Origin: Methanolobus chelungpuianus
GTDB lineage: Archaea; Halobacteriota; Methanosarcinia; Methanosarcinales; Methanosarcinaceae
Reading direction: 5' to 3'
DNA length: 64,000 nt
Assembly: GCF_024500045.1 (NCBI RefSeq)
Contig: NZ_JTEO01000004.1
Location: forward strand, 186,001-250,000
Shown: positions 1 through 64,000 of the stretch, one piece after another
Position numbering within the stretch: the first letter of the stretch is position 1
How the letters are laid out: every line of letters starts with the position of its first letter
Program-made: the position numbers and the translations under genes
The notes under the pieces: model-generated
Databases searched by the model: none
Told to the model about the DNA's origin: nothing
What the model saw: only the letters and a program-made list of their open reading frames with translations

Positions 1-1
1 C

Positions 2-499
<498 letters not shown>

Positions 500-526
500 A
501 CAAATAAAACACGTCGGAGGCAATTA

Positions 527-1555
527 ATGGCCCATCCCAAGATATTAGAGGTCATTGAACACGACGTCTGCACAGCTTGCGGGGCATGTGTTTCAACATG
601 CCCTGCCGGCGCTATTGTCATGAACAAGCGTGCAGAGATCCGTGACCCTGATAATTTAGAGTTGTACGTCAAAGGAGCAGCACCCAATGTATGTGAGGGA
701 TGTCTTACATGCGCAAGGCTCTGCCCTGTAATTGACGGATATGTGGAAGACGAATTTGCAAATGTGAAAGAGTTCTTTGCAGCAAAGAGTGCTATCAAAG
801 GCCAGGACGGTGGTGTCACTTCAATACTGGCAAAGACTTTGCTCGAGACCGGCACTGTGGATTGTATTGTAGGTATCGCCAGGGATGATCAATGGGGTAC
901 TGAACTTATACTTATGACCAAGCCTGAGGATGTTGACCAGACCACAGGTACCAAGTATACTTATGATTCAGTTCTTTCAGCTCTCAGGGAGCCCTTTGAG
1001 AAGTATGACAAGATCGGTGTGATCGGCGTCCCCTGCCAGGCACATGGAGCGCGTCTTATCTTTGAGAACGCAAGCGACAAGATCGTTGTTATTATAGGCC
1101 TGCTGTGCATGGAAAGCTTCCACCATGATGTGATGACCGAGAAGATAATCCCTGAAGTAATGGGGCTTAAGCTCGAAGATGTGGTCAAGATGAACTTCAA
1201 TAAGGGGAAGTTCTGGAACTACACGAAGGACGGTCAGGAGCACAGTGTGAAGATCGCGGATGTTGCCCATTATGCAAGGAACCCCTGTCACCACTGCTGT
1301 GACTATACCTCAGTGTTTGCCGATATCTCGCTGGGTTCTGTTGGAGCTCCTGAAGGATGGAACAGTGTGTTCATACGCACGGAGGAAGGAAGGAAGATCT
1401 TCGACCTCGTGAAGGATAAAGTTGAGATCATGGAAGACCCGAAGCCGGGACTGGACATGGTCAAGAAACTTGCCCAGATGAAGCACGACAACAACAAGAA
1501 ACACTACCTTGAAGTATGTGAAGAGTTCACATTCGATGAGTGTGGCTTTCACTGA
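527..1555 (+). CDS. fpoF: F420H2 dehydrogenase subunit FpoF (FrhB/FdhB-like, F420-oxidising)
   Basis: 342 residues, typical for FpoF. The N-terminus carries two [4Fe-4S] ferredoxin motifs, C15-x2-C18-x2-C21-x3-C25-P and C56-x2-C59-x2-C62-x3-C66-P. The rest is the FrhB/FdhB-type flavin and F420-binding module (G-V-P-C-Q near residue 170, C-H-H-C-C near 255). The protein oxidises F420H2 and passes electrons to the membrane Fpo complex, or acts as a soluble F420H2:ferredoxin oxidoreductase. The ATG has a clear GGAGG site 7 nt upstream. The position directly after mer supports fpoF over frhB or fdhB, because the enzyme that makes F420H2 and the subunit that consumes it are paired. No other fpo gene is in the window. 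Confidence 0.9.
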   Translation: MAHPKILEVIEHDVCTACGACVSTCPAGAIVMNKRAEIRDPDNLELYVKGAAPNVCEGCLTCARLCPVIDGYVEDEFANVKEFFAAKSAIKGQDGGVTSILAKTLLETGTVDCIVGIARDDQWGTELILMTKPEDVDQTTGTKYTYDSVLSALREPFEKYDKIGVIGVPCQAHGARLIFENASDKIVVIIGLLCMESFHHDVMTEKIIPEVMGLKLEDVVKMNFNKGKFWNYTKDGQEHSVKIADVAHYARNPCHHCCDYTSVFADISLGSVGAPEGWNSVFIRTEEGRKIFDLVKDKVEIMEDPKPGLDMVKKLAQMKHDNNKKHYLEVCEEFTFDECGFH

Positions 1556-1565
1556 TGGTTGTTAA

Positions 1566-2084
<519 letters not shown>

Positions 2085-2142
2085 GTTTCATCCGGGAAGC
2101 CCATTGACACCCATGACGGGTCCAACGGGATAAGGCAAGTGG

Positions 2143-2673
2143 TCAGTGTTCCTTAAAGCCCTTTGCTTTCTTAATTGTCTCACCGAAGACAGGGCTACAG
2201 CACCTACCAGCAGGGTTCTTTATTTTACACTGGCTGGCAGCCTCCGGATCATAATATTTCCTGATGGCATTCATATCCGTAATCTTCTGCTCCCTCACAG
2301 CACGTATGACCTCTTCCTGCGTTATCCTGCTGCAGTAACAAGCATACCTGGGGTCGGCATCCTCCTTGAACCACAAAGGTACAATAATATCCTTTTTCCT
2401 AAAGGTAGTGCCCGTCCTGTCATTATAGTAGGCTATGTCGCACTTTTCATCCATGCACAAATAATAATCTTCCTGGCCTGCCTTCTCTTCCATTTCCTTT
2501 CTGAGCAGGTGTCTCACTGTGGTATTCTCAACATGCCTTCCTTTTTTCCTGCAGAGGGGACACGGGGCACTCTCCCTCGAAGTATCCTGTCCTACCCCGC
2601 CGCAACAGTCTGGTGTTAGCGGGATATGTTTAAGCGGTATTCCCTTCCCGGGGCTGCAACAATCGTTTGTCAT
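2143..2673 (-). CDS. CopZ-like zinc/[2Fe-2S] protein without the metallochaperone domain
   Basis: 176 residues, very rich in cysteine. The first half has paired cysteines (C-C near 5-6 and 18-19, then C-P-L-C near 38-41), like the zinc-binding N-terminus of Archaeoglobus CopZ. The C-terminal part has a BFD-like [2Fe-2S] pattern: C-x-C-S-R-I-T followed by C-K-I-K and G-R-C-C. Unlike Archaeoglobus CopZ there is no heavy-metal-associated MxCxxC domain. It lies 38 nt downstream of the ArsR-ArsM gene on the same strand and is probably in that operon, which suggests a role with arsenic or soft-metal handling. That role is inferred from context only. Confidence 0.7.
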   Translation of the reverse strand: MTNDCCSPGKGIPLKHIPLTPDCCGGVGQDTSRESAPCPLCRKKGRHVENTTVRHLLRKEMEEKAGQEDYYLCMDEKCDIAYYNDRTGTTFRKKDIIVPLWFKEDADPRYACYCSRITQEEVIRAVREQKITDMNAIRKYYDPEAASQCKIKNPAGRCCSPVFGETIKKAKGFKEH

Positions 2674-2711
2674 GAATGCCTCTACTTGATACGGTTTTGG
2701 TGCGTGGCTGC

Positions 2712-3743
2712 TTATTTCTTTCGCAGCTCCAGCTTCAGGCTCTCAAGCGCATATCCAGAGTACTGCCTTTTACTTATGTCCTTATCCTCATCGATTATCC
2801 TGATAGTGAAGCCTGCTTCCCGTATGATCCTGAGATACTCGTCTTTCAGCAGGGCTCCGCCCACGCAGGCACATATGAGCTTCTCGTCAATCTTCTCTTC
2901 GGGTGTCAGATCCTTCAGGAGAACGATATCCGACAGGTACATCCTTCCGTTGTCTTTCAGCACCCGGTATGCTTCCCTGAAGACCCTTGACTTATCGGGA
3001 GCAAGGTTAATGACACAATTGCTCATGACCACGTCCACCGAGCCGGTTTCAACCGGCAGCTTCTCTATGTCCCCCTGCCTGAACTCCACATTCCCGAACC
3101 CGTATCTCTCAGCGTTCTCCCTGGCTTTTGCAAGCATCTCTGCTGTCATATCCACGCCGATGACCTTTCCGGTCTTTCCGACTTTCCTTGCAGCCAGGAA
3201 GCTGTCAAAACCGGCGCCTGAGCCCAGGTCGAGTACAAGCTCGCCCTCATGTATCTGCCCGAGCGCAGTGGGATTGCCGCACCCGAGGCCGAGGTTTGCA
3301 TCCGGGAACGAACTGATGTCATCGCTTGAATATCCGATGGAACCTGCTATCTCCTCCCCGCTGAGATCGCCGCAACAGCCGCATCCCTGAACCATGCCCA
3401 GGGCGATCTGGCCATAGTTCTTCCTGACAGCACCCTTCCTGGTGTCTGCATCCATCACGCTGCCAGGGCAGCATGAGTCCACCTTCTCCACTCCGCATTT
3501 CTCCAGTATTTCCTTCATCATATCATCCTTTATGCTGTAGATCACATATCTGCCATCCTTCTCATATCGCAGGATGCCTGCCTCCGTAAGTATCCTCAGG
3601 TGACGCGATATCGTGGTCTGGTCCTTTCCTGCGATAGCAGAGAAATCACAGGCACAGTGGTCCTGCTTCAGTAAGCATCCCACGATAGTCAGTCTTGTCC
3701 TGTCGCCCAGAGCCTTAAAGAAGCTGGCTTTATCTTCGATCAT
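2712..3743 (-). CDS. arsM: ArsR repressor fused to arsenite S-adenosylmethionine methyltransferase
   Basis: 343 residues with two modules. Residues 1-90 are an ArsR-type winged helix with a C30-A-C32-D metal-sensing motif and a recognition-helix region T-T-I-S-R-H-L-R. Residues from about 105 onward are an ArsM methyltransferase: SAM motif L-D-L-G-S-G-A-G near 170, a G-C-G-N-P motif, S-N-C-V-I-N-L, and a late C-A-C cysteine, consistent with the conserved ArsM thiols that bind As(III). ArsM makes mono-, di- and trimethylated arsenic. Carrying sensor and enzyme on one chain would couple arsenite binding to derepression. A perfect 14-bp palindrome lies 15-28 nt upstream of the start. Start ATG fits the ArsR family. 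Confidence 0.9.
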
Positions 3744-3757
3744 TATCTATGTATATT

Positions 3758-3771
3758 TGTACATATGTACA
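3758..3771. promoter_or_regulatory. Palindromic operator of arsR-arsM
   Basis: TGTACATATGTACA is a perfect 14-bp palindrome 15-28 nt upstream of the arsR-arsM ATG. On the minus strand a TATA-like TTATAT directly abuts it, so a bound repressor would block TBP or the transcription start. This is the placement expected for ArsR-type autoregulation; binding itself is inferred. Confidence 0.65.
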
Positions 3772-3955
3772 TATAACTAACGATAAGGCCATGATCCTGC
3801 TGCAATAACTGCATTATATTATTATAAGCATAGATGCATATTGTCTTATCTTTTGTATATTCGCACGCAATAGCCATATTGCACTCCGTTTATGATATAT
3901 AGCCCATCTTAGTGATAATCTATTCATTGTTTTATGTCCCACTTTTACCGGGGGG

Positions 3956-4642
3956 TTGCGGATCCAGGAAAAAAAGCAAGAGATCCTTGAGAGAGCAAAA
4001 AAAGCGATCATGGAGTTTGATGACAGGGCGGCAACAGAAGTCGCTGAGGAAGCCCTGGATGCCGGGATCAGTCCTGCCGAGCTCATAGAGGACGGCTACA
4101 CTGCGGCAATGAATGAGATCGGTGAACTGTTTGCAAAGGGTAAGATATTCCTGCCCCATGTTATCGCAGCATCCGAAGCGATGCAGAGCGCTATTAAGAC
4201 ACTTACGCCTGAACTTGAGAAGACCAGTGCCCGGACCAGCTCCAAAGGCACCATCGTTATCGGTACCATTGAAGGCGATATCCACTCCATCGGAAAGGAT
4301 ATTGTGGCAACCATGCTCAGGATCTCAGGTTACCAGGTATTCGATCTTGGCAGGGATGTCCCTATAATATCCTATGTAGAGAAAGCGAGGGAGGTTAAGG
4401 CGGATATAGTAGCTTCCTCGGCACTGATGAGCATCACGATGATCAATCAGATACAGGTAGAAGAACAGCTCAAAGAGGCAGGCCTGCGTGCAAGCCTTAA
4501 GACCATGGTAGGCGGTGCACCTGTGACCCTGGAATGGGCAAGAAGGATCGGGGCCGATATCTATGCCGAGAATGCGGGAGATGCTGTGAACAAGATCAAC
4601 GCATTGTTCCGGGATAAGAACCTAGCGGATCCAGGCAAGTGA
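3956..4642 (+). CDS. Methylamine-type corrinoid protein (MttC/MtbC family)
   Basis: 228 residues with the two-part architecture of cognate corrinoid proteins: an N-terminal helical cap (about 1-90) and a C-terminal Rossmann B12-binding domain. The cobalt-ligand motif D108-x-H110-x-x-G113 is present, followed by L-G-R-D-V-P and V-G-G-A-P-V-T. Such proteins carry the methyl group between a substrate methyltransferase and the CoM methylase. No MttB, MtbB, MtmB, MtaB or activation gene is in the window, so its partner is unknown. The start is a TTG with a G-run immediately before it; no better start exists in this frame, and the next ATG would remove conserved N-terminal residues. A small inverted repeat (GCAATA/TATTGC, 3867-3882) lies in the leader. 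Confidence 0.85.
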   Translation: MRIQEKKQEILERAKKAIMEFDDRAATEVAEEALDAGISPAELIEDGYTAAMNEIGELFAKGKIFLPHVIAASEAMQSAIKTLTPELEKTSARTSSKGTIVIGTIEGDIHSIGKDIVATMLRISGYQVFDLGRDVPIISYVEKAREVKADIVASSALMSITMINQIQVEEQLKEAGLRASLKTMVGGAPVTLEWARRIGADIYAENAGDAVNKINALFRDKNLADPGK

Positions 4643-4689
4643 ATACAGCCGGTTTTTCAGGGCCGGACCGGAAACTGCGGATTCTCTTT

Positions 4690-6135
4690 TCAGGCTGGTG
4701 TCCGCCTCCACCTAACGCCTTCCTTCCCGTCCTCGATTACGATGCCCTTATCCTTTAGCTCGTCCCTGATGGCATCGGCCATTTTCCAGTCCCTGGATCT
4801 CCGGGCCTCCTCACGCTGCTGTATCAGGGAATCTATCTGCCCATCGGAAAGTCCTTCGGCTGCTCTCTCCTGCGTGCCACTGATATCTTTCCCGAAAACA
4901 CCCAGCACATCGTCCATCTCTGAGAAGAGATCAAGGACAGCTTGCAGGGATGCTTTGTCAGGACTGTTACCGGACATGCTGGCATTGACCTTGCGGGAGA
5001 AGACAAAGAGATTTGCCAGCGCTTCCCTCGTATTGAAGTCCTCGTCCATTGATCGAATGAAGGCTTCCCTGGCTTCATGGATCTCGCCGTACAGACCAGG
5101 GTCCACCCCTCCCTGCTCAGGCGCGCTGTCCATGGCATATCTCACATTGATTATTGTGTTGGCTATCCTTTCATAGGCCCTTCCTGCCTCTTCAAGGTGC
5201 AACCTGCTGTAATCGATAGTATTGCGGTAATGGGTATTGAGTATAAAGAACCTGATGACTTCCGGTGGAAACTCCTCAAGTACCTGCTTTATTGTGAAAA
5301 AATTACCAAGCGACTTGGACATCTTCTCCTTGTCGATGGTCAGGAAGCCATTATGCAGCCAGTACTTACTGAATGGCTGTTTGCCCGTGCAGCCTTCTGA
5401 CTGGTGTATCTCGGCCTCGTGGTGCGGGAATATAAGGTCCGCCCCGCCTCCATGGATATCAAGCTGCTGCGAGCCGTACTTCATGGACATGGCAGTGCAT
5501 TCAATGTGCCATCCCGGCCTTCCCCTCCCCCAGGGGCTGTCCCATCCCGGCTCGTTTGCGGAGGATGACTTCCAGAGCACGAAATCAAGGAGGTATTTCT
5601 TGTCCTCTTCCACATCGATGCGGGCACCCGAGCCCTCCATCAGGCCTTCCACTGTCTGGTGGCTCAGTATACCTATCTTGTCCATGGAGCTTGTGAGGTC
5701 GTAATAGACATTACCTTCTGGTGTCGCATAGGCAAAACCCTTGAGTAGCAGTAACTTGATGGCATCTATGATCTCGGTTATATGGCCGGTAACCGTAGGT
5801 TGCCTGTCAGGCGCTTTTACATTGAGGCTTCCCATATCCTCGATAAAGGACCTGGTGAACCTGGCGGACAGTTCGAAGGGATCCTGTCCCGTTTCCCGTG
5901 CCCTGTCCAGTATCTTGTCATCGACATCCGTCACATTGGATATGTAGTTCACATCGTAGCCACGATAGCAAAGGTATCGCCTGATCACATCAAAGGATAT
6001 GTAACTCCTGGCATGACCCAGGTGGCAGTGGTCGTACACGGTAGGGCCGCATACATACATATTCACTTTCTTTCCGTGGATGGGGATAAACTCTTCCATC
6101 TCCCTGGTCAGTGTGTTATAGACTCTCAATGCCAT
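4690..6135 (-). CDS. cysS: Cysteinyl-tRNA synthetase
   Basis: 481 residues from the chosen ATG. This class I synthetase shows the N-terminal C-G-P-T-V-Y-D-H-C-H-L-G-H-A-R signature with the HIGH-type motif, the zinc-site region G-W-H-I-E-C with H-H-E-A-E, and the K-M-S-K-S loop. It charges tRNA-Cys. A frame-open upstream ATG at 6189 would run to the edge of the tRNA-Cys gene, and the protein then would not begin with the family-typical L-R-V-Y-N-T-L-T-R, so 6135 is preferred. tRNA-Cys lies 54 nt upstream on the same strand, so tRNA and synthetase may share a transcript. Methanosarcinales often have both this enzyme and the SepRS/SepCysS route. Confidence 0.95.
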   Translation of the reverse strand: MALRVYNTLTREMEEFIPIHGKKVNMYVCGPTVYDHCHLGHARSYISFDVIRRYLCYRGYDVNYISNVTDVDDKILDRARETGQDPFELSARFTRSFIEDMGSLNVKAPDRQPTVTGHITEIIDAIKLLLLKGFAYATPEGNVYYDLTSSMDKIGILSHQTVEGLMEGSGARIDVEEDKKYLLDFVLWKSSSANEPGWDSPWGRGRPGWHIECTAMSMKYGSQQLDIHGGGADLIFPHHEAEIHQSEGCTGKQPFSKYWLHNGFLTIDKEKMSKSLGNFFTIKQVLEEFPPEVIRFFILNTHYRNTIDYSRLHLEEAGRAYERIANTIINVRYAMDSAPEQGGVDPGLYGEIHEAREAFIRSMDEDFNTREALANLFVFSRKVNASMSGNSPDKASLQAVLDLFSEMDDVLGVFGKDISGTQERAAEGLSDGQIDSLIQQREEARRSRDWKMADAIRDELKDKGIVIEDGKEGVRWRRTPA

Positions 6136-6189
6136 CAGTAAAGCCTCATTGGTATCAAAAGACCCTGCAAAACGTGAAGTGTGGTACAT

Positions 6190-6261
6190 GCCGAGGGGAA
6201 GATTCGAACTCCCGGAAAACCGCTCTGCAGGCGGTCACATTGGCCACTCTGTCACCTCGGC
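6190..6261 (-). tRNA. tRNA-Cys (anticodon GCA)
   Basis: A complete cloverleaf can be drawn on the minus strand. The acceptor stem GCCGAGG/CCTCGGC has 7 pairs. The anticodon stem ACCGC/GCGGT closes the loop CTGCAGA with anticodon GCA. The T arm contains TTCGAAT. G15 with C48 and a G13/A22 mismatch in the D stem are visible. CCA is not encoded: the base after the acceptor is A, then TGT. A discriminator A73 is unexpected because tRNA-Cys normally has U73. It sits just upstream of cysS. Confidence 0.93.
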
Positions 6262-6416
6262 GCTCCCATGATGTGACTCATGCTGTAATCTAATGTCTGC
6301 GGGTTGCTTTATTTAGTTTTTGCTTGCGGCAATATGGCTGCTGCGTGATTGGGGCTCCTCACCAAAAAATATATCCGATATCATTTCAATGCATTTTGAA
6401 ATATCTGGTGCCGATC

Positions 6417-6713
6417 ATGCATGTCGTATCCATCGAACAGGTGCTGCCATGTATAGCAGACCCATGGAAGCTCAGGATAATAGCTCAGCTGGACCAGCGT
6501 CCGGATCTTCCCCTGCTGGCTAAATACCTCCCCGGGCGCTACAGCGAAGGGCTCGGCGTCGTCATGGCAAAGAGCGGGTACAGGGAGATCACATTCTACA
6601 GCGATGGCAAGGTGGCTGTGCGCATGGTGGATACCAGGGAAGAGGCCGAGAAGTTCATTAACAGCATGCTGTCCATGGCTTTGACCAAAGCCCTGCTTCA
6701 GGAAGAGATGTAG
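6417..6713 (+). CDS. Conserved small protein of unknown function
   Basis: 98 residues from an ATG at 6417. The frame is open upstream to 6324, but those residues look non-coding (cysteine- and aromatic-rich with no pattern). The protein has a regular alpha/beta composition with a P-G-R-Y-S-E-G-L-G-V-V-M segment near the middle and a D-T-R-E-E-A-E-K-F-I helix near the C-terminus. There is no membrane segment and no cysteine motif apart from one Cys near residue 12. I do not recognise the family with certainty; it resembles small conserved methanogen proteins. It stands alone between tRNA-Cys/cysS and the kinase cassette. Confidence 0.7.
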   Translation: MHVVSIEQVLPCIADPWKLRIIAQLDQRPDLPLLAKYLPGRYSEGLGVVMAKSGYREITFYSDGKVAVRMVDTREEAEKFINSMLSMALTKALLQEEM

Positions 6714-6786
6714 TTCTCCTGCGGCTGTGTACTGATTGTTGAACAGCACTCCTCCTGTCAGCATAAGAAACAGTCCGGATCGTATG

Positions 6787-6812
6787 GTGTCAAATTTTAT
6801 ATGCATTGACAC
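6787..6812. promoter_or_regulatory. Inverted repeat enclosing a TATA box
   Basis: GTGTCAA (6787-6793) and TTGACAC (6806-6812) form a perfect 7-bp inverted repeat with a 12-nt spacer that contains the TATA-like TTTATATG. It is about 180 nt upstream of the sensor-kinase ATG; a second TATA-like CTATAAAG lies near 6820. It could be a repressor site occluding TBP. Function is inferred from geometry. Confidence 0.4.
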
Positions 6813-6991
6813 ATATTATCTATAAAGCCTATATTAATTTATTATGTCTGATGCCGTACTATTGCATTATTCCTGACTGACGCCTGATGCCGGGAGGGAG
6901 CAGGTACAGTCAGCTCTTGCACGATTCCTGCAGGATAAGGCCGGAAAAAGGAGTAAATGAAAAATGTACGCATTCCCCGTGGATCATCAGG

Positions 6992-9628
6992 ATGCAAAGG
7001 GTGGTTCCTGTGAACTATGAACCGTTAGCCGGCATAATCAGTAATGCAGCATTGCTTCTTGCTCTCTGGGTAGTGTATGAAGCGACCTTTTTAAGCGTGA
7101 ATGTCAGCACGGGCCTGAAAAAGGTCCTAGCGGGAATCGTCATCAGCCTTATATGTATTGCACTCATGCTGAATCCCTGGGAATTGTCCCCGGGTATATT
7201 CTTTGACACACGTTCGATCCTGCTGGGCATCACGGGGCTGTTCTTTGGTCTTGCCCCGACGCTCATAGCCATGTCAGTTGCAGCTATCTTCCGGCTATAT
7301 CAGGGAGGGGCTGGCGTCTGGATGGGCGTTTCCGTCATAACCACGTCTTCTCTGCTGGGATTGTTCTGGAACAGCCGCCGTGAGAAGCTGAAAAGGGCAT
7401 TCGGAAAACTTGATCTTTACATTTTTGGGTTCACTGTCCATGCCATAATGCTCCTGTGCACTTTCCTGTTGCCTCCTGAGCTTGTAATGAACACCCTCGG
7501 TAAGATCTTCCTTCCTGTTTTGCTTATCTATCCCCTGGTAACTGTCCTTCTGGGAAACATGCTGAACTATCAGATAGACAGGAAAAAGTCCCAGGAGTCA
7601 CTTGTTGAAAGCGAGGAACTTTTCAAGACGGTTTTTGAACAATCGGCGGTAGGAATGGCCCAGGTTGGCCCAGACTTCATTATCCGTAAAGTGAATGCCT
7701 GCTTTTGCAGGATAGTTGGTTCCTCAGCGGAAGAACTGGCAGGAAAGGATATGCGGAAAATGTTCCTGACAGCAGGACCTGATGCTGGGAATGAGGGTAT
7801 GGGCCAGCTGCTTGAAGGAAATCCCGGATCGTACGATATTGAAAAACAGTACGTGCGTAAAGACGGGCAGCAGGTATGGATACATCTTTACATGAGTGTT
7901 GTCAGAAAAGAAGATGGCTCCCTGAAGTACGCCATTGCGGTCATTACTGACATAACCGAGCGGAGGGCTGCCAAGGAATCGCTTGAGGAGAGTGAGGAGC
8001 GATTTAAACTTTTCATGGATAACTTCCCTGGATATGCATATATAAAAGACGAAACCGGAAGGCACTTGTTCTGTAACAGGAAGCTGGAGGAAAGGCTTGG
8101 GTCGAGGTGTGAGGACCTTGTGGATAAATCCAATGAAGGTGTATTCCCTGCAGATACGGCAAGGCATTTTTCCCTGAATGACCGGTTGGTATTACAAAAC
8201 AGGGATACTCTTGTTACTGAGGAACAACTGCAGGGAGATGACGGTACTGAGACATTCCTTACCTATAAGTTCGCCATCAACAGGAAGCAAAGATTGCCAT
8301 ATCTGGGTGGTATCTCTCTTGATATCACTGACAGAAAGCAGGCAGCTGAGACTTTAAAGACCTACAACCAGCGCCTGAGCATCCTGCACCGGATAGATAC
8401 TGGGATAATCAGTGCTCATTCCCCGGAAGAGATCGCAAGTACCGTACTGCAATGTCTGCGCCATATGATCGGTTGTTCCAATGTACACTTAATGCTGTTC
8501 GAAAAGGATGTTTCAGAAGCCTATGTATTTGCAAGCAACGGTGATGCGGGCACTACCTTCTCTGAAGAAGCCCGATTTATCGTCCAGGCACACAGGCAAT
8601 TGAGCGAGCTGCATTCGGGGTATGTACTGTCCTTTCATGAGATCTCGGAGTTTGAAAGCTTGTTCTCTCCCGCCTCGGGTAGCATCTCCCCGGGAACCTT
8701 CCTTATGGCTATCAGTGCCCCGCTTTTGCTTGAGGGGGAACTCATCGGCGCCCTTGGTCTTTTGTCTTCCGAGTCTGGTTTTTTCAAGGATGAGCACCTG
8801 GAGATAGTCCAGGAGGTCGCTAATCAGCTTGTGATTGCCATTCAGCAGGCCCGCCTCAATGAACAGATAAGACGCCATAGCTGTGACCTGGAGGAGAGAG
8901 TAAAACAACGGACAGCACAGCTCGAGGCAGCTAACAAGGAGCTTGAAGCCTTTGCATATTCCGTATCCCACGACCTGCGGTCACCTCTCCGTGCCATCGA
9001 CGGCTTTTCAAGGATAATAGTGGAAGACTACGCTGACCGCCTGGATGAAGAAGGTAACAGACTGCTCAATGTTGTGAGGGATAACGCGCAAAAAATGGAT
9101 AAACTTATCACTGACCTGCTCTCTCTTTCACGTGTCAGCAGGAATGAGATGAACCTGACAAACATAGATATGTCCGGCATGGCGGGGTCCGTCTACAGAG
9201 AGCTGGCATCGCCTGAGGTAAAAGACAGATTCAATATAGACATAGGTCCGATGCCTGAGGGTTACGCAGATCCTGTCCTGATGAAGCAGGTATGGAGCAA
9301 TCTGATATCCAATGCCATGAAATACACCCTTCCCCGGGATGAGCCTTTCATATCTATGGGAGGTTACAGGGAGGACGGAAAGAACGTTTACTACGTAAAA
9401 GATACGGGAGTCGGATTCGACCCTAAGTATGAGCATAAGCTTTTTGGTCTTTTCCAGCGTCTGCACACAGAGAAAGAGTTCGAAGGGACAGGCGTGGGAC
9501 TTGCCATTTTACAGCGCATAGTACACCGCCACGGTGGAAGCGTCTGGGCGAAGGGTGCAGTAAACGAGGGTGCCACATTCTATTTCTCATTACCTGTCAG
9601 GGAGGTATCAGACAATGATGGAAAGTGA
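6992..9628 (+). CDS. Membrane-bound sensor histidine kinase (5TM-PAS-PAS-GAF-HisKA-HATPase)
   Basis: 878 residues from the ATG at 6992; the frame is open to 6887, but the first membrane helix follows naturally from 6992. Residues about 10-205 contain several hydrophobic segments resembling the LytS-type 5TM receptor domain. Two PAS domains follow (about 210-325 and 335-460), each ending in the D-I-T-(E/D)-R motif, then a GAF domain (about 465-625) and a short coiled coil. HisKA has the phospho-acceptor His660 in [10 protein letters not shown]. The ATPase has [16 protein letters not shown] and G-T-G-V-G-L boxes. It overlaps the next gene by 14 nt, so the response regulator is very likely its partner. 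The signal is unknown. Confidence 0.92.
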
Positions 9629-10064
9629 AGTGGAGATATTACTGGTGGAGGACAATCCCAATGATTCGGAGCTTGCTCTGAGGGCACTGAAGAAGAACAA
9701 GATAGCAAACAATGTCGTGGTTGTATCTGATGGCGAAGAGGCTCTTGACTTTTTCTTTGCAAGAGGCAAGTTTTCCGGGAGGGATGCGGAGAAGGTTCCA
9801 AAAATGGTTCTCCTGGACCTGAAGTTGCCTAAAATGGACGGACTGGAGGTTTTGAAAGTGCTTAAAGACCATCCTTCCACAAGGACCATTCCCATAATCA
9901 TGCTTACGTCCTCCAAGGAAGAGAATGATATTGTGGAGAGCTATCGCCTGGGTGTTAACAGTTATATCGTCAAGCCGGTGGATTTTGACAAGTTCGTCGA
10001 GGCTGTCCGGGATATAGGCCTGTACTGGCTTCTTCTGAACCAGTTGCCCCCAGGTAAAAGGTGA
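9615..10064 (+). CDS. Single-domain response regulator (Rcp1-like)
   Basis: 149 residues made of one receiver domain. The acidic pocket E12-D13, phospho-acceptor D68 in [11 protein letters not shown], the T-S-S switch and the lysine in V-K-P-V-D-F are all present. There is no output domain. Its length and C-terminus fit the Rcp1 class of regulators that pair with PAS/GAF histidine kinases. The start ATG (9615) has GGGAGGTATC upstream and overlaps the kinase gene by 14 nt. The stop overlaps the GTG of the next kinase. It probably acts as a phosphate relay between the two kinases or on a protein target. Confidence 0.93.
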
Positions 10065-12022
10065 GAGTACGGATCATGGAAGAAAAAGACCAGCTGCGCA
10101 TACTGTTCGTTGAGGACATGCTCTCTGATATGGAGCTTGCGGAGAGGGAACTGGCCAAAAACGGGCTTATCTTTGTCTCGGCAAGGGTGGAAACGAAAGA
10201 GCAATTCCTGAAGAGCCTGGATGACTTCAGGCCCGGCATTATCATCTCGGATTACTCACTTCCCTCCTTTGACGGCATGCAGGCGCTCAGGCTGTCCCTG
10301 GACCACGATGATACGATACCCTTTATCGTTTTTACAGGCTCCATGAACGAGGAGACAGCTGTGGCCTGCATGAAAGCCGGGGCTACAGACTACATTATCA
10401 AGGAGCATACAAAACGGCTCCCTTACGCTGTACGCGAGGCGCTTGAAAAGAAGAAGATGCGCCTGTCAAGAGACCAGGCTGAGAAGGAACTTGCCCAGAA
10501 GAAGGAAGAGCTGAACAACTATTTCGATAACGCTCTTGACATGTTCTCTATAGTGAGCACAGACGGTTTCTTTATACGCCTTAACAAGGCATGGGAAAGG
10601 GTGCTCGGTTTCAGTATCGAGGAACTGGAGGGGAGGTTATTTCTGGATTTTGTCCACGAGGAAGACACCGATGCGGCAACAGATGTATACTCCGCCCTGA
10701 AAGCGGGTCAGGAAATATCAGGCTTTGCCAGTCGTTTGAGATGTATTGATGGCTCTTATAGGTGGATAGAATGGAAATCCTCGCTAAAGGACGGCCTTAT
10801 CTATGCAGCTGCCCGGGATATCACGGATCGTAAGCGGGCAGAGGATGCTCTCAGGGAGAGCGAGGAACAGCTGCAGTTAGCGATGGAGGTCTCAGAGCAT
10901 GGTTTCTGGGACTGGGATATGGACAGCAATAAGGCCTATTTCAGTCCTAAATGGTACAGCATCCTTGGTTACGAACCCGGCGAACTCCCCATGACCTTCG
11001 ATACGTGGTCGGACCTCCTTCACCCCGATGAACGGGATATGGTGCTCGAGTCCCTGCTGGCCCACCTCAAAGCCCTGCAGTATTTCAAAATGGATTATCG
11101 TATGAGGTCAAAGTCCGGTAAGTGGGTATGGGTGACCGGGCGCAGCAGGTCCTTCAGGGTGGACGGGCAGGGCGTGCCTCACAGGGCAGTGGGGACATAC
11201 GTTGATATAAGCAAGCGCAAGAAGGCAGAAGAACAGATGATCATAGCAAGGATAGCTGCCGAGGATGCTAACCGCAGCAAGAGCGAGTTCCTTTCAAATA
11301 TGAGCCATGAGCTCAGGACCCCTCTGAGCGGAGTGATCGGTTTTTCGGATATCCTGCTTGAGGAGCTGTCCGAGGGTTTGAACGAAACGCAAAAGAAGTA
11401 CATCTCCACGATCAATCGCAGCGGCAATCAGCTACTTCATCTGATCAATAAGATACTGGATATATCCAGCATCGACTCGGGCAAGATGTGCATGAGGCCG
11501 GACCGCCTGAACCTTCGTTCTGCAGTTGAGCATACGTACACGGTTCTGAATCCCATGGCACTCAGGAAAAGGATCGAACTTAGTTCAGACATAGACAGCA
11601 GCCTTATCGAGATAACTGCCGATGTGGGGAAGTTCAAGAGCATACTGTATAATCTTGTGGAGAACTCCATCAAGTTCACGCCCGAGGGCGGGACAGTAAC
11701 TATCAGTGCTGTTCCTGAGGGGGATTGCATAAGGATCTCCGTGAGTGACACCGGTATCGGTATTCCCCTGCAGGAGAGGGAGCGTATATTCGAGCCTTTT
11801 TTTCAGGTGGATGGCTCTGCATCCCGTAATTATGGAGGTACAGGCCTCGGGCTTATGCTGGTCAGGGAGTATGTGAAGATGCACGGAGGAAGAATATGGG
11901 TTGACAGTGAGCCCGGTAACGGCAGCACTTTCACATTCATCATTCCTGCAAGGCCACAGTCTGCCGGGAGCCTTTGGCAGGATCTCTCTCCCGGAAGTGG
12001 CCGGGCAAAAAAGTTCATCTAG
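10061..12022 (+). CDS. REC-PAS-PAS-HisKA-HATPase histidine kinase
   Basis: 653 residues, cytoplasmic. An N-terminal receiver domain (acceptor D64 in I-S-D-Y-S-L-P) is followed by two PAS domains (about 150-265 and 275-400), HisKA with His416 in [11 protein letters not shown], and an ATPase with V-E-N-S-I-K-F, D-T-G-I-G-I-P and G-T-G-L-G-L motifs. The first start is a GTG overlapping the regulator's stop; an ATG at 10076 is an alternative and loses only five residues. A receiver at the N-terminus suggests that this kinase is controlled by the upstream kinase, making a three-component relay. The gene ends 4 nt inside the convergent AK6-like gene. Confidence 0.92.
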
Positions 12023-12573
12023 GCCTGATCGAAAAAATCCTCGCTCCAGTCCACAGAACCCGGCCTGTATCTGGCAGCCAGTTTATCTTCCTGACCCGCG
12101 GCAAGCCCTTCAAGGATAGCTACAACGTCATCAAAGGTTCTCTCAAGGGATTGGGATGTGGTATCTATCTCAAAGACATTATCGCACCAGTCCACAGCCT
12201 CGCAGAGAATTATGTCCAGGGCTTCCGCTTCAAGGTTCTCCTGGACTTTTTCGGCGGAGTACTTCCTTTTCTGCAGCCTTGCCCTGAGCACGTCAGGCTT
12301 TGTTCTCAGGACTATGGCGCTGTTGGCAATATGATGAGAGAGGTGGCTGTCAAGCACAGTGATGTTATTGGGGTCCGCCATTTCCCACACACGCCTCTCA
12401 ACAAGGTCCATATCGGCGACCACACAGTCCCTCTCGGTATCCACTTCCGAGTACAGTTTCTCCTCCTTGATCAGTTCATTGAGGTGAATAACGCGGTACG
12501 GAGTCCTGCTCTCAAGCAGACTGGTGACTGCTGTTTTCCCGGTGCCGGGTGTTCCCGTGATACCTATAAGCAT
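12019..12573 (-). CDS. AK6/Fap7-like adenylate kinase
   Basis: 184 residues. The P-loop G-T-P-G-T-G-K-T is at residues 7-14, and the D-S-H-L-S-H-H segment near 75-81 is characteristic of the AK6/Fap7 (hCINAP) family rather than of the classical Adk. The family interconverts adenine nucleotides and, in eukaryotes and archaea, helps ribosomal small-subunit maturation with Rps14/uS11. It is the last gene after trpG on this strand (24 nt gap) and may be cotranscribed with the trp genes. Its end overlaps the convergent histidine kinase by 4 nt. Confidence 0.88.
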   Translation of the reverse strand: MLIGITGTPGTGKTAVTSLLESRTPYRVIHLNELIKEEKLYSEVDTERDCVVADMDLVERRVWEMADPNNITVLDSHLSHHIANSAIVLRTKPDVLRARLQKRKYSAEKVQENLEAEALDIILCEAVDWCDNVFEIDTTSQSLERTFDDVVAILEGLAAGQEDKLAARYRPGSVDWSEDFFDQA

Positions 12574-12597
12574 AGTATCACATAAGCCTGCAAAGGC

Positions 12598-13185
12598 TTA
12601 ATCCTTATCCATGCCCGCTATCCTCAGAAAGTTACCGATGATACGCATGCCGCTTTCCGTAAGGATGGACTCCGGGTGGAACTGCACTCCATAGACCGGG
12701 AACTCGCTGTGCTCCACAGCCATAATGATGCCGTCTGCAGTTATTGCAGTCACTCTCAGTCCCTTTGCCAGTTCATCTATTGCCAGGGAGTGATATCTTC
12801 CTCCCCTGAAGGTTTCCGGCAGTCCCTCAAAGAGCCTAGAGTCCTGATGCCTGATGTCGGAAGTCTTCCCATGGACAGGCCCGCCCTTTGCATGCTCTAT
12901 GGTGCCCCCGAAGGCGGCATTTATGGCCTGGTGGCCGAAGCAGACCCCAAGGACCGGTATCCTGGGTCCGAACTCCCTGATGATGTCCAGGCAATTGCCG
13001 GAGTCTGCAGGCTTGTGGGGAGTGCCCGGGCCGGGAGATATGACAATGGCGTCAGGTCTCATTTCCCTTATCTCTTCAGGCGAGATCGTGTTGGGGACTA
13101 CCATGGTATCCGGCTCGAAGACCGAAACGTAGTCCACAAGGTTCCAGACGAAGGAATCCCTGTTGTTCATAAACAGCACTCTCAT
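12598..13185 (-). CDS. trpG: Anthranilate synthase component II (glutamine amidotransferase)
   Basis: 195 residues, class I glutamine amidotransferase. The oxyanion motif S-P-G-P-G-T-P, the nucleophile region G-V-C-F-G-H-Q-A-I and the catalytic V-Q-F-H-P-E-S histidine and glutamate are all present. It supplies ammonia to TrpE to make anthranilate from chorismate. The start overlaps the trpE stop by 4 nt, which implies translational coupling. pabA is excluded in practice by the flanking trpE, trpF and trpD. Confidence 0.96.
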   Translation of the reverse strand: MRVLFMNNRDSFVWNLVDYVSVFEPDTMVVPNTISPEEIREMRPDAIVISPGPGTPHKPADSGNCLDIIREFGPRIPVLGVCFGHQAINAAFGGTIEHAKGGPVHGKTSDIRHQDSRLFEGLPETFRGGRYHSLAIDELAKGLRVTAITADGIIMAVEHSEFPVYGVQFHPESILTESGMRIIGNFLRIAGMDKD

Positions 13186-14756
13186 TGTTTCCCTCCTATG
13201 GCTTTTATCATGGCGGCCATCTTTCTCTCGGTTTCCTGGAACTCGTAAGCGGGTTCTGAGTCAGCGACTATCCCCGCACCAGCCTGGACATAGGCTGTGT
13301 TCTGCTTGATCAACACCGTCCTTATGACAATGGCAAAGTCAGCATCCCCGTTCCAGGAGTAATAGCCGACCCCACCTCCATAGATGCCTCTGGCTGTCGA
13401 TTCCAGCCTGTGGATGATTTCCATTGCCCGGACCTTAGGAGCCCCTGACAGTGTGCCTGCCGGGAAGATGGCCCGTGTGGCGTCGAACTGGTCGCATTCG
13501 TCCCTCATCTCCCCGCTCACAGTGCTCTCGATATGCTGCACGTGGGAGTACTTGATGACGCTCATCAGGTCATCGACATTTACAGTGCCGCCCTTTGATA
13601 CCATCCTCACATCGTTGCGCCCGAGGTCCACCAGCATTATGTGTTCGGCCCGCTCCTTCCCGTCATCAAGCATCCGGGAGGCAAGCATCCTGTCCTCCTC
13701 CTCGGTGCTGCCCCTGGGACAGGTTCCGGCTATGGGGTTGGTTATCACTTTCCTGTCATAGACTGTCATCAGGGTTTCAGGGCTTGCACCCACGATGCCT
13801 ATGTCCCTGAAATTGAATATATACATGTAAGGGCTTGGGTTGATATTCCTCAATCGGATGTACAGCTGCAGGGGTGTCTGGCTCATCCTGACAGTGTATC
13901 TTCGTGAGAGCACTATCTGGAATATGTCCCCGTCAACAATGTGCTCCTTTGCCCGGAGGACTGCCTTCTCGAAGGTCTCCTGGTCTGTATCGGCCACAGG
14001 TTCCTCCGCATCGACATTTCCGAGGATGCTGTCACTTATGCCAATGACTGCTGCCATGTGCAGTGATCTCTCCATCAGCCTTGCATCCGCGCAGGCGTGC
14101 TCGTAGACTGCCTCAAGATCGCTCTCCTCTGTCACGAACGGTGTAATGACTATGTAGGTTTCACCGGTCAGATGGTCGAAGACAAAGGTCTTGGTCATAA
14201 TGGCAAAGTGCATATCCGGGGTGTCCGCATCAGGCTTCTTATCTATTCCCAACCAGGAACCGTAAACAAGGTCGTAGCTGTTGTATCCGATAGCCCCTCC
14301 CAGGAATGTCTGCCTGTCAAAACGCTTCCGGTTCAGCAGGACAGTATCATTGCTTGTGGGGAAGATGTCACGGAATGCATCCAGTGCGTCCCTGCCTTCC
14401 TTTATCCTTACCCTGTACCTGCCCCCGATAAGTGACTCTGCCGGTCCCATGGCCTTCACCCTCCTGTATATATATTGTGAGAGTTCGGAGCTTACCTGAC
14501 ATTCAATTGTCAGGAAGCTATCCTTTATGGACACCACTATCTCAGGCTCGAAGCCTGCAAAAGAGTACCTGGCATGCCTCTTCTCTTTCTCCACTGATTC
14601 CAGGAGATAGGAGTGACCCGCATTCTGCAGGGTCGCGTATAACTGGAGTGGTGTACATACACTCTCCACCTTTGCCATAAGCTGCACGATCGCGGGTTTC
14701 TGCGAACCCCTTACAAGGGATACGAACTCTTCCTTACTAAGATCAAAATCAGGCAT
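13182..14756 (-). CDS. trpE: Anthranilate synthase component I
   Basis: 524 residues of the chorismate-binding family. The C-terminal catalytic signature is visible: G-A-S-P-E-T-L-M, P-I-A-G-T-C-P-R-G, the D-L-G-R-N-D segment, and G-A-P-K-V-R-A-M with the terminal G-A-G-I-V-A-D-S. The N-terminal half has the L-L-E-S feedback-site element used to bind tryptophan in TrpE enzymes. It forms anthranilate with TrpG. The start overlaps trpF by 8 nt. A paralogue such as PabB is possible from family features alone, but the operon decides for TrpE. Confidence 0.96.
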   Translation of the reverse strand: MPDFDLSKEEFVSLVRGSQKPAIVQLMAKVESVCTPLQLYATLQNAGHSYLLESVEKEKRHARYSFAGFEPEIVVSIKDSFLTIECQVSSELSQYIYRRVKAMGPAESLIGGRYRVRIKEGRDALDAFRDIFPTSNDTVLLNRKRFDRQTFLGGAIGYNSYDLVYGSWLGIDKKPDADTPDMHFAIMTKTFVFDHLTGETYIVITPFVTEESDLEAVYEHACADARLMERSLHMAAVIGISDSILGNVDAEEPVADTDQETFEKAVLRAKEHIVDGDIFQIVLSRRYTVRMSQTPLQLYIRLRNINPSPYMYIFNFRDIGIVGASPETLMTVYDRKVITNPIAGTCPRGSTEEEDRMLASRMLDDGKERAEHIMLVDLGRNDVRMVSKGGTVNVDDLMSVIKYSHVQHIESTVSGEMRDECDQFDATRAIFPAGTLSGAPKVRAMEIIHRLESTARGIYGGGVGYYSWNGDADFAIVIRTVLIKQNTAYVQAGAGIVADSEPAYEFQETERKMAAMIKAIGGKQ

Positions 14757-15435
14757 TGGTACACCTTGCTTCTTTTATGAACCTGCATACCTTTGCAGGG
14801 TCCTTCTTTCCGTCCGTCTCAACACCGGAAGCAGTATCCACTGCAAAGGGCAGGACCTCATCAACTGCATGACGGACGTTCTCCGGCTTCAGCCCGCCGG
14901 CAAGTATTACCGGAATATCCGTATTTTCCACGATTTCCCTGCTTACCGACCAGTCATGGGTAAGCCCTGTGCCCCCGCTCATCCCGGCCCTTGCTGAGTC
15001 AAGCAGTATGGCGTCTACCGATCCGGCATCACTAAGCTCTTCAACTTGTGTCAGAAGGTTCCTGGTATCTCCGGCGGAATCTGCAGGCACCGGGAGAGTC
15101 TTGATCACTCTCTGTCTGCTGCCTTTCAGCCCGTCCCTTATGATGCCGATATCCTCCGCTCCCAGGTCGTTATGTATCTGGATAGCATCCGGGCGCACCT
15201 GCCCGATAAGCTCCAGGGCCTGTGAGGCACTGTCCGGCATTATGACAAGTACGGAGTCAACGAAAGGAGGCACACGGTCGATAAGCCGGGAGGCTGCAGC
15301 TGCGTCTATCTTCCTGGGAGTCTGTACGGGCACCTCGGTGATGAAACCCACTGCATCGGCCCCGCATCTGACAGCCATGTCGATGTCTTCAGCACACTGC
15401 ATACCGCATATCTTCACTTTTGGCATGTGTCTCAT
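14749..15435 (-). CDS. trpF: Phosphoribosylanthranilate isomerase
   Basis: 228 residues with the TIM-barrel TrpF signature: V-K-I-C-G-M at the start with the catalytic cysteine, an internal I-Q-I-H-N-D segment, L-L-D-S-A near the middle with the catalytic aspartate, and L-A-G-G-L-K-P-E-N-V near the C-terminus. It isomerises PRA to CdRP. A second ATG three codons in (15426) gives the more usual N-terminus M-P-K-V-K-I-C-G. Either start lies inside the end of trpD, giving an overlap of 38-47 nt. The gene sits in an uninterrupted trpD-F-E-G run. Confidence 0.95.
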   Translation of the reverse strand: MRHMPKVKICGMQCAEDIDMAVRCGADAVGFITEVPVQTPRKIDAAAASRLIDRVPPFVDSVLVIMPDSASQALELIGQVRPDAIQIHNDLGAEDIGIIRDGLKGSRQRVIKTLPVPADSAGDTRNLLTQVEELSDAGSVDAILLDSARAGMSGGTGLTHDWSVSREIVENTDIPVILAGGLKPENVRHAVDEVLPFAVDTASGVETDGKKDPAKVCRFIKEARCTNA

Positions 15436-16447
15436 TTAGTGCCTCATAGGTGCGTTTATCATCGCAGAACTCCATTAGCTTCTCAAGCGCCTTGCCGCTG
15501 TCTATAGTTTCCTCGACCAGAGGAATGGCCTCTTTTACCGAATCAGTCCGGCCTGCAAGGTAAAGTGCAGCAGCAGCATTAATTACTATGATGTCCCTCT
15601 TTGGTCCCCTCTCTCCTTTCAGCACATAGATGATGTCGAGGGCGTTCTCTTTGGGCGTGCCGCCGACAATATCTGTGGCCTTTGCCCTTTTGACGCCAAG
15701 CTCTTCCGGTGTCAGTGTATATGTTCTGATCTTGCCGTCCCGAAGTTCGGCCACGCAGGTTTCCGCAAGCGTGGATATCTCATCCATGCCGTCTCCATGG
15801 ACCACCATCGCCCTCTCCACTCCCATTTTCCTCAGGACCTCAGCCAGGGTCTTGCAGAGCTTCCTGTCAAAGACCCCGACGAGCTGTACCTTCGCATTGG
15901 CGGGGTTCGTGAGCGGGCCAAGGATGTTGAACACTGTCCTGCCCAGCTCCTGCCTGATGCCTGCAACCCTTTTCATTGAAGGGTGGAAGACGGGAGCGAA
16001 CATGAAGCCGATGCCTATGTCCTCTATGCTCTGTCTCACCTCTTCAGGTGCTTTGTCTACCTGTATGCCAAGTTCCCTTAGGACGTCCGCACTTCCGGAA
16101 AGTGAGGTAATTGAGCGGTTGCCGTGCTTTGCCACTGGTACTCCGGCTGCTGCTGTGATGATCGCTGAGGCTGTTGAGATGTTGATAGTGTTGTGCCTGT
16201 CAGCCCCCGTGCCGACAATATCAACAAGGGTTCCCTCTACTTCCGGATAGATGAGCTTAGCTGCTTTTTTCATACCAAGGGCAAACCCGGCAATCTCATC
16301 TGCAGTCTCTCCTTTCATTTTCAGGGCCACGAGCAGACCCGCGATCTGGGCGTCATTGGACTCTGTCAATATCTGTGTGATAGCATCCTCAGCTTCTTTT
16401 ATTGTCAGGTCCTGCCCCTCACTTACTTTCTTGATATAAGCCTTCAT
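15389..16447 (-). CDS. trpD: Anthranilate phosphoribosyltransferase
   Basis: 352 residues. PRPP-binding motif D-I-V-G-T-G-A-D is near residues 78-85, N-I-S-T-A-S lies near 92, K-H-G-N-R near 107, and G-R-T-V-F-N-I-L-G-P-L-T-N-P is near 170, all typical of TrpD. It transfers phosphoribose from PRPP to anthranilate. It is the first gene of the minus-strand trp operon and carries a long perfect inverted repeat 19-48 nt upstream of the ATG. The SD-like AAGGTG on the minus strand lies about 10 nt before the start. The last 13-16 codons overlap trpF. trpC, trpB and trpA are not in the window. Confidence 0.96.
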   Translation of the reverse strand: MKAYIKKVSEGQDLTIKEAEDAITQILTESNDAQIAGLLVALKMKGETADEIAGFALGMKKAAKLIYPEVEGTLVDIVGTGADRHNTINISTASAIITAAAGVPVAKHGNRSITSLSGSADVLRELGIQVDKAPEEVRQSIEDIGIGFMFAPVFHPSMKRVAGIRQELGRTVFNILGPLTNPANAKVQLVGVFDRKLCKTLAEVLRKMGVERAMVVHGDGMDEISTLAETCVAELRDGKIRTYTLTPEELGVKRAKATDIVGGTPKENALDIIYVLKGERGPKRDIIVINAAAALYLAGRTDSVKEAIPLVEETIDSGKALEKLMEFCDDKRTYEALNETHAKSEDMRYAVC

Positions 16448-16465
16448 TATCCAAACACCTTGTAA

Positions 16466-16495
16466 TCATTAATGTATAATATTGTACATTAATGA
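16466..16495. promoter_or_regulatory. Inverted-repeat operator of the trp operon
   Basis: TCATTAATGTA (16466-16476) and TACATTAATGA (16485-16495) form a perfect 11-bp inverted repeat with an 8-nt spacer. A TGTACA, the box bound by TrpY in Methanothermobacter, is at 16483-16488. A TATATATA on the minus strand at 16514-16521 would place the transcription start inside the repeat. A tryptophan-responsive repressor site is likely; which protein binds is inferred. Confidence 0.65.
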
Positions 16496-16642
16496 CTAAA
16501 CATGGCTTTATTGTATATATACCTATAGGATGTCCGTATCTCTTTTATAATGCTAAGATTGTTAGGGGTACAAACACTTATATGCTTGAACTAACTATTG
16601 GGCATATTATAGGCACGACTACAATTGTGAGGCACATGAAAA

Positions 16643-18670
16643 ATGTTGAACCTTCTTAGTAAGAAAAGTTGCTGCAACTTAGAAAACACTAGTCAAAGCA
16701 ACCTTGAAAGAATAGTCCTGATAGGGAACCCCAATGTAGGGAAAAGTGTAATCTTTAATCACTTCTCCGACAGTTATGCAGTGGTTTCCAATTATCCTGG
16801 AACTACCGTAGCCGTAAGCACGGGTAAAGGAAAACTTTGCGGGAAAGAGTACGAAATAATAGATACTCCCGGGATGTACTCTCTGCAACCGATAACAGAT
16901 GAAGAGAGGGTTTCGCAGAATTACCTGTTCGATAACAAGGTGTTTGTTTACCTGCATGTGATCGATGCCAAGAACCTTCAGCGCATGCTCCCTCTCACAC
17001 TCCAGCTGATAGATGCCGCAGTTCCGCTCATACTCGTCCTGAACATGATGGATGAGGCCCGGAACAAGGGGATACGCATCAACGCAGCCAGGCTTGAGCA
17101 GAAGCTGGGAATCCCGGTGGTCTGCACAACTTCCATCACGGGAGAAGGGATGGACAAGCTCGAAGAAGCAATATCGACCTACGATCCCGGACATGTTGCC
17201 AGTAAGGTGGAGTACGGCAGGGGAATAACATATGCCATCAATTCTATATCCTCTCTGCTCAGGTCTGAATACGCCATTTCGAAAAAAGCGCTTGCACAGT
17301 TGCTTCTTCTCAATGACGGACTTGCACTCGGGAAGGTGAGGCAGAACGGTGAGGATATCACAGCGATAGGGAAAATAGTCGAAAGTACCGAAAAAGAGTA
17401 CTCTGATCCTCTCAACTACGTAATGACCATTGAAAGGCAGGTTTTTGTCAATGATATTACCGACTATGTCATGACAACTGAAGCGGTAGCGGATGAAAAC
17501 AAGAAAATGGATCACAATGGCACTCGCAAGTCCCTCGGTGAGCGCATCGACAGACTTCTCATACAACCCGTAACCGGCATTCCGATATTGCTGCTTGTGC
17601 TGTACTTCGGGTTGTATAAATTCGTTGGAGGATTTGCGGCGGGAACTGTCGTGGACTATCTTGAAAGCACACTGTTTGGTGAGCACATTAATCCGTGGGT
17701 GATCGGGAACTTCAATTCACTTGTCCCATATCCGGTCATACAGGACCTGTTTGTAGGGGAGTACGGGATACTCACACAGGCAGTAACATACGCTATAGCA
17801 CTCATTATGCCTCTTGTCGGGGCTTTCTTTATCGTGTTCTCCATTATAGAGGATACCGGCTATCTGCCCCGCCTTGCAATGCTCATAGACCGTGTTTTCA
17901 AGAAGATGGGGATGAGCGGAAGGGCCGTTATCCCGATGGTGCTTGGTTTTGGATGCGCCACCATGGCAACCATGGTCACCCGGACCCTTGAAACCCGGCG
18001 GGAAAAGCTTATTTCAAACATGCTGCTGGCCCTGGCAATTCCATGCTCTGCACAACTGGGCGTAATACTGGGCGTGTTGTCATTCAGCTCAGCGGCACTG
18101 GCAATATGGGCTGTCGTTATAGGCCTTGAGCTTGTGGTCATAGGTTACCTTGCATCAAAGGTCATTCCAGGGGAAAAGCCCAGTTTCTTTATTGAGATGC
18201 CTCCCCTGAGGCTTCCAAAACTGTCAAACGTGCTTGTGAAGACCTATTCGAGGATGCAGTGGTACTTCCTTGAAGTCCTTCCGCTCTTCGTGCTCGCAAG
18301 CGTGCTTATATGGGTAGGAAGGCTTACCGGCCTGTTCGATATAGCTGTTCGCCTGCTGGGCTATCCTTCTCAATGGATAGGCCTTCCGGCTGAAGCAGGA
18401 CTAATGTTCTTCTACGGTTTCTTCAGGAGGGATTTCGGTGCAGCAGGCCTGTTCGATATGTACAATGCACAACTGCTGACCGGCGTGAACCTTGTGGTTG
18501 CGTCCATCACGCTGACACTGTTCATGCCGTGTATCGCCCAGTTCCTTGTGACCGTAAAGGAAAGAGGGGTCAAGACAGCGCTGGCAATGGCAGCCTTCAT
18601 CTTCCCGGGCGCCTTCGCTGTAGGGTTCCTTGTAAATTACTTCCTCACTGCATTCGGGGTGGTACTGTGA
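16643..18670 (+). CDS. feoB: Ferrous iron transport protein B
   Basis: 675 residues. The N-terminal G domain has G28-N-P-N-V-G-K-S35, a switch region Y-P-G-T-T, D-T-P-G and a guanine-specifying N-M-M-D. A helical spacer follows, then a membrane domain with about eight to ten hydrophobic segments, including two gating repeats near 380-470 and 540-660. FeoB imports Fe(II) across the cytoplasmic membrane. A TATA-like CTTATATG near 16577 and GAGG near 16628 precede the ATG. The stop overlaps the GTG start of the zinc-ribbon gene by 4 nt. No separate feoA exists here; the FeoA domain is fused to the regulator two genes downstream. Confidence 0.95.
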   Translation: MLNLLSKKSCCNLENTSQSNLERIVLIGNPNVGKSVIFNHFSDSYAVVSNYPGTTVAVSTGKGKLCGKEYEIIDTPGMYSLQPITDEERVSQNYLFDNKVFVYLHVIDAKNLQRMLPLTLQLIDAAVPLILVLNMMDEARNKGIRINAARLEQKLGIPVVCTTSITGEGMDKLEEAISTYDPGHVASKVEYGRGITYAINSISSLLRSEYAISKKALAQLLLLNDGLALGKVRQNGEDITAIGKIVESTEKEYSDPLNYVMTIERQVFVNDITDYVMTTEAVADENKKMDHNGTRKSLGERIDRLLIQPVTGIPILLLVLYFGLYKFVGGFAAGTVVDYLESTLFGEHINPWVIGNFNSLVPYPVIQDLFVGEYGILTQAVTYAIALIMPLVGAFFIVFSIIEDTGYLPRLAMLIDRVFKKMGMSGRAVIPMVLGFGCATMATMVTRTLETRREKLISNMLLALAIPCSAQLGVILGVLSFSSAALAIWAVVIGLELVVIGYLASKVIPGEKPSFFIEMPPLRLPKLSNVLVKTYSRMQWYFLEVLPLFVLASVLIWVGRLTGLFDIAVRLLGYPSQWIGLPAEAGLMFFYGFFRRDFGAAGLFDMYNAQLLTGVNLVVASITLTLFMPCIAQFLVTVKERGVKTALAMAAFIFPGAFAVGFLVNYFLTAFGVVL

Positions 18671-18831
18671 AATGTCCTCTTTGCGGTAAGGAGTTCGATG
18701 AGCCCGACCGGTCTAAGTGCTCGGGCTGCGGTAGGTTCAGTTCATGCAACATGCAACGCTGCCCCAACTGCGGATATGAGATAGCACCGCAGACCAGGCT
18801 GGAAAAGTTCGTCAGAGGTATATTAAAATGA
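18667..18831 (+). CDS. 54-residue double zinc-ribbon protein in the feo operon
   Basis: A 54-residue protein starting with GTG at 18667, which overlaps the feoB stop (GTGA). Four C-x-x-C type elements are visible: C3-P-L-C6, C18-S-G-C21, C27 and C32-P-N-C35-G-Y. The order C-x2-C, C-x2-C, C, C-x2-C fits a small zinc-ribbon or rubredoxin-like metal site. The end overlaps the next ATG (ATGA). Both overlaps make it an integral member of the operon. It may be a metal-sensing or assembly partner of FeoB, like the small accessory FeoC in bacteria, although it is not similar in sequence. Function is unknown. Confidence 0.75.
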   Translation: MKCPLCGKEFDEPDRSKCSGCGRFSSCNMQRCPNCGYEIAPQTRLEKFVRGILK

Positions 18832-19481
18832 AACTAAGTGAAGATGGCGAGAACATCCTTGAAAGGATGTGGGTGCATATCAATGAAGAGAAGAACGACT
18901 CAATGGACCTGGGATCGCTTGGCCTTGAGGCGGGTTCCCCTGTGATACGGGAACTGCTTGAGGCCGGCAATATCACATTGTCCGGCTCCCATGCCCGGCT
19001 TTCCGAAAACGGCAGTTCTGCAGGCAGGACTGTTGTAAGAAGACGCAGGCTGGCAGAGCGGCTTCTTGTTGACGTGCTCAACACAAAGGAGCAGCATGTA
19101 AGGAGTTCTGCATGCGAGTTTGAGCATATACTGCACAGGGGCATTGATGAGAACGTGTGCATATTGCTGGGTCACCCGCGTACATGTCCCCATGGAAAAC
19201 AGATCCCTGAAGGGGAATGCTGCAGGAAGGCAAGGGAAGAACTTGAGCATGTGGTTGCACCTCTCTCCGCATTGAAGAACGGGCAAAGGGGCAGGATCGC
19301 CTATTTTGATATGAGGGAAGAGCAGAGAATGCAGAAAATGCTTGCAATGGGGGTGCTTCCTGGCATCCCGGTGAGTCTTGTCCAGTCATATCCCTCATAT
19401 GTCTTCGACCTTAACCACACAAGGTATGCAGTGGATAAAGAGATTGCAGACAGTGTGTATATAAGGATAGAAAGGGATTGA
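18828..19481 (+). CDS. DtxR-family metalloregulator with C-terminal FeoA domain
   Basis: 217 residues. The N-terminal 60 residues are a DtxR-like winged helix that is partly degenerate. Residues about 60-135 contain the dimerisation and metal-binding region (R-R-R-R-L-A-E-R-L-L, E-H-x-V/S-R segments, C-E-F-E-H, L-G-H-P-x-T-C-P-H-G). Residues about 140-217 are a FeoA/SH3-like domain (L-A-M-G-V-L-P-G). The family represses iron-uptake genes when Fe(II) is bound. It is the third gene of an overlapping feoB operon and probably regulates it; the FeoA part could also touch FeoB's G domain. Both roles are inferred. Confidence 0.88.
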   Translation: MKLSEDGENILERMWVHINEEKNDSMDLGSLGLEAGSPVIRELLEAGNITLSGSHARLSENGSSAGRTVVRRRRLAERLLVDVLNTKEQHVRSSACEFEHILHRGIDENVCILLGHPRTCPHGKQIPEGECCRKAREELEHVVAPLSALKNGQRGRIAYFDMREEQRMQKMLAMGVLPGIPVSLVQSYPSYVFDLNHTRYAVDKEIADSVYIRIERD

Positions 19482-19532
19482 AAGTCCTGACATGCGGTCG
19501 GGTGTCAGGGCTAGTTGCAGGGGAGAGCAGAA

Positions 19533-21029
19533 TCATTCCTGCTCTTCAATGATCCTGTATATCTTTTCCATATCAAGGCAGCTTTCCACGACCCCGGCAA
19601 GCTCCTCGTAGGCCTCTTCCTCGGTCATGACGACTTCCGGCAGGTACTCGATGCCCTTCTTCTCTGTCAGATATATCATGAGGGCGCGCCTGACGTTTGC
19701 ATTCTCGAAGAGGCCGTGCAGATAGGTGCCCACAACTGTGCCTGTCCCGTCAATGCTGCCATCGTTGCCAAACACTGTGTTTGAGGTCTTCGTGGCGCCC
19801 ATGTGTATCTCGTATCCCCAGACCTCCTGTCCCTTTATGTGACTGAATATGGGGCCTCCGGCAACAACTTCCTTACGTACCTGCGTGGTCATCTTCTTGT
19901 ATTCCCCGAAGGCTGTTTCCGTATCCAGCAGGCCAAGGCCATCGTAGTCCGCTTCCACTCCGTTCTCCACTCCGGAGTCATGTATTGTTCTCCCAAGCAT
20001 CTGGTAGCCGCCACAGATACCGAATATAGGGACCTTGCCATAGAGACCCCTTATCTGTGCATCCATGCCGCTTTCCCTGAGATCGAGCAGGTCGCTGACT
20101 GTGTTCTTGGTGCCGGGTATTATTACGCAGTCCGGCTTGCCCAGATCCTCGTCGAGATTGACATAGCGCACGTGCGCGATCCTTTCCAGTGGCTCGAAAT
20201 CAGTGAAGTTTGATATCCTGGGCAGGCGGATGACCGCAATATCCACATCGTTGATGCTTTCCTTCTTTTCCTGCCCCTTTTTCTTCTTGCGTATGGCCAT
20301 GGAATCCTCGGAAGGTATCTTGAGGTTGTAATAGGGCAGCACTCCCAGCACGGGCACGCCTGTAAGCTCTTCAAGCTGCCGCAGGCCCGGCTCGAGTATG
20401 GCAGGGTCACCCCTGAACTTGTTGATAACGAATCCCCTGATCTGCTGGCTCACGTCCTTTGGCAGCAGGGCCTTGGTGCCGTAAAGACTGGCGAAGACGC
20501 CGCCGGATTCGATATCTCCAACAAGGATAATGGGTGCGCCGGTTATCCTGGCAGTACCCACATTGACGATGTCACGGTCATAAAGGTTGATCTCGGCAGC
20601 CCCGCCTGCGCCTTCCATGACTATGAGCTCGTATTCCGATTCAAGCCGTTCAAGCGCTCCCCTGAGGACGCCGTGCATTTCCTCAATGGAGTCGTAATAG
20701 TTGCCGGCAGATTTGTCGGCGTATGGCTCGCCCAGCACTATCACCTGCGATGTCCTGTCCCCTTTGGGTTTGAGGAGCACGGGGTTCATGTCGGCTGTAG
20801 GCTCGACACCTGCTGCCTTGGCCTGTATCGCCTGCGCGATGCCTATTTCCTTGCCGTCCTTTGTTATCCAGGAGTTCAGGCTCATGTTCTGGGCCTTGAA
20901 AGGCGCTACTTTGTATTTCCTGGAAAGGACTTTGCAAAGCCCTGTGACCATTATGCTCTTTCCGACATCTGATGCAGTACCAAGGACCAGTAGTTTCTTT
21001 GCTTTTTTGCCATCTGCCATTTGCAACAA
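19533..21029 (-). CDS. cbiP: Cobyric acid synthase
   Basis: 498 residues. The N-terminal dethiobiotin-synthetase-like ATPase has L-G-T-A-S-D-V-G-K-S, and the typical F-K-A-Q-N-M-S-L-N segment follows. The C-terminal glutamine amidotransferase has the nucleophile in F-G-I-C-G-G-Y-Q-M-L-G and the catalytic histidine in T-Y-L-H-G-L-F. It amidates side chains b, d, e and g of adenosylcobyrinic diamide. A second ATG three codons in (21020) is an equally possible start. It is transcribed away from cbiT and shares the 130-nt intergenic region that carries the tandem repeats. Confidence 0.95.
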   Translation of the reverse strand: MLQMADGKKAKKLLVLGTASDVGKSIMVTGLCKVLSRKYKVAPFKAQNMSLNSWITKDGKEIGIAQAIQAKAAGVEPTADMNPVLLKPKGDRTSQVIVLGEPYADKSAGNYYDSIEEMHGVLRGALERLESEYELIVMEGAGGAAEINLYDRDIVNVGTARITGAPIILVGDIESGGVFASLYGTKALLPKDVSQQIRGFVINKFRGDPAILEPGLRQLEELTGVPVLGVLPYYNLKIPSEDSMAIRKKKKGQEKKESINDVDIAVIRLPRISNFTDFEPLERIAHVRYVNLDEDLGKPDCVIIPGTKNTVSDLLDLRESGMDAQIRGLYGKVPIFGICGGYQMLGRTIHDSGVENGVEADYDGLGLLDTETAFGEYKKMTTQVRKEVVAGGPIFSHIKGQEVWGYEIHMGATKTSNTVFGNDGSIDGTGTVVGTYLHGLFENANVRRALMIYLTEKKGIEYLPEVVMTEEEAYEELAGVVESCLDMEKIYRIIEEQE

Positions 21030-21105
21030 CCCTTCGAGTGGACTTTAGGTTAATTTGAATCTTGTAATAGTCCAACAGTTTTATGAGGGACAACTTATAT
21101 CTACT

Positions 21106-21149
21106 TAACTCCAGTTAATCTTAGTAATAACTCCAGTTTATCTTAGTTA
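21106..21149. repeat. Two tandem 22-bp repeats upstream of cbiT
   Basis: Unit 1 (21106-21127) and unit 2 (21128-21149) are adjacent, 22 bp each, and match at 20 of 22 positions; both contain TAACTCCAGTT or TAACTCCAGTTT and ATCTTAGT. The first also contains the inverted repeat TTAACT-cc-AGTTAA. The array ends 9 nt before the cbiT ATG, leaving room only for the GGTGG ribosome site, and lies in the divergent cbiP/cbiT region. A 22-bp period puts both units on the same helix face, as expected for cooperative regulator binding. Confidence 0.75.
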
Positions 21150-21158
21150 AGGTGGAAC

Positions 21159-21713
21159 ATGACTGAACTTTTGCATGTAAGTGGCGGACCTACAAAACCC
21201 GAGATAATTGCAATATCCCTATCTAAACTTGATTTAAGAAATGGGGACAGTTTTTTCGATATCGGCTGCGGTACAGGGGCTGTATCTATCGAAGCTAATA
21301 AAATTGCGCGTGATCTGAAGATACATGCCATCGATGCCAGGGAAGAGGCAATAGAGGTTGCAAGGAAGAATTTCAGTTCTTTTAATGTGGGCAACGTGAC
21401 CCTGTACTCAGGCGAGTCTTCGGATATCCTGAGCATGCAGCCTGTCGGAAGCATTGGCTGTGCATTCATAGGCGGCACCAAGAATATTTCCAGGGTGCTT
21501 GAGGTGCTTGCAGAGAAGAAGGCCCGAAGCATCGTGGTGAATGCTGTAAGGATAGAAACAGTCGTAAATGTAATAAACAAGTTAAAAGAACTTGGCTTAT
21601 TCGATGAGGTACTGCACGTTATAGTTTCGCGTGGTGCTCCCCTGACCGGCGAGACAATGTTCAAGCCTGAGAACCCTGTTTATATCGTTGTAGGCAGGTC
21701 AGGCACAAACTGA
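21159..21713 (+). CDS. cbiT: Cobalt-precorrin-6B C15-methyltransferase (decarboxylating)
   Basis: 184 residues with a Rossmann SAM-binding fold: F-D-I-G-C-G-T-G near residues 33-40 and V-S-I-E-A-N following. Homologous to CbiT, which methylates C15 and decarboxylates the C12 side chain of cobalt-precorrin-6B (precorrin-8W route). The start has GGTGG 4-8 nt upstream. It is the first plus-strand gene of the cbi cluster and is directly preceded by the 22-bp tandem repeats. A 105-nt gap follows before cbiL, so cbiL may have its own promoter. Confidence 0.93.
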   Translation: MTELLHVSGGPTKPEIIAISLSKLDLRNGDSFFDIGCGTGAVSIEANKIARDLKIHAIDAREEAIEVARKNFSSFNVGNVTLYSGESSDILSMQPVGSIGCAFIGGTKNISRVLEVLAEKKARSIVVNAVRIETVVNVINKLKELGLFDEVLHVIVSRGAPLTGETMFKPENPVYIVVGRSGTN

Positions 21714-21818
21714 CAGGGCGGTTATTAGCGGTAATCATTATCGTAATTATAGTTAACTTACAATCAACTTATGGTAAAGCTATGATAAGCGCAATATTAA
21801 GCGTATGGTGATCTAAAA

Positions 21819-22430
21819 ATGCTTGTTGGAGTAGGACTTGGACCCGGTGACCCGGAACTTCTGACATTGAAAGCTGTCGAAACCCTGAAAAAGAGCTACA
21901 AGGTCTATGTTCCCGGCCGCCTTGCAGCGGAACTGGTAGCGCCTTATGCGGAAGCCGAAATACTGGACTTCCCCATGCTGACCGATTATAATGTGCTCAA
22001 TGCGGTCTGGAAGAAGAATGCGGAAATGATAGCAGAAGAATCCAGGGATAAGCTTGTTTCCTTCGGTCTTATCGGTGACCCAAACTTCTTCTCAACATTC
22101 ACTCATCTCAAGCGTGTGATGAACAGGCTCTATCCTGACGTGGAGACCTCGACCATTCCGGGTATAAGTTCCATCACCTCCTTCGCCGCACAGACAGGCG
22201 CAGAGGTGGATGCATCCTTTGAAGTAAGCGATGGCTCCGACAGCAAGTACCGCATAAGGCTCAAAGCCAGCAGGCCTCTTGAGATCATGGACTCCTACAA
22301 GAAAGAAGGTTTCAGCAAGTTCATATTTGCAGAGAGGCTCTTCAGCCCGGAAGAAGTGATAATAAAGGAACAGGATAAGTTCCCCGAGAAGGGTAACTAT
22401 TTCAGTATCATCTTCGCGGAAAAGGAGTGA
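21819..22430 (+). CDS. cbiL: Cobalt-precorrin-2 C20-methyltransferase
   Basis: 203 residues of the tetrapyrrole methylase family. The N-terminal G-L-G-P-G-D-P-E-L-L-T loop that binds SAM is present, and I-P-G-I-S-S-I-T near residue 112 is the second family motif. At 203 residues it is a little shorter than bacterial CbiL/CobI, which is common in archaea. GGTGATC precedes the ATG. An AGTTAACT palindrome at 21751-21758, in the gap after cbiT, contains the TTAACT half-site found in the cbiT repeats. The stop overlaps an upstream GTG of the next frame. Confidence 0.9.
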   Translation: MLVGVGLGPGDPELLTLKAVETLKKSYKVYVPGRLAAELVAPYAEAEILDFPMLTDYNVLNAVWKKNAEMIAEESRDKLVSFGLIGDPNFFSTFTHLKRVMNRLYPDVETSTIPGISSITSFAAQTGAEVDASFEVSDGSDSKYRIRLKASRPLEIMDSYKKEGFSKFIFAERLFSPEEVIIKEQDKFPEKGNYFSIIFAEKE

Positions 22431-22447
22431 CTCGGAGGGGTATCATA

Positions 22448-23182
22448 ATGACAAACAATAAAGTATACTTTGTAGGCTCCGGACCGGGCAATGAGAAGTA
22501 CATAACCGTTGCGGGCCGTGAACTGCTGGAGGAGGCGGACCTGGTCATCTACGCAGGGTCCCTTGTGAATCCCAAGGTGCTTGACTACTCCAGAGGGGAA
22601 AAGATAGACAGTTATGGCCTGACCCTGGATGAGACCAACAAACTTATCCTTGACAACCTCAGGGCCGGCAAGAAGGTAGTAAGGCTGCACAGCGGCGATC
22701 CATCTCTCTATGGCTCCATCGTGGAGCAGATGGAGGAACTGAAGAATGCAGGCGTGGAGATAGAGATAATTCCGGGCGTATCCTCGGTTTTCGCTACGGC
22801 TGCCGCTCTCCAGACTCAGCTGACACTGAATAATGTATCCGAGACGCTCATAATCACCCGTCCTGCAGGGCAGACCCTGGAAAAGGACCAGATCAGGGAG
22901 CTCTCCAGGCATAACGCCACCATGGCCGTTTTCCTGGGAACCCAGAAGATAGAGGAGATCATGGAAAAGGTCGAGTACCCGCCGGAGACCCCGGTGGCAG
23001 TGGTCTTCCACGCGTCATGGCCTGACCAGAAGATTATCAAGGGCACAGTGGCCGATATTGCAGGCAAGGTCAAGGAAGCAGGCATCAAGCGCTCGGCCAT
23101 GATACTTATCGGCGGAGTCGTGGACCCTGTGAACTACGGGAGGTCTTACCTATACGGAGTGGCACAAGAACCGCTGTCATAA
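22448..23182 (+). CDS. cbiF: Cobalt-precorrin-4 C11-methyltransferase
   Basis: 244 residues of the tetrapyrrole methylase family. Motifs V-G-S-G-P-G-N, the Y-A-G-S-L-V segment, H-S-G-D-P-S-L-Y-G-S and I-P-G-V-S-S-V-F are the CbiF/CobM set. The frame has a GTG at 22427, but the ATG at 22448 has a strong CGGAGGGG upstream and gives the normal N-terminus. The C-terminus contains R-S-Y-L-Y-G, resembling the S-x-L-Y end of the family. The last 31 nt overlap the proposed start of cbiG in another frame, which restricts both genes. Confidence 0.93.
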   Translation: MTNNKVYFVGSGPGNEKYITVAGRELLEEADLVIYAGSLVNPKVLDYSRGEKIDSYGLTLDETNKLILDNLRAGKKVVRLHSGDPSLYGSIVEQMEELKNAGVEIEIIPGVSSVFATAAALQTQLTLNNVSETLIITRPAGQTLEKDQIRELSRHNATMAVFLGTQKIEEIMEKVEYPPETPVAVVFHASWPDQKIIKGTVADIAGKVKEAGIKRSAMILIGGVVDPVNYGRSYLYGVAQEPLS

Positions 23183-23691
23183 CCTTCGAGCGCAATCTCG
23201 GGGTAGCACAGCGCCTTGGCAGGCACCTGGAAGCCGATGTCCTGATTTATGACAAGGACGTCTTCAGGAGGGCATTCGAGGAGTACGGTTCCATCGTGGC
23301 GGTCTTTGCTACCGGGATAGTGGTGCGTGATATAGCACCGCTAATCCAGGACAAATGGAAGGACCCGGCTGTAGTGGTGGTGGATTCGAATATGAACTTC
23401 GCCATTTCCCTGCTGGGAGGCCATCACGGCGGTAACGAGCTGGTCCGGAAGATCTCCGAGATAGGGCCCGTGCCTGTCATCACCACGGCCACGGAAGTGC
23501 ACAACCGCAATTCCGTGGAAGGTATTGCCAAGTCCCTTGGCTGTGATATCGTCAACAGGCCTTCCACCGTGCAGGTCAATTGTGCCCTGCTCGAGCAGGA
23601 TGTGGAAGTCCTTGAGATAAAAGGGCCGAAGATCGTTATTGTAGGTGACGACGTGTCCGTCCTGAAGAAAGAAAAGGCAGAGAACTCATGA
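23152..23691 (+). CDS. cbiG: Cobalamin biosynthesis protein CbiG, N-terminal/central part, probable AUA start
   Basis: About 179 residues of the CbiG (cobalt-precorrin-5A hydrolase) N-terminal domain, with F-A-T-G-I-V-V-R-D, G-G-H-H-G-G-N-E and T-A-T-E. The conserved part begins at codon 23173, well before the first GTG at 23296. The frame is open back to a stop at 23023-23025, yet it contains no ATG, GTG or TTG before 23296. An ATA at 23152 has a strong GGGAGGT at 23138-23144, 7 nt upstream, which is ideal spacing. I therefore place the start there. A GTG start at 23296 would delete the N-terminal conserved strand-helix region. A sequencing error or a frameshift from cbiF is the alternative. 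Confidence 0.75.
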   Translation: MRSGTRTAVITFERNLGVAQRLGRHLEADVLIYDKDVFRRAFEEYGSIVAVFATGIVVRDIAPLIQDKWKDPAVVVVDSNMNFAISLLGGHHGGNELVRKISEIGPVPVITTATEVHNRNSVEGIAKSLGCDIVNRPSTVQVNCALLEQDVEVLEIKGPKIVIVGDDVSVLKKEKAENS

Positions 23692-24041
23692 TAATCGGCA
23701 TCGGAGCGCGCAGGGGAGTCAGCAGTCAGGAGGCAGTGGATGCCATCAGGAATGCTCTGGCAGAACTTGGCAGGGATATCTCCGAGGTGCAGGTGCTTGC
23801 ATCCGCAAAATTAAAAGAGGACGAAGAGGGCCTGCATGAGGCAGCAAGCGTCCTTGGACTTGAACTGAGGTTCATAGATCACGATGAATTGAACAGATAT
23901 GATGCGCCGTCTGCTTCCCAGGCAAAACGCTTCGGGCTTACAGGTGTGGCAGAACCGGCTGCACTGGCGCTATCGGAAAAAAAAGAACTGATATTAAGGA
24001 AGAAGGTTTATGGTAGGGTCACAATCGCAATCGCAGAGTGA
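23688..24041 (+). CDS. cbiG: CbiG C-terminal domain protein (CobE-like)
   Basis: 117 residues starting with an ATG that overlaps the previous stop (ATGA). The sequence opens with I-I-G-I-G-A-R-R-G-V and has A-S-A-x-L-K-x-D-E-E-G and a late G-L-T-G-V-A-E-P-A-A, the pattern of the C-terminal CbiG/CobE domain. In most bacteria this is fused to the domain encoded just upstream; here they are two genes joined by a 4-nt overlap. The pair should assemble to hydrolyse the delta-lactone of cobalt-precorrin-5A and release acetaldehyde. The C-terminus overlaps cbiH by 32 nt. Confidence 0.88.
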   Translation: MIIGIGARRGVSSQEAVDAIRNALAELGRDISEVQVLASAKLKEDEEGLHEAASVLGLELRFIDHDELNRYDAPSASQAKRFGLTGVAEPAALALSEKKELILRKKVYGRVTIAIAE

Positions 24042-24813
24042 AGCGTCCGGGAAAGGAAGGCTGTACGTCATAGGTATAGGCCCGGGTTCCGTGGAACAGC
24101 TTACGGTAAAGGCAAGAGAGGTCATAATCAACTCCGATTATGTTGTCGGTAACGGCACTTACCTTGATCAGATGGCAAGCCTGCTGGACAAGCAGAACAT
24201 AGTGCGCAGTGCAATGGGCAAGGAAGTCGACCGCGCACGCAAGGCAGTGGAGCTTGCACAGAACAACGTTGTTTCCATGATAAGCGGCGGGGATGCCAAT
24301 ATATACGGCATGGCCGGTCTTGTGCTTGAGGTTGCAGAGCACGCCAACCTCAACGTTGAGATCGAGGTGCTGCCGGGAGTAACAGCCATCACTGCAGCAG
24401 CCAGTGTGCTGGGTGCGCCCATTGTCAATGATTTCTGCACGGTTAGCCTCAGCGACCTGCTGACCCCTTGGGAGGTCATCGAGAAAAGGCTTGATGCTGC
24501 AGCATCCGCAGACTTCGTAATGTCCCTCTACAACCCGAAAAGCCGCCAGCGCAACTCTAATTTCTCAAGGGCTATCGAGATAATCAGGCGCCATAAGGAG
24601 GACTCCGTCCCTGTGGGCCTTGTAAAGAACGCCCTCAGGGACCAGGACCAGGACTACATTGTCACAACACTTGGCGAGGTCCTCAATTATAATGACTGGG
24701 TGGACATGAGCACCACCATCCTTATCAGCACGAACGATTCCCGCATATGGGACACGCCTTATGGCAAACGCATAATCACTCCAAGGGGGTATCACAGGAA
24801 ATATGACTACTGA
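24010..24813 (+). CDS. cbiH: Cobalt-precorrin-3B C17-methyltransferase
   Basis: 267 residues. A hydrophilic Ser/Gln-rich extension of about 15 residues precedes the methylase core, which has V-I-G-I-G-P-G-S, V-V-G-N-G-T-Y, S-G-G-D-A-N-I-Y-G-M and L-P-G-V-T-A, the CbiH/CobJ set. It methylates C17 and contracts the ring. The start lies within the end of the upstream gene (32-nt overlap), with the tandem Gln-Ser codons covering the overlap. The stop overlaps cbiC by 11 nt. Confidence 0.93.
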   Translation: MVGSQSQSQSEASGKGRLYVIGIGPGSVEQLTVKAREVIINSDYVVGNGTYLDQMASLLDKQNIVRSAMGKEVDRARKAVELAQNNVVSMISGGDANIYGMAGLVLEVAEHANLNVEIEVLPGVTAITAAASVLGAPIVNDFCTVSLSDLLTPWEVIEKRLDAAASADFVMSLYNPKSRQRNSNFSRAIEIIRRHKEDSVPVGLVKNALRDQDQDYIVTTLGEVLNYNDWVDMSTTILISTNDSRIWDTPYGKRIITPRGYHRKYDY

Positions 24814-25534
24814 ACCCAGAAAGACAGGTGCGGGTATCGAAGACCTTGTGGAGATGACCACTGAGATCGACCCGGAGCTAGTCGCCATCTGTAACGACCT
24901 TGGCTCACAGACCGATGAGGCAAAGGCAATTTACATGACCAGCCGTAACATCGCCCGCAAGCTTGTGGGTGATGAGACCGTTGAGGATCGCGTAAAACAG
25001 CGCTGTGTTACCTCAACCGGCGACCCGGCTGTTGCAGATATCATGCGCTTTGTCAACGATCCTGTCAAAGCAGGTGTGGAAGCCATCAAAAGAGGCGCTC
25101 CTATTCTTGTTGATATCAATATGGTCAAGGCAGGGATCACCAAAATGGGACACAAGTGTGAGATTATCTGCGTGCTCGATAAGGACGAGGATGCGGAACT
25201 TGCCCGCAAGTACGGTATTACCAGGACCGCAGCAGGTTTCCTGAAATGCAGGGACATGCTCGAAGGATCTATCGTCGCTATCGGCAATGCACCATCTGCC
25301 GCCTTTGCTGTATGCAGGATGATCGAGAGTGGCATCAGGCCCGCTATCATCGTGGGCACGCCTGTGGGTTTTGTCAATGCGGCAGAATCCAAGGAAGCTG
25401 TCCGGAGCATGGATGTTCCTTCAATCACATGTGTCGGGACACGTGGCGGAACTCCAATGGCAGTTGCCTGTGTCAACGAACTTGTTGCAATAGCAAATGA
25501 AAGCAAATGTAAGTGCAAGTGTGCGACAGAATAA
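24803..25534 (+). CDS. cbiC: Cobalt-precorrin-8 methylmutase
   Basis: 243 residues. R-C-V-T-S-T-G-D-P, the I-L-V-D-I-N-M-V-K-A-G-I segment with the substrate-binding region, A-I-G-N-A-P-S-A, and T-P-V-G-F-V-N-A-A-E-S-K-E-A are the CbiC/CobH signatures. It moves the C11 methyl to C12 to give cobyrinate. The short tail contains a lysine/cysteine run (C-K-C-K-C) that is not part of the core and might bind a metal. It is the last cbi gene in this run; T-rich DNA from about 25547 to 25560 follows. Confidence 0.93.
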   Translation: MTTEPRKTGAGIEDLVEMTTEIDPELVAICNDLGSQTDEAKAIYMTSRNIARKLVGDETVEDRVKQRCVTSTGDPAVADIMRFVNDPVKAGVEAIKRGAPILVDINMVKAGITKMGHKCEIICVLDKDEDAELARKYGITRTAAGFLKCRDMLEGSIVAIGNAPSAAFAVCRMIESGIRPAIIVGTPVGFVNAAESKEAVRSMDVPSITCVGTRGGTPMAVACVNELVAIANESKCKCKCATE

Positions 25535-25577
25535 GGCACACTGCTTCTTTTCTCTTTTTGCCTTGAGATCCTTTCTT

Positions 25578-26234
25578 TCATACATAGAGAGCTGCAGTAT
25601 TGGTATACACCATCCAGGAACCTGCAACAATAAGTAGTGCCCCTGCAGCCTTTTTAATAAAGGCGTCATACCTGGCTATCCTGCCGAGCCTTGCAGAAGA
25701 TATGTTTGCTGAATACGCTATGACCAGCATGGGGATCGCAAAGCCCATGGAGTAGATGAACAACATTGACGCACCGTAGGCCATCTCTCCTTCGAGGGCA
25801 ACGGCAGCAAGTATTGATCCAAGGATGGGCCCTACACAGGGTATCCAGACAACCCCCAGTGAAGTGCCAAGGAGCAAGCCCCCGAACATACTGCCTTTCT
25901 GTATATGTATATCACGGGTGTAAGGTGCCAGGATGCTCAATACGTCCATATCCCGAAGCATGGATATGCCGAATGCCACTATCAGCAGTCCTGCAAGTAT
26001 CCTTAAGGTACCGATATGGGAGAACAATGCTGCTCCAAAGACTGAGGCCATGATGCCCATGAGGGTGAATGACATGCTAAGGCCCAGTACGATGAAAAGT
26101 GGCCGCAGCTTACCTTCCCCGGTTGAATATGCCAGGATGACCGGAAGCAGCGGCAGAACGCAGGGTGAGAGCACACTTACAACACCTGCGAAAAAGGAAG
26201 CTATCGGTCCCAGTGTGAGAGTATCAAGAAACAT
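25578..26234 (-). CDS. CcdA-type membrane electron-transfer protein
   Basis: 218 residues with six likely membrane segments. The first contains S-P-C-V-L-P-L-L-P and a later one contains I-P-C-V-G-P-I-L-G, the paired membrane cysteines of the CcdA/DsbD-beta family that carry reducing equivalents outward. The gene is 9 nt downstream of a thioredoxin-like lipoprotein, so the two form a cytoplasm-to-exterior thiol relay. The recipient protein is unknown. A second CcdA module, fused to a thioredoxin fold, lies at 57.7 kb. Confidence 0.9.
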   Translation of the reverse strand: MFLDTLTLGPIASFFAGVVSVLSPCVLPLLPVILAYSTGEGKLRPLFIVLGLSMSFTLMGIMASVFGAALFSHIGTLRILAGLLIVAFGISMLRDMDVLSILAPYTRDIHIQKGSMFGGLLLGTSLGVVWIPCVGPILGSILAAVALEGEMAYGASMLFIYSMGFAIPMLVIAYSANISSARLGRIARYDAFIKKAAGALLIVAGSWMVYTNTAALYV

Positions 26235-26243
26235 AATTCTGTT

Positions 26244-26750
26244 TCAGGGACTTGTTCCGCTGCGCTCTGTCAGGCCATAGTCAAGCGTCTGCGTAAGCAC
26301 TGCCTTTCTGGTAAGCCCTATAAATCTCGCCTCTTCCCTGTTCGTGGTCGCCTGACCATCGGATCTCATGTACACGTACTGCTGATCCTCGATGCCGGTT
26401 ATGACGAACGAGTCCGGTACGTAGCTCACGCTGAATCCCAGAACCCCTACCTTTTTTGTGTCAATGTACATCACGCTGGCCCGGCCCTTATACTCTGCAG
26501 CGATCTCTTCCATAATAGGTTTCTGGGCTCTGCATGCAGGGCATCCGTCATAGCCTATCTCGACAAGCACAGGCCCGTCCTCAAGAGCCCGGTTTATATC
26601 GCGCAGGCTGGTTACGGTTAGCATGCTCTCGTTATTCCCGGATGATGTGTTGGTGACACTTCCTTCATTTCCTATGCACCCGCCGGCAGCCAGCACCAGG
26701 GCAGTAAGAATGAGGAGGTGCAGGGTCATTTTATGCATGTTGTTCCCCAT
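26244..26750 (-). CDS. Thioredoxin-fold lipoprotein
   Basis: 168 residues. The N-terminus is basic then hydrophobic and ends in a lipobox-like A-A-G-G-C25, followed by a Ser/Asn/Thr-rich spacer. The thioredoxin fold has C70-P-A-C73 and a cis-proline region Y-V-P-D. It should be anchored outside the membrane and exchange thiols with the neighbouring CcdA protein. An earlier or later ATG (codon 5 or 8) is possible, but the export signal is the same. Substrates may be cysteine proteins of the cell surface. The spacing (9 nt) supports one operon. Confidence 0.85.
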   Translation of the reverse strand: MGNNMHKMTLHLLILTALVLAAGGCIGNEGSVTNTSSGNNESMLTVTSLRDINRALEDGPVLVEIGYDGCPACRAQKPIMEEIAAEYKGRASVMYIDTKKVGVLGFSVSYVPDSFVITGIEDQQYVYMRSDGQATTNREEARFIGLTRKAVLTQTLDYGLTERSGTSP

Positions 26751-26840
26751 GATAACTAAATCCTTATTGACTTCCGGATAAATATCTCTTTGGATAGTAC
26801 ACAGCCGTTGCTTTTAATGGCAGGCCGGCTATGGTCCTGC

Positions 26841-27527
26841 TTAGGGTTCGGGCAGTACTTTCCACCTGCAGAGAATTCCTTCATCCATCCTCTCGGCGCC
26901 CAGCAGGTCGAGTTTCAGTATCTCCTTTTCGGGAAATCCGTCACCGTCCACAAAGGTGGGGGCTGTTCTGCCGCCTATAACAAGATTCCCTATGAACGTA
27001 TATATCTCATCAACCAGGCCAGCAGAAAGCATTCCCCAGTTGAGGGTAGCCCCTCCTTCGACCATGAGCCTCTTCATTCCCATTGCCTTCAGTTTCCCCA
27101 TCGCTGCAGCAAGGTCTACTTCATCATCGCCTGCGCAGACAACAGTCGCTTTCTCCCGAAGCTTTTCAATCCTGTCGGCAGGCGCGGATCTTGATACGAG
27201 TACTATCCGCATACCCTCGCCCTTGATGAGAATATCTGCGTCAAGGGGTGTCCTTGCCTTGCTGTCCACCACTATCCTGGCCGGGTTCTCCTCCAGTCCT
27301 GCCTGTTTGCGCTCGAGCTTTCTGCCCTGGGATTTGACAGTAAGGCTCGGGTCATCGGCCAGTACTGTCCCGATACCTACCATAATGGCATCCGATGAGG
27401 CACGAAGTGAATCCATCCTGTCAAAATCCTTCCTTCCGGATATCCTCACCTGTTTTCTCTCCTTGGTGGATATCTTCCCGTCAGCAGACATTGCCGAGTT
27501 GATGAATACAAAAGGTCTCTCCGTCAT
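26841..27527 (-). CDS. 2,5-diamino-6-ribosylamino-pyrimidinone 5'-phosphate reductase (RibD C-terminal domain family)
   Basis: 228 residues from the chosen ATG. Motifs are F-I-N-S-A-M-S-A-D-G-K-I-S, R-A-S-S-D-A-I-M-V-G-I-G-T-V, A-R-I-V-V-D-S-K-A-R-T-P and M-V-E-G-G-A-T-L-N-W, which are typical of the archaeal and fungal RIB7-type reductase. It reduces the ribosyl side chain in riboflavin and F420 precursor synthesis, using NAD(P)H. The frame is open further to 27602, but that would overlap the end of the CBS gene and adds 25 atypical residues, so 27527 (M-T-E-R-P-F-V) is preferred. Confidence 0.9.
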   Translation of the reverse strand: MTERPFVFINSAMSADGKISTKERKQVRISGRKDFDRMDSLRASSDAIMVGIGTVLADDPSLTVKSQGRKLERKQAGLEENPARIVVDSKARTPLDADILIKGEGMRIVLVSRSAPADRIEKLREKATVVCAGDDEVDLAAAMGKLKAMGMKRLMVEGGATLNWGMLSAGLVDEIYTFIGNLVIGGRTAPTFVDGDGFPEKEILKLDLLGAERMDEGILCRWKVLPEP

Positions 27528-27585
27528 GACCATATCCTGTACCGGAAAAAGAGTAAGTGCGGGCCTTCCGGCAGAAGGTCCGTTA

Positions 27586-28440
27586 TCAGTCACTGTTAAC
27601 AACCGCTTTCAGGAGGTTACGGTCCCTTAGCAGGCCCAGGAACCTCTGGTTGGCGTTCACTATGGGGATCTGGTCGATCCTGTTGCGCTTCATCTTAAGA
27701 GCACACTCACTGACACCCGAGATATATGCCGCCTTTACAAGGTCCTTGACCATGATTTCCTTCGCGGGTACTGACGGGACCTTCACCCTGGATACGCTGT
27801 AATAGATACTCATGGTATCCCTCATGGATTCCCAGGTCCACTCGTCATCATCTGCGCCATTGGACATGTCAGCCATCTCCACTGTGTCCTCGATGATACT
27901 TGCATTTATTATATCCCTGTCTGTGATAATGCCCACTACCTCAAGGTGGCTGTCAATCACAGGGACCGCTTTTGTCCTTGCAAGCTCCATTATCCTTGCA
28001 ACAACGTTCAAGGGCGTATCTGTCCAGACGGGTACTGAGGAAGGGCTCAGGTACTGGCCAACGTGCTCCACGATATTCATCTCAGCAAGCACCGCTATTA
28101 TATCGGCAACTGACAATATGCCAACAAGTTTCTCGTCTTCCACAACAGGAAGCCTTCTGATGTTATTCTCCAGAAGGATCTTCGATGCAACAGTTATGTC
28201 TACATGGGGTTCGATCGTTATGGGGTTGCGGGTCATAAGCAGAGCAAGCTGCTCTTCTTCCGGGTTTTTCAGCAGGTTTGCTCTGCTGACGATCCCCACG
28301 ACCTTGCCGTCCTTGAGGACAGGCACTCCTGATACTCTTTTCTCTTTTAATAAACTATGGACTTCATCCCTGGAACCAGGGAGGGTTGCATAGGCAACAT
28401 CAGTCCGCATTATATCCATAACTTTTACATTCTTTGGCAT
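27586..28440 (-). CDS. Four-CBS-domain protein
   Basis: 284 residues made of two Bateman modules. Repeating V-x-D-I-M at about residue 7, R-N-P-I-T-I-E, V-P-V-I-D-S and K-E-I-M-V-K-D near 225 mark four CBS domains; each has an I-(V/L)-G-I-(V/L/I)-S/T pattern. Such proteins bind adenine nucleotides and often regulate an enzyme or channel. No catalytic domain is present. A Usp gene follows the same strand order 14 nt upstream, so a nucleotide-sensing pair is likely. The target is unknown. Confidence 0.9.
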   Translation of the reverse strand: MPKNVKVMDIMRTDVAYATLPGSRDEVHSLLKEKRVSGVPVLKDGKVVGIVSRANLLKNPEEEQLALLMTRNPITIEPHVDITVASKILLENNIRRLPVVEDEKLVGILSVADIIAVLAEMNIVEHVGQYLSPSSVPVWTDTPLNVVARIMELARTKAVPVIDSHLEVVGIITDRDIINASIIEDTVEMADMSNGADDDEWTWESMRDTMSIYYSVSRVKVPSVPAKEIMVKDLVKAAYISGVSECALKMKRNRIDQIPIVNANQRFLGLLRDRNLLKAVVNSD

Positions 28441-28454
28441 ATCTTACTCCCTCT

Positions 28455-28910
28455 TTACTCCTTGCCGGACCTGCCGCGCACAACAAGCACTGGCACCCTG
28501 GAATTACGAATGACATTCTCAGCCACGCTTCCAAGTAAGAAATGATCGAGCCCCCTCTTTCCAAGAGTTCCCATGATTATAAGGTCCATATCCTGTTTAT
28601 TTGCAAAATCAACGATCTCTGTTCCCGGATGTCCTTCAAGGATAACGGCTTCAAAAGGAATGCCTTCCTTCTGTGCAATTTCTCCCACTGATGCTGTTAT
28701 CTCATTTGCTTCCTTTTGAAGGAGTTCATACATCATCTCCCATCCCGCATCCATGGGTATGGAGGCAAAAGCAGCAGTGTCAACAACATACCCTGCATAC
28801 AGTTTAGCCCCGCACATCTTGGCAAATTCCAGTGCATGCTGGACTGCCTTCTTGTTCTGTTCGGATCCGTCGGTTGCAATAAAAATCTTCTTATAGAGAT
28901 CGCTTTTCAT
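28455..28910 (-). CDS. Universal stress protein family
   Basis: 151 residues from the ATG at 28910, which has CGGAGAGGG on the coding strand just upstream. The frame opens at 28943, but those 11 residues are not family-like. The fold shows I-A-T-D-G-S-E at the start and the ATP-binding pattern M-G-T-L-G-K-R-G followed by G-S-V-A-E-N-V near the end, so it probably binds ATP. It precedes the CBS gene, in line with common Usp-CBS pairings. Confidence 0.92.
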   Translation of the reverse strand: MKSDLYKKIFIATDGSEQNKKAVQHALEFAKMCGAKLYAGYVVDTAAFASIPMDAGWEMMYELLQKEANEITASVGEIAQKEGIPFEAVILEGHPGTEIVDFANKQDMDLIIMGTLGKRGLDHFLLGSVAENVIRNSRVPVLVVRGRSGKE

Positions 28911-28939
28911 AGTCCCTCTCCGTAGTGAACACACTTGCT

Positions 28940-30049
28940 TCATATTATCATGGACAGGATATCATCAGGTCTTCCTCTTCTGACGATAGTGCTTATAGGA
29001 TTCCTTGCACCTGCAAGGTTATGTGAATTTCCATTGAGGATCATTATTTTTGCTTCATTCTTTTCCAGGATAGAACCGGAGGTCTTAAGTCCTAATACTG
29101 CTGCACCCATAAGCGTACACATAATAAATACTTGTCTGTCCTCCAGCCCGAAAACCTTGGACAATATCTCCATTTCCGGGAACATGCTGACCGAGTTGAG
29201 CATGACATTATCTGTTCCCACAGCCACTGTGATGCCCTCTTTGAGCATTTCCTGGACCGGTGGCTTTCCTGCTCCCGTTATAAAATTGGATCGCGGACAG
29301 ACAACAACAGGCAGCTGGCGGTCAGCGATCTCCTTCAGGTCACCTGCCTGAGCTTTGGTAAGATGTATCAGCAGATCAGGGTCCAGGGAGAGAGCTTTCT
29401 CGATGTCGCTTCTATCGTTCTCTCCGGCGTGGATGGCGAACATCTTCCTTTTCTCTTTTGTACTTGCTCTTATCTGCTCAAGCACCTTCATATTCACATC
29501 ATTGGCTCCGCTCATCCCGATGCCCTGGGATCTTTCCAGCAGCTGTTCTATCTCCCTGAGAAGCACATCCGTATCTGCATCATGGTTTCTTGGCCTTCCA
29601 AGCTTCATGCACTCTATATCATGTCCCTTGGCAGCCTCCTCGAGCGCAAGGACCCCCTGGAGTCCTCCCTCCCTGAAATCTGCAAAAGCGCAGGTTCCTG
29701 TCATGAGCATGTCCCGGATGGAATGTTCCATTGCTTTCACAAGCTCGAGGTAAGGGGTCCTGTTAAGCACCTGATGTTTCAGTCCGTCAGGAGGGCGCAC
29801 AAGAGCATTCAGGTCCCTTTTTACGCAGTAGTCTATGCATTCTCCCAGTACGGGATCTTTGAGCACTGAGTCGCCTATGTGGGTATGTGCATTGATAAAG
29901 CACGGTGCGATAATGTTCTTTGAGTCGTTCCTCTCTTCCGAGACTTCCCTGATGACTCCGTCCCTGATGACCACGCAACCTTGAATGATGTCCATTTCAG
30001 GACCGTATATAATGGTTCCGTATACTGTCTTTTCAGTGGTCATGCTCAT
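28940..30049 (-). CDS. Amidohydrolase of the metal-dependent hydrolase superfamily
   Basis: 369 residues. The first metal ligand pair is in F-I-N-A-H-T-H-I-G-D near residue 50, a later His is in F-A-I-H-A-G-E, and the catalytic Asp is in A-V-G-T-D-N-V. The composition matches the cytosine-deaminase/chlorohydrolase (SsnA/TrzN) branch. Substrate is unknown; a deaminase of a nucleoside or cofactor-like compound is possible. The end lies 29 nt from the Usp gene start, so Usp and CBS could follow in the same transcript. The ATG has TATA-like AAATTTATATAT about 90 nt upstream on the opposite strand, which more likely serves the RNA candidate. Confidence 0.85.
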   Translation of the reverse strand: MSMTTEKTVYGTIIYGPEMDIIQGCVVIRDGVIREVSEERNDSKNIIAPCFINAHTHIGDSVLKDPVLGECIDYCVKRDLNALVRPPDGLKHQVLNRTPYLELVKAMEHSIRDMLMTGTCAFADFREGGLQGVLALEEAAKGHDIECMKLGRPRNHDADTDVLLREIEQLLERSQGIGMSGANDVNMKVLEQIRASTKEKRKMFAIHAGENDRSDIEKALSLDPDLLIHLTKAQAGDLKEIADRQLPVVVCPRSNFITGAGKPPVQEMLKEGITVAVGTDNVMLNSVSMFPEMEILSKVFGLEDRQVFIMCTLMGAAVLGLKTSGSILEKNEAKIMILNGNSHNLAGARNPISTIVRRGRPDDILSMII

Positions 30050-30175
30050 CCTTCTCTGTAAATAATTGCGACAGTATTTAAAGTTGTAGTGAACATTCTT
30101 CCGGCACTATGTTCCGGCACCTGCATCTCTTGAGATGTCGTTAAATTTATATATTGCTTTCTATAAGGTATAGAT

Positions 30176-30370
30176 GCGTATTGCTAGGTCCTTGCATGAG
30201 AGCATGGCAGAGCCTATCTGTGATTGTACAGACAACCTCAATGCGCTACACACATGATAATGCGACAAAAGCCTGTCACGAGGGAAACTGGGAGGGACAG
30301 CGGGGATCCCATAGGATGAACTTCCGGAGTTAGTGCGCCGGGCGACAGCATTATCACATTGACCTTTTAG
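30176..30370 (+). ncRNA. Candidate two-domain structured RNA
   Basis: A non-coding stretch with a strong TTTATATA at 30147-30154, about 25 nt before the start. Domain 1 is closed by GCGTATTG (30176-30183) with CAATGCGC (30239-30246), 8 pairs including one G-U; inside it, TAGG/CCTA and TCTGT/ACAGA (30217-30221 with 30228-30232) form two hairpins. Domain 2 is closed by TGATAATGC (30255-30263) with GCATTATCA (30348-30356), 9 pairs; inside, CTGTC (30273-30277) pairs with GACAG (30296-30300), and CCGG/CCGG can close another hairpin. A T-rich CTTTTAG follows. I do not recognise the class; no RNase P, SRP or H/ACA signature was found. It could also be the leader of the yggU-like gene. Confidence 0.5.
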
Positions 30371-30415
30371 TTTCTGATCGGTTACTTCTTTGTTCCTGTT
30401 ATTCCCGGTGATCTC

Positions 30416-30739
30416 ATGTCCTTTGAGGATGCGATAAAGATAGCTTCAGGCGGTGTCATTATAGATATCGAAGTAACGCCTGGCTCAAGGAGGACATGTA
30501 TTCCGGGAGGCTATAATCCCTGGAGGAAGAGGATCGAGGTGAAACTCTCGGAGAACGCCCAGAAGGGTAAGGCTAACGAGCAGCTGGTGGAGGGTTTTTC
30601 ATCCCTGTTCGGTGTCCGGGAAGCAGATATCTCCATCGTCACAGGTCTGAAGAACACCAAAAAGTCTGTCCTGCTCATGGGCGTCAGCCGGGAAGAGGCT
30701 GTGTCTGTTATGGGCAGGGGTCTTGATAAGCTCGCCTGA
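30416..30739 (+). CDS. YggU/DUF167 family protein
   Basis: 107 residues of the small UPF0235/DUF167 family. Typical elements are I-E-V-T-P-G-S-R near residue 20, an N-A-Q-K-G-K-A-N-E-Q-L-V segment near 43-54, and I-V-T-G-L-K-N-T-K-K near 80-89. The biochemical role of the family is not established. The ATG is preceded by GGTGATCT. A gene start immediately after the candidate structured RNA raises the possibility that the RNA is its leader. Confidence 0.88.
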   Translation: MSFEDAIKIASGGVIIDIEVTPGSRRTCIPGGYNPWRKRIEVKLSENAQKGKANEQLVEGFSSLFGVREADISIVTGLKNTKKSVLLMGVSREEAVSVMGRGLDKLA

Positions 30740-30772
30740 TAAGATGAATACTTTCACATAGCTCGGCTTGAG

Positions 30773-30783
30773 TTAATATAATC
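30773..30783 (+). promoter_or_regulatory. TATA box of the small-peptide unit
   Basis: TTAATATAATC in the gap after yggU. A start about 25 nt downstream would give a leader of roughly 12-16 nt, just enough to include the GAGGTGA before the ATG at 30816. There is no other annotated gene close downstream. Confidence 0.5.
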
Positions 30784-30815
30784 AGAATGTCTTTCTAATA
30801 ACTGAGGTGAAATAG

Positions 30816-30896
30816 ATGGATGATTTCTTTCAAAACCTGGTAGCAAGAGCTGCTTACTACGAACAATTCGAAGAATTCGTTCGCTATTACAAGTGA
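30816..30896 (+). CDS. 26-residue peptide, aromatic-rich, unknown function
   Basis: ATG at 30816 with GAGGTGA at 30804-30810, one of the strongest ribosome sites in the window at 5 nt spacing. The 26-residue product has M-D-D-F-F-Q-N-L, then a run rich in Ala, Tyr, Glu and Phe, ending Y-Y-K. It is predicted to form one amphipathic helix; 8 of 26 residues are Phe or Tyr. A TATA box lies 30-40 nt upstream and a hairpin plus T-rich DNA lies directly after the stop. The unit is thus complete without a neighbour. It may be a regulatory or structural micropeptide; I do not recognise it. Confidence 0.55.
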   Translation: MDDFFQNLVARAAYYEQFEEFVRYYK

Positions 30897-30963
30897 TAGT
30901 GCCTTTATCCTGCCGTGCATCCTCCTAATCCCAACAGTCAAGTTCCACGGGCGGCAGGTATCA
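30894..30963 (+). terminator. Hairpin after the 26-aa gene
   Basis: CCTGCC (30909-30914) pairs with GGCAGG (30953-30958); the next GTG pairs with CAC across a 4-nt offset; an outer TGATA (30894-30898) pairs with TATCA (30959-30963). T-rich DNA follows (CTTTCACTTGTTTTC, TTTTT near 30990). It starts at the stop codon, so it probably ends this transcript. The remaining 31-31.15 kb DNA up to the Toprim gene shows no gene that I can support. Confidence 0.45.
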
Positions 30964-31147
30964 TACTTTCACTTGTTTTCAATTTATATGTTTTTAATGT
31001 CCCCATGCAGGACTTGCTGGATATGTATGCATTGACAGTCATCTTTTAATCACATAATGGTTAATTCTCTGTCAGAGCTTAGGGGATATCACTGAACGAC
31101 AATTTTCCGGCTCAGGCATAGCAGCTGATCCTATTATCCTATACCGC

Positions 31148-31633
31148 ATGACCCATGAAGATAACAACAGGCAGGACCGTGTCTTTAAAGCACCCTTGCA
31201 GGTCTATGAGAGGCGACTCGAGAACATTGAAGAGTTATTGGCCGAACTGGTCCTGCTTGCAGAAGAGAACGCGGTGCTTATAGTAGAGGGCAAAAGAGAT
31301 ATCCAGGCACTCAACAGGCTGGGTGTGAAAGGCCACTTCGAGATAGCAACACAGCGCTCGCTCTCAAATTTTTGTGAGAGCATTGCCCGGCTGAATGAAA
31401 AAGTGATTATACTTACTGATTGGGACCGGCGTGGGAACCTGTTAATGCTCAAGATGACAAAGCATTTTCAGTCATTTGGTATAACTCCCAATACCCTTTT
31501 GAGAGAACGTCTGATGTCCATCGTCCAGAAAGAAATAAAGGATGTGGAAAGCTTACATACCTTTGTGGTAAAACTCAGGCAGGCAACAGGACATTCCACA
31601 AGCGAAGATGGTTTTGTAAACGAGATCAGATGA
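31148..31633 (+). CDS. Toprim-domain protein (UPF0292-like)
   Basis: 161 residues. A short coiled N-terminal region is followed by a Toprim fold: L-I-V-E-G-K-R-D near residue 45 gives the catalytic glutamate, and I-L-T-D-W-D-R-R-G-N near 90 gives the D-x-D metal site. It is close to small archaeal Toprim proteins related to RNase M5 and DnaG Toprim domains. Substrate is likely a nucleic acid but not known. No clear ribosome site is visible. Its end overlaps the convergent DUF356 gene by 8 nt. Confidence 0.85.
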   Translation: MTHEDNNRQDRVFKAPLQVYERRLENIEELLAELVLLAEENAVLIVEGKRDIQALNRLGVKGHFEIATQRSLSNFCESIARLNEKVIILTDWDRRGNLLMLKMTKHFQSFGITPNTLLRERLMSIVQKEIKDVESLHTFVVKLRQATGHSTSEDGFVNEIR

Positions 31634-32006
31634 TATCCTGATGGTGGTGCGGTTCCCACGTTCTCTCAAACTCAGGATAGAGCTCGGACTTGTCCATCAA
31701 TTCCGCATATACATCATGCCTTGGACTAACTATCACAACGTGCGCAGGCGGGTGTATCTTTCTCAGTTTACTAATGGCTGCACCTGCATTGTTATCCAGT
31801 TCAACCAGTGCTGCTGAGTTACATTTTGCCCTCAGGGGCACGCCAGCGACGCTAACGAGCAGATTGTCTGCAAAGTTTGGCTCAATCCTTTTAGGCTTGG
31901 ATGCAAACCTCATGTGCCCGTAGTGTTCAAGGTCGTGTAATGCAACATTCACTTTATCCGGATTATCGCCTCGGATAACGGCAAACGATTTTACTTCAAT
32001 CCCCAT
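31626..32006 (-). CDS. DUF356-like methanogen protein
   Basis: 126 residues. The sequence begins with I-E-V-K-S-F-A-V-I-R-G-D-N and has a middle D-N-N-A-G-A-A-I-S-K-L and H-V-V-I-V-S-P-R-H-D, a pattern I associate with the DUF356 family found mainly in methanogens. There are no catalytic or membrane motifs. Function is unknown. The C-terminus has a run of histidines (H-H-H). It overlaps the Toprim gene by 8 nt at the end; a shared regulatory logic is not implied. Confidence 0.7.
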   Translation of the reverse strand: MGIEVKSFAVIRGDNPDKVNVALHDLEHYGHMRFASKPKRIEPNFADNLLVSVAGVPLRAKCNSAALVELDNNAGAAISKLRKIHPPAHVVIVSPRHDVYAELMDKSELYPEFERTWEPHHHQDII

Positions 32007-32139
32007 TTTATTTTATCCCCCTGTGTTTTTCATGCCAGTAAATCATTCAATCCTTTTTCTACCTCTCCACAAGTAGGTATAGGAATACCAGCCTAAATCT
32101 TATTAAAACTTTGCGGATAATAAACCTTTCTCTTAATAT

Positions 32140-32184
32140 ATGAGGGAAAATGAGGGAAAAATAATAATAAGAATCAGATTCTTA
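32140..32184. repeat. Short tandem repeat and palindrome at the end of proC
   Basis: ATGAGGGAAA occurs twice in tandem (32140-32149, 32150-32159), and TAAGAATC-a-GATTCTTA (32168-32175 with 32177-32184) is a perfect 8-bp palindrome spanning the proC stop codon. On the minus strand the palindrome is followed by T-rich DNA, so this is likely the proC terminator. Confidence 0.5.
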
Positions 32185-32997
32185 TTTGCCAAGCTCCTTT
32201 GAGCGATTGGAGGATGCGATCACCGCTTTCATGAATGCCGCTCTGATACCGCTTTCTTCCAGTTCGTATATGCCTCTTATGGTTGTCCCGCCGGGAGATG
32301 TGACCATATCCTTGAGTTGTCCGGGGTGAGTGTTGGTCTCGAGCATCATTTTTGCAGCTCCAAGCACGGTCTGTGCGGCAAGTATCAATGCACTGTTACG
32401 GTCAAGTCCTTCATAGACGCCTCCGTCGGCCATGGCCTCGATCACCGGAAATATGAACGCAGGCCCGCTTCCTGAAAGGCCGGTGACGGCATCCATCAGA
32501 TTCTCCGGGACAGATATCGCACTGCCAACGGAGCGGAATATATTAAGGACATCCTCTGCATCCTCAGCAGATGCGTACTTTCCCTGTGCCACCGCAGAGG
32601 CCGCTTCAGCAACAGTTGCAGCTATGTTGGGCATTACCCTGACCACATGTGTTCCTTCGCTGAGCTCGTTCTCAATTGCTTCCAGCTTCACGCCTGCAGC
32701 AATGGAGATCATCAGCTTGTCCCCGGTGATGTCATCTTTAATAGAGGAGAGTACGGATTTCAGTATCTGTGGTTTCACAGCCAGGACAATGATGTCGGAT
32801 TTATTCACAACTTCTCTGTTATCCTGTGTCACATTGACACCCAGACTATCGCGAAGTTCCCTCAATGAAGCCTCGAACACATCACTGGCATAGATGCCTG
32901 AACACGGAACGATCCCTGCACCGGATATTCCCTTGATAAGCGCACTTCCCATCTTTCCGGTTCCGATGAACCCTATCTTTTTACCAGCCAGACTCAT
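32182..32997 (-). CDS. proC: Pyrroline-5-carboxylate reductase
   Basis: 271 residues. The N-terminal Rossmann motif I-G-F-I-G-T-G-K-M-G-S-A binds NAD(P)H. A-V-K-P-Q near 68, M-P-N-I-A-A near 125, G-S-G-P-A-F near 170 and the C-terminal T-S-P-G-G-T-T-I-R-G-I are the ProC signature. It makes proline from P5C. An ATG three codons upstream (33006) is possible, but 32997 has GTGGT just before it on the coding strand. Confidence 0.96.
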   Translation of the reverse strand: MSLAGKKIGFIGTGKMGSALIKGISGAGIVPCSGIYASDVFEASLRELRDSLGVNVTQDNREVVNKSDIIVLAVKPQILKSVLSSIKDDITGDKLMISIAAGVKLEAIENELSEGTHVVRVMPNIAATVAEAASAVAQGKYASAEDAEDVLNIFRSVGSAISVPENLMDAVTGLSGSGPAFIFPVIEAMADGGVYEGLDRNSALILAAQTVLGAAKMMLETNTHPGQLKDMVTSPGGTTIRGIYELEESGIRAAFMKAVIASSNRSKELGK

Positions 32998-33054
32998 GAT
33001 TACCACTTGATTACCAGTTTGTTATTTAAAAATAAAATAAGCAGTCATTTCTAA

Positions 33055-33546
33055 TTATTTCTTCTTTATCGTCACAATGTCTCCAAGTGTGGTGCCCTTG
33101 TTCAGGCGCTCCCCACTCCAGTCATCGTCGCCGCTCCTCTCGGTGAGTTTGATATCAAGCTCCCTTTCAAGCTTTTTCCGCACATCTTCTTCCGGAACGA
33201 TCTCTCCGCGCTCAAGCTTTTTGATCAATGCAGCCTTTTCCTTTATTCTGGAAGCAAGTTCCTCATGGCTTAGCTGCTTCTTTTCCCTGGCTTCTCTGAT
33301 GATATGGTCGTAATCATCAACCAGTTCACTGCCCATTGGCTCAAAGCGCTTGCCTGCGGGCCTGTTACCGCTGCTTCTCCTTTGGGTTACAGGTGCAACA
33401 GGTGAAACCTTCCTGGGGGTTGGTGCACGTTTCTCAACATTCTTCCCGTATTGTGAGCATCTTGGGCATACAGTGAGTTCACTACCGTCTATACTGATCT
33501 TGGAAGAAGGCCCTTTAATATCAGCGCCGCATATTTCACATTGCAT
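33055..33546 (-). CDS. Archaeal multiprotein bridging factor 1 (aMBF1)
   Basis: 163 residues from M-Q-C-E-I-C-G. An N-terminal zinc ribbon (C3-x2-C6 ... C-P-R-C) is followed by a flexible basic linker (about 45-75) and an XRE-type helix-turn-helix (about 80-145) with L-S-H-E-E-L-A-S-R-I. aMBF1 binds the small ribosomal subunit and is associated with translation in archaea. The frame has an ATG three codons upstream as an alternative. It is divergent from pan with a short shared promoter region. Confidence 0.92.
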   Translation of the reverse strand: MQCEICGADIKGPSSKISIDGSELTVCPRCSQYGKNVEKRAPTPRKVSPVAPVTQRRSSGNRPAGKRFEPMGSELVDDYDHIIREAREKKQLSHEELASRIKEKAALIKKLERGEIVPEEDVRKKLERELDIKLTERSGDDDWSGERLNKGTTLGDIVTIKKK

Positions 33547-33626
33547 AGATCTCAACTCGAAAAGTCAAATCCCGTCTTTACGAAAGGGCTATATACCCTT
33601 TGCACTTAAATAATGTTCGGAGGCAT

Positions 33627-34916
33627 ATGAGCGAGACCAGCGACAGTGATGTGAATCACGGAAGATATGACTTTACCAATGTGAACAAAGCGGAATACGG
33701 TTATTTCGGTACTGAAAGCGAGGAGGATTTTTCTAAATACCTCCTGGACCGTATGAGGCAGCTCGAGTCGCGAAATAACCTCCTCAAGGAGCAGTGCGAC
33801 CAGATCGAGTCCGAAAAGCGTTTTGTGGAAAGTCAGAAACTCAAATACGAAAGGGAAGTCAGAAGGCTTCAGGCTGAGATAGATCGCCTGAAAACGGTTC
33901 CTCTTGTAGTTGCAACCATAATGGACGTGATAAGCAACGATAAGGTCCTTGTGAGAAGTTCCACAGGCCCCCAGTTCATGGTAAACGTGTCCCAGTACAT
34001 AGATGACAAGGATCTGGCCCCGGGAGCAAAGGTTGCTCTCAACCAGCAGACACTTGCGATAGTGGAAGTCATCCCGACGACAGAGGACCCTGCTGTTTCC
34101 GCAATGGAAGTAGTGGAATCACAGGATGTTGACTATAGCAACATAGGAGGCCTTGAAGAACAGATACAGGAACTTGTGGAATCCGTGGAACTGCCGCTTA
34201 CAAAGCCCGAGTCTTTCAGGCGCATCGGTATCTCTCCTCCCAAGGGAGTGCTGCTTTATGGTGATCCGGGTACCGGCAAGACCCTGCTTGCAAAGGCAGT
34301 GGCACACCGCACGGAAGCGACATTTATACGGGTTGTGGGTTCCGAGCTTATCCAGAAGTATATCGGAGACGGTGCAAAACTTGTCCGTGACATGTTCGAG
34401 ATGGCAAGGAAGAAGTCCCCCAGTATCATCTTCATAGATGAGCTGGATGCTATAGCCTCAAGGCGGCTCAATGACACTAACGGGGCCGATCGTGAGGTTC
34501 AGAGAACCCTCATGCAGTTACTTGCCGAAATGGACGGTTTCGACAACAGGGGAGACGTGCGCATAATCGCAGCCACTAACAGGCTGGATGTGCTGGACCC
34601 TGCCATCCTGAGACCCGGAAGGTTCGACAGGATAGTGCATGTGCCTATGCCGGATGAAGAAGCAAGGATGAGTATACTCCAGATCCATTCCCGCTTCATG
34701 AGCCTGAGCGAGGACGTCGATTTCAGGAAACTGTCACATATGACCGAGGGTATGAGCGGTGCCGACCTCAATGCCATCACCATGGAGGCAGGAATGCTTG
34801 CAGTGAGGCATGATAAAGAGTCTATTGGCATGGACGATTTCCTTGAATCGGTCAGAAAGGTGATGTCCAAGATAGAGATCAAACCTGAAGAACTGCCTGT
34901 AGGAATGTTCGGGTAA
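33627..34916 (+). CDS. pan: Proteasome-activating nucleotidase
   Basis: 429 residues from the ATG at 33627, with GGAGG 6 nt upstream. A coiled coil (about 35-80), an OB fold and one AAA+ module follow. Walker A is G-D-P-G-T-G-K-T, Walker B is I-I-F-I-D-E-L-D-A, and the R-P-G-R-F-D-R region is present. PAN unfolds substrates and feeds them to the archaeal 20S proteasome. The C-terminus is G-M-F-G, so the last three residues are M-F-G where the HbYX motif (hydrophobic-Tyr-any) is expected, with Phe in place of Tyr. Confidence 0.96.
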
Positions 34917-35025
34917 ATCCGGCCCCCTTTTTTCATTTGTTAATTCATTCTTTTGTTTACTCTCTTTCTGTTATTCCCTGTGTCCCAAAGTAAACTACTT
35001 CTGCCATCCATTCATAAATTCTCTT

Positions 35026-35616
35026 GTGAACAGGTGTTTCCATATAAAGGATGAGATCCGTATTCTCGGGATAGACGACTCGGCGCTTACAGGAGAGAGG
35101 ATACTCATCGTAGGGGCGTTCTTCAGGGGAGGTATGTGGCTGGACGGGGTGATGAGCTCTTACCTGACCCGGGATGGCATGGACGCCACTGATAGTATTA
35201 TGTCCATGATAAGATCCAGCAAGCATTTTCCTCAGGTGCGTATCATCATGCTGGATGGCGTAAGCTATGGGGGCTTCAATCCCGTGGATATCGTCCGGCT
35301 GCATGAGGGGACAGGTATACCTGTTGTAGTGCTCATGAGAAAATACCCTGATCTTGAAATGATAAGGAAGGCCCTCTGCCATCTTCCTCAGGGAGATGAA
35401 AGGATGGCTATATTCAAAAGGGCGGGGGAGATAGTTGAAGTAAAGACTGCTGACCCGCTGAACCCGGTCTATATCCAGTGTTCAGGCATTGGTTTCAGGG
35501 AAGCTGCAAGAATAGTTAGGCTCAGTTCCACAAGGAGCAACATACCCGAGCCCCTGCGTGTGGCCCATCTCATTGCAACCGGGATAGTACTGGGTGAATC
35601 CAGGGGGAAAGCATGA
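35026..35616 (+). CDS. DUF99/UPF0215 family protein
   Basis: 196 residues from a GTG at 35026. Sequence features are I-R-I-L-G-I-D-D-S-A near residue 11, G-A-F-F-R-G-G, M-L-D-G-V-S-Y-G-G-F-N near 80 and L-R-V-A-H-L-I-A-T-G near the end, which correspond to DUF99. The family is archaeal, resembles an RNase H-like or endonuclease V-like fold, and has no established role. The start codon is GTG because no ATG precedes the family's N-terminal strand. T-rich DNA after pan separates the two genes. Confidence 0.85.
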   Translation: MNRCFHIKDEIRILGIDDSALTGERILIVGAFFRGGMWLDGVMSSYLTRDGMDATDSIMSMIRSSKHFPQVRIIMLDGVSYGGFNPVDIVRLHEGTGIPVVVLMRKYPDLEMIRKALCHLPQGDERMAIFKRAGEIVEVKTADPLNPVYIQCSGIGFREAARIVRLSSTRSNIPEPLRVAHLIATGIVLGESRGKA

Positions 35617-35658
35617 ATCCTTCCCCGCTTTGTTCAGTTCTTGTCTTCTTTATCAATA

Positions 35659-36999
35659 TTAAATGCATCTCTCAACAAGCATGACTCCCTCAGCCATGAG
35701 TTCATCAGCTCTCAGTTTGGATTTTGCCTCCGCGAAGACACGTATGATCGGCTCAGTGCCGGAGGGCCTTATGAGTACCCAGCCATCATCGTGCCAGACT
35801 TTGACGCCGTCAATTGTATCAGCTTTCTGGCATCCGAGGAAAATGTCCTCCTTCACTTTGTGCATGGTCAGATCCAGGTTCTGGCATCTTATCTTCGTTT
35901 TTGAATTATGGTACACAGGGACGCTGGCGGAAAGCCCGGACAGCTTCTGGCCGCTGGCTATTATCTCCAGGAACTTGGCGCATGCCATGCCCCCGTCACG
36001 GCAGTACTGATGCTCCGGGAAGATAAGTCCTCCGTTGCCCTCACCCCCGAAGACAGCTCCAATGTCCATCATTTTCCTTGCTACATGTATCGATCCCACT
36101 GCAGTCCACACAAGTTCGACCCCTGCCTCCCTGGCAATATCCACCATCCTGGATGACGAACTGACAGGTGTGACGACAGGCCCTTTTTTTCTCTCCAGTA
36201 CATACTTTGCCATCATAGCAAGCAGTACATCCTCGGGGATGAAATTGCCCTCCTCGTCAATGAAAACCGCCCTGTCCGCGTCACCGTCCTGGGCCACACC
36301 CATCACGGAGCCTGTCCTCTTGACAAGGTCTATTATCTCCGTAAGTGCATCAGGGGTAGGCTCCGGGTTCCTCCAGGGGAATGTGCCGTCCACCTGTGCA
36401 TTCAGGGTCAGTATCTCGCAGCCCAGTTCCTTCAGCAGGAAAGGCAGCGTGGCTGAACCTGCTCCGCAGCCGGTATCAACAACGACCTTGAATCGCTTCT
36501 CCCTGATCCTGGCTGAATCCACGGAGTTAACAATACCCCTGATATAATAATCGTTCGCATGCAGGTCCTTTCTCAGATCCCCGGTCCTTTCCCAGCCAGC
36601 TGTAGCGAACTCCTTTGAGAAGTATATCTTCTCGACCTCTGCCTCGGCTTCCCTTGACAGTTCAGTACCGTCCTTTGCTATCAGCTTTACTCCGTTGTAC
36701 TCACGGGGATTGTGCGAGGCTGTTATCACTATGCCTGCGTCGGCGAAGTTCCTTACATAATACTGGATTGACGGCGTTGGAACGATACCGATATCGATCA
36801 CTGTAAGTCCTGTTGACAGGGCCCCGGCTATTGCTGCTGACATGAGCATATCTCCTGATGCTCTTGTATCCCTGCCTATGGCCACAATTCCCTTTGATTC
36901 CATGTATGTGCCAACACTCCTGGCAACATCCATCACAAGTTGAGGAGTAATATATTCGTTAGCAATTCCCCTTACGCCGTTTGTTCCAAAAAAAGCCAT
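35659..36999 (-). CDS. glmM: Phosphoglucosamine mutase/phosphomannomutase
   Basis: 446 residues. The catalytic serine loop T-A-S-H-N-P is near residue 96, the metal-binding D-G-D-A-D-R near 240, the sugar-binding G-G-E-G-N-G-G near 320 and the phosphate-binding R-P-S-G-T-E-P near 410. It interconverts hexose 6- and 1-phosphates for nucleotide sugars used in glycans of the cell surface. GlmM and ManB cannot be told apart by eye. It is divergent from larE; the larE promoter lies in the 105-nt gap. Confidence 0.93.
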   Translation of the reverse strand: MAFFGTNGVRGIANEYITPQLVMDVARSVGTYMESKGIVAIGRDTRASGDMLMSAAIAGALSTGLTVIDIGIVPTPSIQYYVRNFADAGIVITASHNPREYNGVKLIAKDGTELSREAEAEVEKIYFSKEFATAGWERTGDLRKDLHANDYYIRGIVNSVDSARIREKRFKVVVDTGCGAGSATLPFLLKELGCEILTLNAQVDGTFPWRNPEPTPDALTEIIDLVKRTGSVMGVAQDGDADRAVFIDEEGNFIPEDVLLAMMAKYVLERKKGPVVTPVSSSSRMVDIAREAGVELVWTAVGSIHVARKMMDIGAVFGGEGNGGLIFPEHQYCRDGGMACAKFLEIIASGQKLSGLSASVPVYHNSKTKIRCQNLDLTMHKVKEDIFLGCQKADTIDGVKVWHDDGWVLIRPSGTEPIIRVFAEAKSKLRADELMAEGVMLVERCI

Positions 37000-37104
37000 G
37001 TTCTATCTCCTGCCTTCTCATCCTGTAGTATGATATATCAGACCTGCACTTTATATTTTGTTAACGCGATGCTATTAATAAGAGATTCCTCTATATTGAA
37101 GATT

Positions 37105-37917
37105 ATGTACGATGCAAGGACCGACCAGCTGAAAAGAGCAATAATGGACAAGGGTAGTGCCGTTGTGGCTTTTTCAGGTGGTGTCGACAGCTCAACCCTG
37201 GCCTATCTTGCTCATGCCGCTCTGGGAAACCGGGCTGTTGCAGTCACAGTAAAGCTGCTCTCCTTTCCGCAAAGGGAGCTCGATAATGCAAGACAGGTAG
37301 CCGAAGAGATTGGCATTCGGCACAGGATATTGGAATTCAATGAGCTTAATGTTCCTCTGATAACAGAGAACACTCCTGAAAGATGCTATTTCTGCAAGAA
37401 GGAGATACTGAAAATGCTTGCTGCCGTAAAGGATGAGCTTGGCTTTAATGTCATCATGGAAGGTAGTACTGCATCCGACACAAATGCCTACAGGCCTGGC
37501 AGAAAAGCACTTTCTGAAGCAGGTGATCTGGTTTATTCTCCATTCCTCGAACAGGGAGTGACAAAAGAGGAAGTTCGTGGAATAGCCCGTCATGCAGGTC
37601 TTTCGGTGGCTGAAAAACCTGCCTCCCCCTGCCTGGCATCAAGATTCCCCTACGGGAACGCGCTGACAAAGGACTCTATAAGGCGTGTGGAGGAGGCTGA
37701 GAATTTCCTGCTGGACATGGGCTTTACTGACCTGAGAGTAAGGGACCACCAAGGGATGGCCAGGATAGAGCTATATCCCTTCGACTTCCGTGAGCTTCTG
37801 CTGCACAGGGAGAAGATACTTTCCTACTTTAAGAAGATCGGGTTTGACTATGTGACTCTTGACATTGAGGGCTTCCGCAGCGGCAGCATGGATGAGGTAC
37901 TTTGGAACCGGATGTAA
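37105..37917 (+). CDS. larE: LarE-type ATP-dependent sulfur transferase
   Basis: 270 residues from the ATG at 37105. The PP-loop S-G-G-V-D-S-S is at residues 24-30. Three conserved cysteines are C94-x-x-C97 and C176 (in A-S-P-C-L-A-S). LarE in the lactate racemase system inserts sulfur into the nickel-pincer precursor. The single-Cys176 form is a sacrificial donor, whereas a C-x-x-C plus C176 arrangement is known for [4Fe-4S]-type LarE enzymes that can act catalytically; this gene has the second pattern. TATA at about 37050 and ATGs at 37069 and 37105 compete; 37105 is family-consistent. No larB or larC is in the window. Confidence 0.88.
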   Translation: MYDARTDQLKRAIMDKGSAVVAFSGGVDSSTLAYLAHAALGNRAVAVTVKLLSFPQRELDNARQVAEEIGIRHRILEFNELNVPLITENTPERCYFCKKEILKMLAAVKDELGFNVIMEGSTASDTNAYRPGRKALSEAGDLVYSPFLEQGVTKEEVRGIARHAGLSVAEKPASPCLASRFPYGNALTKDSIRRVEEAENFLLDMGFTDLRVRDHQGMARIELYPFDFRELLLHREKILSYFKKIGFDYVTLDIEGFRSGSMDEVLWNRM

Positions 37918-38339
37918 GGATACGTGAAGCTCTGCCGGAAGACAGGGACTCTATCCAGGTTCTGATGTCCACGTATTTCCTTGATATCGAGGGAGTGAAA
38001 ATCGAAGACTTCGCTGTTGCGCTCACTGGTACGAAAATAGTAGGTGCCGGTGCAATTGTGAACGGCCGCTTCCCGGAGGTCCATTCCATAGCCGTGCACC
38101 CGAACTACCGCGGAAAAGGCATAGGCTCGTCACTGGTCCGCTATCTCCTGATAAGGATAAAAGGCAGGAGTGATGTTGTATCCTGCGTTTATGCAAGGAC
38201 CACTTCTCCCAGGTTCTTCGAGAAGCTTGGGTTCATGGAAATAGAACCGACAGCAAAGGCCCGGCTCTGGGAAGATTGCGCAGGATGCGACAGGTTAAAT
38301 ACATGCAGGCAATCTGTCATGTGTCTCAAACTGGGTTAA
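37902..38339 (+). CDS. GNAT acetyltransferase with C-terminal cysteine cluster
   Basis: 145 residues from a TTG at 37902 with GAGGTAC 6 nt upstream; it overlaps larE by 16 nt. The GNAT acetyl-CoA loop H-P-N-Y-R-G-K-G-I-G-S is clear near residue 68-78, and R-F-F-E-K-L-G-F near 107 is the second motif. It resembles the short ArgA-like (COG1246) branch that acetylates an amine such as glutamate. The C-terminus has C-A-G-C-D-R-L-N-T-C and a further Cys, an unusual metal-site-like cluster for GNAT proteins. Substrate unknown. Confidence 0.85.
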   Translation: MEPDVRIREALPEDRDSIQVLMSTYFLDIEGVKIEDFAVALTGTKIVGAGAIVNGRFPEVHSIAVHPNYRGKGIGSSLVRYLLIRIKGRSDVVSCVYARTTSPRFFEKLGFMEIEPTAKARLWEDCAGCDRLNTCRQSVMCLKLG

Positions 38340-38349
38340 CGGTGAAATA

Positions 38350-38886
38350 ATGCTGACTCTCGGAATTGTCAATACTTATGATAAGATCAAAGTGCTTGAC
38401 GCACATTACAGGGCCATCGCAAGGGCTGCTCCCATATGCCATGCGTTTGGATTCTCGCTTGCACTGTTCGATTTCCCTTTCAAGATGACCCCCGACGAAC
38501 TGGTGGATTATGTTGCGGACAAGACAACTATAGGTGAATCCGGGAAATACCTGCGCATGCTTCATGAAAAGCGCAAGCTCTTTGTTTTCGAGCTTCCTAA
38601 AAAAGGCTTCCAGTCCCAGTTCGGTGAGGTTGTGGTGACATCCTCAAAGCCGGAGGAAAAACGTGCCGTCACACCGGAAGCACTTGCTGACGAGATCCTG
38701 CATAACCGCTCTTTCCTGCTGCTTGTGGGGCTCGGTCACAAAGGCCTTCCGAAGAATCTCTTTGAAGTAGCTCCCTTGCATCTTGATATCACCGGCAGTG
38801 GCGTTTCACTGGAAACATGTACTGCCATAGGCTGCATACCTGCCTATCTTATGGGTCTTGTAAGGATGAAGGCAAAAAAGCAATGA
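38350..38886 (+). CDS. DUF531 family protein
   Basis: 178 residues, ATG preceded by GGTGAAATA. Features such as L-G-I-V-N-T-Y-D-K-I, a V-G-L-G-H-K-G-L-P-K motif near residue 133 and S-L-E-T-C-T-A-I-G near the C-terminus fit the archaeal DUF531 family, thought to be related to alpha/beta-knot (SPOUT) methyltransferases. It may be an RNA methyltransferase, but no experimental role is known to me. It follows the GNAT gene by 10 nt, so larE, GNAT and this gene likely form one operon. Confidence 0.82.
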   Translation: MLTLGIVNTYDKIKVLDAHYRAIARAAPICHAFGFSLALFDFPFKMTPDELVDYVADKTTIGESGKYLRMLHEKRKLFVFELPKKGFQSQFGEVVVTSSKPEEKRAVTPEALADEILHNRSFLLLVGLGHKGLPKNLFEVAPLHLDITGSGVSLETCTAIGCIPAYLMGLVRMKAKKQ

Positions 38887-38972
38887 TAAAAGCATCGATA
38901 AAGCTTTCCTGAAAGGTTTTCATAAACATATGCGGGAAAAGCTAATAAACATCCGGGCCGAAACAGAGAGAC

Positions 38973-39734
38973 ATGCGAGTGAACATCTTCTATTCGGGCG
39001 AGTTTGGGAAAAGGGTAATTGGCAATCTGGTCAATTCCGACAGTTTCTGCGTGGCCTGCGGCGATCTGTGCGATCACTGCAGGGAGCTGCGACCCGGACT
39101 TGGCAATATCATCACCGGGATCTTCGAGTTAAGGAATGACCTCCCCGATTTCGTTGAAGAGCCCATGGAATACATGCCGGAGCAGGTACCGGCTTGTGAT
39201 CTTATTCTCGCTATAGATCTCAATCCTGACTTATTGACAGTGGTCCCTCAGCTTGCAGAAAAGTCCGGCGCAAAGGGAGTCATCATCCCTGTAGACGACT
39301 CAAGGGTCGTTCCGGCGGGCCTGGCAGAGCAGGTAAAACAACAACTGGAGCAAAGAGGCATTGAATGTGAATGTCCCAAGCCTTTCTGTGCCCTTGACCT
39401 GACAGGAAAGAAGTCTATCGATGATTTTGTAAAGCTGGGCTTTGGAAAACCTGTCTTAAAAGTCGATCTGGGCCATGCTGACGAAATCTTCACTCACGCA
39501 GAGGTCCTTAGGGATGCACCCTGCGGTTCAACCTGGTTCGTTGCAAAGAAGCTCAAGTGGTCAGATGTGAAGGATTATAAGGAAACCATATCCGGAGCTC
39601 ACCATTCCTACCCCTGTACTGCAAGTATGGAGAGAGACCCGCAGATCGGTGATACTATCCTGCACGAAGCGGGTTATATCATAAGGAAAAGCGCTGAAGA
39701 AGCAATGGAGAATGCGTCAAGGAAAAATAGATAA
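38973..39734 (+). CDS. DUF166 family protein
   Basis: 253 residues. The N-terminus I-F-Y-S-G-E-F-G-K-R-V and a cysteine-rich segment C-V-A-C-G-D-L-C-D-H-C-R near residue 27-38 are followed by D-L-x-L-A-I-D-L-N-P-D and late P-C-G-S-T-W-F-V-A-K. These are the marks of DUF166, an archaeal family sometimes mislabelled thymidylate synthase. Cysteine spacing suggests an iron-sulfur or zinc site. No substrate is known. A terminator hairpin follows 2 nt after the stop. Confidence 0.85.
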   Translation: MRVNIFYSGEFGKRVIGNLVNSDSFCVACGDLCDHCRELRPGLGNIITGIFELRNDLPDFVEEPMEYMPEQVPACDLILAIDLNPDLLTVVPQLAEKSGAKGVIIPVDDSRVVPAGLAEQVKQQLEQRGIECECPKPFCALDLTGKKSIDDFVKLGFGKPVLKVDLGHADEIFTHAEVLRDAPCGSTWFVAKKLKWSDVKDYKETISGAHHSYPCTASMERDPQIGDTILHEAGYIIRKSAEEAMENASRKNR

Positions 39735-39736
39735 GA

Positions 39737-39756
39737 AAGGGGTGTTTTATCCCCTT
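39737..39756 (+). terminator. Hairpin terminator after the DUF166 gene
   Basis: AAGGGG (39737-39742) and CCCCTT (39751-39756) form a perfect 6-bp stem with an 8-nt T-rich loop, followed by TCCTTTAC. It starts 2 nt after the DUF166 stop and separates that gene from the convergent surface-protein gene. Confidence 0.65.
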
Positions 39757-39808
39757 CCTTTACTGGACAAGAATACCACATCCAGGATTCCAGCCGTTAA
39801 TAGCTGGT

Positions 39809-41800
39809 TCAGGTTGTAACTACTTCTATTATCTGCGTGTCTTCTGTCGTCTCAGTGTCATTCTCATTTTCGGTCTCATTAACGGCTTCCATATCTTCCG
39901 TCTCGTTCATGTCCTCAGTATCATCAACGGTTTCCATGTCTTCAGTTTCGTTCATGTCCTCAGTATCATCAACGGTTTCCATGTCTTCAGTTTCGTTCAT
40001 GTCCTCCGTCTCGTTAACTGATTCCATATCGTCTGTCTCGTTCATGGCTGTTTCATTATCTGTCTCAGATATTTCGCAGAACCCGAGGGTTATCCATGCA
40101 TTATCGTCTCCCATCTCTCCGATGTTCCTGATGTCTACTGCAATGACATAACCTTCATTGTTTGGCGGAAGCATTCCATCCCATGTGTCTTCGAAGTGGA
40201 TGACAATGGAGTCAACTACCTCCCCGGTCTGATCAGTCATATTTGTCATGTTGCTGCCAGTCTGGTTTGTCATGTTGGTCATATTGTCACCGGTCTGAGT
40301 GCCATTCATGCCCGTTTCCTCTTTCACGAACATGGTCTGGTTCGTCTCGTTGTCTGTCACTTCAGTCCAGTTACCGTTCTCATCACTTACGGATATTATC
40401 TGGTCTGCAGGCACATTGAGCATAACACTACCGATGGAAGCATTAGGGAAAGTCTCTGTAGTGTTGTCTGTAAGCTCTATGTTCGCAAAGTAGGGTGTGG
40501 TCTCGTTGTTGATAAGCATCGTGGCGTTCAGCTGGCCATCATATTCACTCTTATCCGGCTGGACCACATTCAGGTAGCAGGTTGTAATCCCTTCTCCCTT
40601 ACAGGTTATCCAGGCCATGTCGTCTCCCGCATCACCGATGTTCTCTACCAGTGCAGCGATGGCATACCCCTGCTCGTTGACCGGGACCGTACCATCCCAC
40701 TCATCCGTATATGTGATAGTTATAGGACCGCTTACATTCCCAGTTTCTGACATTGTGATCTCTGTCTGGAAATCTCCGAAATCATGTTCCACTTCATCAC
40801 TCATTATCGCAGTGATCACTACGAGGAACTCTCCGAATGGCATTTCATTCGTTTCGTTTGTCTCTATCTCTGTGAACTCCAGCTCGTTTCCTTCAGCATC
40901 GGTAACGTTCTGTATGAGGTCCACAGGTGCATTCACCTGGATCTTGCTTATCTGCGCGTCCTGGAATGTCTCAAGAGTATCATTTGTCAGCTCTATTTCT
41001 GCAGTGTTGGACTCATTATCGATCATCACGCTTGCGTTGAGCTGTCCTTCATACTGGCTCTTGTCCTCCTGGACAATGTTCAGATAGCAGGCAGCCTCCT
41101 CAGTTGTTTCATTTGCATCAACATCAGTCTGGTTATCATCTTCTGGCTGCTCCTCATCTACCGGTGCTTCATCATCTACTGGGACTTCGCCATCAGTCTG
41201 ATTACCATCGGTCTGGTTGCCGTCAGTCTGATTATCGTCTACAGGTGTTTCCTCGTCTATGGGCGTTGTCTCATCACAGAATCCAATTGTCACCCACGCA
41301 CTCATATCTCCGGTTTCCCCGATGTTACTGACCTCAGTTGCTACGAGATATCCTTCATCATTCCTCGGGAATGACTGGTCCCAGTCATCTACGAAAGTCA
41401 CAGTGACGGTAGTTTCAGGGCTGACCTCGACTTCTTCTCCCGGCTCAAGGCTGGTATTGAAGGTGCCGAAATCTTCTGTATCCTCACTAACCTCATTTAT
41501 CTGCCATTCATTTCCTTCGGAATCAGTGGCACTTTCTATCTGATCTGAAGGAATGTTGAGCAGTATGGTCTCAATGGCTGCATCAGAAAAGTTTGTTGTG
41601 GTCTCATCCGTAAGCATCATTTCCGCGGTATAGGGAGCAGATGTGGACACATCCATACTTACATTCAGCTGTCCTTCAAATTCGCTGTTCGACTCCTGGA
41701 CATCATTCAGATAACAGGCTGCACTGGCAAATCCTATTGAAAGGAATACCATAACAGCAGTCATCAGTGCTATTCTTAACCTCGTATTATTCATTTTCAT
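39809..41800 (-). CDS. Secreted three-repeat acidic glycoprotein-like protein
   Basis: 663 residues from the ATG at 41800 (GGTGGTAC on the coding strand upstream; the frame opens earlier, but the signal peptide starts here). Residues 1-28 form a signal peptide ending A-S-A-A. Three homologous domains (about 28-190, 260-410, 410-580) each begin C-Y-L-N, contain an N-x-P-x-D-Q-I or close variant (copy B reads N-A-P-V-D-L-I) and end near W-(I/V)-T. Linkers and the tail are acidic and rich in Asn-x-Thr sites; the tail repeats N-E-T-E-D-M-E-T-V. No membrane anchor is visible at the C-terminus. It is likely exported, N-glycosylated and part of the cell surface. Partner for anchoring is unknown. Confidence 0.8.
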   Translation of the reverse strand: MKMNNTRLRIALMTAVMVFLSIGFASAACYLNDVQESNSEFEGQLNVSMDVSTSAPYTAEMMLTDETTTNFSDAAIETILLNIPSDQIESATDSEGNEWQINEVSEDTEDFGTFNTSLEPGEEVEVSPETTVTVTFVDDWDQSFPRNDEGYLVATEVSNIGETGDMSAWVTIGFCDETTPIDEETPVDDNQTDGNQTDGNQTDGEVPVDDEAPVDEEQPEDDNQTDVDANETTEEAACYLNIVQEDKSQYEGQLNASVMIDNESNTAEIELTNDTLETFQDAQISKIQVNAPVDLIQNVTDAEGNELEFTEIETNETNEMPFGEFLVVITAIMSDEVEHDFGDFQTEITMSETGNVSGPITITYTDEWDGTVPVNEQGYAIAALVENIGDAGDDMAWITCKGEGITTCYLNVVQPDKSEYDGQLNATMLINNETTPYFANIELTDNTTETFPNASIGSVMLNVPADQIISVSDENGNWTEVTDNETNQTMFVKEETGMNGTQTGDNMTNMTNQTGSNMTNMTDQTGEVVDSIVIHFEDTWDGMLPPNNEGYVIAVDIRNIGEMGDDNAWITLGFCEISETDNETAMNETDDMESVNETEDMNETEDMETVDDTEDMNETEDMETVDDTEDMNETEDMEAVNETENENDTETTEDTQIIEVVTT
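39905..39994. repeat. 45-bp tandem repeat coding for the acidic tail
   Basis: Two copies of a 45-bp unit (39905-39949 and 39950-39994), nearly identical, encode the repeated N-E-T-E-D-M-E-T-V-D-D-T-E-D-M tail. The period keeps the reading frame, so copy number can change without disrupting the gene. Confidence 0.8.
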
Positions 41801-42222
41801 ATCGTACCACCTACATTTAAGTGTAGTCGATAATGCTTTTGTTTGTAGTATGTTATTCTCTTTGCGAAACATTGATGCATAATTTATATAGTAATTAAAT
41901 ATAGTGTGGCTGTTGGGACAGAAGCAAAATATGGAGCAGGCTACATAGAAAAAACGCGGGTGCTTCTTGACAGGTGTGGACTATGCTCTCAATGGTAAAA
42001 AGAACGGCTGTATGATAAAAGGCTAAGGGCCGGAGGATTAAGATAAGAATCAAATATACAAAATCAAAAATGATGGCAAGAAAAATCGAGCAGGGGGCCG
42101 GCATAAGGACCGGAGCCTTTTAGCCGTCCGTATTAAGTCCTTCACCGGCCTCCTAATGTATTTTTTACTTACAGTCCTCTAAAAGAGGTTCAGGTATTTT
42201 CTCTTGGTATATCGTAGCTCCT
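41801..42222. other. Intergenic region between two surface-protein genes
   Basis: 422 bp without a gene that I can support. It contains the leader and promoter of the minus-strand gene on the left (TTGCGAAAC at 41862-41870 and TATA-rich AATTTATATAG near 41880) and the long hairpin at 42093-42153 after the stop of the next gene. Small frames present here lack ribosome sites. Confidence 0.6.
42093..42153. terminator. Long interrupted hairpin, probably bidirectional terminator
   Basis: GGGGGCCGG (42093-42101) pairs with CCGGCCTCC (42145-42153) with one G-U, and AAGGAC (42105-42110) pairs with GTCCTT (42137-42142), leaving small internal loops; the apical part can pair CGG with CCG. T-runs lie on both sides (TTTTTT near 42160; on the minus strand a TTTTT near 42085). 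It is about 70 nt after the stop of the 42223-44133 gene. Confidence 0.5.
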
Positions 42223-44133
42223 TCACACGGTATCGTTCATATCTGCTTCGTCCACGTCCGTCTCGTTCATGTCCTCGGTCTCATTGATTTCTTCCATGTC
42301 TTCAGTTTCGTTCATGTCCGTGACATTCTCAGCAGTCTCATTCTCGCAGAATCCAAGGGTTACCCATGCATTATCGTCTCCCGTTTCTCCAATGTTACGG
42401 AAGTCAACAGAGATAAGGTATCCTTCCTCATTGACAGGCAGAGTTCCATTCCAGCTGTCGTTGAGATAGATGGTTATGGGCCCTGAATCTGTTGTATTGT
42501 TGTCACCCTCATCATCCGCTTCGAATCTCTCGAGCACTGTCATGTTGTCGCTCAGATCGACCAGTGACCAATTGCCAAATGGGGCTGTCACATTGTCTAT
42601 CTGATCGGCAGGCATATTGAACAGTATTGTCTCGATGGTTGTGTTCGGGAAGATATCCAGGGTTTCGTTTGTGAGTTCGATCTCAATGAAATACGGTGCT
42701 GTTTCATTGTTGACCATCATCGTGGCGTTAAGATCGCCTTCGTACTCACTCTTGTTGTCCTCAACATCATTGATGTAACACACAGTAATGTTTTCCATAT
42801 CATCAGTGACATTGTCCCCTGGTGTCACATTACCGTCTCCAGGTGTGACATTGCCGTCCCCTGGAGTTACATTACCGTTTCCAGGTGTTACGTTTCCGTC
42901 CCCTGGAGTTACATTACCGTCTCCCGGTGTGACATTACCGTTTCCAGGTGTTACGTTTCCGTCCGTGACATTCTCCGCTTCACAGAAACCAAGTGTTATC
43001 CATGCACTATCGTTGCCCTCTTCCCCTATGTCCTCTACATCTGCAGCCACTACATACCCTTCGTCGTTCTCAGGGAATGTACCATTCCAGCTGTCATTGA
43101 AGTATATGGTGACCGGGCCTGTTGCATTGACGCTTTCGTTCATGGTTATCTTTGTGAAGAACCTGCCGAATGGGTTCTCAAGATCCTCATTCATTGTGAG
43201 CATTGTTGTGAAATTGCCGAACGGATTCGGTTCTTCTTCAACTATTTCCGAGATATCCCACTCATTTCCGAGGGTATCGTTCGCGTTAACTATCTGGTCC
43301 ATCGGCACGTTCAGCACGATGGTCGTCAGTGTTGCGTTCGGGAACGTTTCCTGTGTAGCGTTGGTCAGTTCAATCTCCGCTGTGTAAGGCGTGGTCTCAT
43401 TGTTGACCAGCATTGTAGCGTTGAGATCGCCCTCGTACTGGGTCTTGTTCTCCTCTACAATGTTCAGGTAGCAGGTTGTCACATTGGTGACGTTGTCTGT
43501 AACATTATCTCCTGGTGGTGTTACATTACCGTCCCCCGGGGTCACGTTGCCGTCCCCTGGCGTTACATTTCCATCTCCAGGAGTGACATTGCCGTCACCT
43601 GGTGTTACATTACCGTCTGTGACGTTATCATCACAGAACCCGAGAGTCACCCAGGCGCTGTCGTTTCCGGCATCACCTATGTTCTCGATGTCGACTGCTA
43701 TCACATACCCTTCATCGTTCTCAGGGAATGTGCCGTTCCAGCTATCGTTGAAGTTGATAGTCACCGGACCGCTTGCATTCTCAGCATTCTCATCGATCTC
43801 AGCCATAACAACTGTGTTGGTCTGGCCTTGTTCATCTATCTCTACTATTGACCAGTTCCCGGCCTCACTGCTCGCACTTTCTATCTGTTCTGCAGGAATA
43901 TTGAGCAGTATAGTGGTCATCGTGGCATTCGGGAACACTTCCAGAGTCTCATTATCCAGCTCGATCTCGGCTGAATACGGAGTGGTCTGGTTGTTTATGA
44001 TCAATGTTGCGTTAAGGTCGCCCTGATATTGGCTCTTGTTCACCTCAACCTCATTTATATAGCATGTCGCACTTGCAAATCCGATTGACAGTATCGCAAT
44101 AGCAACAGCTAAAAACACAATTCTTTGTTTCAT
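42223..44133 (-). CDS. Secreted three-repeat protein with GNVTPGD linkers
   Basis: 636 residues. A signal peptide (about 1-23, ending A-S-A-T) precedes three domains that are homologous to those of the neighbour at 39809-41800; each has C-Y-(I/L)-N, a core L-N-x-P-x-(D/E)-Q-I and a final W-(V/I)-T-L-G-F-C. Domains are joined by five and seven copies of G-N-V-T-P-G-(D/N), each with an N-V-T glycosylation site. The acidic tail is short and again N-E-T-E-D-M rich. GGTGGTAC precedes the ATG on the coding strand. Likely an exported, heavily glycosylated surface protein without its own membrane anchor. Confidence 0.8.
   Translation of the reverse strand: MKQRIVFLAVAIAILSIGFASATCYINEVEVNKSQYQGDLNATLIINNQTTPYSAEIELDNETLEVFPNATMTTILLNIPAEQIESASSEAGNWSIVEIDEQGQTNTVVMAEIDENAENASGPVTINFNDSWNGTFPENDEGYVIAVDIENIGDAGNDSAWVTLGFCDDNVTDGNVTPGDGNVTPGDGNVTPGDGNVTPGDGNVTPPGDNVTDNVTNVTTCYLNIVEENKTQYEGDLNATMLVNNETTPYTAEIELTNATQETFPNATLTTIVLNVPMDQIVNANDTLGNEWDISEIVEEEPNPFGNFTTMLTMNEDLENPFGRFFTKITMNESVNATGPVTIYFNDSWNGTFPENDEGYVVAADVEDIGEEGNDSAWITLGFCEAENVTDGNVTPGNGNVTPGDGNVTPGDGNVTPGNGNVTPGDGNVTPGDGNVTPGDNVTDDMENITVCYINDVEDNKSEYEGDLNATMMVNNETAPYFIEIELTNETLDIFPNTTIETILFNMPADQIDNVTAPFGNWSLVDLSDNMTVLERFEADDEGDNNTTDSGPITIYLNDSWNGTLPVNEEGYLISVDFRNIGETGDDNAWVTLGFCENETAENVTDMNETEDMEEINETEDMNETDVDEADMNDTV
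42816..42962. repeat. 21-bp coding repeats, seven units (second linker)
   Basis: Seven variants of a 21-bp unit encode G-N-V-T-P-G-D or G-N-V-T-P-G-N between domains two and three of the surface protein. Units differ at silent or near-silent positions, so the array has drifted. Not a CRISPR: no spacers. Confidence 0.85.
43509..43616. repeat. 21-bp coding repeats, five units (first linker)
   Basis: Five units of the same 21-bp repeat, one with an extra proline codon, encode the linker between domains one and two of the same protein. Confidence 0.85.
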
Positions 44134-44395
44134 AGTTGTACCACCCGCTTAAAGTGTTATACATATGGTTCTTTTTTTAACTTAAGCGACTTGCGAAACT
44201 TTATTTCGGAGATTAATGCAGGCGAATAAGTTCTGCAGCATGCTTGGAATCAGAAAGAGTGCAATTATAGTGTCTTTGAGCGGGACATGATAATCAGTGT
44301 CCACATGATATGAAGAATTGTTCAAAATAAGAAAGGCTTACGCAAGAAGCAGTTCAGAAAATGGCATAATACGAAAAATAAAGGAAGGAGTGAAC

Positions 44396-44914
44396 TTACT
44401 CCTTTCTGCGCTGGAACATGAATGCAAGTCCGAGAATTGCAGCTATTGGGAGCGCAACGGTCGGGAACTCTGGGATTTCCTCTATTTCGCCATCGTCTTC
44501 ATTAAAGCAGAACGTGACGTGGCTGATGTCCTTGTTTGCAGGTGCAACGAGTCCTTCATCGCCGGTTGCGCCATCAGGGTAATAGTATATGTAGGCCCCG
44601 CCGCCGGATTGCTCACTGCCTGCCTTCACAACCACTGCGCACACAGGGTATTCTGACTCCCAGTCGAAAGTTCCACCATTGCTGTTTAAGATTGTAATGT
44701 TATTTCCAGCATAAGCATATACGCCATCCATGCCATTCTCTTGATCCCATTCATCGATCTTATATGCAAAGTCGCTGTCGCAATCAGTCTGACTGCACTC
44801 GAATTCGGCGTTGCCGGAGGTCCAGTTCAGGATATGGACTGGTGTAATACTGGTTGCTGTTGCCAATGGCATGAGCGCCATAAGTATAAGCAACACTACT
44901 AATATTCTTTTCAT
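44396..44914 (-). CDS. Secreted protein with PEF-CTERM sorting signal
   Basis: 172 residues. The signal peptide (about 1-21) is followed by a distinct domain with a few cysteines (C-S-Q-T-D-C-D, Y-P-V-C-A-V, V-T-F-C-F). The C-terminus has the archaeal PEF-CTERM signal: I-P-E-F-P-T, a 16-18-residue hydrophobic segment and Q-R-R-K-E. An archaeosortase should cut and anchor it. The last 80 bp are almost identical at the DNA level to the end of the gene at 45489-46085. GGTGGTA precedes the ATG on the coding strand. The body resembles surface proteins of methanogens, but I do not know its ligand. Confidence 0.82.
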   Translation of the reverse strand: MKRILVVLLILMALMPLATATSITPVHILNWTSGNAEFECSQTDCDSDFAYKIDEWDQENGMDGVYAYAGNNITILNSNGGTFDWESEYPVCAVVVKAGSEQSGGGAYIYYYPDGATGDEGLVAPANKDISHVTFCFNEDDGEIEEIPEFPTVALPIAAILGLAFMFQRRKE

Positions 44915-45488
44915 TTCATACCACCTTTACGATCATTATTTCGGTCTTTTGATAAGACGTTCATCTATCAACCTTTCTTACTATTTATTATTTCCCTACT
45001 AATCGCTATCATCATACTCATAATGATGATTTCCTTCGTTTTAGGGAATTTATTCAAATCAATAATGCCACGTTCTTCGGAACTCAAGCTCCCGCTAATT
45101 CTTTTAATCGGCTGTTCTTATATAATCTCTATGGGCCACAAGGTCTCTATTGCATGCTGTCGAAACTACTTGCCTGTCTGGGGAATGGAACTTCAACACG
45201 GCCTGTCGGGTGGAATCTCACATCTACTCCGGAAAAATGATCGTGTTCTCCTAAAACGGCATTGTTGACGTGTACACGCAGTATTCTCATTATATCAGCG
45301 AATAAGACGATGGCGATGCAAAAGAGCACCGAAATCATTACTTTGTAAATGAGGTCCTTTTACGACTCTCATACTAAGACTAAAATAAGAACCTAAATTG
45401 ATATTACCTGTCCGGAGGACAATATCGTTCAGAGACACGGTGTAATGCCAAAAGCAAAAAAAAGAAAGAGGAACAGGGAGGAGTAAGC
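44915..45488. other. Intergenic region with a promoter-proximal inverted repeat
   Basis: 574 bp without a supported gene. Near the left side it has a TATA-like AAATAATAAATAG on the minus strand near 44985 and an inverted repeat at 45008-45030. The rest up to 45480 has short frames without ribosome sites; a run of A and T near 45440-45480 may be the end of the next transcript. Confidence 0.6.
45008..45030. promoter_or_regulatory. Inverted repeat upstream of a PEF-CTERM gene
   Basis: ATCATCAT (45008-45015) and ATGATGAT (45023-45030) form a perfect 8-bp inverted repeat with a 7-nt spacer. It lies about 15-25 nt upstream of the TATA-like sequence of the 44396-44914 gene. The 14-mer CTCATAATGATGAT at 45017-45030 occurs again at 46161-46174. 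Confidence 0.5.
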
Positions 45489-46085
45489 TTACTCCTTCCT
45501 GCGCTGGAACATGAATGCAAGTCCCAGTATTGCTGCGATTGGCAGTGCAAGTGTCGGGAACTCTGGGATTTCCTGAACTTCTCCATTCAATCCAAGCCAT
45601 ACGCTCTCAGGGTTTCCTGGAAGCCTGGTAACGTGCAGGACTACGGAATAGTCATTCACGTTCTTTGGAAGTACGCCGTCCCATTCCTGGCTCATCTGTA
45701 TCTTGATGTATTGTACAGTTCCCTGGTCGCCGCTTTCCCTGTCAACTGCTGTGAGCATTGCTCCGAATCCTGCATTGCCCTGTCCCTTGTCATCCTCAAC
45801 TACCCAGTCGACCTTCGGGTTGTCATCTGAGACACTTGCGATCTGGTCTGCCGGGATGTTGAGAAGCACTGTCTTCATAGAGACCTTTTCAGTGTTAGGC
45901 TCCATGACCTCAAGTTCTATTGTTTTGCTGACATCATCCACTGTGATCTTGATATCGATATCGCCGTCATAGTACTCATTGGCATCTTCTTCGGTCAAGT
46001 GGAATTCTGTTACTGCTGCACTAGCTGTCCCCACAATCATTAGCAGAAAAACTGCCATGATTAATGCAAGTTTCATATTTTTCAT
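45489..46085 (-). CDS. Secreted single-copy repeat-domain protein with PEF-CTERM signal
   Basis: 198 residues from the ATG at 46085, preceded by GGTGGTAC on the coding strand; upstream residues of the same frame are not signal-like. Signal peptide (about 1-24) precedes one copy of the domain repeated three times in each of the two large neighbours, recognisable by L-N-I-P-A-D-Q-I and S-Q-E-W-D-G-V-L-P. It ends with E-F-P-T-L-A-L-P-I and Q-R-R-K-E, the PEF-CTERM signal. Here the domain is directly attached to an anchor, which suggests that this is the anchoring or ancestral form and the larger proteins are expanded, unanchored versions. Confidence 0.85.
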   Translation of the reverse strand: MKNMKLALIMAVFLLMIVGTASAAVTEFHLTEEDANEYYDGDIDIKITVDDVSKTIELEVMEPNTEKVSMKTVLLNIPADQIASVSDDNPKVDWVVEDDKGQGNAGFGAMLTAVDRESGDQGTVQYIKIQMSQEWDGVLPKNVNDYSVVLHVTRLPGNPESVWLGLNGEVQEIPEFPTLALPIAAILGLAFMFQRRKE

Positions 46086-46158
46086 TGTACCACCATTTTT
46101 TATGTACAAGCCTAGAGTGGCCTCTTCAAGTATTTATATTTTATTGGCATTATAAAAA

Positions 46159-46179
46159 TGCTCATAATGATGATGAGCA
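46159..46179. promoter_or_regulatory. Inverted repeat upstream of the second PEF-CTERM gene
   Basis: TGCTCAT (46159-46165) and ATGAGCA (46173-46179) form a perfect 7-bp inverted repeat with a 7-nt spacer. It is just upstream of the minus-strand TATA-like AATATAAATACTT near 46128-46140. It shares the 14-mer at 46161-46174 with the site at 45017-45030. It also lies upstream of the divergent DUF362 gene. Confidence 0.5.
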
Positions 46180-46286
46180 CTTAAAGGCTCACTATATATT
46201 GTTTTCTACACTTTTGCTCTCCTATAATATTTACATCCAGCTAAATGCCGTAAAAAAGATTAGATACTCTGTCATTAGATGGACTT

Positions 46287-47408
46287 ATGGCCAGCAAAGT
46301 CTCCATTATACCCTGCACTGACTACTCCCTTGCCGCAGGGAGTGTCAGAGCCTCGGTCGATCTGATAGGCGGTCTCCTGCCTGTTATCCAAACTGGTGAC
46401 CGGGTGCTGCTCAAGCCCAACATCCTTGCCGCGCGCAGGCCGGAGAATGCCGTAACTACGCACCCTGCCATAGTTTCCGCAATGTGCGAGCTGGTGCGCG
46501 AGGCAGGAGGCATCCCTGTGATCGGCGACGGCGCTGGTATCGCCTGCCCGGGGGCAACTGCAGAGGCCTTTGCAGCATCAGGGATAGCTGCAGTGGCAGA
46601 GGAGCTGGATGTTGAGCTCATCAACTTCCAGACTGCAGGTTTTGAAAAAGTGGATGTTCCCCTCGCCATGCATTTCCCAAAGCTCTTTGTATCAAAGGCT
46701 GTGCTGGACGCGGATGTCATCATATCCCTGCCCAAGCTCAAGACCCATGAGCTCACCTACTATACGGGGGCTGTCAAGAACATGTTCGGAGCGCTGCCGC
46801 TCAAGCATCGTAAAGAGATGCACCTCCTTGCTGAGAGAAAACTGTTCGGGGAGGCGGTCATCGACCTTTACTCCGTTGCAAGGCCCCACCTTGCTGTAAT
46901 GGACGGTGTAGTCGGCATGGAAGGCAACGGTCCGTCGCACGGCAAGCCTGTGAACACAGGTGTTATAATGGCAGGTTATGACCCGGTTTCCCTGGATATT
47001 ACTGCATCCAGGCTGATAGGGCTTGACCCGATGGAGGTTCCCACTACAAGGGCGGCGCTTGAGAGGGGATTCGGTACTTGCGAGCCTGAAATTGTGGGAG
47101 CTCCGCTTGAAGGGGCATCGGTAAAGTACAAGCCTTCCAATGGTGGCATCCTGTTCAATGTCCCGACTTTCATCACCCGCATATTCGGAAGATACTATTC
47201 AGTCATGCCGGGCATTGATAATTCAAGGTGCATCCGGTGCGGGGCGTGTGTGAGTGCCTGTCCTGTTCATGCGATAGGGTACGAGGACGACAAATTAAGC
47301 ATTGATAAAGAACGATGCATCCTCTGTTACTGCTGCCGGGAAATGTGCCCTGAGGACGCGGTAGGATCCGAGCGTTCACTGCTTGCAAAAATACTTGCAA
47401 ACGCCTGA
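46287..47408 (+). CDS. DUF362 protein with C-terminal 2[4Fe-4S] ferredoxin domain
   Basis: 373 residues. The DUF362 part (about 1-290) has L-L-K-P-N-I, a T-H-P-A-I motif, G-D-G-A-G, L-P-K-L-K-T-H and G-M-E-G-N-G-P. Two ferredoxin clusters follow: C-I-R-C-G-A-C-V-S-A-C-P and C-I-L-C-Y-C-C-R-E-M-C-P. The family occurs widely in anaerobes and its reaction is unclear. The iron-sulfur pair suggests electron delivery to the N-terminal domain. It is divergent from the surface-protein gene with the shared inverted-repeat region between. Start has only a weak ribosome site. Confidence 0.88.
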   Translation: MASKVSIIPCTDYSLAAGSVRASVDLIGGLLPVIQTGDRVLLKPNILAARRPENAVTTHPAIVSAMCELVREAGGIPVIGDGAGIACPGATAEAFAASGIAAVAEELDVELINFQTAGFEKVDVPLAMHFPKLFVSKAVLDADVIISLPKLKTHELTYYTGAVKNMFGALPLKHRKEMHLLAERKLFGEAVIDLYSVARPHLAVMDGVVGMEGNGPSHGKPVNTGVIMAGYDPVSLDITASRLIGLDPMEVPTTRAALERGFGTCEPEIVGAPLEGASVKYKPSNGGILFNVPTFITRIFGRYYSVMPGIDNSRCIRCGACVSACPVHAIGYEDDKLSIDKERCILCYCCREMCPEDAVGSERSLLAKILANA

Positions 47409-47434
47409 CATGCGGAACAAAAAAGAACGCCAGC

Positions 47435-48916
47435 TCAGAGCTGGCATATCTCGCTCCTGCGCAGCCAGTCGATATCGGACTGGTACAGGAGGCGCAGGTC
47501 CTTAAGTCCCAGTTTCAGCATGGCCAGCCGGCTCACGCCAAGACCCCATGCCAGTACCGGGTATTTGATCCCCAGTGGGTATGTCACTTCTTTTCGGAAC
47601 ACGCCTGCTCCTCCAAGCTCGACCCACCCAAGCCCGTCCACATAGACCTCGGGCTCGACACTGGGCTCCGTGTACGGGAAGTAACCGGGCCTGAAGCGCA
47701 CATCCTCGAATCCCATCCTGTGATAGAACTCTTTCAGGCAGCCCAGCAGGTTAGCAAAGGACATGTCCTTGTCCATCACGACGCCTTCAAGCTGCTCGAA
47801 CTCGGGGGTGTGGGTGGGGTCGATGGTCTCACGGCGGTAGGCCCTGTCGATGGAGAAGGCTTTCACCGGGGGCTCGGGGTTGTCTGCCAGATACCTGATG
47901 GTCAGGGCTGTGGTGTGTGTCCTCAAAACATTCCTGCAGGCTATCTCCTCGCTCCAGGTCCCTCCCCAGCCGGTTGAATCGGTATCTCCGCCGTACTCGT
48001 GCATGGCGCAGACATTATCCTTGTATTCCCCCGGAAGTTCCGAAGTGCTTGAAAGGTGGAATGTGTCCTGCATCTCCCTTGCAGGGTGATCCTGGGGCTG
48101 GAAGAGCGAGTCGAAGTTCCAGAAAGAGCTTTGAACTACCTCTCCCTTTATCTCGGTGAATCCCATATCCAAGAAGATGCGCCGCATCTGGTCTATCAGG
48201 CGCTGGTATGGATGGGATTTTGCTCCGTAGACCGGTTTTGGCTTAGTGTGGATGTTGTAGGGCCTGAACTTCAGATCCTTCCACTGCCCGCTCTTGAGCA
48301 TCTCCGAGCTGATCTGGGCAACCTCTTCCTCTATGACGATGCCTGAGGCGACAAGCTCAAGTCCCTGGGCAGTGATGCTGACAGAACGGTGTTTGTCCTC
48401 TTTCCTGACCGCCAGTTTGCGCTTGAGCAGGTCTGCGATGGTTCCCGCATCCGCCTCAAGTTCTCCCGGGGTTCTTGCCTGGCCATTGAACTTTGCCAGT
48501 GCCTGCTCGTCCTTTCCTGTTACCGCCTTTCCGGTGGGGACGACTACACCATCCTCGATGTTTGCCCAGCCTTTGCGGCGCAGCCATCCTGTGGCTATCC
48601 CTGCCACTTCCGGGGAGAACATCTGCTTGAGATCCTGCATGGGTGTAGGTCCTGAGATACCCTCAATGACCATCCTTTCCGGAAGCCCTTCGGAAGCATA
48701 TTTCCTGCCTTCATCAGTAAGCTCATAGTTCTCGGTGACAGTCTCGTCAACTTCTGCAAGCCCTTTCTCCTCCAGCAGGAAAGCCGCCTGCATTGCAGTC
48801 TCGACCTTCATTCCCGCTTTTCCGGCAAGCTCTCCGGGGCTCGCCTTACCAAGCCTCTCAAGTGAGATTAGCACATTCTTTTCATTAGATGTGATATTGT
48901 ATTTAGGGGTCATCAA
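47435..48916 (-). CDS. pheS: Phenylalanyl-tRNA synthetase alpha subunit
   Basis: 493 residues, archaeal-type. The N-terminal part (1-200) holds winged-helix modules ([10 protein letters not shown]). The catalytic core has motif 2 region F-R-x-E-(T/x)-D-x-T-H-x-x-E-F as [13 protein letters not shown], then G-G-A-G-V-F-R and [11 protein letters not shown] near the end. With PheT it charges tRNA-Phe. pheT is not next to it. The gene is 6 nt downstream of trpS on the same strand, so the two are likely cotranscribed. Confidence 0.96.
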
Positions 48917-48922
48917 AACGCC

Positions 48923-50230
48923 TCATTTCCTCTTTAATCCGTACTCATCAAGCCTGTCCTTTGCCTGTTCGCGCAGTTCCTGGTGCTGCCTGAGGAACTT
49001 CTCCATCCTTTCGGCAGCAAGAGCCTTGCACTTGCCACAAACCTTCTGTCCGCCCACACATTCGCTGTATATTTGGGCAAGCTCCTCCTCATCCTCTACC
49101 AGGTGGAACATGAGCAGTTCATAAACAGAGCACTTACCTGGCTCTCCGCCAAGCTGCTTCTGCTCCTCAAGGGTCATCCGGCCGCCTGTCTTTGCCCTCT
49201 TGACCTTCTTTGCGGCCTCCTTCGGGTCCTCTGTGAGTGAGATGTAACTTTCGGGAACGCTGCTTGACATCTTCCCGCCCTGCAGTCCGGACATGAACCT
49301 GTGGTATGTGGAACAGGGGGGCACGAATGCGTACCCGCCAGACTCAAGCTCTACTTCCCTGACGATCCTGAGCAGCTCCTCGAAATCATCACAGTCCTGG
49401 ACATCAAGATGCCCCTCGAACAGTTTTGACCTGCCGGGGATGCGCTCCTGAAGTTCCTTCATGGCATCCGGCGGTGCAGTCTTGCTCCTTATGCTGAAGT
49501 ATCCCCTGCCGTCCTTATCCTCGCGCCTTTCTATCTTTAGCATGTTCATCTTGTTGCCCAGTCCTCTGGTCAGGCGGATGTGGGGGTCCTGGTCCGCACC
49601 CACAGGGATCACCGTGGGTTTTGGCCCGCCGTACTCTTCCAGCTGGGGATGCAGTATGTCCGCACTCTGGGTCACGGCACTGAGCATATGGGAGACACTT
49701 GTCTCTCCCGTGAACCCATATATGGCACTAAGTTCCGAGAAATTGGCCTTTGCTCCGAGCTCGAATGCCAGGTCCTTTACCTTCTGTGAGCCGGACTGGA
49801 AATATATATGTCCCTTTTGTTCGAAGCCAAGGGCTATAAGACTGATAATGTATTCTTCGATACCGATATCCCTGCATCTTTCCCAGGGGATGCCCCTGAC
49901 CGCATGTGCCTCCCTGTCTGCGATGCCGACAAACGCATCAGCTCCCTGCTGCTGGTGCCATATTATCTCTTCCATCACCATCTTGTGCCCGAGGTGTATC
50001 TTGCCCGAGGGCATAAATCCGCTCATGACGGAAAAAGGTTTTTTGTTGTTCATTGCATCGGCTATCAGGTCATAATCGCGATGACCGAAAATGATCTTTC
50101 TGCGCATGTACCTGTGCGGATTGGGGATTTCCGGAAGCACATCCTCAAAAGGCAATATCCCGAACTCTTCGAACAGCTTGGAATAGTCCTCTATGAGCAG
50201 TGCGCTCCACGGGTCGATCTTCATGTTCAT
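48923..50230 (-). CDS. trpS: Tryptophanyl-tRNA synthetase
   Basis: 435 residues, class I. The HIGH-type motif is P-S-G-K-I-H-L-G-H, and the K-M-S-S-S loop is complete. V-G-A-D-Q-D-P-H and G-L-Q-G-G are family marks, and residues 1-80 form the archaeal/eukaryal N-terminal extension. It charges tRNA-Trp. The C-terminal region has C-G-x-C-K near residue 392, probably a structural metal site. It starts before pheS and may share its transcript. Confidence 0.95.
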
Positions 50231-50368
50231 TTGAGACCTCTTTATATCGAATGGTCAAACCGGAGCACTCGTTATCATATATGCCTGTCGCATAAAATTG
50301 TTAGTAAAAATACTTAGTGATATGTAAATGTTATTATCGGTACACAGGGCTACGGCGAGCAGCCTGCG

Positions 50369-51613
50369 TTACAGGTCCAGCAGTTTCCTGTCGTACGGCT
50401 TCGATGCTCCCTCAGGTATCCTGTCCACGAGTTCAAGGTACTGTTTTTCCTGCATGAGGCAGGTGCTGCGCTGTCCCCTGAAGGTTTTGTCCTTGCGTAT
50501 GCTGTCCCAGATATCCTTCATGCTGTTCTCTGTGATGTTCCCGTAGCTGAAAGGAATATAGGGGCAGGGTTTTACAGCGCCGTCCACGCAGACATGCAGC
50601 CATCTCTGTCCTGCCATGCAGCCAAGCATCTTGCCCTCGAAATAGGAATTTGCAAAAATACGGGGCCCTTTTCCGGTGGAATTGATGCGATGGTACATGT
50701 CAAGGACCTTCCTCCTGTCCTCCTCCCTGATGACGGCATCGCCCTGCTTCTTAGGGACGGATTCCCACAGGGAGAATTCATGCACCCCGAGTTGCCTTGC
50801 AAGCTCATACATGGCAGGCAGTTCCTCTATGTTCTTCGGAGAAACGTGTGTCGCCATGGTGACAAGCAGGCCTGCCTCAAGCCCCATTCTCATGGCGTTG
50901 GTTGCCATCTTAAAGGCACCGTCGAGACGGCGTACAGAATCATGTTTTGCCGGGTTGGTGGAATACAGGCTCACAAGCAGGTTGTGCAGTCCCGCTTCCT
51001 TGAGCCTTCTCGCGTTATCGGGAGTCATCTCGGTGCCGGGGGTGTACATATTGACAATGGCGCGCTCCTTGTCCACATACTTGATGAGCTCGTATATATC
51101 TTCCCGCAGCATGGGATCGCCCTCAGTGAACACTATGACCATTGCTCCCATATCCAGGACCTCGTCTATGGCATGCTTGATAGTATCGATGTCCAGGTCA
51201 CCTTCACCGCCGCTTACCACACAGTGCTCGCACTTGCATCTGCACTGGCGTGTGATCTCAAAAGAAACCGTTTCCGGGATGTATCTTCCAAGGGCTATCT
51301 GTGTTTCGGCTATGAGAAGCCTCTTGAAAGCTTTGCTGGGGATAGGGGGGAGCCATGTGGAAGCCACGACATGGTCCTTTGTAACAAGGGCCGGCCTTTC
51401 CTCTTTGAGCCTCTCGTTGATCCTGCTCAGAAAAGGAGCGCACGCCTTATGAAGGCCCCCGGTGGCTTTCAACTGGATAAAATCATCTTTCTTATCCATT
51501 CTGATGGAAAGCCCCGGTATCGAGAGTAAATTGATGTTCTCATCCTGTGAGTCTTTGTGATCCGCTTTCATCGGTTTTTGTCCTGCCATTGAATATCTCT
51601 GCGGAGAAGACAT
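50369..51613 (-). CDS. Radical SAM protein with SPASM-like C-terminus
   Basis: 414 residues. The radical SAM core has C-R-C-K-C-E-H-C (CxxxCxxC: cysteines 1, 5 and 8 of the motif with an extra one between), followed by G-E-G-D and T-E-G-D-P (the G-G-E-P-type element). Additional cysteines at the C-terminus (C-M-A-G-Q-R, C-V-D-G, K-P-C-P-Y and a final C-L) fit an auxiliary SPASM-like cluster. This group modifies peptides or makes cofactors such as heme precursors; the substrate is unknown. The N-terminal 100 residues are an unusual leading domain. The start overlaps the KaiC-like gene by 74 nt (32 nt if the ATG at 51571 is used), so translation is coupled. Confidence 0.85.
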   Translation of the reverse strand: MSSPQRYSMAGQKPMKADHKDSQDENINLLSIPGLSIRMDKKDDFIQLKATGGLHKACAPFLSRINERLKEERPALVTKDHVVASTWLPPIPSKAFKRLLIAETQIALGRYIPETVSFEITRQCRCKCEHCVVSGGEGDLDIDTIKHAIDEVLDMGAMVIVFTEGDPMLREDIYELIKYVDKERAIVNMYTPGTEMTPDNARRLKEAGLHNLLVSLYSTNPAKHDSVRRLDGAFKMATNAMRMGLEAGLLVTMATHVSPKNIEELPAMYELARQLGVHEFSLWESVPKKQGDAVIREEDRRKVLDMYHRINSTGKGPRIFANSYFEGKMLGCMAGQRWLHVCVDGAVKPCPYIPFSYGNITENSMKDIWDSIRKDKTFRGQRSTCLMQEKQYLELVDRIPEGASKPYDRKLLDL

Positions 51614-52355
51614 CTGCTTCCTTGCCTATGACTGACTGTGTCGGGTATACTATGATGCCATGATCTGTCATAACATAAGGGCGTAACACCTCGTCGTGCT
51701 TGGTGCCCCGCATCTTGAGTATCTCGACAGACCTGATCCTTTCTCCGCCAATCCTGAATACCTTAAGGCAAATAACACCTTCGGCAAGATATTCCTCCAC
51801 ACTGAAATGTTCAGGATCATTATTAAGTTCGCTTGTTATCAGGGTGGTACAGTCAAAGCTCTCGATGTTCTTGATGAATTCAAGGATGATGTACCTGACA
51901 TTGACAGGGTCGGGTGTGATCTTGAGCGAGGTCATGGAATCAATAAAAAGGCGCCTGGCCCCTATTTCCCTGATGCTTGCATATATCTGCCGTAGGACAG
52001 CCTCAATGGTGCTTGTGTCGGTATCACTTCCAGGGTCAGCGTCCTGGTTCTTCTTGATGTACCTCTCATAGGCAATGGGATCCACCCTGACTATCCGCAG
52101 CTTGTCTTCCTTTACAAGCCTCTCGAGGTCCCATCCATGCCTCCACATATTGCGCATGATGCGTGCGGGCGATTCCTCGAATGTGATGTAGATGCCGTTT
52201 TCTCCGTATCTTGTAATGCCTTCATAGAGGTACTGCGCTCCGAAAGTGGATTTCCCGGCCCCGGGCCCTCCTATCAGGAGGATCACGTCGTTCTCTATGA
52301 AGCCGCCCTCGATGAGCTGGTCAAATCCGGGTATTCCCGTGGGTATGCGAGCCAT
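51540..52355 (-). CDS. KaiC-like RecA-fold ATPase
   Basis: 271 residues, single-domain KaiC/RadA-like ATPase. Walker A G-G-P-G-A-G-K-S-T is near residue 29-37, and the Walker B region R-R-L-F-I-D-S-M-T-S is near 138. R-I-P-T-G-I-P-G-F-D at the N-terminus is the family signature. Such proteins form hexamers and in archaea can control signalling or gene expression. It is translated just upstream of the radical SAM gene with overlap, which suggests a joint function. No KaiB or sensor is adjacent. Confidence 0.88.
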   Translation of the reverse strand: MARIPTGIPGFDQLIEGGFIENDVILLIGGPGAGKSTFGAQYLYEGITRYGENGIYITFEESPARIMRNMWRHGWDLERLVKEDKLRIVRVDPIAYERYIKKNQDADPGSDTDTSTIEAVLRQIYASIREIGARRLFIDSMTSLKITPDPVNVRYIILEFIKNIESFDCTTLITSELNNDPEHFSVEEYLAEGVICLKVFRIGGERIRSVEILKMRGTKHDEVLRPYVMTDHGIIVYPTQSVIGKEADVFSAEIFNGRTKTDESGSQRLTG

Positions 52356-52516
52356 TCAAAACCTCAGTGCAAAGCTAGGATCTATATTATATTTACAGGC
52401 ATTATATAATATAACCTGTTCCTTGCTATGAGAAAAATCAGAACAATCACAAGTAATTAACAACAGTAAAATAAAACAGGTGGATCAGATATAGATCTGA
52501 TCCGGGTGGTGTGCCT

Positions 52517-53125
52517 TTATACCTTCTCTGCGAAGGCCAGGGTACCGCTTAAGCGTTTGACCTTTATCTTCACTGTCTGGCCCTTTGCGGCACCAGGCAC
52601 GAAGACTGTGTACTTATCCACCTTGGCAATGCCGTCGCCTTTGGAGCCGACTGCATCGATATGGACCTCGTATTCCTTGCCCTCTTCGATGGCATCCTGT
52701 TTGACCGGCGCTGTGCTGCGTCTCTTCTTCACGGGCCTGTGGGCGCCGCATGCAGAGCATTTCAGTACGAGCACTCTTTCCATCTTGGTGAGCTGTGTGT
52801 CAGGCCTTGAGCATTCAGAGCACATGACAAATTCTTCAACATAGGCATTTATATTGGACTGTATCTGATCCTTTGAGAACCTTCCCTGGAATATAGCCCT
52901 CATGCCTTCGATCTTGCCCGCCGTACCCATCTCACGCGTGAGGTATTTCATCACATGATCGGGTTCCCTGTTAAGGACATCCGCTATGTTGAGGAAATTG
53001 TCCAGGATCGTGGTCTTGCCTTCCATCATTATCCTGGGCTCCGGGATCACGAAACGGGCATCCGTGGTCTCCTTGTCTGGCAGGTTATCTATCGCACGGT
53101 CCAAAAGCGCTTCGTAATCTTTCAT
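52517..53125 (-). CDS. Translation initiation factor aIF2 beta with C-terminal TRAM domain
   Basis: 202 residues. Residues 1-138 are aIF2-beta: an N-terminal alpha/beta domain with R-F-V-I-P and N-F-x-x-I-A and a zinc ribbon (C-S-E-C and C-S-A-C). Residues about 143-202 form a TRAM domain ([16 protein letters not shown]), normally an RNA-binding module of RNA methyltransferases. aIF2 brings initiator tRNA to the ribosome. The fusion adds RNA-binding capacity to the beta subunit. It is placed close to rpl10e. Confidence 0.93.
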
Positions 53126-53149
53126 ATCATCACTCCCAAAGTCAACACT

Positions 53150-53668
53150 TTACTGTACAAGCTCCAGTCCCTGGTCAATGGTGATCCTGACAGGGGTTGG
53201 CAGCTTGTGTCCCGCCTTTCTGAGTGCATCCTTTGCTGTTGCAAAGTTCTCTTTGTTGACTGAGATGGTAAATATCTTCTGGCCAGCGGAAACCCTTGCT
53301 GCGGTTCCTACGTTCTTGCCGAAAGCACCACGCATACCACTGGATACACGGTCTGCACCTGCTCCGGTTGCCTGCTTGTTCTCCCTGAGTACCTCGTGCG
53401 GATAGACTCTCAGCTTGAGGTGGTATCCTGTACGTCCGGCTGCCGCCGTGATAGCCTTGTTGGCAGTGATACGTGCAGCTTCAAGGGCTGTGTGGCGTAT
53501 CTGGCACCTTTCGTCGACCACGAGTGAAAGCTTGACCGGGAAATCTGTTGTCTTGTTACCCATGTCGTAGTGGATGACCTGGCTTCCAGGCACACCACCC
53601 ATATATTTCCTTCTTGTGAATGAACGCTGTCTCACGTTCCTGTACATACTTCCTGGTTTTCTTACCAT
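53150..53668 (-). CDS. rpl10e: Ribosomal protein L10e/uL16
   Basis: 172 residues, archaeal L10e. The start M-V-R-K-P, the central [13 protein letters not shown] and the [12 protein letters not shown] and G-M-R-G-A-F-G-K motifs match the family. It is a core large-subunit protein. An AAGGAGAC ribosome site precedes the ATG. A strong minus-strand TATA (CTTATAAAG, near 53828-53836) lies about 160 nt upstream, so the transcript likely has a leader of about 135 nt, unusually long for an archaeon. aIF2-beta follows by 24 nt. Confidence 0.96.
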
Positions 53669-53900
53669 GAGTTTAAGTCTCCTTGGATTGATTATTGGGA
53701 TAGGTCACTATCAATTTCAGTTCTAATCCGTTCCTAATTGATATATCCGTATATGAATTTGTTGATATCGTTAATTATCCGTCGGACACGATTTCATCTG
53801 GATGGTTCTTCTCCTACTACTTAGGACTTTATAAGCCTTATTGTACTTCTCACCCGTGTCCATTCCACTTGGACCAGCCTGTACTTTCGCCCCTGCATAC
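53669..53900. promoter_or_regulatory. Long leader and promoter of rpl10e
   Basis: A 232-bp gap with a minus-strand TATA near 53828-53836 and no supported gene. The predicted leader is long for an archaeal ribosomal-protein gene, which could allow a protein-binding or autoregulatory site; no clear hairpin was found by eye. Confidence 0.4.
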
Positions 53901-54965
53901 TTAGCTTTTCTCCCGAAGGTACGGGGCAAGCAGACCGTAGCATCCTGAAAGCATCATATTCCCGAAAGGAGCTGCAAAATGCAGCTTCTCCCAGAGGCGC
54001 GTGTCTCTATTATCTGCTTTCATGTTTTTCAGCAGGTTTAGCCTGGGGCCTGTTACCATGACCGACCTTACGAGGTCAAAGCCTTCAGATTCCTTTGTGT
54101 AGCATCCATGCCCCCCGTCATTGAACACATCATCGAACGAGAGCCTGCCTTCAGCGAAAAGAAAGATGTGCTCCTGCAGTTTCTCCCCGGTAAGGCTGGA
54201 TGTATGGTGTTCGTAAAGGGCTGTCACCCTGTCATCTTTTACCAGGGCCATGAGAGTATGCCCGTTGCCGATGTTAACGACCACGGACGGCTGTCTGGCG
54301 GCAGGGTCGAACAGGGCCCCGAAGATTGCCGCAGGACCGGTGTCCATAAAGACAGTTCCCTTTTGTCCTAATAGGTGTGCTGCTGCTCTCATACGGGTAA
54401 GGTCTGCCGGGATGCTGTCACTTCCATATGCGAAATTCCGCCACTCTCCTCCTTCGTCTATCAGTCTCTCGAATATCCTGAACCTGTAGATGCGGTTGCT
54501 CAGGTCAGGCGAATTCCCGTGGTCCTGAACGGCGACAGCGACCATTCCGGGCATCTCAATATCAAAGGCCGCCAGAGCATTACCAATAGCATCCAGGTCG
54601 ATATCCTGCAGGATGATCTCCTCCGGATTCTCCGGGATTACCTGGTCCTGGCTGACTATCCTGATCCCCATTTCCTTTACTTTTTCAAGGTCATCATTGA
54701 TGGTAAGTGCTGCGTCAATGGTGGCATACACCTCCAATCCCTGCCTGAGATGCTGCCTCACAGCCCTTGACGAAGGTCCCCCTCCCATCAGGCTGCCTTT
54801 CAGGAAGATATCCTTCTCCCGGGAACTTGCATCACTTACCTTCCCGGCAACTATCACCGTTGGAGCTGGCATTACCATAAGGAGGCTGTTCTCAACCTCT
54901 CTCTCCGTGTCATAAAGGACTATGTCCTGGGTACCTGTACCTATGTCTATTGCCAGTATTCTCAT
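53901..54965 (-). CDS. DUF1786 family protein (actin-like ATPase fold)
   Basis: 354 residues. The N-terminus I-L-A-I-D-I-G-T-G-T-Q-D is a phosphate-binding loop of the actin/hexokinase superfamily, and V-V-V-N-I-G-N-G-H-T near residue 230 is the second such loop. D-H-G-N-S-P and F-M-D-T-G-P-A-A are also present. This matches DUF1786, sometimes described as associated with pyruvate formate-lyase activation; that link is not shown here. The family is most common in archaea. It is divergent from moaB with a 46-nt gap. Confidence 0.82.
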   Translation of the reverse strand: MRILAIDIGTGTQDIVLYDTEREVENSLLMVMPAPTVIVAGKVSDASSREKDIFLKGSLMGGGPSSRAVRQHLRQGLEVYATIDAALTINDDLEKVKEMGIRIVSQDQVIPENPEEIILQDIDLDAIGNALAAFDIEMPGMVAVAVQDHGNSPDLSNRIYRFRIFERLIDEGGEWRNFAYGSDSIPADLTRMRAAAHLLGQKGTVFMDTGPAAIFGALFDPAARQPSVVVNIGNGHTLMALVKDDRVTALYEHHTSSLTGEKLQEHIFLFAEGRLSFDDVFNDGGHGCYTKESEGFDLVRSVMVTGPRLNLLKNMKADNRDTRLWEKLHFAAPFGNMMLSGCYGLLAPYLREKS

Positions 54966-55011
54966 TATTGCATCGAGTTATTCATATACCTGGGTGCGTA
55001 TAAAAGTTGGC

Positions 55012-55551
55012 ATGAACGATCCCGGTGCAAAGGAGCATGATAAAGGCAGCAGAGGCCCCTATAGTTTTGCAATTATTACTATCTCAAGTTCCAGATTTGA
55101 AAAATTCGGGTCAGTCTCCTCCCCGCAGGAGGCAGATGACAGGTCGGGCCAGGTCATGGAAAAGCTGATCCTCCAGGGAGGTCACAGGGTTTCTTCCTAC
55201 CAGCTTGTTGACGATGACAGGGAATCCATCACCGGTGCGGTTGATAAGGCCGCAGCCTCGGATGCCCACATTATAATCACAAGCGGAGGTACGGGCCTGA
55301 CTTCAAGGGACGTGACAATAGAATCCGTTGTGCCGCTGTTCAGCAAACAGATGCAGGGTTTCGGAGAGCTCTTCAGGTACAAGAGCATTGAACAGATTGG
55401 CACTTCCGTTATTCTCACCCGTGCATCGGCGGGAGTCCTGTCCGGCAAGGCTGTCTTTTGCCTTCCCGGCTCCCCGGCTGCAGTGGAGCTTGCCTTGGGG
55501 GGCATAATTCTCCCGGAAGCCGGACATATCGTGAAACATGTAGGTGAGTGA
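55012..55551 (+). CDS. moaB: Molybdopterin adenylyltransferase-like MoaB
   Basis: 179 residues from the ATG at 55012; the frame opens earlier, but inside the divergent gene. The I-I-T-S-G-G-T-G-L-T-S-R-D motif near residue 91 and L-P-G-S-P-A-A-V near 156 are the MoaB/MogA signatures. It adenylylates molybdopterin before metal insertion by MoeA, a gene for which is 4 kb downstream. Methanogens need this cofactor (Mo or W) for formylmethanofuran dehydrogenase. The N-terminal 15 residues are hydrophilic and not conserved. Confidence 0.9.
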   Translation: MNDPGAKEHDKGSRGPYSFAIITISSSRFEKFGSVSSPQEADDRSGQVMEKLILQGGHRVSSYQLVDDDRESITGAVDKAAASDAHIIITSGGTGLTSRDVTIESVVPLFSKQMQGFGELFRYKSIEQIGTSVILTRASAGVLSGKAVFCLPGSPAAVELALGGIILPEAGHIVKHVGE

Positions 55552-55722
55552 AGAAAAAAGTTTTATATTGTTTGTTATATGTACATAGCAGAGTAATAAG
55601 CTAATATAGGGCGATAATTATATATTGCTCATATTAGCAAAAGATATGCACTTCACTGTAGTCCCAACAGAGCACCGATATGTCAAAAACACTTGTTACA
55701 TTGTCCCGGTAACGGAGAACCA

Positions 55723-56428
55723 ATGCCCGGTTATTCACTAGGTATCAAGGAACTGGATGATTATTTAGGCAGCATCCGGGAAGGCACCAACCTTATGATG
55801 ATAGGTCCGCCCATGAGCCGCAAGGACGAGCTTCTGGATGCTATCCTGTCCCACAACCTTGGTGTCGATGACGGCGTGATCATAGTCTCCACCAGGGAGC
55901 CCGGAGAAAGGGTGCTCGAATGGTTCACCGAGCAGGGCTTGGACATATCTGCAGCCAACATAGGCATAGTAGACTGTGTTACGAAAACTCTCGGAATGGG
56001 CGCGCCTGACACGGCAAGGATCAAGAGGGCTTCCAGTCCTGTGGACTACAGGTATTGGTGTGAAGATCAGCCAGTTCTTTGAGGACTTCTTGGTCAAAAA
56101 GAGAATTGGAAAGGTCCGGCTTTCTATCAATTCCCTGTCCACCATACTGATGTACTCGAACCTCCAGACCGTTTTCAGGTTCCTGCATGTTTTCACAGGG
56201 CGTGTGAAGGCTGCCAATGGCTTCGGTCTATACGTAGTGGAGGATGAGATGCATGACGCTCAGACCATAGCTACCCTCAAGCAGCTCTTTGACGGCATGA
56301 TCGAGATAAAGGATATTGGAGACTCTTATGCCATGAGGGTTGTAGGCATGACCTCAAAGCCTACTCCCTGGTTCGAGTATGATATCAAAGGTACGAATAT
56401 AATTCTTAACAAGCCCAAAGATCTATGA
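55723..56428 (+). pseudogene. RecA/KaiC-like protein gene split by a frameshift
   Basis: From the ATG at 55723 (GGAG site upstream) the frame codes for a RecA-like N-terminal half with the degenerate P-loop G-P-P-M-S-R-K-D-E-L, ending at a stop at 56080-56082. From about 56048 the next frame codes for the missing C-terminal half (T-G-I-G-V-K-I-S-Q-F-F ... S-L-S-T-I-L-M-Y-S-N), ending at 56428. The two halves join near 56047: a single-base insertion or a two-base deletion explains it. The degenerate P-loop suggests an inactive ATPase of the archaeal HTR-like type. A sequencing error is as likely as a real mutation. The total length is about 235 residues. Confidence 0.75.
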
Positions 56429-56581
56429 TCCGGCATTTGATATATATGCAGAAGCCCGTTTCATGCTGACATGCGCAATAGGGCATAAATGCGGTCCTGA
56501 CTGTGTCGGACATATGTTTTTCATTCATATCGCTCATAATATACAATCTCAATGAGTCACAATTATCACAGGTGTCAATAT

Positions 56582-56842
56582 ATGGAAAAGGACAAATTAT
56601 ACAAGCTGAAATCGGAAGCATCTTCCTTAAAGCCAATACTCAATATAGGTAAGAACGGCATCACGGATCCTGTAATTGAGGAAATAAAAAAGCAGGTAAA
56701 GGCATATCGCCTTGTGAAGATAAAGATGCTGAAGACAACTCCTGAGGGAGAGGACTTAAAGCAGGCAGCTGAAAAGCTGGCCGAAGCAACAGGCACAACC
56801 CTTATAGAAGTGCGCGGGAGCACAGTAGTGCTCTACAAGTGA
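56582..56842 (+). CDS. YhbY/CRM-domain RNA-binding protein
   Basis: 86 residues from the ATG at 56582 with GGTG upstream. The CRM domain is recognisable by I-L-N-I-G-K-N-G-I-T near residue 20 and V-K-I-K-M-L-K near 43, plus the end G-S-T-V-V-L-Y-K. In bacteria YhbY binds pre-50S particles; the archaeal form is a likely ribosome-assembly factor. The frame could start ten residues earlier but those lack the family pattern. It is convergent with DUF190. Confidence 0.92.
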   Translation: MEKDKLYKLKSEASSLKPILNIGKNGITDPVIEEIKKQVKAYRLVKIKMLKTTPEGEDLKQAAEKLAEATGTTLIEVRGSTVVLYK

Positions 56843-56858
56843 TCCTGTCCTGGATTTG

Positions 56859-57221
56859 TCAGGCTTTTCCGGTGAACCTTTCACCGGATACAATCTCTAC
56901 ATTTTCAATGATCATCACTTTTCCGGGCAGCATCCTTCTCAGTTCCGGAATTATTCCTCTTATCCTCTCTTCCCTGTCGACTGCCTGGATTATCACCGGC
57001 AGGTCCGTTCCAAGCCGAAGCACACTTGCAGTATGGATCCTGTCATGAACCCCATAACCCTCAATGCAATGATGCACTGTAGCTCCTGCGATGCCTTTCC
57101 GCTTTAAGAACTCAAGCACTGCATGATGTGCGCTCTTGCCCATGTGCGTGTCATTCTCGCTCATATATATCCGAAGGAGCATTGCCTTCATATTGTCCGT
57201 CTCAACGCTTTCATTTTGCAT
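56859..57221 (-). CDS. DUF190 family protein
   Basis: 120 residues with L-L-R-I-Y-M-S-E-N-D near residue 16, a central G-I-A-G-A-T-V and V-E-I-V-S-G near the end, all DUF190 marks. The fold is ferredoxin-like, similar to P-II proteins. It is commonly found next to crcB fluoride channels, and a duplicated crcB lies 1.7 kb away here with two other genes between. A second ATG ten codons in (57191) is possible. Confidence 0.85.
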   Translation of the reverse strand: MQNESVETDNMKAMLLRIYMSENDTHMGKSAHHAVLEFLKRKGIAGATVHHCIEGYGVHDRIHTASVLRLGTDLPVIIQAVDREERIRGIIPELRRMLPGKVMIIENVEIVSGERFTGKA

Positions 57222-57314
57222 AGGTTCCCTTTAATCATTACTTATTGCACTGCAAGTGTAAGTGTTTTTGGCTACCTGGTAAGATATATAATCTTAAGAT
57301 AACAATGTTATCTC

Positions 57315-57779
57315 ATGGAGAAAGGGCGGTTTCCGGTAGTTCTCACAGGAGTTCTTGCACTTCTTATCCTTGCAGGAGGTATCTATGCAGGAGCAGTTCA
57401 CCTGAAGGCGGATTCTCGCGAACTGAACGTGAATTCCACCCGGGCAGTGAGCCTGGTGCAGGATGACCCGGCAGCAGCTGCCTATATGTCTGACAACTTC
57501 AGGGTTTCAGGCTGGAGGGCGACAAAGACCACGCTTATTGAAGGGGCTGAACTGGCAGGTAATATCCCGGCCAACCTTAGTGCAAGCACAGCAGACGACA
57601 CCCGGGTATGGAAAGTGGAGATCATGGAGCGGACCTGTGCATGTCCCGCGCCAAATAATCTCTATGTGGTTGAAGGCTATGTGGATGCCAGCACAGGAGA
57701 AGTCCTTCATGTCAGGACCATGAAGGCCCCGGAGAAAAACTATGAGAGAGAGACCTGTGCCTCAACAGCCTGCCACTAA
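57315..57779 (+). CDS. Exported PepSY-like protein with cysteine pairs
   Basis: 154 residues. An N-terminal membrane segment (about 8-27) anchors or exports it. The middle V-W-K-V-E-I-M-E-R-T-C-A-C-P-A-P and V-V-E-G-Y-V-D-A-S-T-G-E-V-L resemble a PepSY-like domain with a C-A-C motif. The C-terminus has C-A-S-T-A-C-H. These external cysteines could be targets of the downstream thioredoxin-CcdA protein, whose start overlaps this gene by 38 nt. TATA-like DNA is at about 57285. Function unknown. Confidence 0.7.
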   Translation: MEKGRFPVVLTGVLALLILAGGIYAGAVHLKADSRELNVNSTRAVSLVQDDPAAAAYMSDNFRVSGWRATKTTLIEGAELAGNIPANLSASTADDTRVWKVEIMERTCACPAPNNLYVVEGYVDASTGEVLHVRTMKAPEKNYERETCASTACH

Positions 57780-58860
57780 AGGCCTTCTGGCAGCTACTGC
57801 CATCCTGCTTCTTGTCCTGTATATGCCTGCAGCCGCAGCCGTGCCGGATGAGGTGCAGGTGGAATATTTCTACGATACCGCCTGCAGCAAATGCTCGAAA
57901 GCGGCTCCCGTGATCGAGGATGTTGCATCCCGTTATGAGACTGCCAATCTTACCTTCTATGATATAAGATCCTCGTACTCGTATGCGCAGCAGTATGGGA
58001 TAACCCTCGTGCCTGCCGTTGTCATCAACAGGAGTGTTGTCATCACCTATGATGACTACAAAGGGGATACCGCACTGCTTGAGGACCTGCTTGTAAAGGC
58101 CATCGAGAACCCTCCTGAGACTATGATCCCTGCCGGTTCCCGGGATGGATCTGCGACAGAAGATCGTGGACTCCTAATTGGCAGGTCCCACCTGCTTGTA
58201 TTCATAGCCGGGCTGCTCGCGGGTTTCAATCCATGCCTTCTGGCAGTCATGGCTTTCCTGTCCTCTGCCATCCTCTCCTCAAACGGGACACGCAAGGAAA
58301 TGCTGACCCTGGTTTGCGGTTTTTGTGCAGGGATATTTGTGACCTATATGGTAGTGGGTATAGGGATCCTTAATACTGCCAGTTCTTTCCCCGGAATGCA
58401 GGAGACCCTTGCTGAGGCAATGGTCGTGCTGATCTTTGTCCTTGGGCTATGGCACCTTTATGATGCGTACCACATGAGGTCGCATCAGAAAACTACATTC
58501 AGAACACCCCGGTTCTTTATCCGTCTCATGGGAAACATCAAAGGCAGGAACATCATGCTACTGTCATTTATGGCAGGGGCTGTATTCTCACTGGTGAAGG
58601 CTCCCTGCGTAGGGGCTGTGTACCTTGCGATCCTTGATATGCTTATCTCAGGCAGCGATCTCACCGGTGGTCTCATCTACCTGGGCATCTACAACCTTGG
58701 TGTGGTCCTGCCTATACTTGTGCTGGGAGGAATGCTTGCTTTCGGACTGGACCCTGGGAAGGTCTCGGATTTCAAGGAAAGAAGGCGTGTCGAGATACGC
58801 CTCATAACAGGGCTGACACTTCTCCTGCTGGCTGTGCTTCTTCATCTTAAAGTGATATGA
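57742..58860 (+). CDS. Thioredoxin-fold domain fused to CcdA membrane domain
   Basis: 372 residues. A signal/membrane segment (about 14-33) is followed by an external thioredoxin fold with C48-S-K-C51 and a cis-Pro region L-V-P-A, then, from about residue 150, a CcdA domain of six membrane segments with F-N-P-C-L-L-A and V-K-A-P-C-V-G-A. It should carry electrons from cytoplasmic thioredoxin to outside thiols in a single chain, similar to DsbD. The start overlaps the preceding gene by 38 nt, so that protein is a likely substrate. A separate CcdA/Trx pair is at 25.6-26.8 kb. Confidence 0.88.
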   Translation: MRERPVPQQPATKGLLAATAILLLVLYMPAAAAVPDEVQVEYFYDTACSKCSKAAPVIEDVASRYETANLTFYDIRSSYSYAQQYGITLVPAVVINRSVVITYDDYKGDTALLEDLLVKAIENPPETMIPAGSRDGSATEDRGLLIGRSHLLVFIAGLLAGFNPCLLAVMAFLSSAILSSNGTRKEMLTLVCGFCAGIFVTYMVVGIGILNTASSFPGMQETLAEAMVVLIFVLGLWHLYDAYHMRSHQKTTFRTPRFFIRLMGNIKGRNIMLLSFMAGAVFSLVKAPCVGAVYLAILDMLISGSDLTGGLIYLGIYNLGVVLPILVLGGMLAFGLDPGKVSDFKERRRVEIRLITGLTLLLLAVLLHLKVI

Positions 58861-58888
58861 GCTCGCCGCAGTATGCTGCAATTTCCCT

Positions 58889-59758
58889 TCAGTGACCGGT
58901 GAACAGGTATGCAGCCATGACGCCTGTCATGCACATGGCAAGGTTCAGTGTGATATTCAGCAGGGAGTATTTCGCTTCTCCCTGTTCCATGAGCCTGAAA
59001 GACTCATAGGCAAAAGTGGAGAAGGTAGTAAAAGAGCCAAGCACTCCGATGCTTAACAGATATATAAGGGAGTCGGATACGGAGGAGAAAGTGATCAGGG
59101 CAAGTGCGAAGCTGCCTATGGTATTCACAGCCAAGGTGCCTGCGGGGATCTCACCTGCTTTCGGGATTGCTCCTGATACAAGGAATCTGAGAACTGCACC
59201 TGCAAATCCTCCTGCTCCTACAAGGAGCAGTCCGCTGGTGATAGTAAAACCTCCTGATATGGCCGGAGAAAGTATCAGAACAGCCAATCCGGCGATAGCG
59301 TATGCTTTTGGGCTGACATATCTGCCAAAAGGCAGTTCTGCCGTGCTTAAGGCCGAAGGGAGGGCCACTCTTTCCCGGAAGGCGCCAAGGTAGATGACAG
59401 ACTCCCTGCCTATGAAGACTCCTCCAAGTGTGAGCAATACGTTCTCAAGCATGTACACGGATGCATCCAGTAGCGACATCTGGAAGGTCTGCACCGCAAA
59501 TGTGGAGAATGTTGTGAAAGAGCCCAGGAATCCTATCCCCAGGAATATCCTGGTCCTTGGGTTCACGTACCCAAGATATTCGGAACTGTAGAGCAGGAAT
59601 CCCAGCAGGACACTCCCGAGTACGTTAACCGCAAGCGTGCCTGCTGACGGGCTGAAATGGCCTGAAAATGCAAACCTGGCTGTTGCGCCCAGCACTCCTC
59701 CCATGCCTATGATGAGCAGGGGGCGGTATTTTTCATAAAAAGCTGCCTGTTCACTCAA
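58889..59758 (-). CDS. crcB: Two-domain fluoride channel (fused CrcB/Fluc)
   Basis: 289 residues with two complete CrcB domains. The first has N45 in N-V-L-G-S and G-S-F-T-T-F-S-T-F at 79-87; the second has N212 in N-T-I-G-S and the same G-S-F-T-T-F-S-T-F at 241-249. Each domain has four likely membrane segments, and a hydrophobic stretch (about 152-168) between them could be a ninth. Fluc channels work as antiparallel dimers, so an odd linker helix would orient the two halves oppositely in one chain, as in eukaryotic FEX proteins. The start overlaps moeA by 8 nt. Confidence 0.92.
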   Translation of the reverse strand: MSEQAAFYEKYRPLLIIGMGGVLGATARFAFSGHFSPSAGTLAVNVLGSVLLGFLLYSSEYLGYVNPRTRIFLGIGFLGSFTTFSTFAVQTFQMSLLDASVYMLENVLLTLGGVFIGRESVIYLGAFRERVALPSALSTAELPFGRYVSPKAYAIAGLAVLILSPAISGGFTITSGLLLVGAGGFAGAVLRFLVSGAIPKAGEIPAGTLAVNTIGSFALALITFSSVSDSLIYLLSIGVLGSFTTFSTFAYESFRLMEQGEAKYSLLNITLNLAMCMTGVMAAYLFTGH

Positions 59759-60947
59759 TCAGTACAACATCCACTTCGTTTCCTTCCTCGTAGCCTTCCA
59801 CGTTCTCGGGTATGATGACAAATCCGTTGGATTTGGCAATGGAGCTCAGGATACCCGCTCCTGCTGTCATGAGCGGCCGGGCTGTATTTCCTTCAAGGAT
59901 GACCCTTGCATAGCTCACATAACCTTCCCTGGAGTTGATCTTGCCTGTAAGCCTTGCCTTTACTGTGATGTCAGGTATCTGCGGAATGTTGCCTTTTTTA
60001 CGTATCGCCGGCTTCCCGAATGCAAAGAGCGCCACCAGGCCCGCGGCAGGATATCCAGGCATGCATAATACGGGTATTTCTCCTATGACTCCGAGGGCTG
60101 TGGGTTTACCGGGGCTGAGGCCGACACCGTGCACCAGTTTCTCCCCCATGGAGGCCAGCACATCAGGCACGTAATCCTTCTCCCCTACGGATGTGCCGCC
60201 GGAGATCACGATAAAGTCAGCATCCATGTTCTCCGATATGGCCTTCTTTATAAGCTCCCTGTCCTCGGGAACTATGGGGCAGCACCTTGGCTGTGCACCC
60301 CACTGCCTTACATACAAACCTATCATCAGGCTGTTGATGTCCAGTGTTTTTCCCGGTGGTGGCACTTCGCTGCTGCTATCAAGCGGGATCAGGTCGTTGC
60401 CTGTGGGAATTACGGCTACCACTGCACGGGAGTAAACCTTGACTTCTCTGATGCCTAGGGATGCAAGCACTGCCACATCACAGGGGCGCAGGAGATGACC
60501 CCTATTGAATATTATCTCGTTCTTCCTCACATCCTCCCCGATATCGCCTATGTTCTTTCCGGGGTGGACCTGAGCACGCACCTCTATCATATCGCCGATG
60601 CATATCGTATCCTCTGTCATGAGCACTGCATCCGCATCGTCCGGCACATAAGCTCCGGTACCGACCGGACAGCAGGTTCCCTCATCAATACCATCCCCTA
60701 TCTGCAGTATCACGGGATTGGTGGGTGAGGCTCCCATGATATCGGCTGAGCGGACGGCGTATCCATCCATGGCTGAGCGGCGATAGTGCGGGACATTCCG
60801 TGGCGCAAGTATGCCGGTGGCAAGCACCCTGCCCACGCCTTCACAGATCGTGATGTTCTCAGTGCGATCAAGAGGCTTTATAGCAGCAAGGAACCTGTCC
60901 CTTGTATCGTTCACGCTGCTGCGCTCTTTAAAGATCCTGCTGTCCAT
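59751..60947 (-). CDS. moeA: Molybdopterin molybdenumtransferase
   Basis: 398 residues. Motifs are M-D-G-Y-A-V-R near residue 66, G-T-G-A-Y-V-P near 114, G-E-D-V-R-K-N-E near 155, V-I-S-G-G-T-S-V-G-E near 250 and M-P-G-Y-P-A-A near 312. It inserts molybdate (or tungstate) into adenylylated molybdopterin. It is followed by crcB with an 8-nt overlap and preceded by the MoaD-like gene at 15 nt, an unusual mix of cofactor synthesis and fluoride export in one likely operon. Confidence 0.95.
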   Translation of the reverse strand: MDSRIFKERSSVNDTRDRFLAAIKPLDRTENITICEGVGRVLATGILAPRNVPHYRRSAMDGYAVRSADIMGASPTNPVILQIGDGIDEGTCCPVGTGAYVPDDADAVLMTEDTICIGDMIEVRAQVHPGKNIGDIGEDVRKNEIIFNRGHLLRPCDVAVLASLGIREVKVYSRAVVAVIPTGNDLIPLDSSSEVPPPGKTLDINSLMIGLYVRQWGAQPRCCPIVPEDRELIKKAISENMDADFIVISGGTSVGEKDYVPDVLASMGEKLVHGVGLSPGKPTALGVIGEIPVLCMPGYPAAGLVALFAFGKPAIRKKGNIPQIPDITVKARLTGKINSREGYVSYARVILEGNTARPLMTAGAGILSSIAKSNGFVIIPENVEGYEEGNEVDVVLIE

Positions 60948-60962
60948 GCTTTCCTCTCATGC

Positions 60963-61247
60963 TCATCCGCCTGACACGGGCGGGAACACGCCGATCTCAT
61001 CCCCGTCCCTGACTTCCGTTGCCAGGCTTTCCATGTGCTTTACATTATTCCCGTTAAGGAACACATTGATGTATCCGCGAAGCTTAGGCTCGTCGCCTGT
61101 TCTCTCAAAAATCATTTCCTTCAGGGCCGGGTACTGCCCCATAAGATTGAACAGCACCTCCTGCACATTATTCCCATCGAGCTGCAGCGAGGACTCGCCC
61201 GCGATCTCTCTCAGGTTTGCGAAGAGTTTGACCTTGACCTTTGCCAT
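60963..61247 (-). CDS. MoaD/SAMP-like ubiquitin-fold protein
   Basis: 94 residues with a beta-grasp pattern (V-K-V-K-L-F-A-N-L-R-E-I) and a C-terminal V-S-G-G, the diglycine that is adenylylated and thiocarboxylated by an E1-like protein. It could be MoaD in molybdopterin synthesis, supported by moeA 15 nt downstream, or a small archaeal modifier (SAMP). Both roles can coexist in archaea. moaE is not in the window. Confidence 0.9.
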   Translation of the reverse strand: MAKVKVKLFANLREIAGESSLQLDGNNVQEVLFNLMGQYPALKEMIFERTGDEPKLRGYINVFLNGNNVKHMESLATEVRDGDEIGVFPPVSGG

Positions 61248-61328
61248 GGACCCTTATTCTAAACGTATAAGTAATAAAACTATCCAATGTAAGCAATTCC
61301 GTAAATGCAGCACAGGTATAAAGTAAAT

Positions 61329-61406
61329 GGTGGGATAGCGCGGATTTGAACCGCGGTCCAAGCGTCCCAAACGCTCGAGGATGGACCAAGCTACCCTACT
61401 ATCCCA
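61329..61406 (-). tRNA. tRNA-Pro (anticodon TGG), CCA encoded
   Basis: A cloverleaf on the minus strand with acceptor GGGATAG/CTATCCC, anticodon stem GAGCG/CGCTT and loop TTTGGGA (anticodon TGG). The T loop is TTCAAAT. A discriminator A at 61332 is followed by an encoded CCA (61331-61329). It reads CCA and, with wobble, other proline codons. It stands alone between moaD and the ABC permease. Confidence 0.95.
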
Positions 61407-61466
61407 GTCAGAAGGGTAGCTCCTCAATATACTTCTTCACTTAAATAGATTGCGTGAGGATTGGCT

Positions 61467-62240
61467 CTAATGGTCGCCCGCCTTGTCGAAAGACCAGCTT
61501 CCAATGAGTATCATGGTAAAGGAGAACACGATGATTATTGTCATGGAGCGCATGATCGGCACTTCTGATGCCCCGAGAAGCGCCCACCTGAGTGCCTCTA
61601 CCCCATATGTGAGCGGATTGAGCTGTACGGGTATGCCCAGCCACGGAGGCAGGTTAGCCATGGGGTAGAACGCAGTGCTTGCCATCAATGTGGGGAAGGT
61701 GATGAAGGTCATCATCATCTGGAATCCTTCGTGCGATTCTATTCTTGAGGCAAGGGTGATCCCAAGTCCGATAAACCCCATCCCCGTGATAAACATTATC
61801 AGGATGCTTAGCAATTGTCCTGTCACGGATACGTATTCCACAACGAACATACCGCTGATCACCATAAGCAGCGTGCCTTGCACCATGGCTGCCGTAACGC
61901 CTCCCGCAGCTTTACCAAACGCTGTATAGAAGCGGCTGACAGGCGCCACGAGTATCTCCTTCAGGAAACCGAACTCACGGTCCCAGATGATGGAGACGCC
62001 TCCCATGAGCGATGCGAACAGCACGGACATACCGATGATGCCTGGTGCCATGTAGTCTATATAGTTACCTGAACGCATGGTCATTGTGGTGCTCAGGGCG
62101 GACCCCATTATTATCAGGAAGAACAGCGGGGTTGCCAGGGACCCGATGATCCTGGAACGTGAGCGCCTGTAGCGAAGCATCTCCCGCAGCCACAGGGTGA
62201 ACACAGTGTTCAGAGAATGCTTCAGTCCGGTAATCCCCAT
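61467..62240 (-). CDS. ABC-2 type transporter permease
   Basis: 257 residues with six likely membrane segments and the ABC-2 signature (M-A-P-G-I-I-G-M-S, R-E-F-G-F-L-K-E-I-L-V-A-P, G-I-P-V-Q-L-N-P-L-T-Y). It resembles DrrB/NodJ-like exporters of drugs or lipids. Its ATPase is not adjacent in the window; it may precede or be elsewhere. The end of ubiX lies 8 nt upstream of its ATG, so it may belong to the ubiX operon. Confidence 0.9.
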   Translation of the reverse strand: MGITGLKHSLNTVFTLWLREMLRYRRSRSRIIGSLATPLFFLIIMGSALSTTMTMRSGNYIDYMAPGIIGMSVLFASLMGGVSIIWDREFGFLKEILVAPVSRFYTAFGKAAGGVTAAMVQGTLLMVISGMFVVEYVSVTGQLLSILIMFITGMGFIGLGITLASRIESHEGFQMMMTFITFPTLMASTAFYPMANLPPWLGIPVQLNPLTYGVEALRWALLGASEVPIMRSMTIIIVFSFTMILIGSWSFDKAGDH

Positions 62241-62248
62241 AATTACAA

Positions 62249-62800
62249 TTATCCCCAGCGTTTGTAAATTTCGTTATTGATCCCCATTAGGTCAAGGGCC
62301 CTGCCTGCCATGGAGTTGACCAGGTCGTCTATTGTGGCCGGCCTGGAGTAAAAGCCCGGGCATGCGGGCAATATTATTGCTCCTGCCCTTTCTATTTTAA
62401 GCATGTTCTCCAGATGTATCTGGTTGAACGGGGTTTCCCTGGGCATCAGGATGAGCCTTCTTCTTTCCTTCAGGCATACGTCTGCTGCGCGCCCTATGAG
62501 ATTGTTGGACATGCCGCATGCTATCTCGCCCAGGGTCTTCATGCTGCAGGGGGCCACTATCATCCCGGCGAACCTGTGCGAACCGCTTGCAATAGGTGCG
62601 GTGAGCTCTCCTTCGCCATAGACATGGCTTGCCATATCCTCTATCTCGATGACCGAATAGTCCGTCTCTATCTCTATTATCTGCTTTGCAGTCTTTGTTA
62701 TTACCAGGTGGGTCACGATGTCCATCCTGGAAAGTATCTCCAGCAACCTTATGCCGTATATGGAGCCTGAGGCGCCGCTGATTCCAATGATTATTTCCAT
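62249..62800 (-). CDS. ubiX: Flavin prenyltransferase
   Basis: 183 residues. The FMN-binding start I-I-G-I-S-G-A-S-G-S-I-Y-G, the V-A-P-C-S-M-K-T-L motif and M-P-R-E-T-P-F-N are the UbiX/Pad1 signatures. It prenylates FMN for UbiD-type decarboxylases. In methanogens such a decarboxylase (anhydromevalonate phosphate decarboxylase) is part of archaeal isoprenoid synthesis. No UbiD gene is in the window, but an LpdD-like gene is 2 nt away. Confidence 0.94.
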   Translation of the reverse strand: MEIIIGISGASGSIYGIRLLEILSRMDIVTHLVITKTAKQIIEIETDYSVIEIEDMASHVYGEGELTAPIASGSHRFAGMIVAPCSMKTLGEIACGMSNNLIGRAADVCLKERRRLILMPRETPFNQIHLENMLKIERAGAIILPACPGFYSRPATIDDLVNSMAGRALDLMGINNEIYKRWG

Positions 62801-62802
62801 TT

Positions 62803-63180
62803 TTATCCTTCCCGCAGGATGCCGGATAGTTCCTCGATCATCCCTTCCGCAACGGAGACTATTTCCTCTATCTCCCTTTTAGTTATATCGTCCACATGGA
62901 TGCCGGCAATAAAGACCGTTGTCGAGCGGCTTGCCTCGCTGAGTTCCCTTGCTCCCTGCAGTGCAAGTCCATCCTCCCGGTGTCCCGGCACCGTGACCAC
63001 AGAGGACGAGGCACGTCCTGATGTGCTGTCAAAGATGCCCACACCCACGGCCCCCACATGTGAAGCACCGCCCGTAAGCTTTACGCTCAGGTCGTTGCCG
63101 ATGCTTTCCCATTCCAGCAAGAGGTTCGCTCTACCTGCGGCACGCTCGATGCGCCGGGAAGAAGGTTCCTGCTTTTCCAT
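62803..63180 (-). CDS. LpdD-like protein (UbiD-associated)
   Basis: 125 residues, soluble. Sequence features such as G-G-A-S-H-V-G-A-V-G-V-G near residue 37, V-V-T-V-P-G-H-R-E-D near 60 and V-F-I-A-G-I-H-V-D-D near 88 match, as far as I recall, proteins called LpdD or prenylated-flavin chaperones that accompany UbiX and UbiD. It starts directly after the HD gene stop and ends 2 nt before ubiX. A role in delivering prenylated FMN is inferred from this pairing. Confidence 0.68.
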   Translation of the reverse strand: MEKQEPSSRRIERAAGRANLLLEWESIGNDLSVKLTGGASHVGAVGVGIFDSTSGRASSSVVTVPGHREDGLALQGARELSEASRSTTVFIAGIHVDDITKREIEEIVSVAEGMIEELSGILREG

Positions 63181-63999
63181 TCATCCCTCCAGGTCCGTCA
63201 GGCGGAACTGTTTGATCTCTCTCCTGACATCAAAGAAATCCCTGGCAGCCTTTCCGACCGCATCACGGTTTTCCTGTGTGGTGTAGACCCCCATCTTCCA
63301 GTTATCCCTGTGAGCCTGTTCCAGGGTTGCCACCACATGCGAAGCCTCATCCAGGCGCAGCATCCTTCCGTTGACCTTGACAAGGGCTTTCATCTCAACT
63401 ATCGCGGGGTCCCTGGGTATGTCTATAAGGATCTCCTTGCTGTCAATGCCCACCATGTCGGCGATCTCTGCCTCAATGCGCCTTACGTTCCTGCGCTGTT
63501 TGAGCACGCTATCGCCCACCTCCTCGAAGCCCACATACAGTGCTCTCTTGTACAGTCTCCTGCCGTCCAGCCTTGCTGCAAGCTCTCCTGCGTAGCCTCC
63601 GTTGTTGCGTATCATCTCGAAGGTTCTGGCATCGTCCATCATCCTGAGTTCAAAGGGATCAAGCATATCCTGGTGAATAAGATCCTCAACCGCTCTCACG
63701 AACATAGTTTCGGCTATCCTGGATACGTGATGGTAATAAACAGAGGGGTGCATCAGGAACCTGGAAACAAGCAGTGACTCCGCAGCCTTGACCCCCCCGG
63801 CGGCCACTACCAGTTTGTTCTCGTAGAACTGCATCTCGTTTATCAGCCGCGCATGGTCCACAAGCCCGAAAGCGACTCCGGTGTAATGTGAATCCCTCAC
63901 AAGGTAATCCATCTTGTCCACATCTATCTCGCTGTTGAGTATCTTGCCAAAGTCTGTCTCGCCTTTGATGTGCTTCTCTATCCTTGCCGGATTGATCCC
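63181..63999 (-). CDS. HD-superfamily phosphohydrolase (C-terminal part)
   Basis: The gene leaves at the right edge; about 272 C-terminal residues are present. L-N-S-E-I-D-V-D-K-M-D-Y-L-V-R-D-S-H-Y-T-G is characteristic of the COG1078 HD phosphohydrolases (dNTPase-like), and the open frame continues to the edge. The N-terminal H-x-x-x-H-D catalytic part is outside. It stops at the first base after the LpdD-like ATG region, so the three genes HD, LpdD-like and ubiX form a tight run. Substrate unknown. Confidence 0.85.
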   Translation of the reverse strand, partial: GINPARIEKHIKGETDFGKILNSEIDVDKMDYLVRDSHYTGVAFGLVDHARLINEMQFYENKLVVAAGGVKAAESLLVSRFLMHPSVYYHHVSRIAETMFVRAVEDLIHQDMLDPFELRMMDDARTFEMIRNNGGYAGELAARLDGRRLYKRALYVGFEEVGDSVLKQRRNVRRIEAEIADMVGIDSKEILIDIPRDPAIVEMKALVKVNGRMLRLDEASHVVATLEQAHRDNWKMGVYTTQENRDAVGKAARDFFDVRREIKQFRLTDLEG

Positions 64000-64000
64000 G

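Follow-up and report, generated by a model that had tools for sequence, protein, structure and literature searches.

The PEF-CTERM/archaeosortase C system (TIGR03024 / TIGR03762) was described by Haft et al. 2012, as cited in PMC5244752. The TIGR03024 model covers only the tail of such proteins, so that the ectodomain preceding it has remained undescribed. In Haloferax, archaeosortase A fixes proteins to the membrane (PMC7157517), as archaeosortase C may do. A second point of reference is provided by the fasciclin (FAS1) proteins of methanogens: fasciclin is reportedly an adhesive module, and it has been detected in the extracellular material of methanogens (PMC6367495). The locus considered here lies in a window of 64,000 nucleotides, the whole stretch of DNA that was analysed, which is part of contig C4 of the 2.6-Mb genome of the archaeon Methanolobus chelungpuianus. 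It consists of four minus-strand genes, transcribed in the order C (45489-46085), D (44396-44914), B (42223-44133) and A (39809-41872), and carries three copies of a repeat domain in A, three in B, one in C and none in D. The copies in A and B are 148-174 residues long. The features of the site, by position in the window, are as follows.

38973-39734, plus strand: DUF166 gene that bounds the conserved PEF-CTERM site on the left
39809-41872, minus strand: gene A, 687 aa, with a signal peptide, then three domain copies with an acidic linker rich in sequons, a repetitive acidic tail and no anchor; translation may in fact begin at an internal ATG near residue 25-27
39876-40046, minus strand: 45-bp tandem repeats of the NETEDMETVDDTEDM type, encoding the acidic tail of A
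40064-40582, minus strand: domain copy A3
40583-41092, minus strand: domain copy A2, ending in WITCKG, not WxTLGFC, a variant kept in orthologues
41267-41719, minus strand: domain copy A1
42223-44133, minus strand: gene B, 636 aa, with a signal peptide, then three domain copies with linkers of the GDGNVTP type, an acidic tail and no anchor
42334-42783, minus strand: domain copy B3
42814-42963, minus strand: 21/42-bp tandem repeats, linker between B2 and B3
42970-43476, minus strand: domain copy B2
43516-43617, minus strand: 21/42-bp tandem repeats, linker between B1 and B2, encoding GDGNVTP with one sequon per unit
43624-44067, minus strand: domain copy B1
44396-44914, minus strand: gene D, a 172-aa secreted PEF-CTERM protein without the repeat domain
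44402-44476, minus strand: PEF-CTERM sorting signal of D
45489-46085, minus strand: gene C, with signal peptide, one divergent copy without cysteines and a PEF-CTERM anchor; it starts with the ATG at 46085, although the reading frame extends to 46109
45495-45569, minus strand: PEF-CTERM sorting signal of C
45570-46013, minus strand: domain copy C1
46287-47408, plus strand: DUF362/ferredoxin gene that bounds the site on the right, with the PheS- and TrpS-like genes next to it

A first-pass annotation of this DNA had proposed seven copies of the domain (3+3+1) in three genes, and these were recovered at the same place, on the minus strand, far beyond chance expectation. In a leave-one-out HMM comparison, each copy scored 50-212 bits against the others, while the best of 2000 shuffles of each copy reached at most 20 bits; the copies are therefore homologous. 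The weakest and clearly most remote is that of C (50.3 bits against 16.2 in its shuffles). The motifs C-Y-x-N at the start and W-(I/V)-T-L-G-F-C at the end, which had been assigned to all copies, hold for A and B with exceptions, but not for C, whose copy starts with VTEFH, ends with VWLGLNG and has no cysteine. Copy A1 ends in WVTIGFC and has WDQSFP in place of W-D/N-G-x-x-P, and three copies rather than one deviate in the central motif (A2, NAPVDLI; B1, NIPAEQI; B3, FNMPADQI). Two further copies are found elsewhere in the genome, near the end of the same contig (L009:3841-5526), in a protein that continues into a hemerythrin domain (PF01814, E 3.7e-13). Gene D, the fourth member of the island, had been overlooked; it encodes a PEF-CTERM protein, not the repeat domain.

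The domain had been called uncharacterised, and this stands: no Pfam or NCBIfam family covers it, either in the window proteins or in its distant homologues, and a profile search of PDB sequences gave no match to it. PHROGs returned weak matches only, none with a named function, and plasmid and phage searches yielded either nothing or a low-complexity match of the linkers to two Borrelia plasmid records. The module, probably extracellular, is without description in the libraries searched. A resemblance of its '...VVVHI..G..S.WV' ending to bacterial PEP-CTERM ectodomains suggests a possible link to them. For B1, AlphaFold2 run with 32 aligned copies predicted a beta-sandwich with some ten strands (pLDDT 86.4, pTM 0.80), and the model of C1 (pLDDT 84.3, pTM 0.83) has the same strand order; the two confident models assign the module to the beta-sandwich fold class. 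Foldseek found nothing in the PDB at E<=1e-3 for either model, nor was there a significant match among viral structures. The top PDB entry for both was a cohesin-like module of Clostridium perfringens, 2jh2 (E 3.5e-3 and 2.5e-2), a match too weak for an assignment, with TM-scores of about 0.3-0.4. This match, together with the scaffoldin-like layout of tandem modules on linkers and a single dockerin-family match elsewhere in the genome, would fit a cohesin-like protein-binding domain, with the tandem proteins as non-covalent docking scaffolds for the anchored copy or another anchored protein. We regard this as unlikely, since other beta-sandwiches (mu-homology, integrin, p53-like) scored similarly, Pfam gave no cohesin match at E<=1, and the dockerin is one distant gene on another contig.

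Within the module, 106 of the 112 cysteines of the domain copies lie at one or the other end, and a complete copy almost invariably has either both end cysteines or neither. The likeliest reading of this pattern is a single disulfide that closes each module (C2-C145). Proteins A and B are strongly acidic (net charge -147 and -115) and rich in N-x-S/T sequons (36 and 59), of which the copy in C has none. Short tandem repeats make up their linkers, with the unit GDGNVTP in B and an acidic NETEDM type in the tail of A. These stretches are probably N-glycosylated, as judged from the sequons; the acidic composition could be plain salt adaptation.

Both A and B have a hydrophobic N-terminal signal and show neither a TIGR03024/PEF-CTERM match nor any other hydrophobic segment, including at the C-terminus, in agreement with their earlier description as anchor-less proteins with acidic, sequon-rich linkers. 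The PEF-CTERM anchor that had been read in the single-copy gene C was likewise confirmed, at 38.3 bits against a cut-off of 23; D reaches 39.2 bits against the same cut-off. Co-occurrence with archaeosortase had been suggested as a check, and the genome does encode archaeosortase C (G000:C2:673942-674754, 294.9 bits, cut-off 100), but the enzyme does not track the domain across species. A tie between the two was rejected: archaeosortase C is present in most species without the domain, and G007, a single contig, and G023 have both the domain and PEF-CTERM proteins with no archaeosortase C match.

Relatives that carry the domain at up to 90% identity all belong, where named, to Methanolobus. A profile of nine copies detected it in 11 of 27 Methanolobus genomes, with weak matches in other genera of the same family. 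A broader profile (A4) found matches in 28 of the 186 genomes from the order, of which 27 belong to the same family and one to another, and in a phylum-wide sample of 393 genomes its matches were confined to the same family. So far, the domain has thus been found only in Methanosarcinaceae, plus a single weak match in a sister family within that order. Most of its distant homologues are single-domain proteins, secreted, about 200 residues long and with a PEF-CTERM end; exceptions include one with a repetitive tail in place of the anchor. In its commonest form, the module is the ectodomain of small PEF-CTERM proteins, and such an ectodomain is its probable origin.

The site between the DUF166 gene and the DUF362/PheS/TrpS cluster is conserved throughout Methanolobus, and in nearly every genome examined it contains at least one PEF-CTERM gene. 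The site in G014 lacks such a gene, and that genome has no match to a PEF-CTERM protein or archaeosortase C anywhere; G005 has two single-domain PEF-CTERM versions of the repeat domain at this position. The tandem proteins, anchor-less and with the module repeated three to five times, occur in eight species of one supported clade (100/98) of a tree built from the PheS- and TrpS-like genes, and in G010, which was left out of that tree; within the clade, G017 has lost them, in one loss. They take the form of an A/B pair in the window, G015, G021 and G026, as well as on broken contigs in G010 and G023, and of a single protein of 1397-1529 residues in G007 and G012, as well as on broken contigs in G013. 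The 1397-residue form is present in the cultured M. halotolerans SY-01 (L050). In the copy tree, A1, A2, A3, B1, B2 and B3 each form a clade of their own across species, so the duplications are older than these species and homogenisation among the copies has not taken place. This makes the tandem layout an old, conserved one, and with dN/dS values of 0.04-0.18 between orthologous copies, the copy positions are under purifying selection.

The copy of C branches far from the tandem copies. It had been suggested that anchored C presents or binds the larger proteins, presumably through contacts between their domains, and C does share a strand with its neighbours A, B and D, and the domain with A and B. 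However, G007, G012 and G015, all about 99% complete, keep tandem proteins without any C-type match, and the copy in C is the most divergent, with neither cysteine nor sequon, which makes this arrangement very improbable. A steadier neighbour of the tandem genes is a different PEF-CTERM gene without the domain, and a D-type gene is found at the same site in most Methanolobus species.

In several Methanolobus species, fasciclin domains (E ~1e-42 or lower) are fused to the module, and cupredoxins are added in some relatives. In G007, G012 and G013, a copy is interrupted by a fasciclin domain at the variable loop that precedes the FGxFxT motif. Two proteins from another genus of the family, L104 and L107, combine the module with DUF7507/DUF11-type repeats. 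Judged by eye, a segment of the G007/G012 protein corresponds to the ectodomain of two PEF-CTERM proteins that are encoded separately at the site in G021. From this shared segment and the fusions, the ectodomains of anchored and secreted proteins appear to have been exchanged at the site. The PEF-CTERM link and the presence of extracellular modules such as fasciclin in relatives also support the earlier idea of an extracellular or envelope location for these proteins, which we infer on this basis; nothing found indicates the 'sheath' that had been mentioned alongside it.

The fasciclin fusions, combined with the report on fasciclin in methanogens, point to a role in adhesion or in a matrix. 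Fusion to hemerythrin or cupredoxin could instead point to metal or gas chemistry: the hemerythrin domain of L009 has six histidines, and the cupredoxin of L029 has apparent His/Cys/His/Met ligands, as would be expected if these were surface proteins for handling oxygen, NO or metals, with the modules serving as stalks. Yet neither domain occurs in A or B, the ligands are missing from the cupredoxin-like domains of G007/G012, and the hemerythrin part is broken by a frame shift in the sister species G023 and lost from G026, so that we give this explanation little credence. Equally little probability attaches to the proposal that A and B are accessory proteins of the S-layer or envelope, filling or capping the lattice and taking no part in adhesion, their acidity being owed to salt. 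Strongly acidic, sequon-rich secreted proteins of a methanogen, conserved copy by copy across species, would suit such a function, but A and B match no known archaeal S-layer family in Pfam or NCBIfam, presence in only 11 of 27 Methanolobus genomes is patchy for a core envelope role, and the fasciclin fusions favour adhesion.

The explanation we favour, and hold to be somewhat better than an even bet, is that an anchored ectodomain module was multiplied into secreted, glycosylation-prone adhesion or matrix proteins in one Methanolobus clade. It builds on computed results for the family, its fold class, signal peptides, anchors, locus, module shuffling and constraint. As the tree is midpoint-rooted, a change from anchored to secreted is the probable direction, argued from distribution. 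According to this explanation, A and B would leave the cell via Sec, and archaeosortase C would cut C and D and fix them to the membrane, as modelled on archaeosortase A of Haloferax. A disulfide between its two ends would close each module, and extended glycosylated linkers would space the modules like beads on a string. Whether released or held non-covalently, A and B would be kept in or just outside the S-layer, where they may act as an adhesive or matrix scaffold; this function is suggested by the company the module keeps in related proteins. More speculatively, and with distinctly lower confidence, the site may be a one-locus kit, in which anchored single-domain proteins gave rise to a secreted anchor-less matrix. 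Ectodomains, namely the repeat domain and a second PEF type in G007/G012, would have been joined in series and combined with interchangeable modules (FAS1, copper-binding and oxygen-binding), allowing related species to build differently equipped matrices.

The module defines an extracellular domain family of methanogens that lacked an earlier description, and its locus allows anchored and secreted forms to be compared at one site across more than 20 species. To our knowledge, little is known about the roles of PEF-CTERM proteins or about how Methanolobus cells stick to each other and to surfaces; both questions become testable in cultured strains.

Compared with the described systems, the locus is closest to that of PEF-CTERM and archaeosortase C: C and D exceed the curated cut-off in a genome that encodes the enzyme, and most of the distant homologues of the repeat domain are themselves PEF-CTERM proteins. 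It differs in that a sorting signal is absent from A, from B and from the protein with the hemerythrin domain. With the fasciclin adhesion proteins of methanogens it shares a secreted modular build and, in several Methanolobus species, FAS1 itself; however, a Pfam search found no FAS1 domain (PF02469) in A or B, and the module is unrelated to FAS1 by profile. The archaeal DUF11/DUF7507 surface proteins are likewise secreted tandem repeats, and L104 and L107 carry both types, but their repeat is a different one, whereas in A and B it is the module itself that is repeated. Cohesin-like modules (PDB 2jh2, 2vo8) are also beta-sandwiches in extracellular tandem proteins, and 2jh2 is the top structural neighbour, but the match is weak, has no counterpart in sequence profiles and is accompanied by no dockerin at the locus. 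The module is thus real, undescribed and restricted to one family, and it belongs to modular archaeal surface proteins rather than to a new kind of system.

The DUF166-PheS interval, which holds the three genes encoding the roughly 150-residue domain, is a conserved location for variable surface proteins. In nearly all species of Methanolobus it contains at least one PEF-CTERM gene (in the window, for example, the domain-free protein encoded at 44396-44914 on the minus strand), and the ectodomains of these genes are diverse. Domains also appear to be exchanged in the secreted proteins, including a large tandem protein of another Methanolobus genome, G007, and a two-copy protein of the window's own genome:

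L034 (G007:C1), residues about 620-755 of 1529: entire fasciclin domain within one repeat copy
L034, residues about 845-985: second ectodomain type, assigned by eye
L026:12148-13603: two PEF-CTERM genes of G021 with this second ectodomain type
L009:3841-5526 (contig C4, 876-877.5 kb): secreted protein, two domain copies and C-terminal hemerythrin domain

The fasciclin insertion recurs in two further stretches, L035 and L036; in all three it lies in a variable loop of the repeat copy, and each half of the split copy retains one cysteine. By eye, the second ectodomain of the G021 genes also appears to be present within secreted tandem proteins of both G007 and G012. The hemerythrin domain closing the two-copy protein belongs to a methanogen. 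Its counterpart in the sister species G023 is frame-shifted and carries a stop, in G026 only a remnant precedes transposase-like sequence, and in G015 a fasciclin domain forms the ending instead.

In the window's genome, the archaeosortase C gene and a further PEF-CTERM gene lie some 4 kb apart, and a DUF1616 protein of 909 aa is encoded in the space that separates them:

G000:C2:669951-674754 (L011): archaeosortase C and PEF-CTERM gene

Searches of G007 (a single-contig genome), G018 and G023 gave no match to archaeosortase C, despite the PEF-CTERM proteins encoded there; all that surfaced was a single other archaeosortase/exosortase-family gene. Either archaeosortase C was lost in these genomes or a different enzyme processes the PEF-CTERM signal.

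A plasmid search for a link between the module and bacterial PEP-CTERM ectodomains gave no match. In L106 and other distant homologues, the module finishes with VVVHI...G..S.WV, followed by the anchor, an ending that may resemble those bacterial ectodomains.
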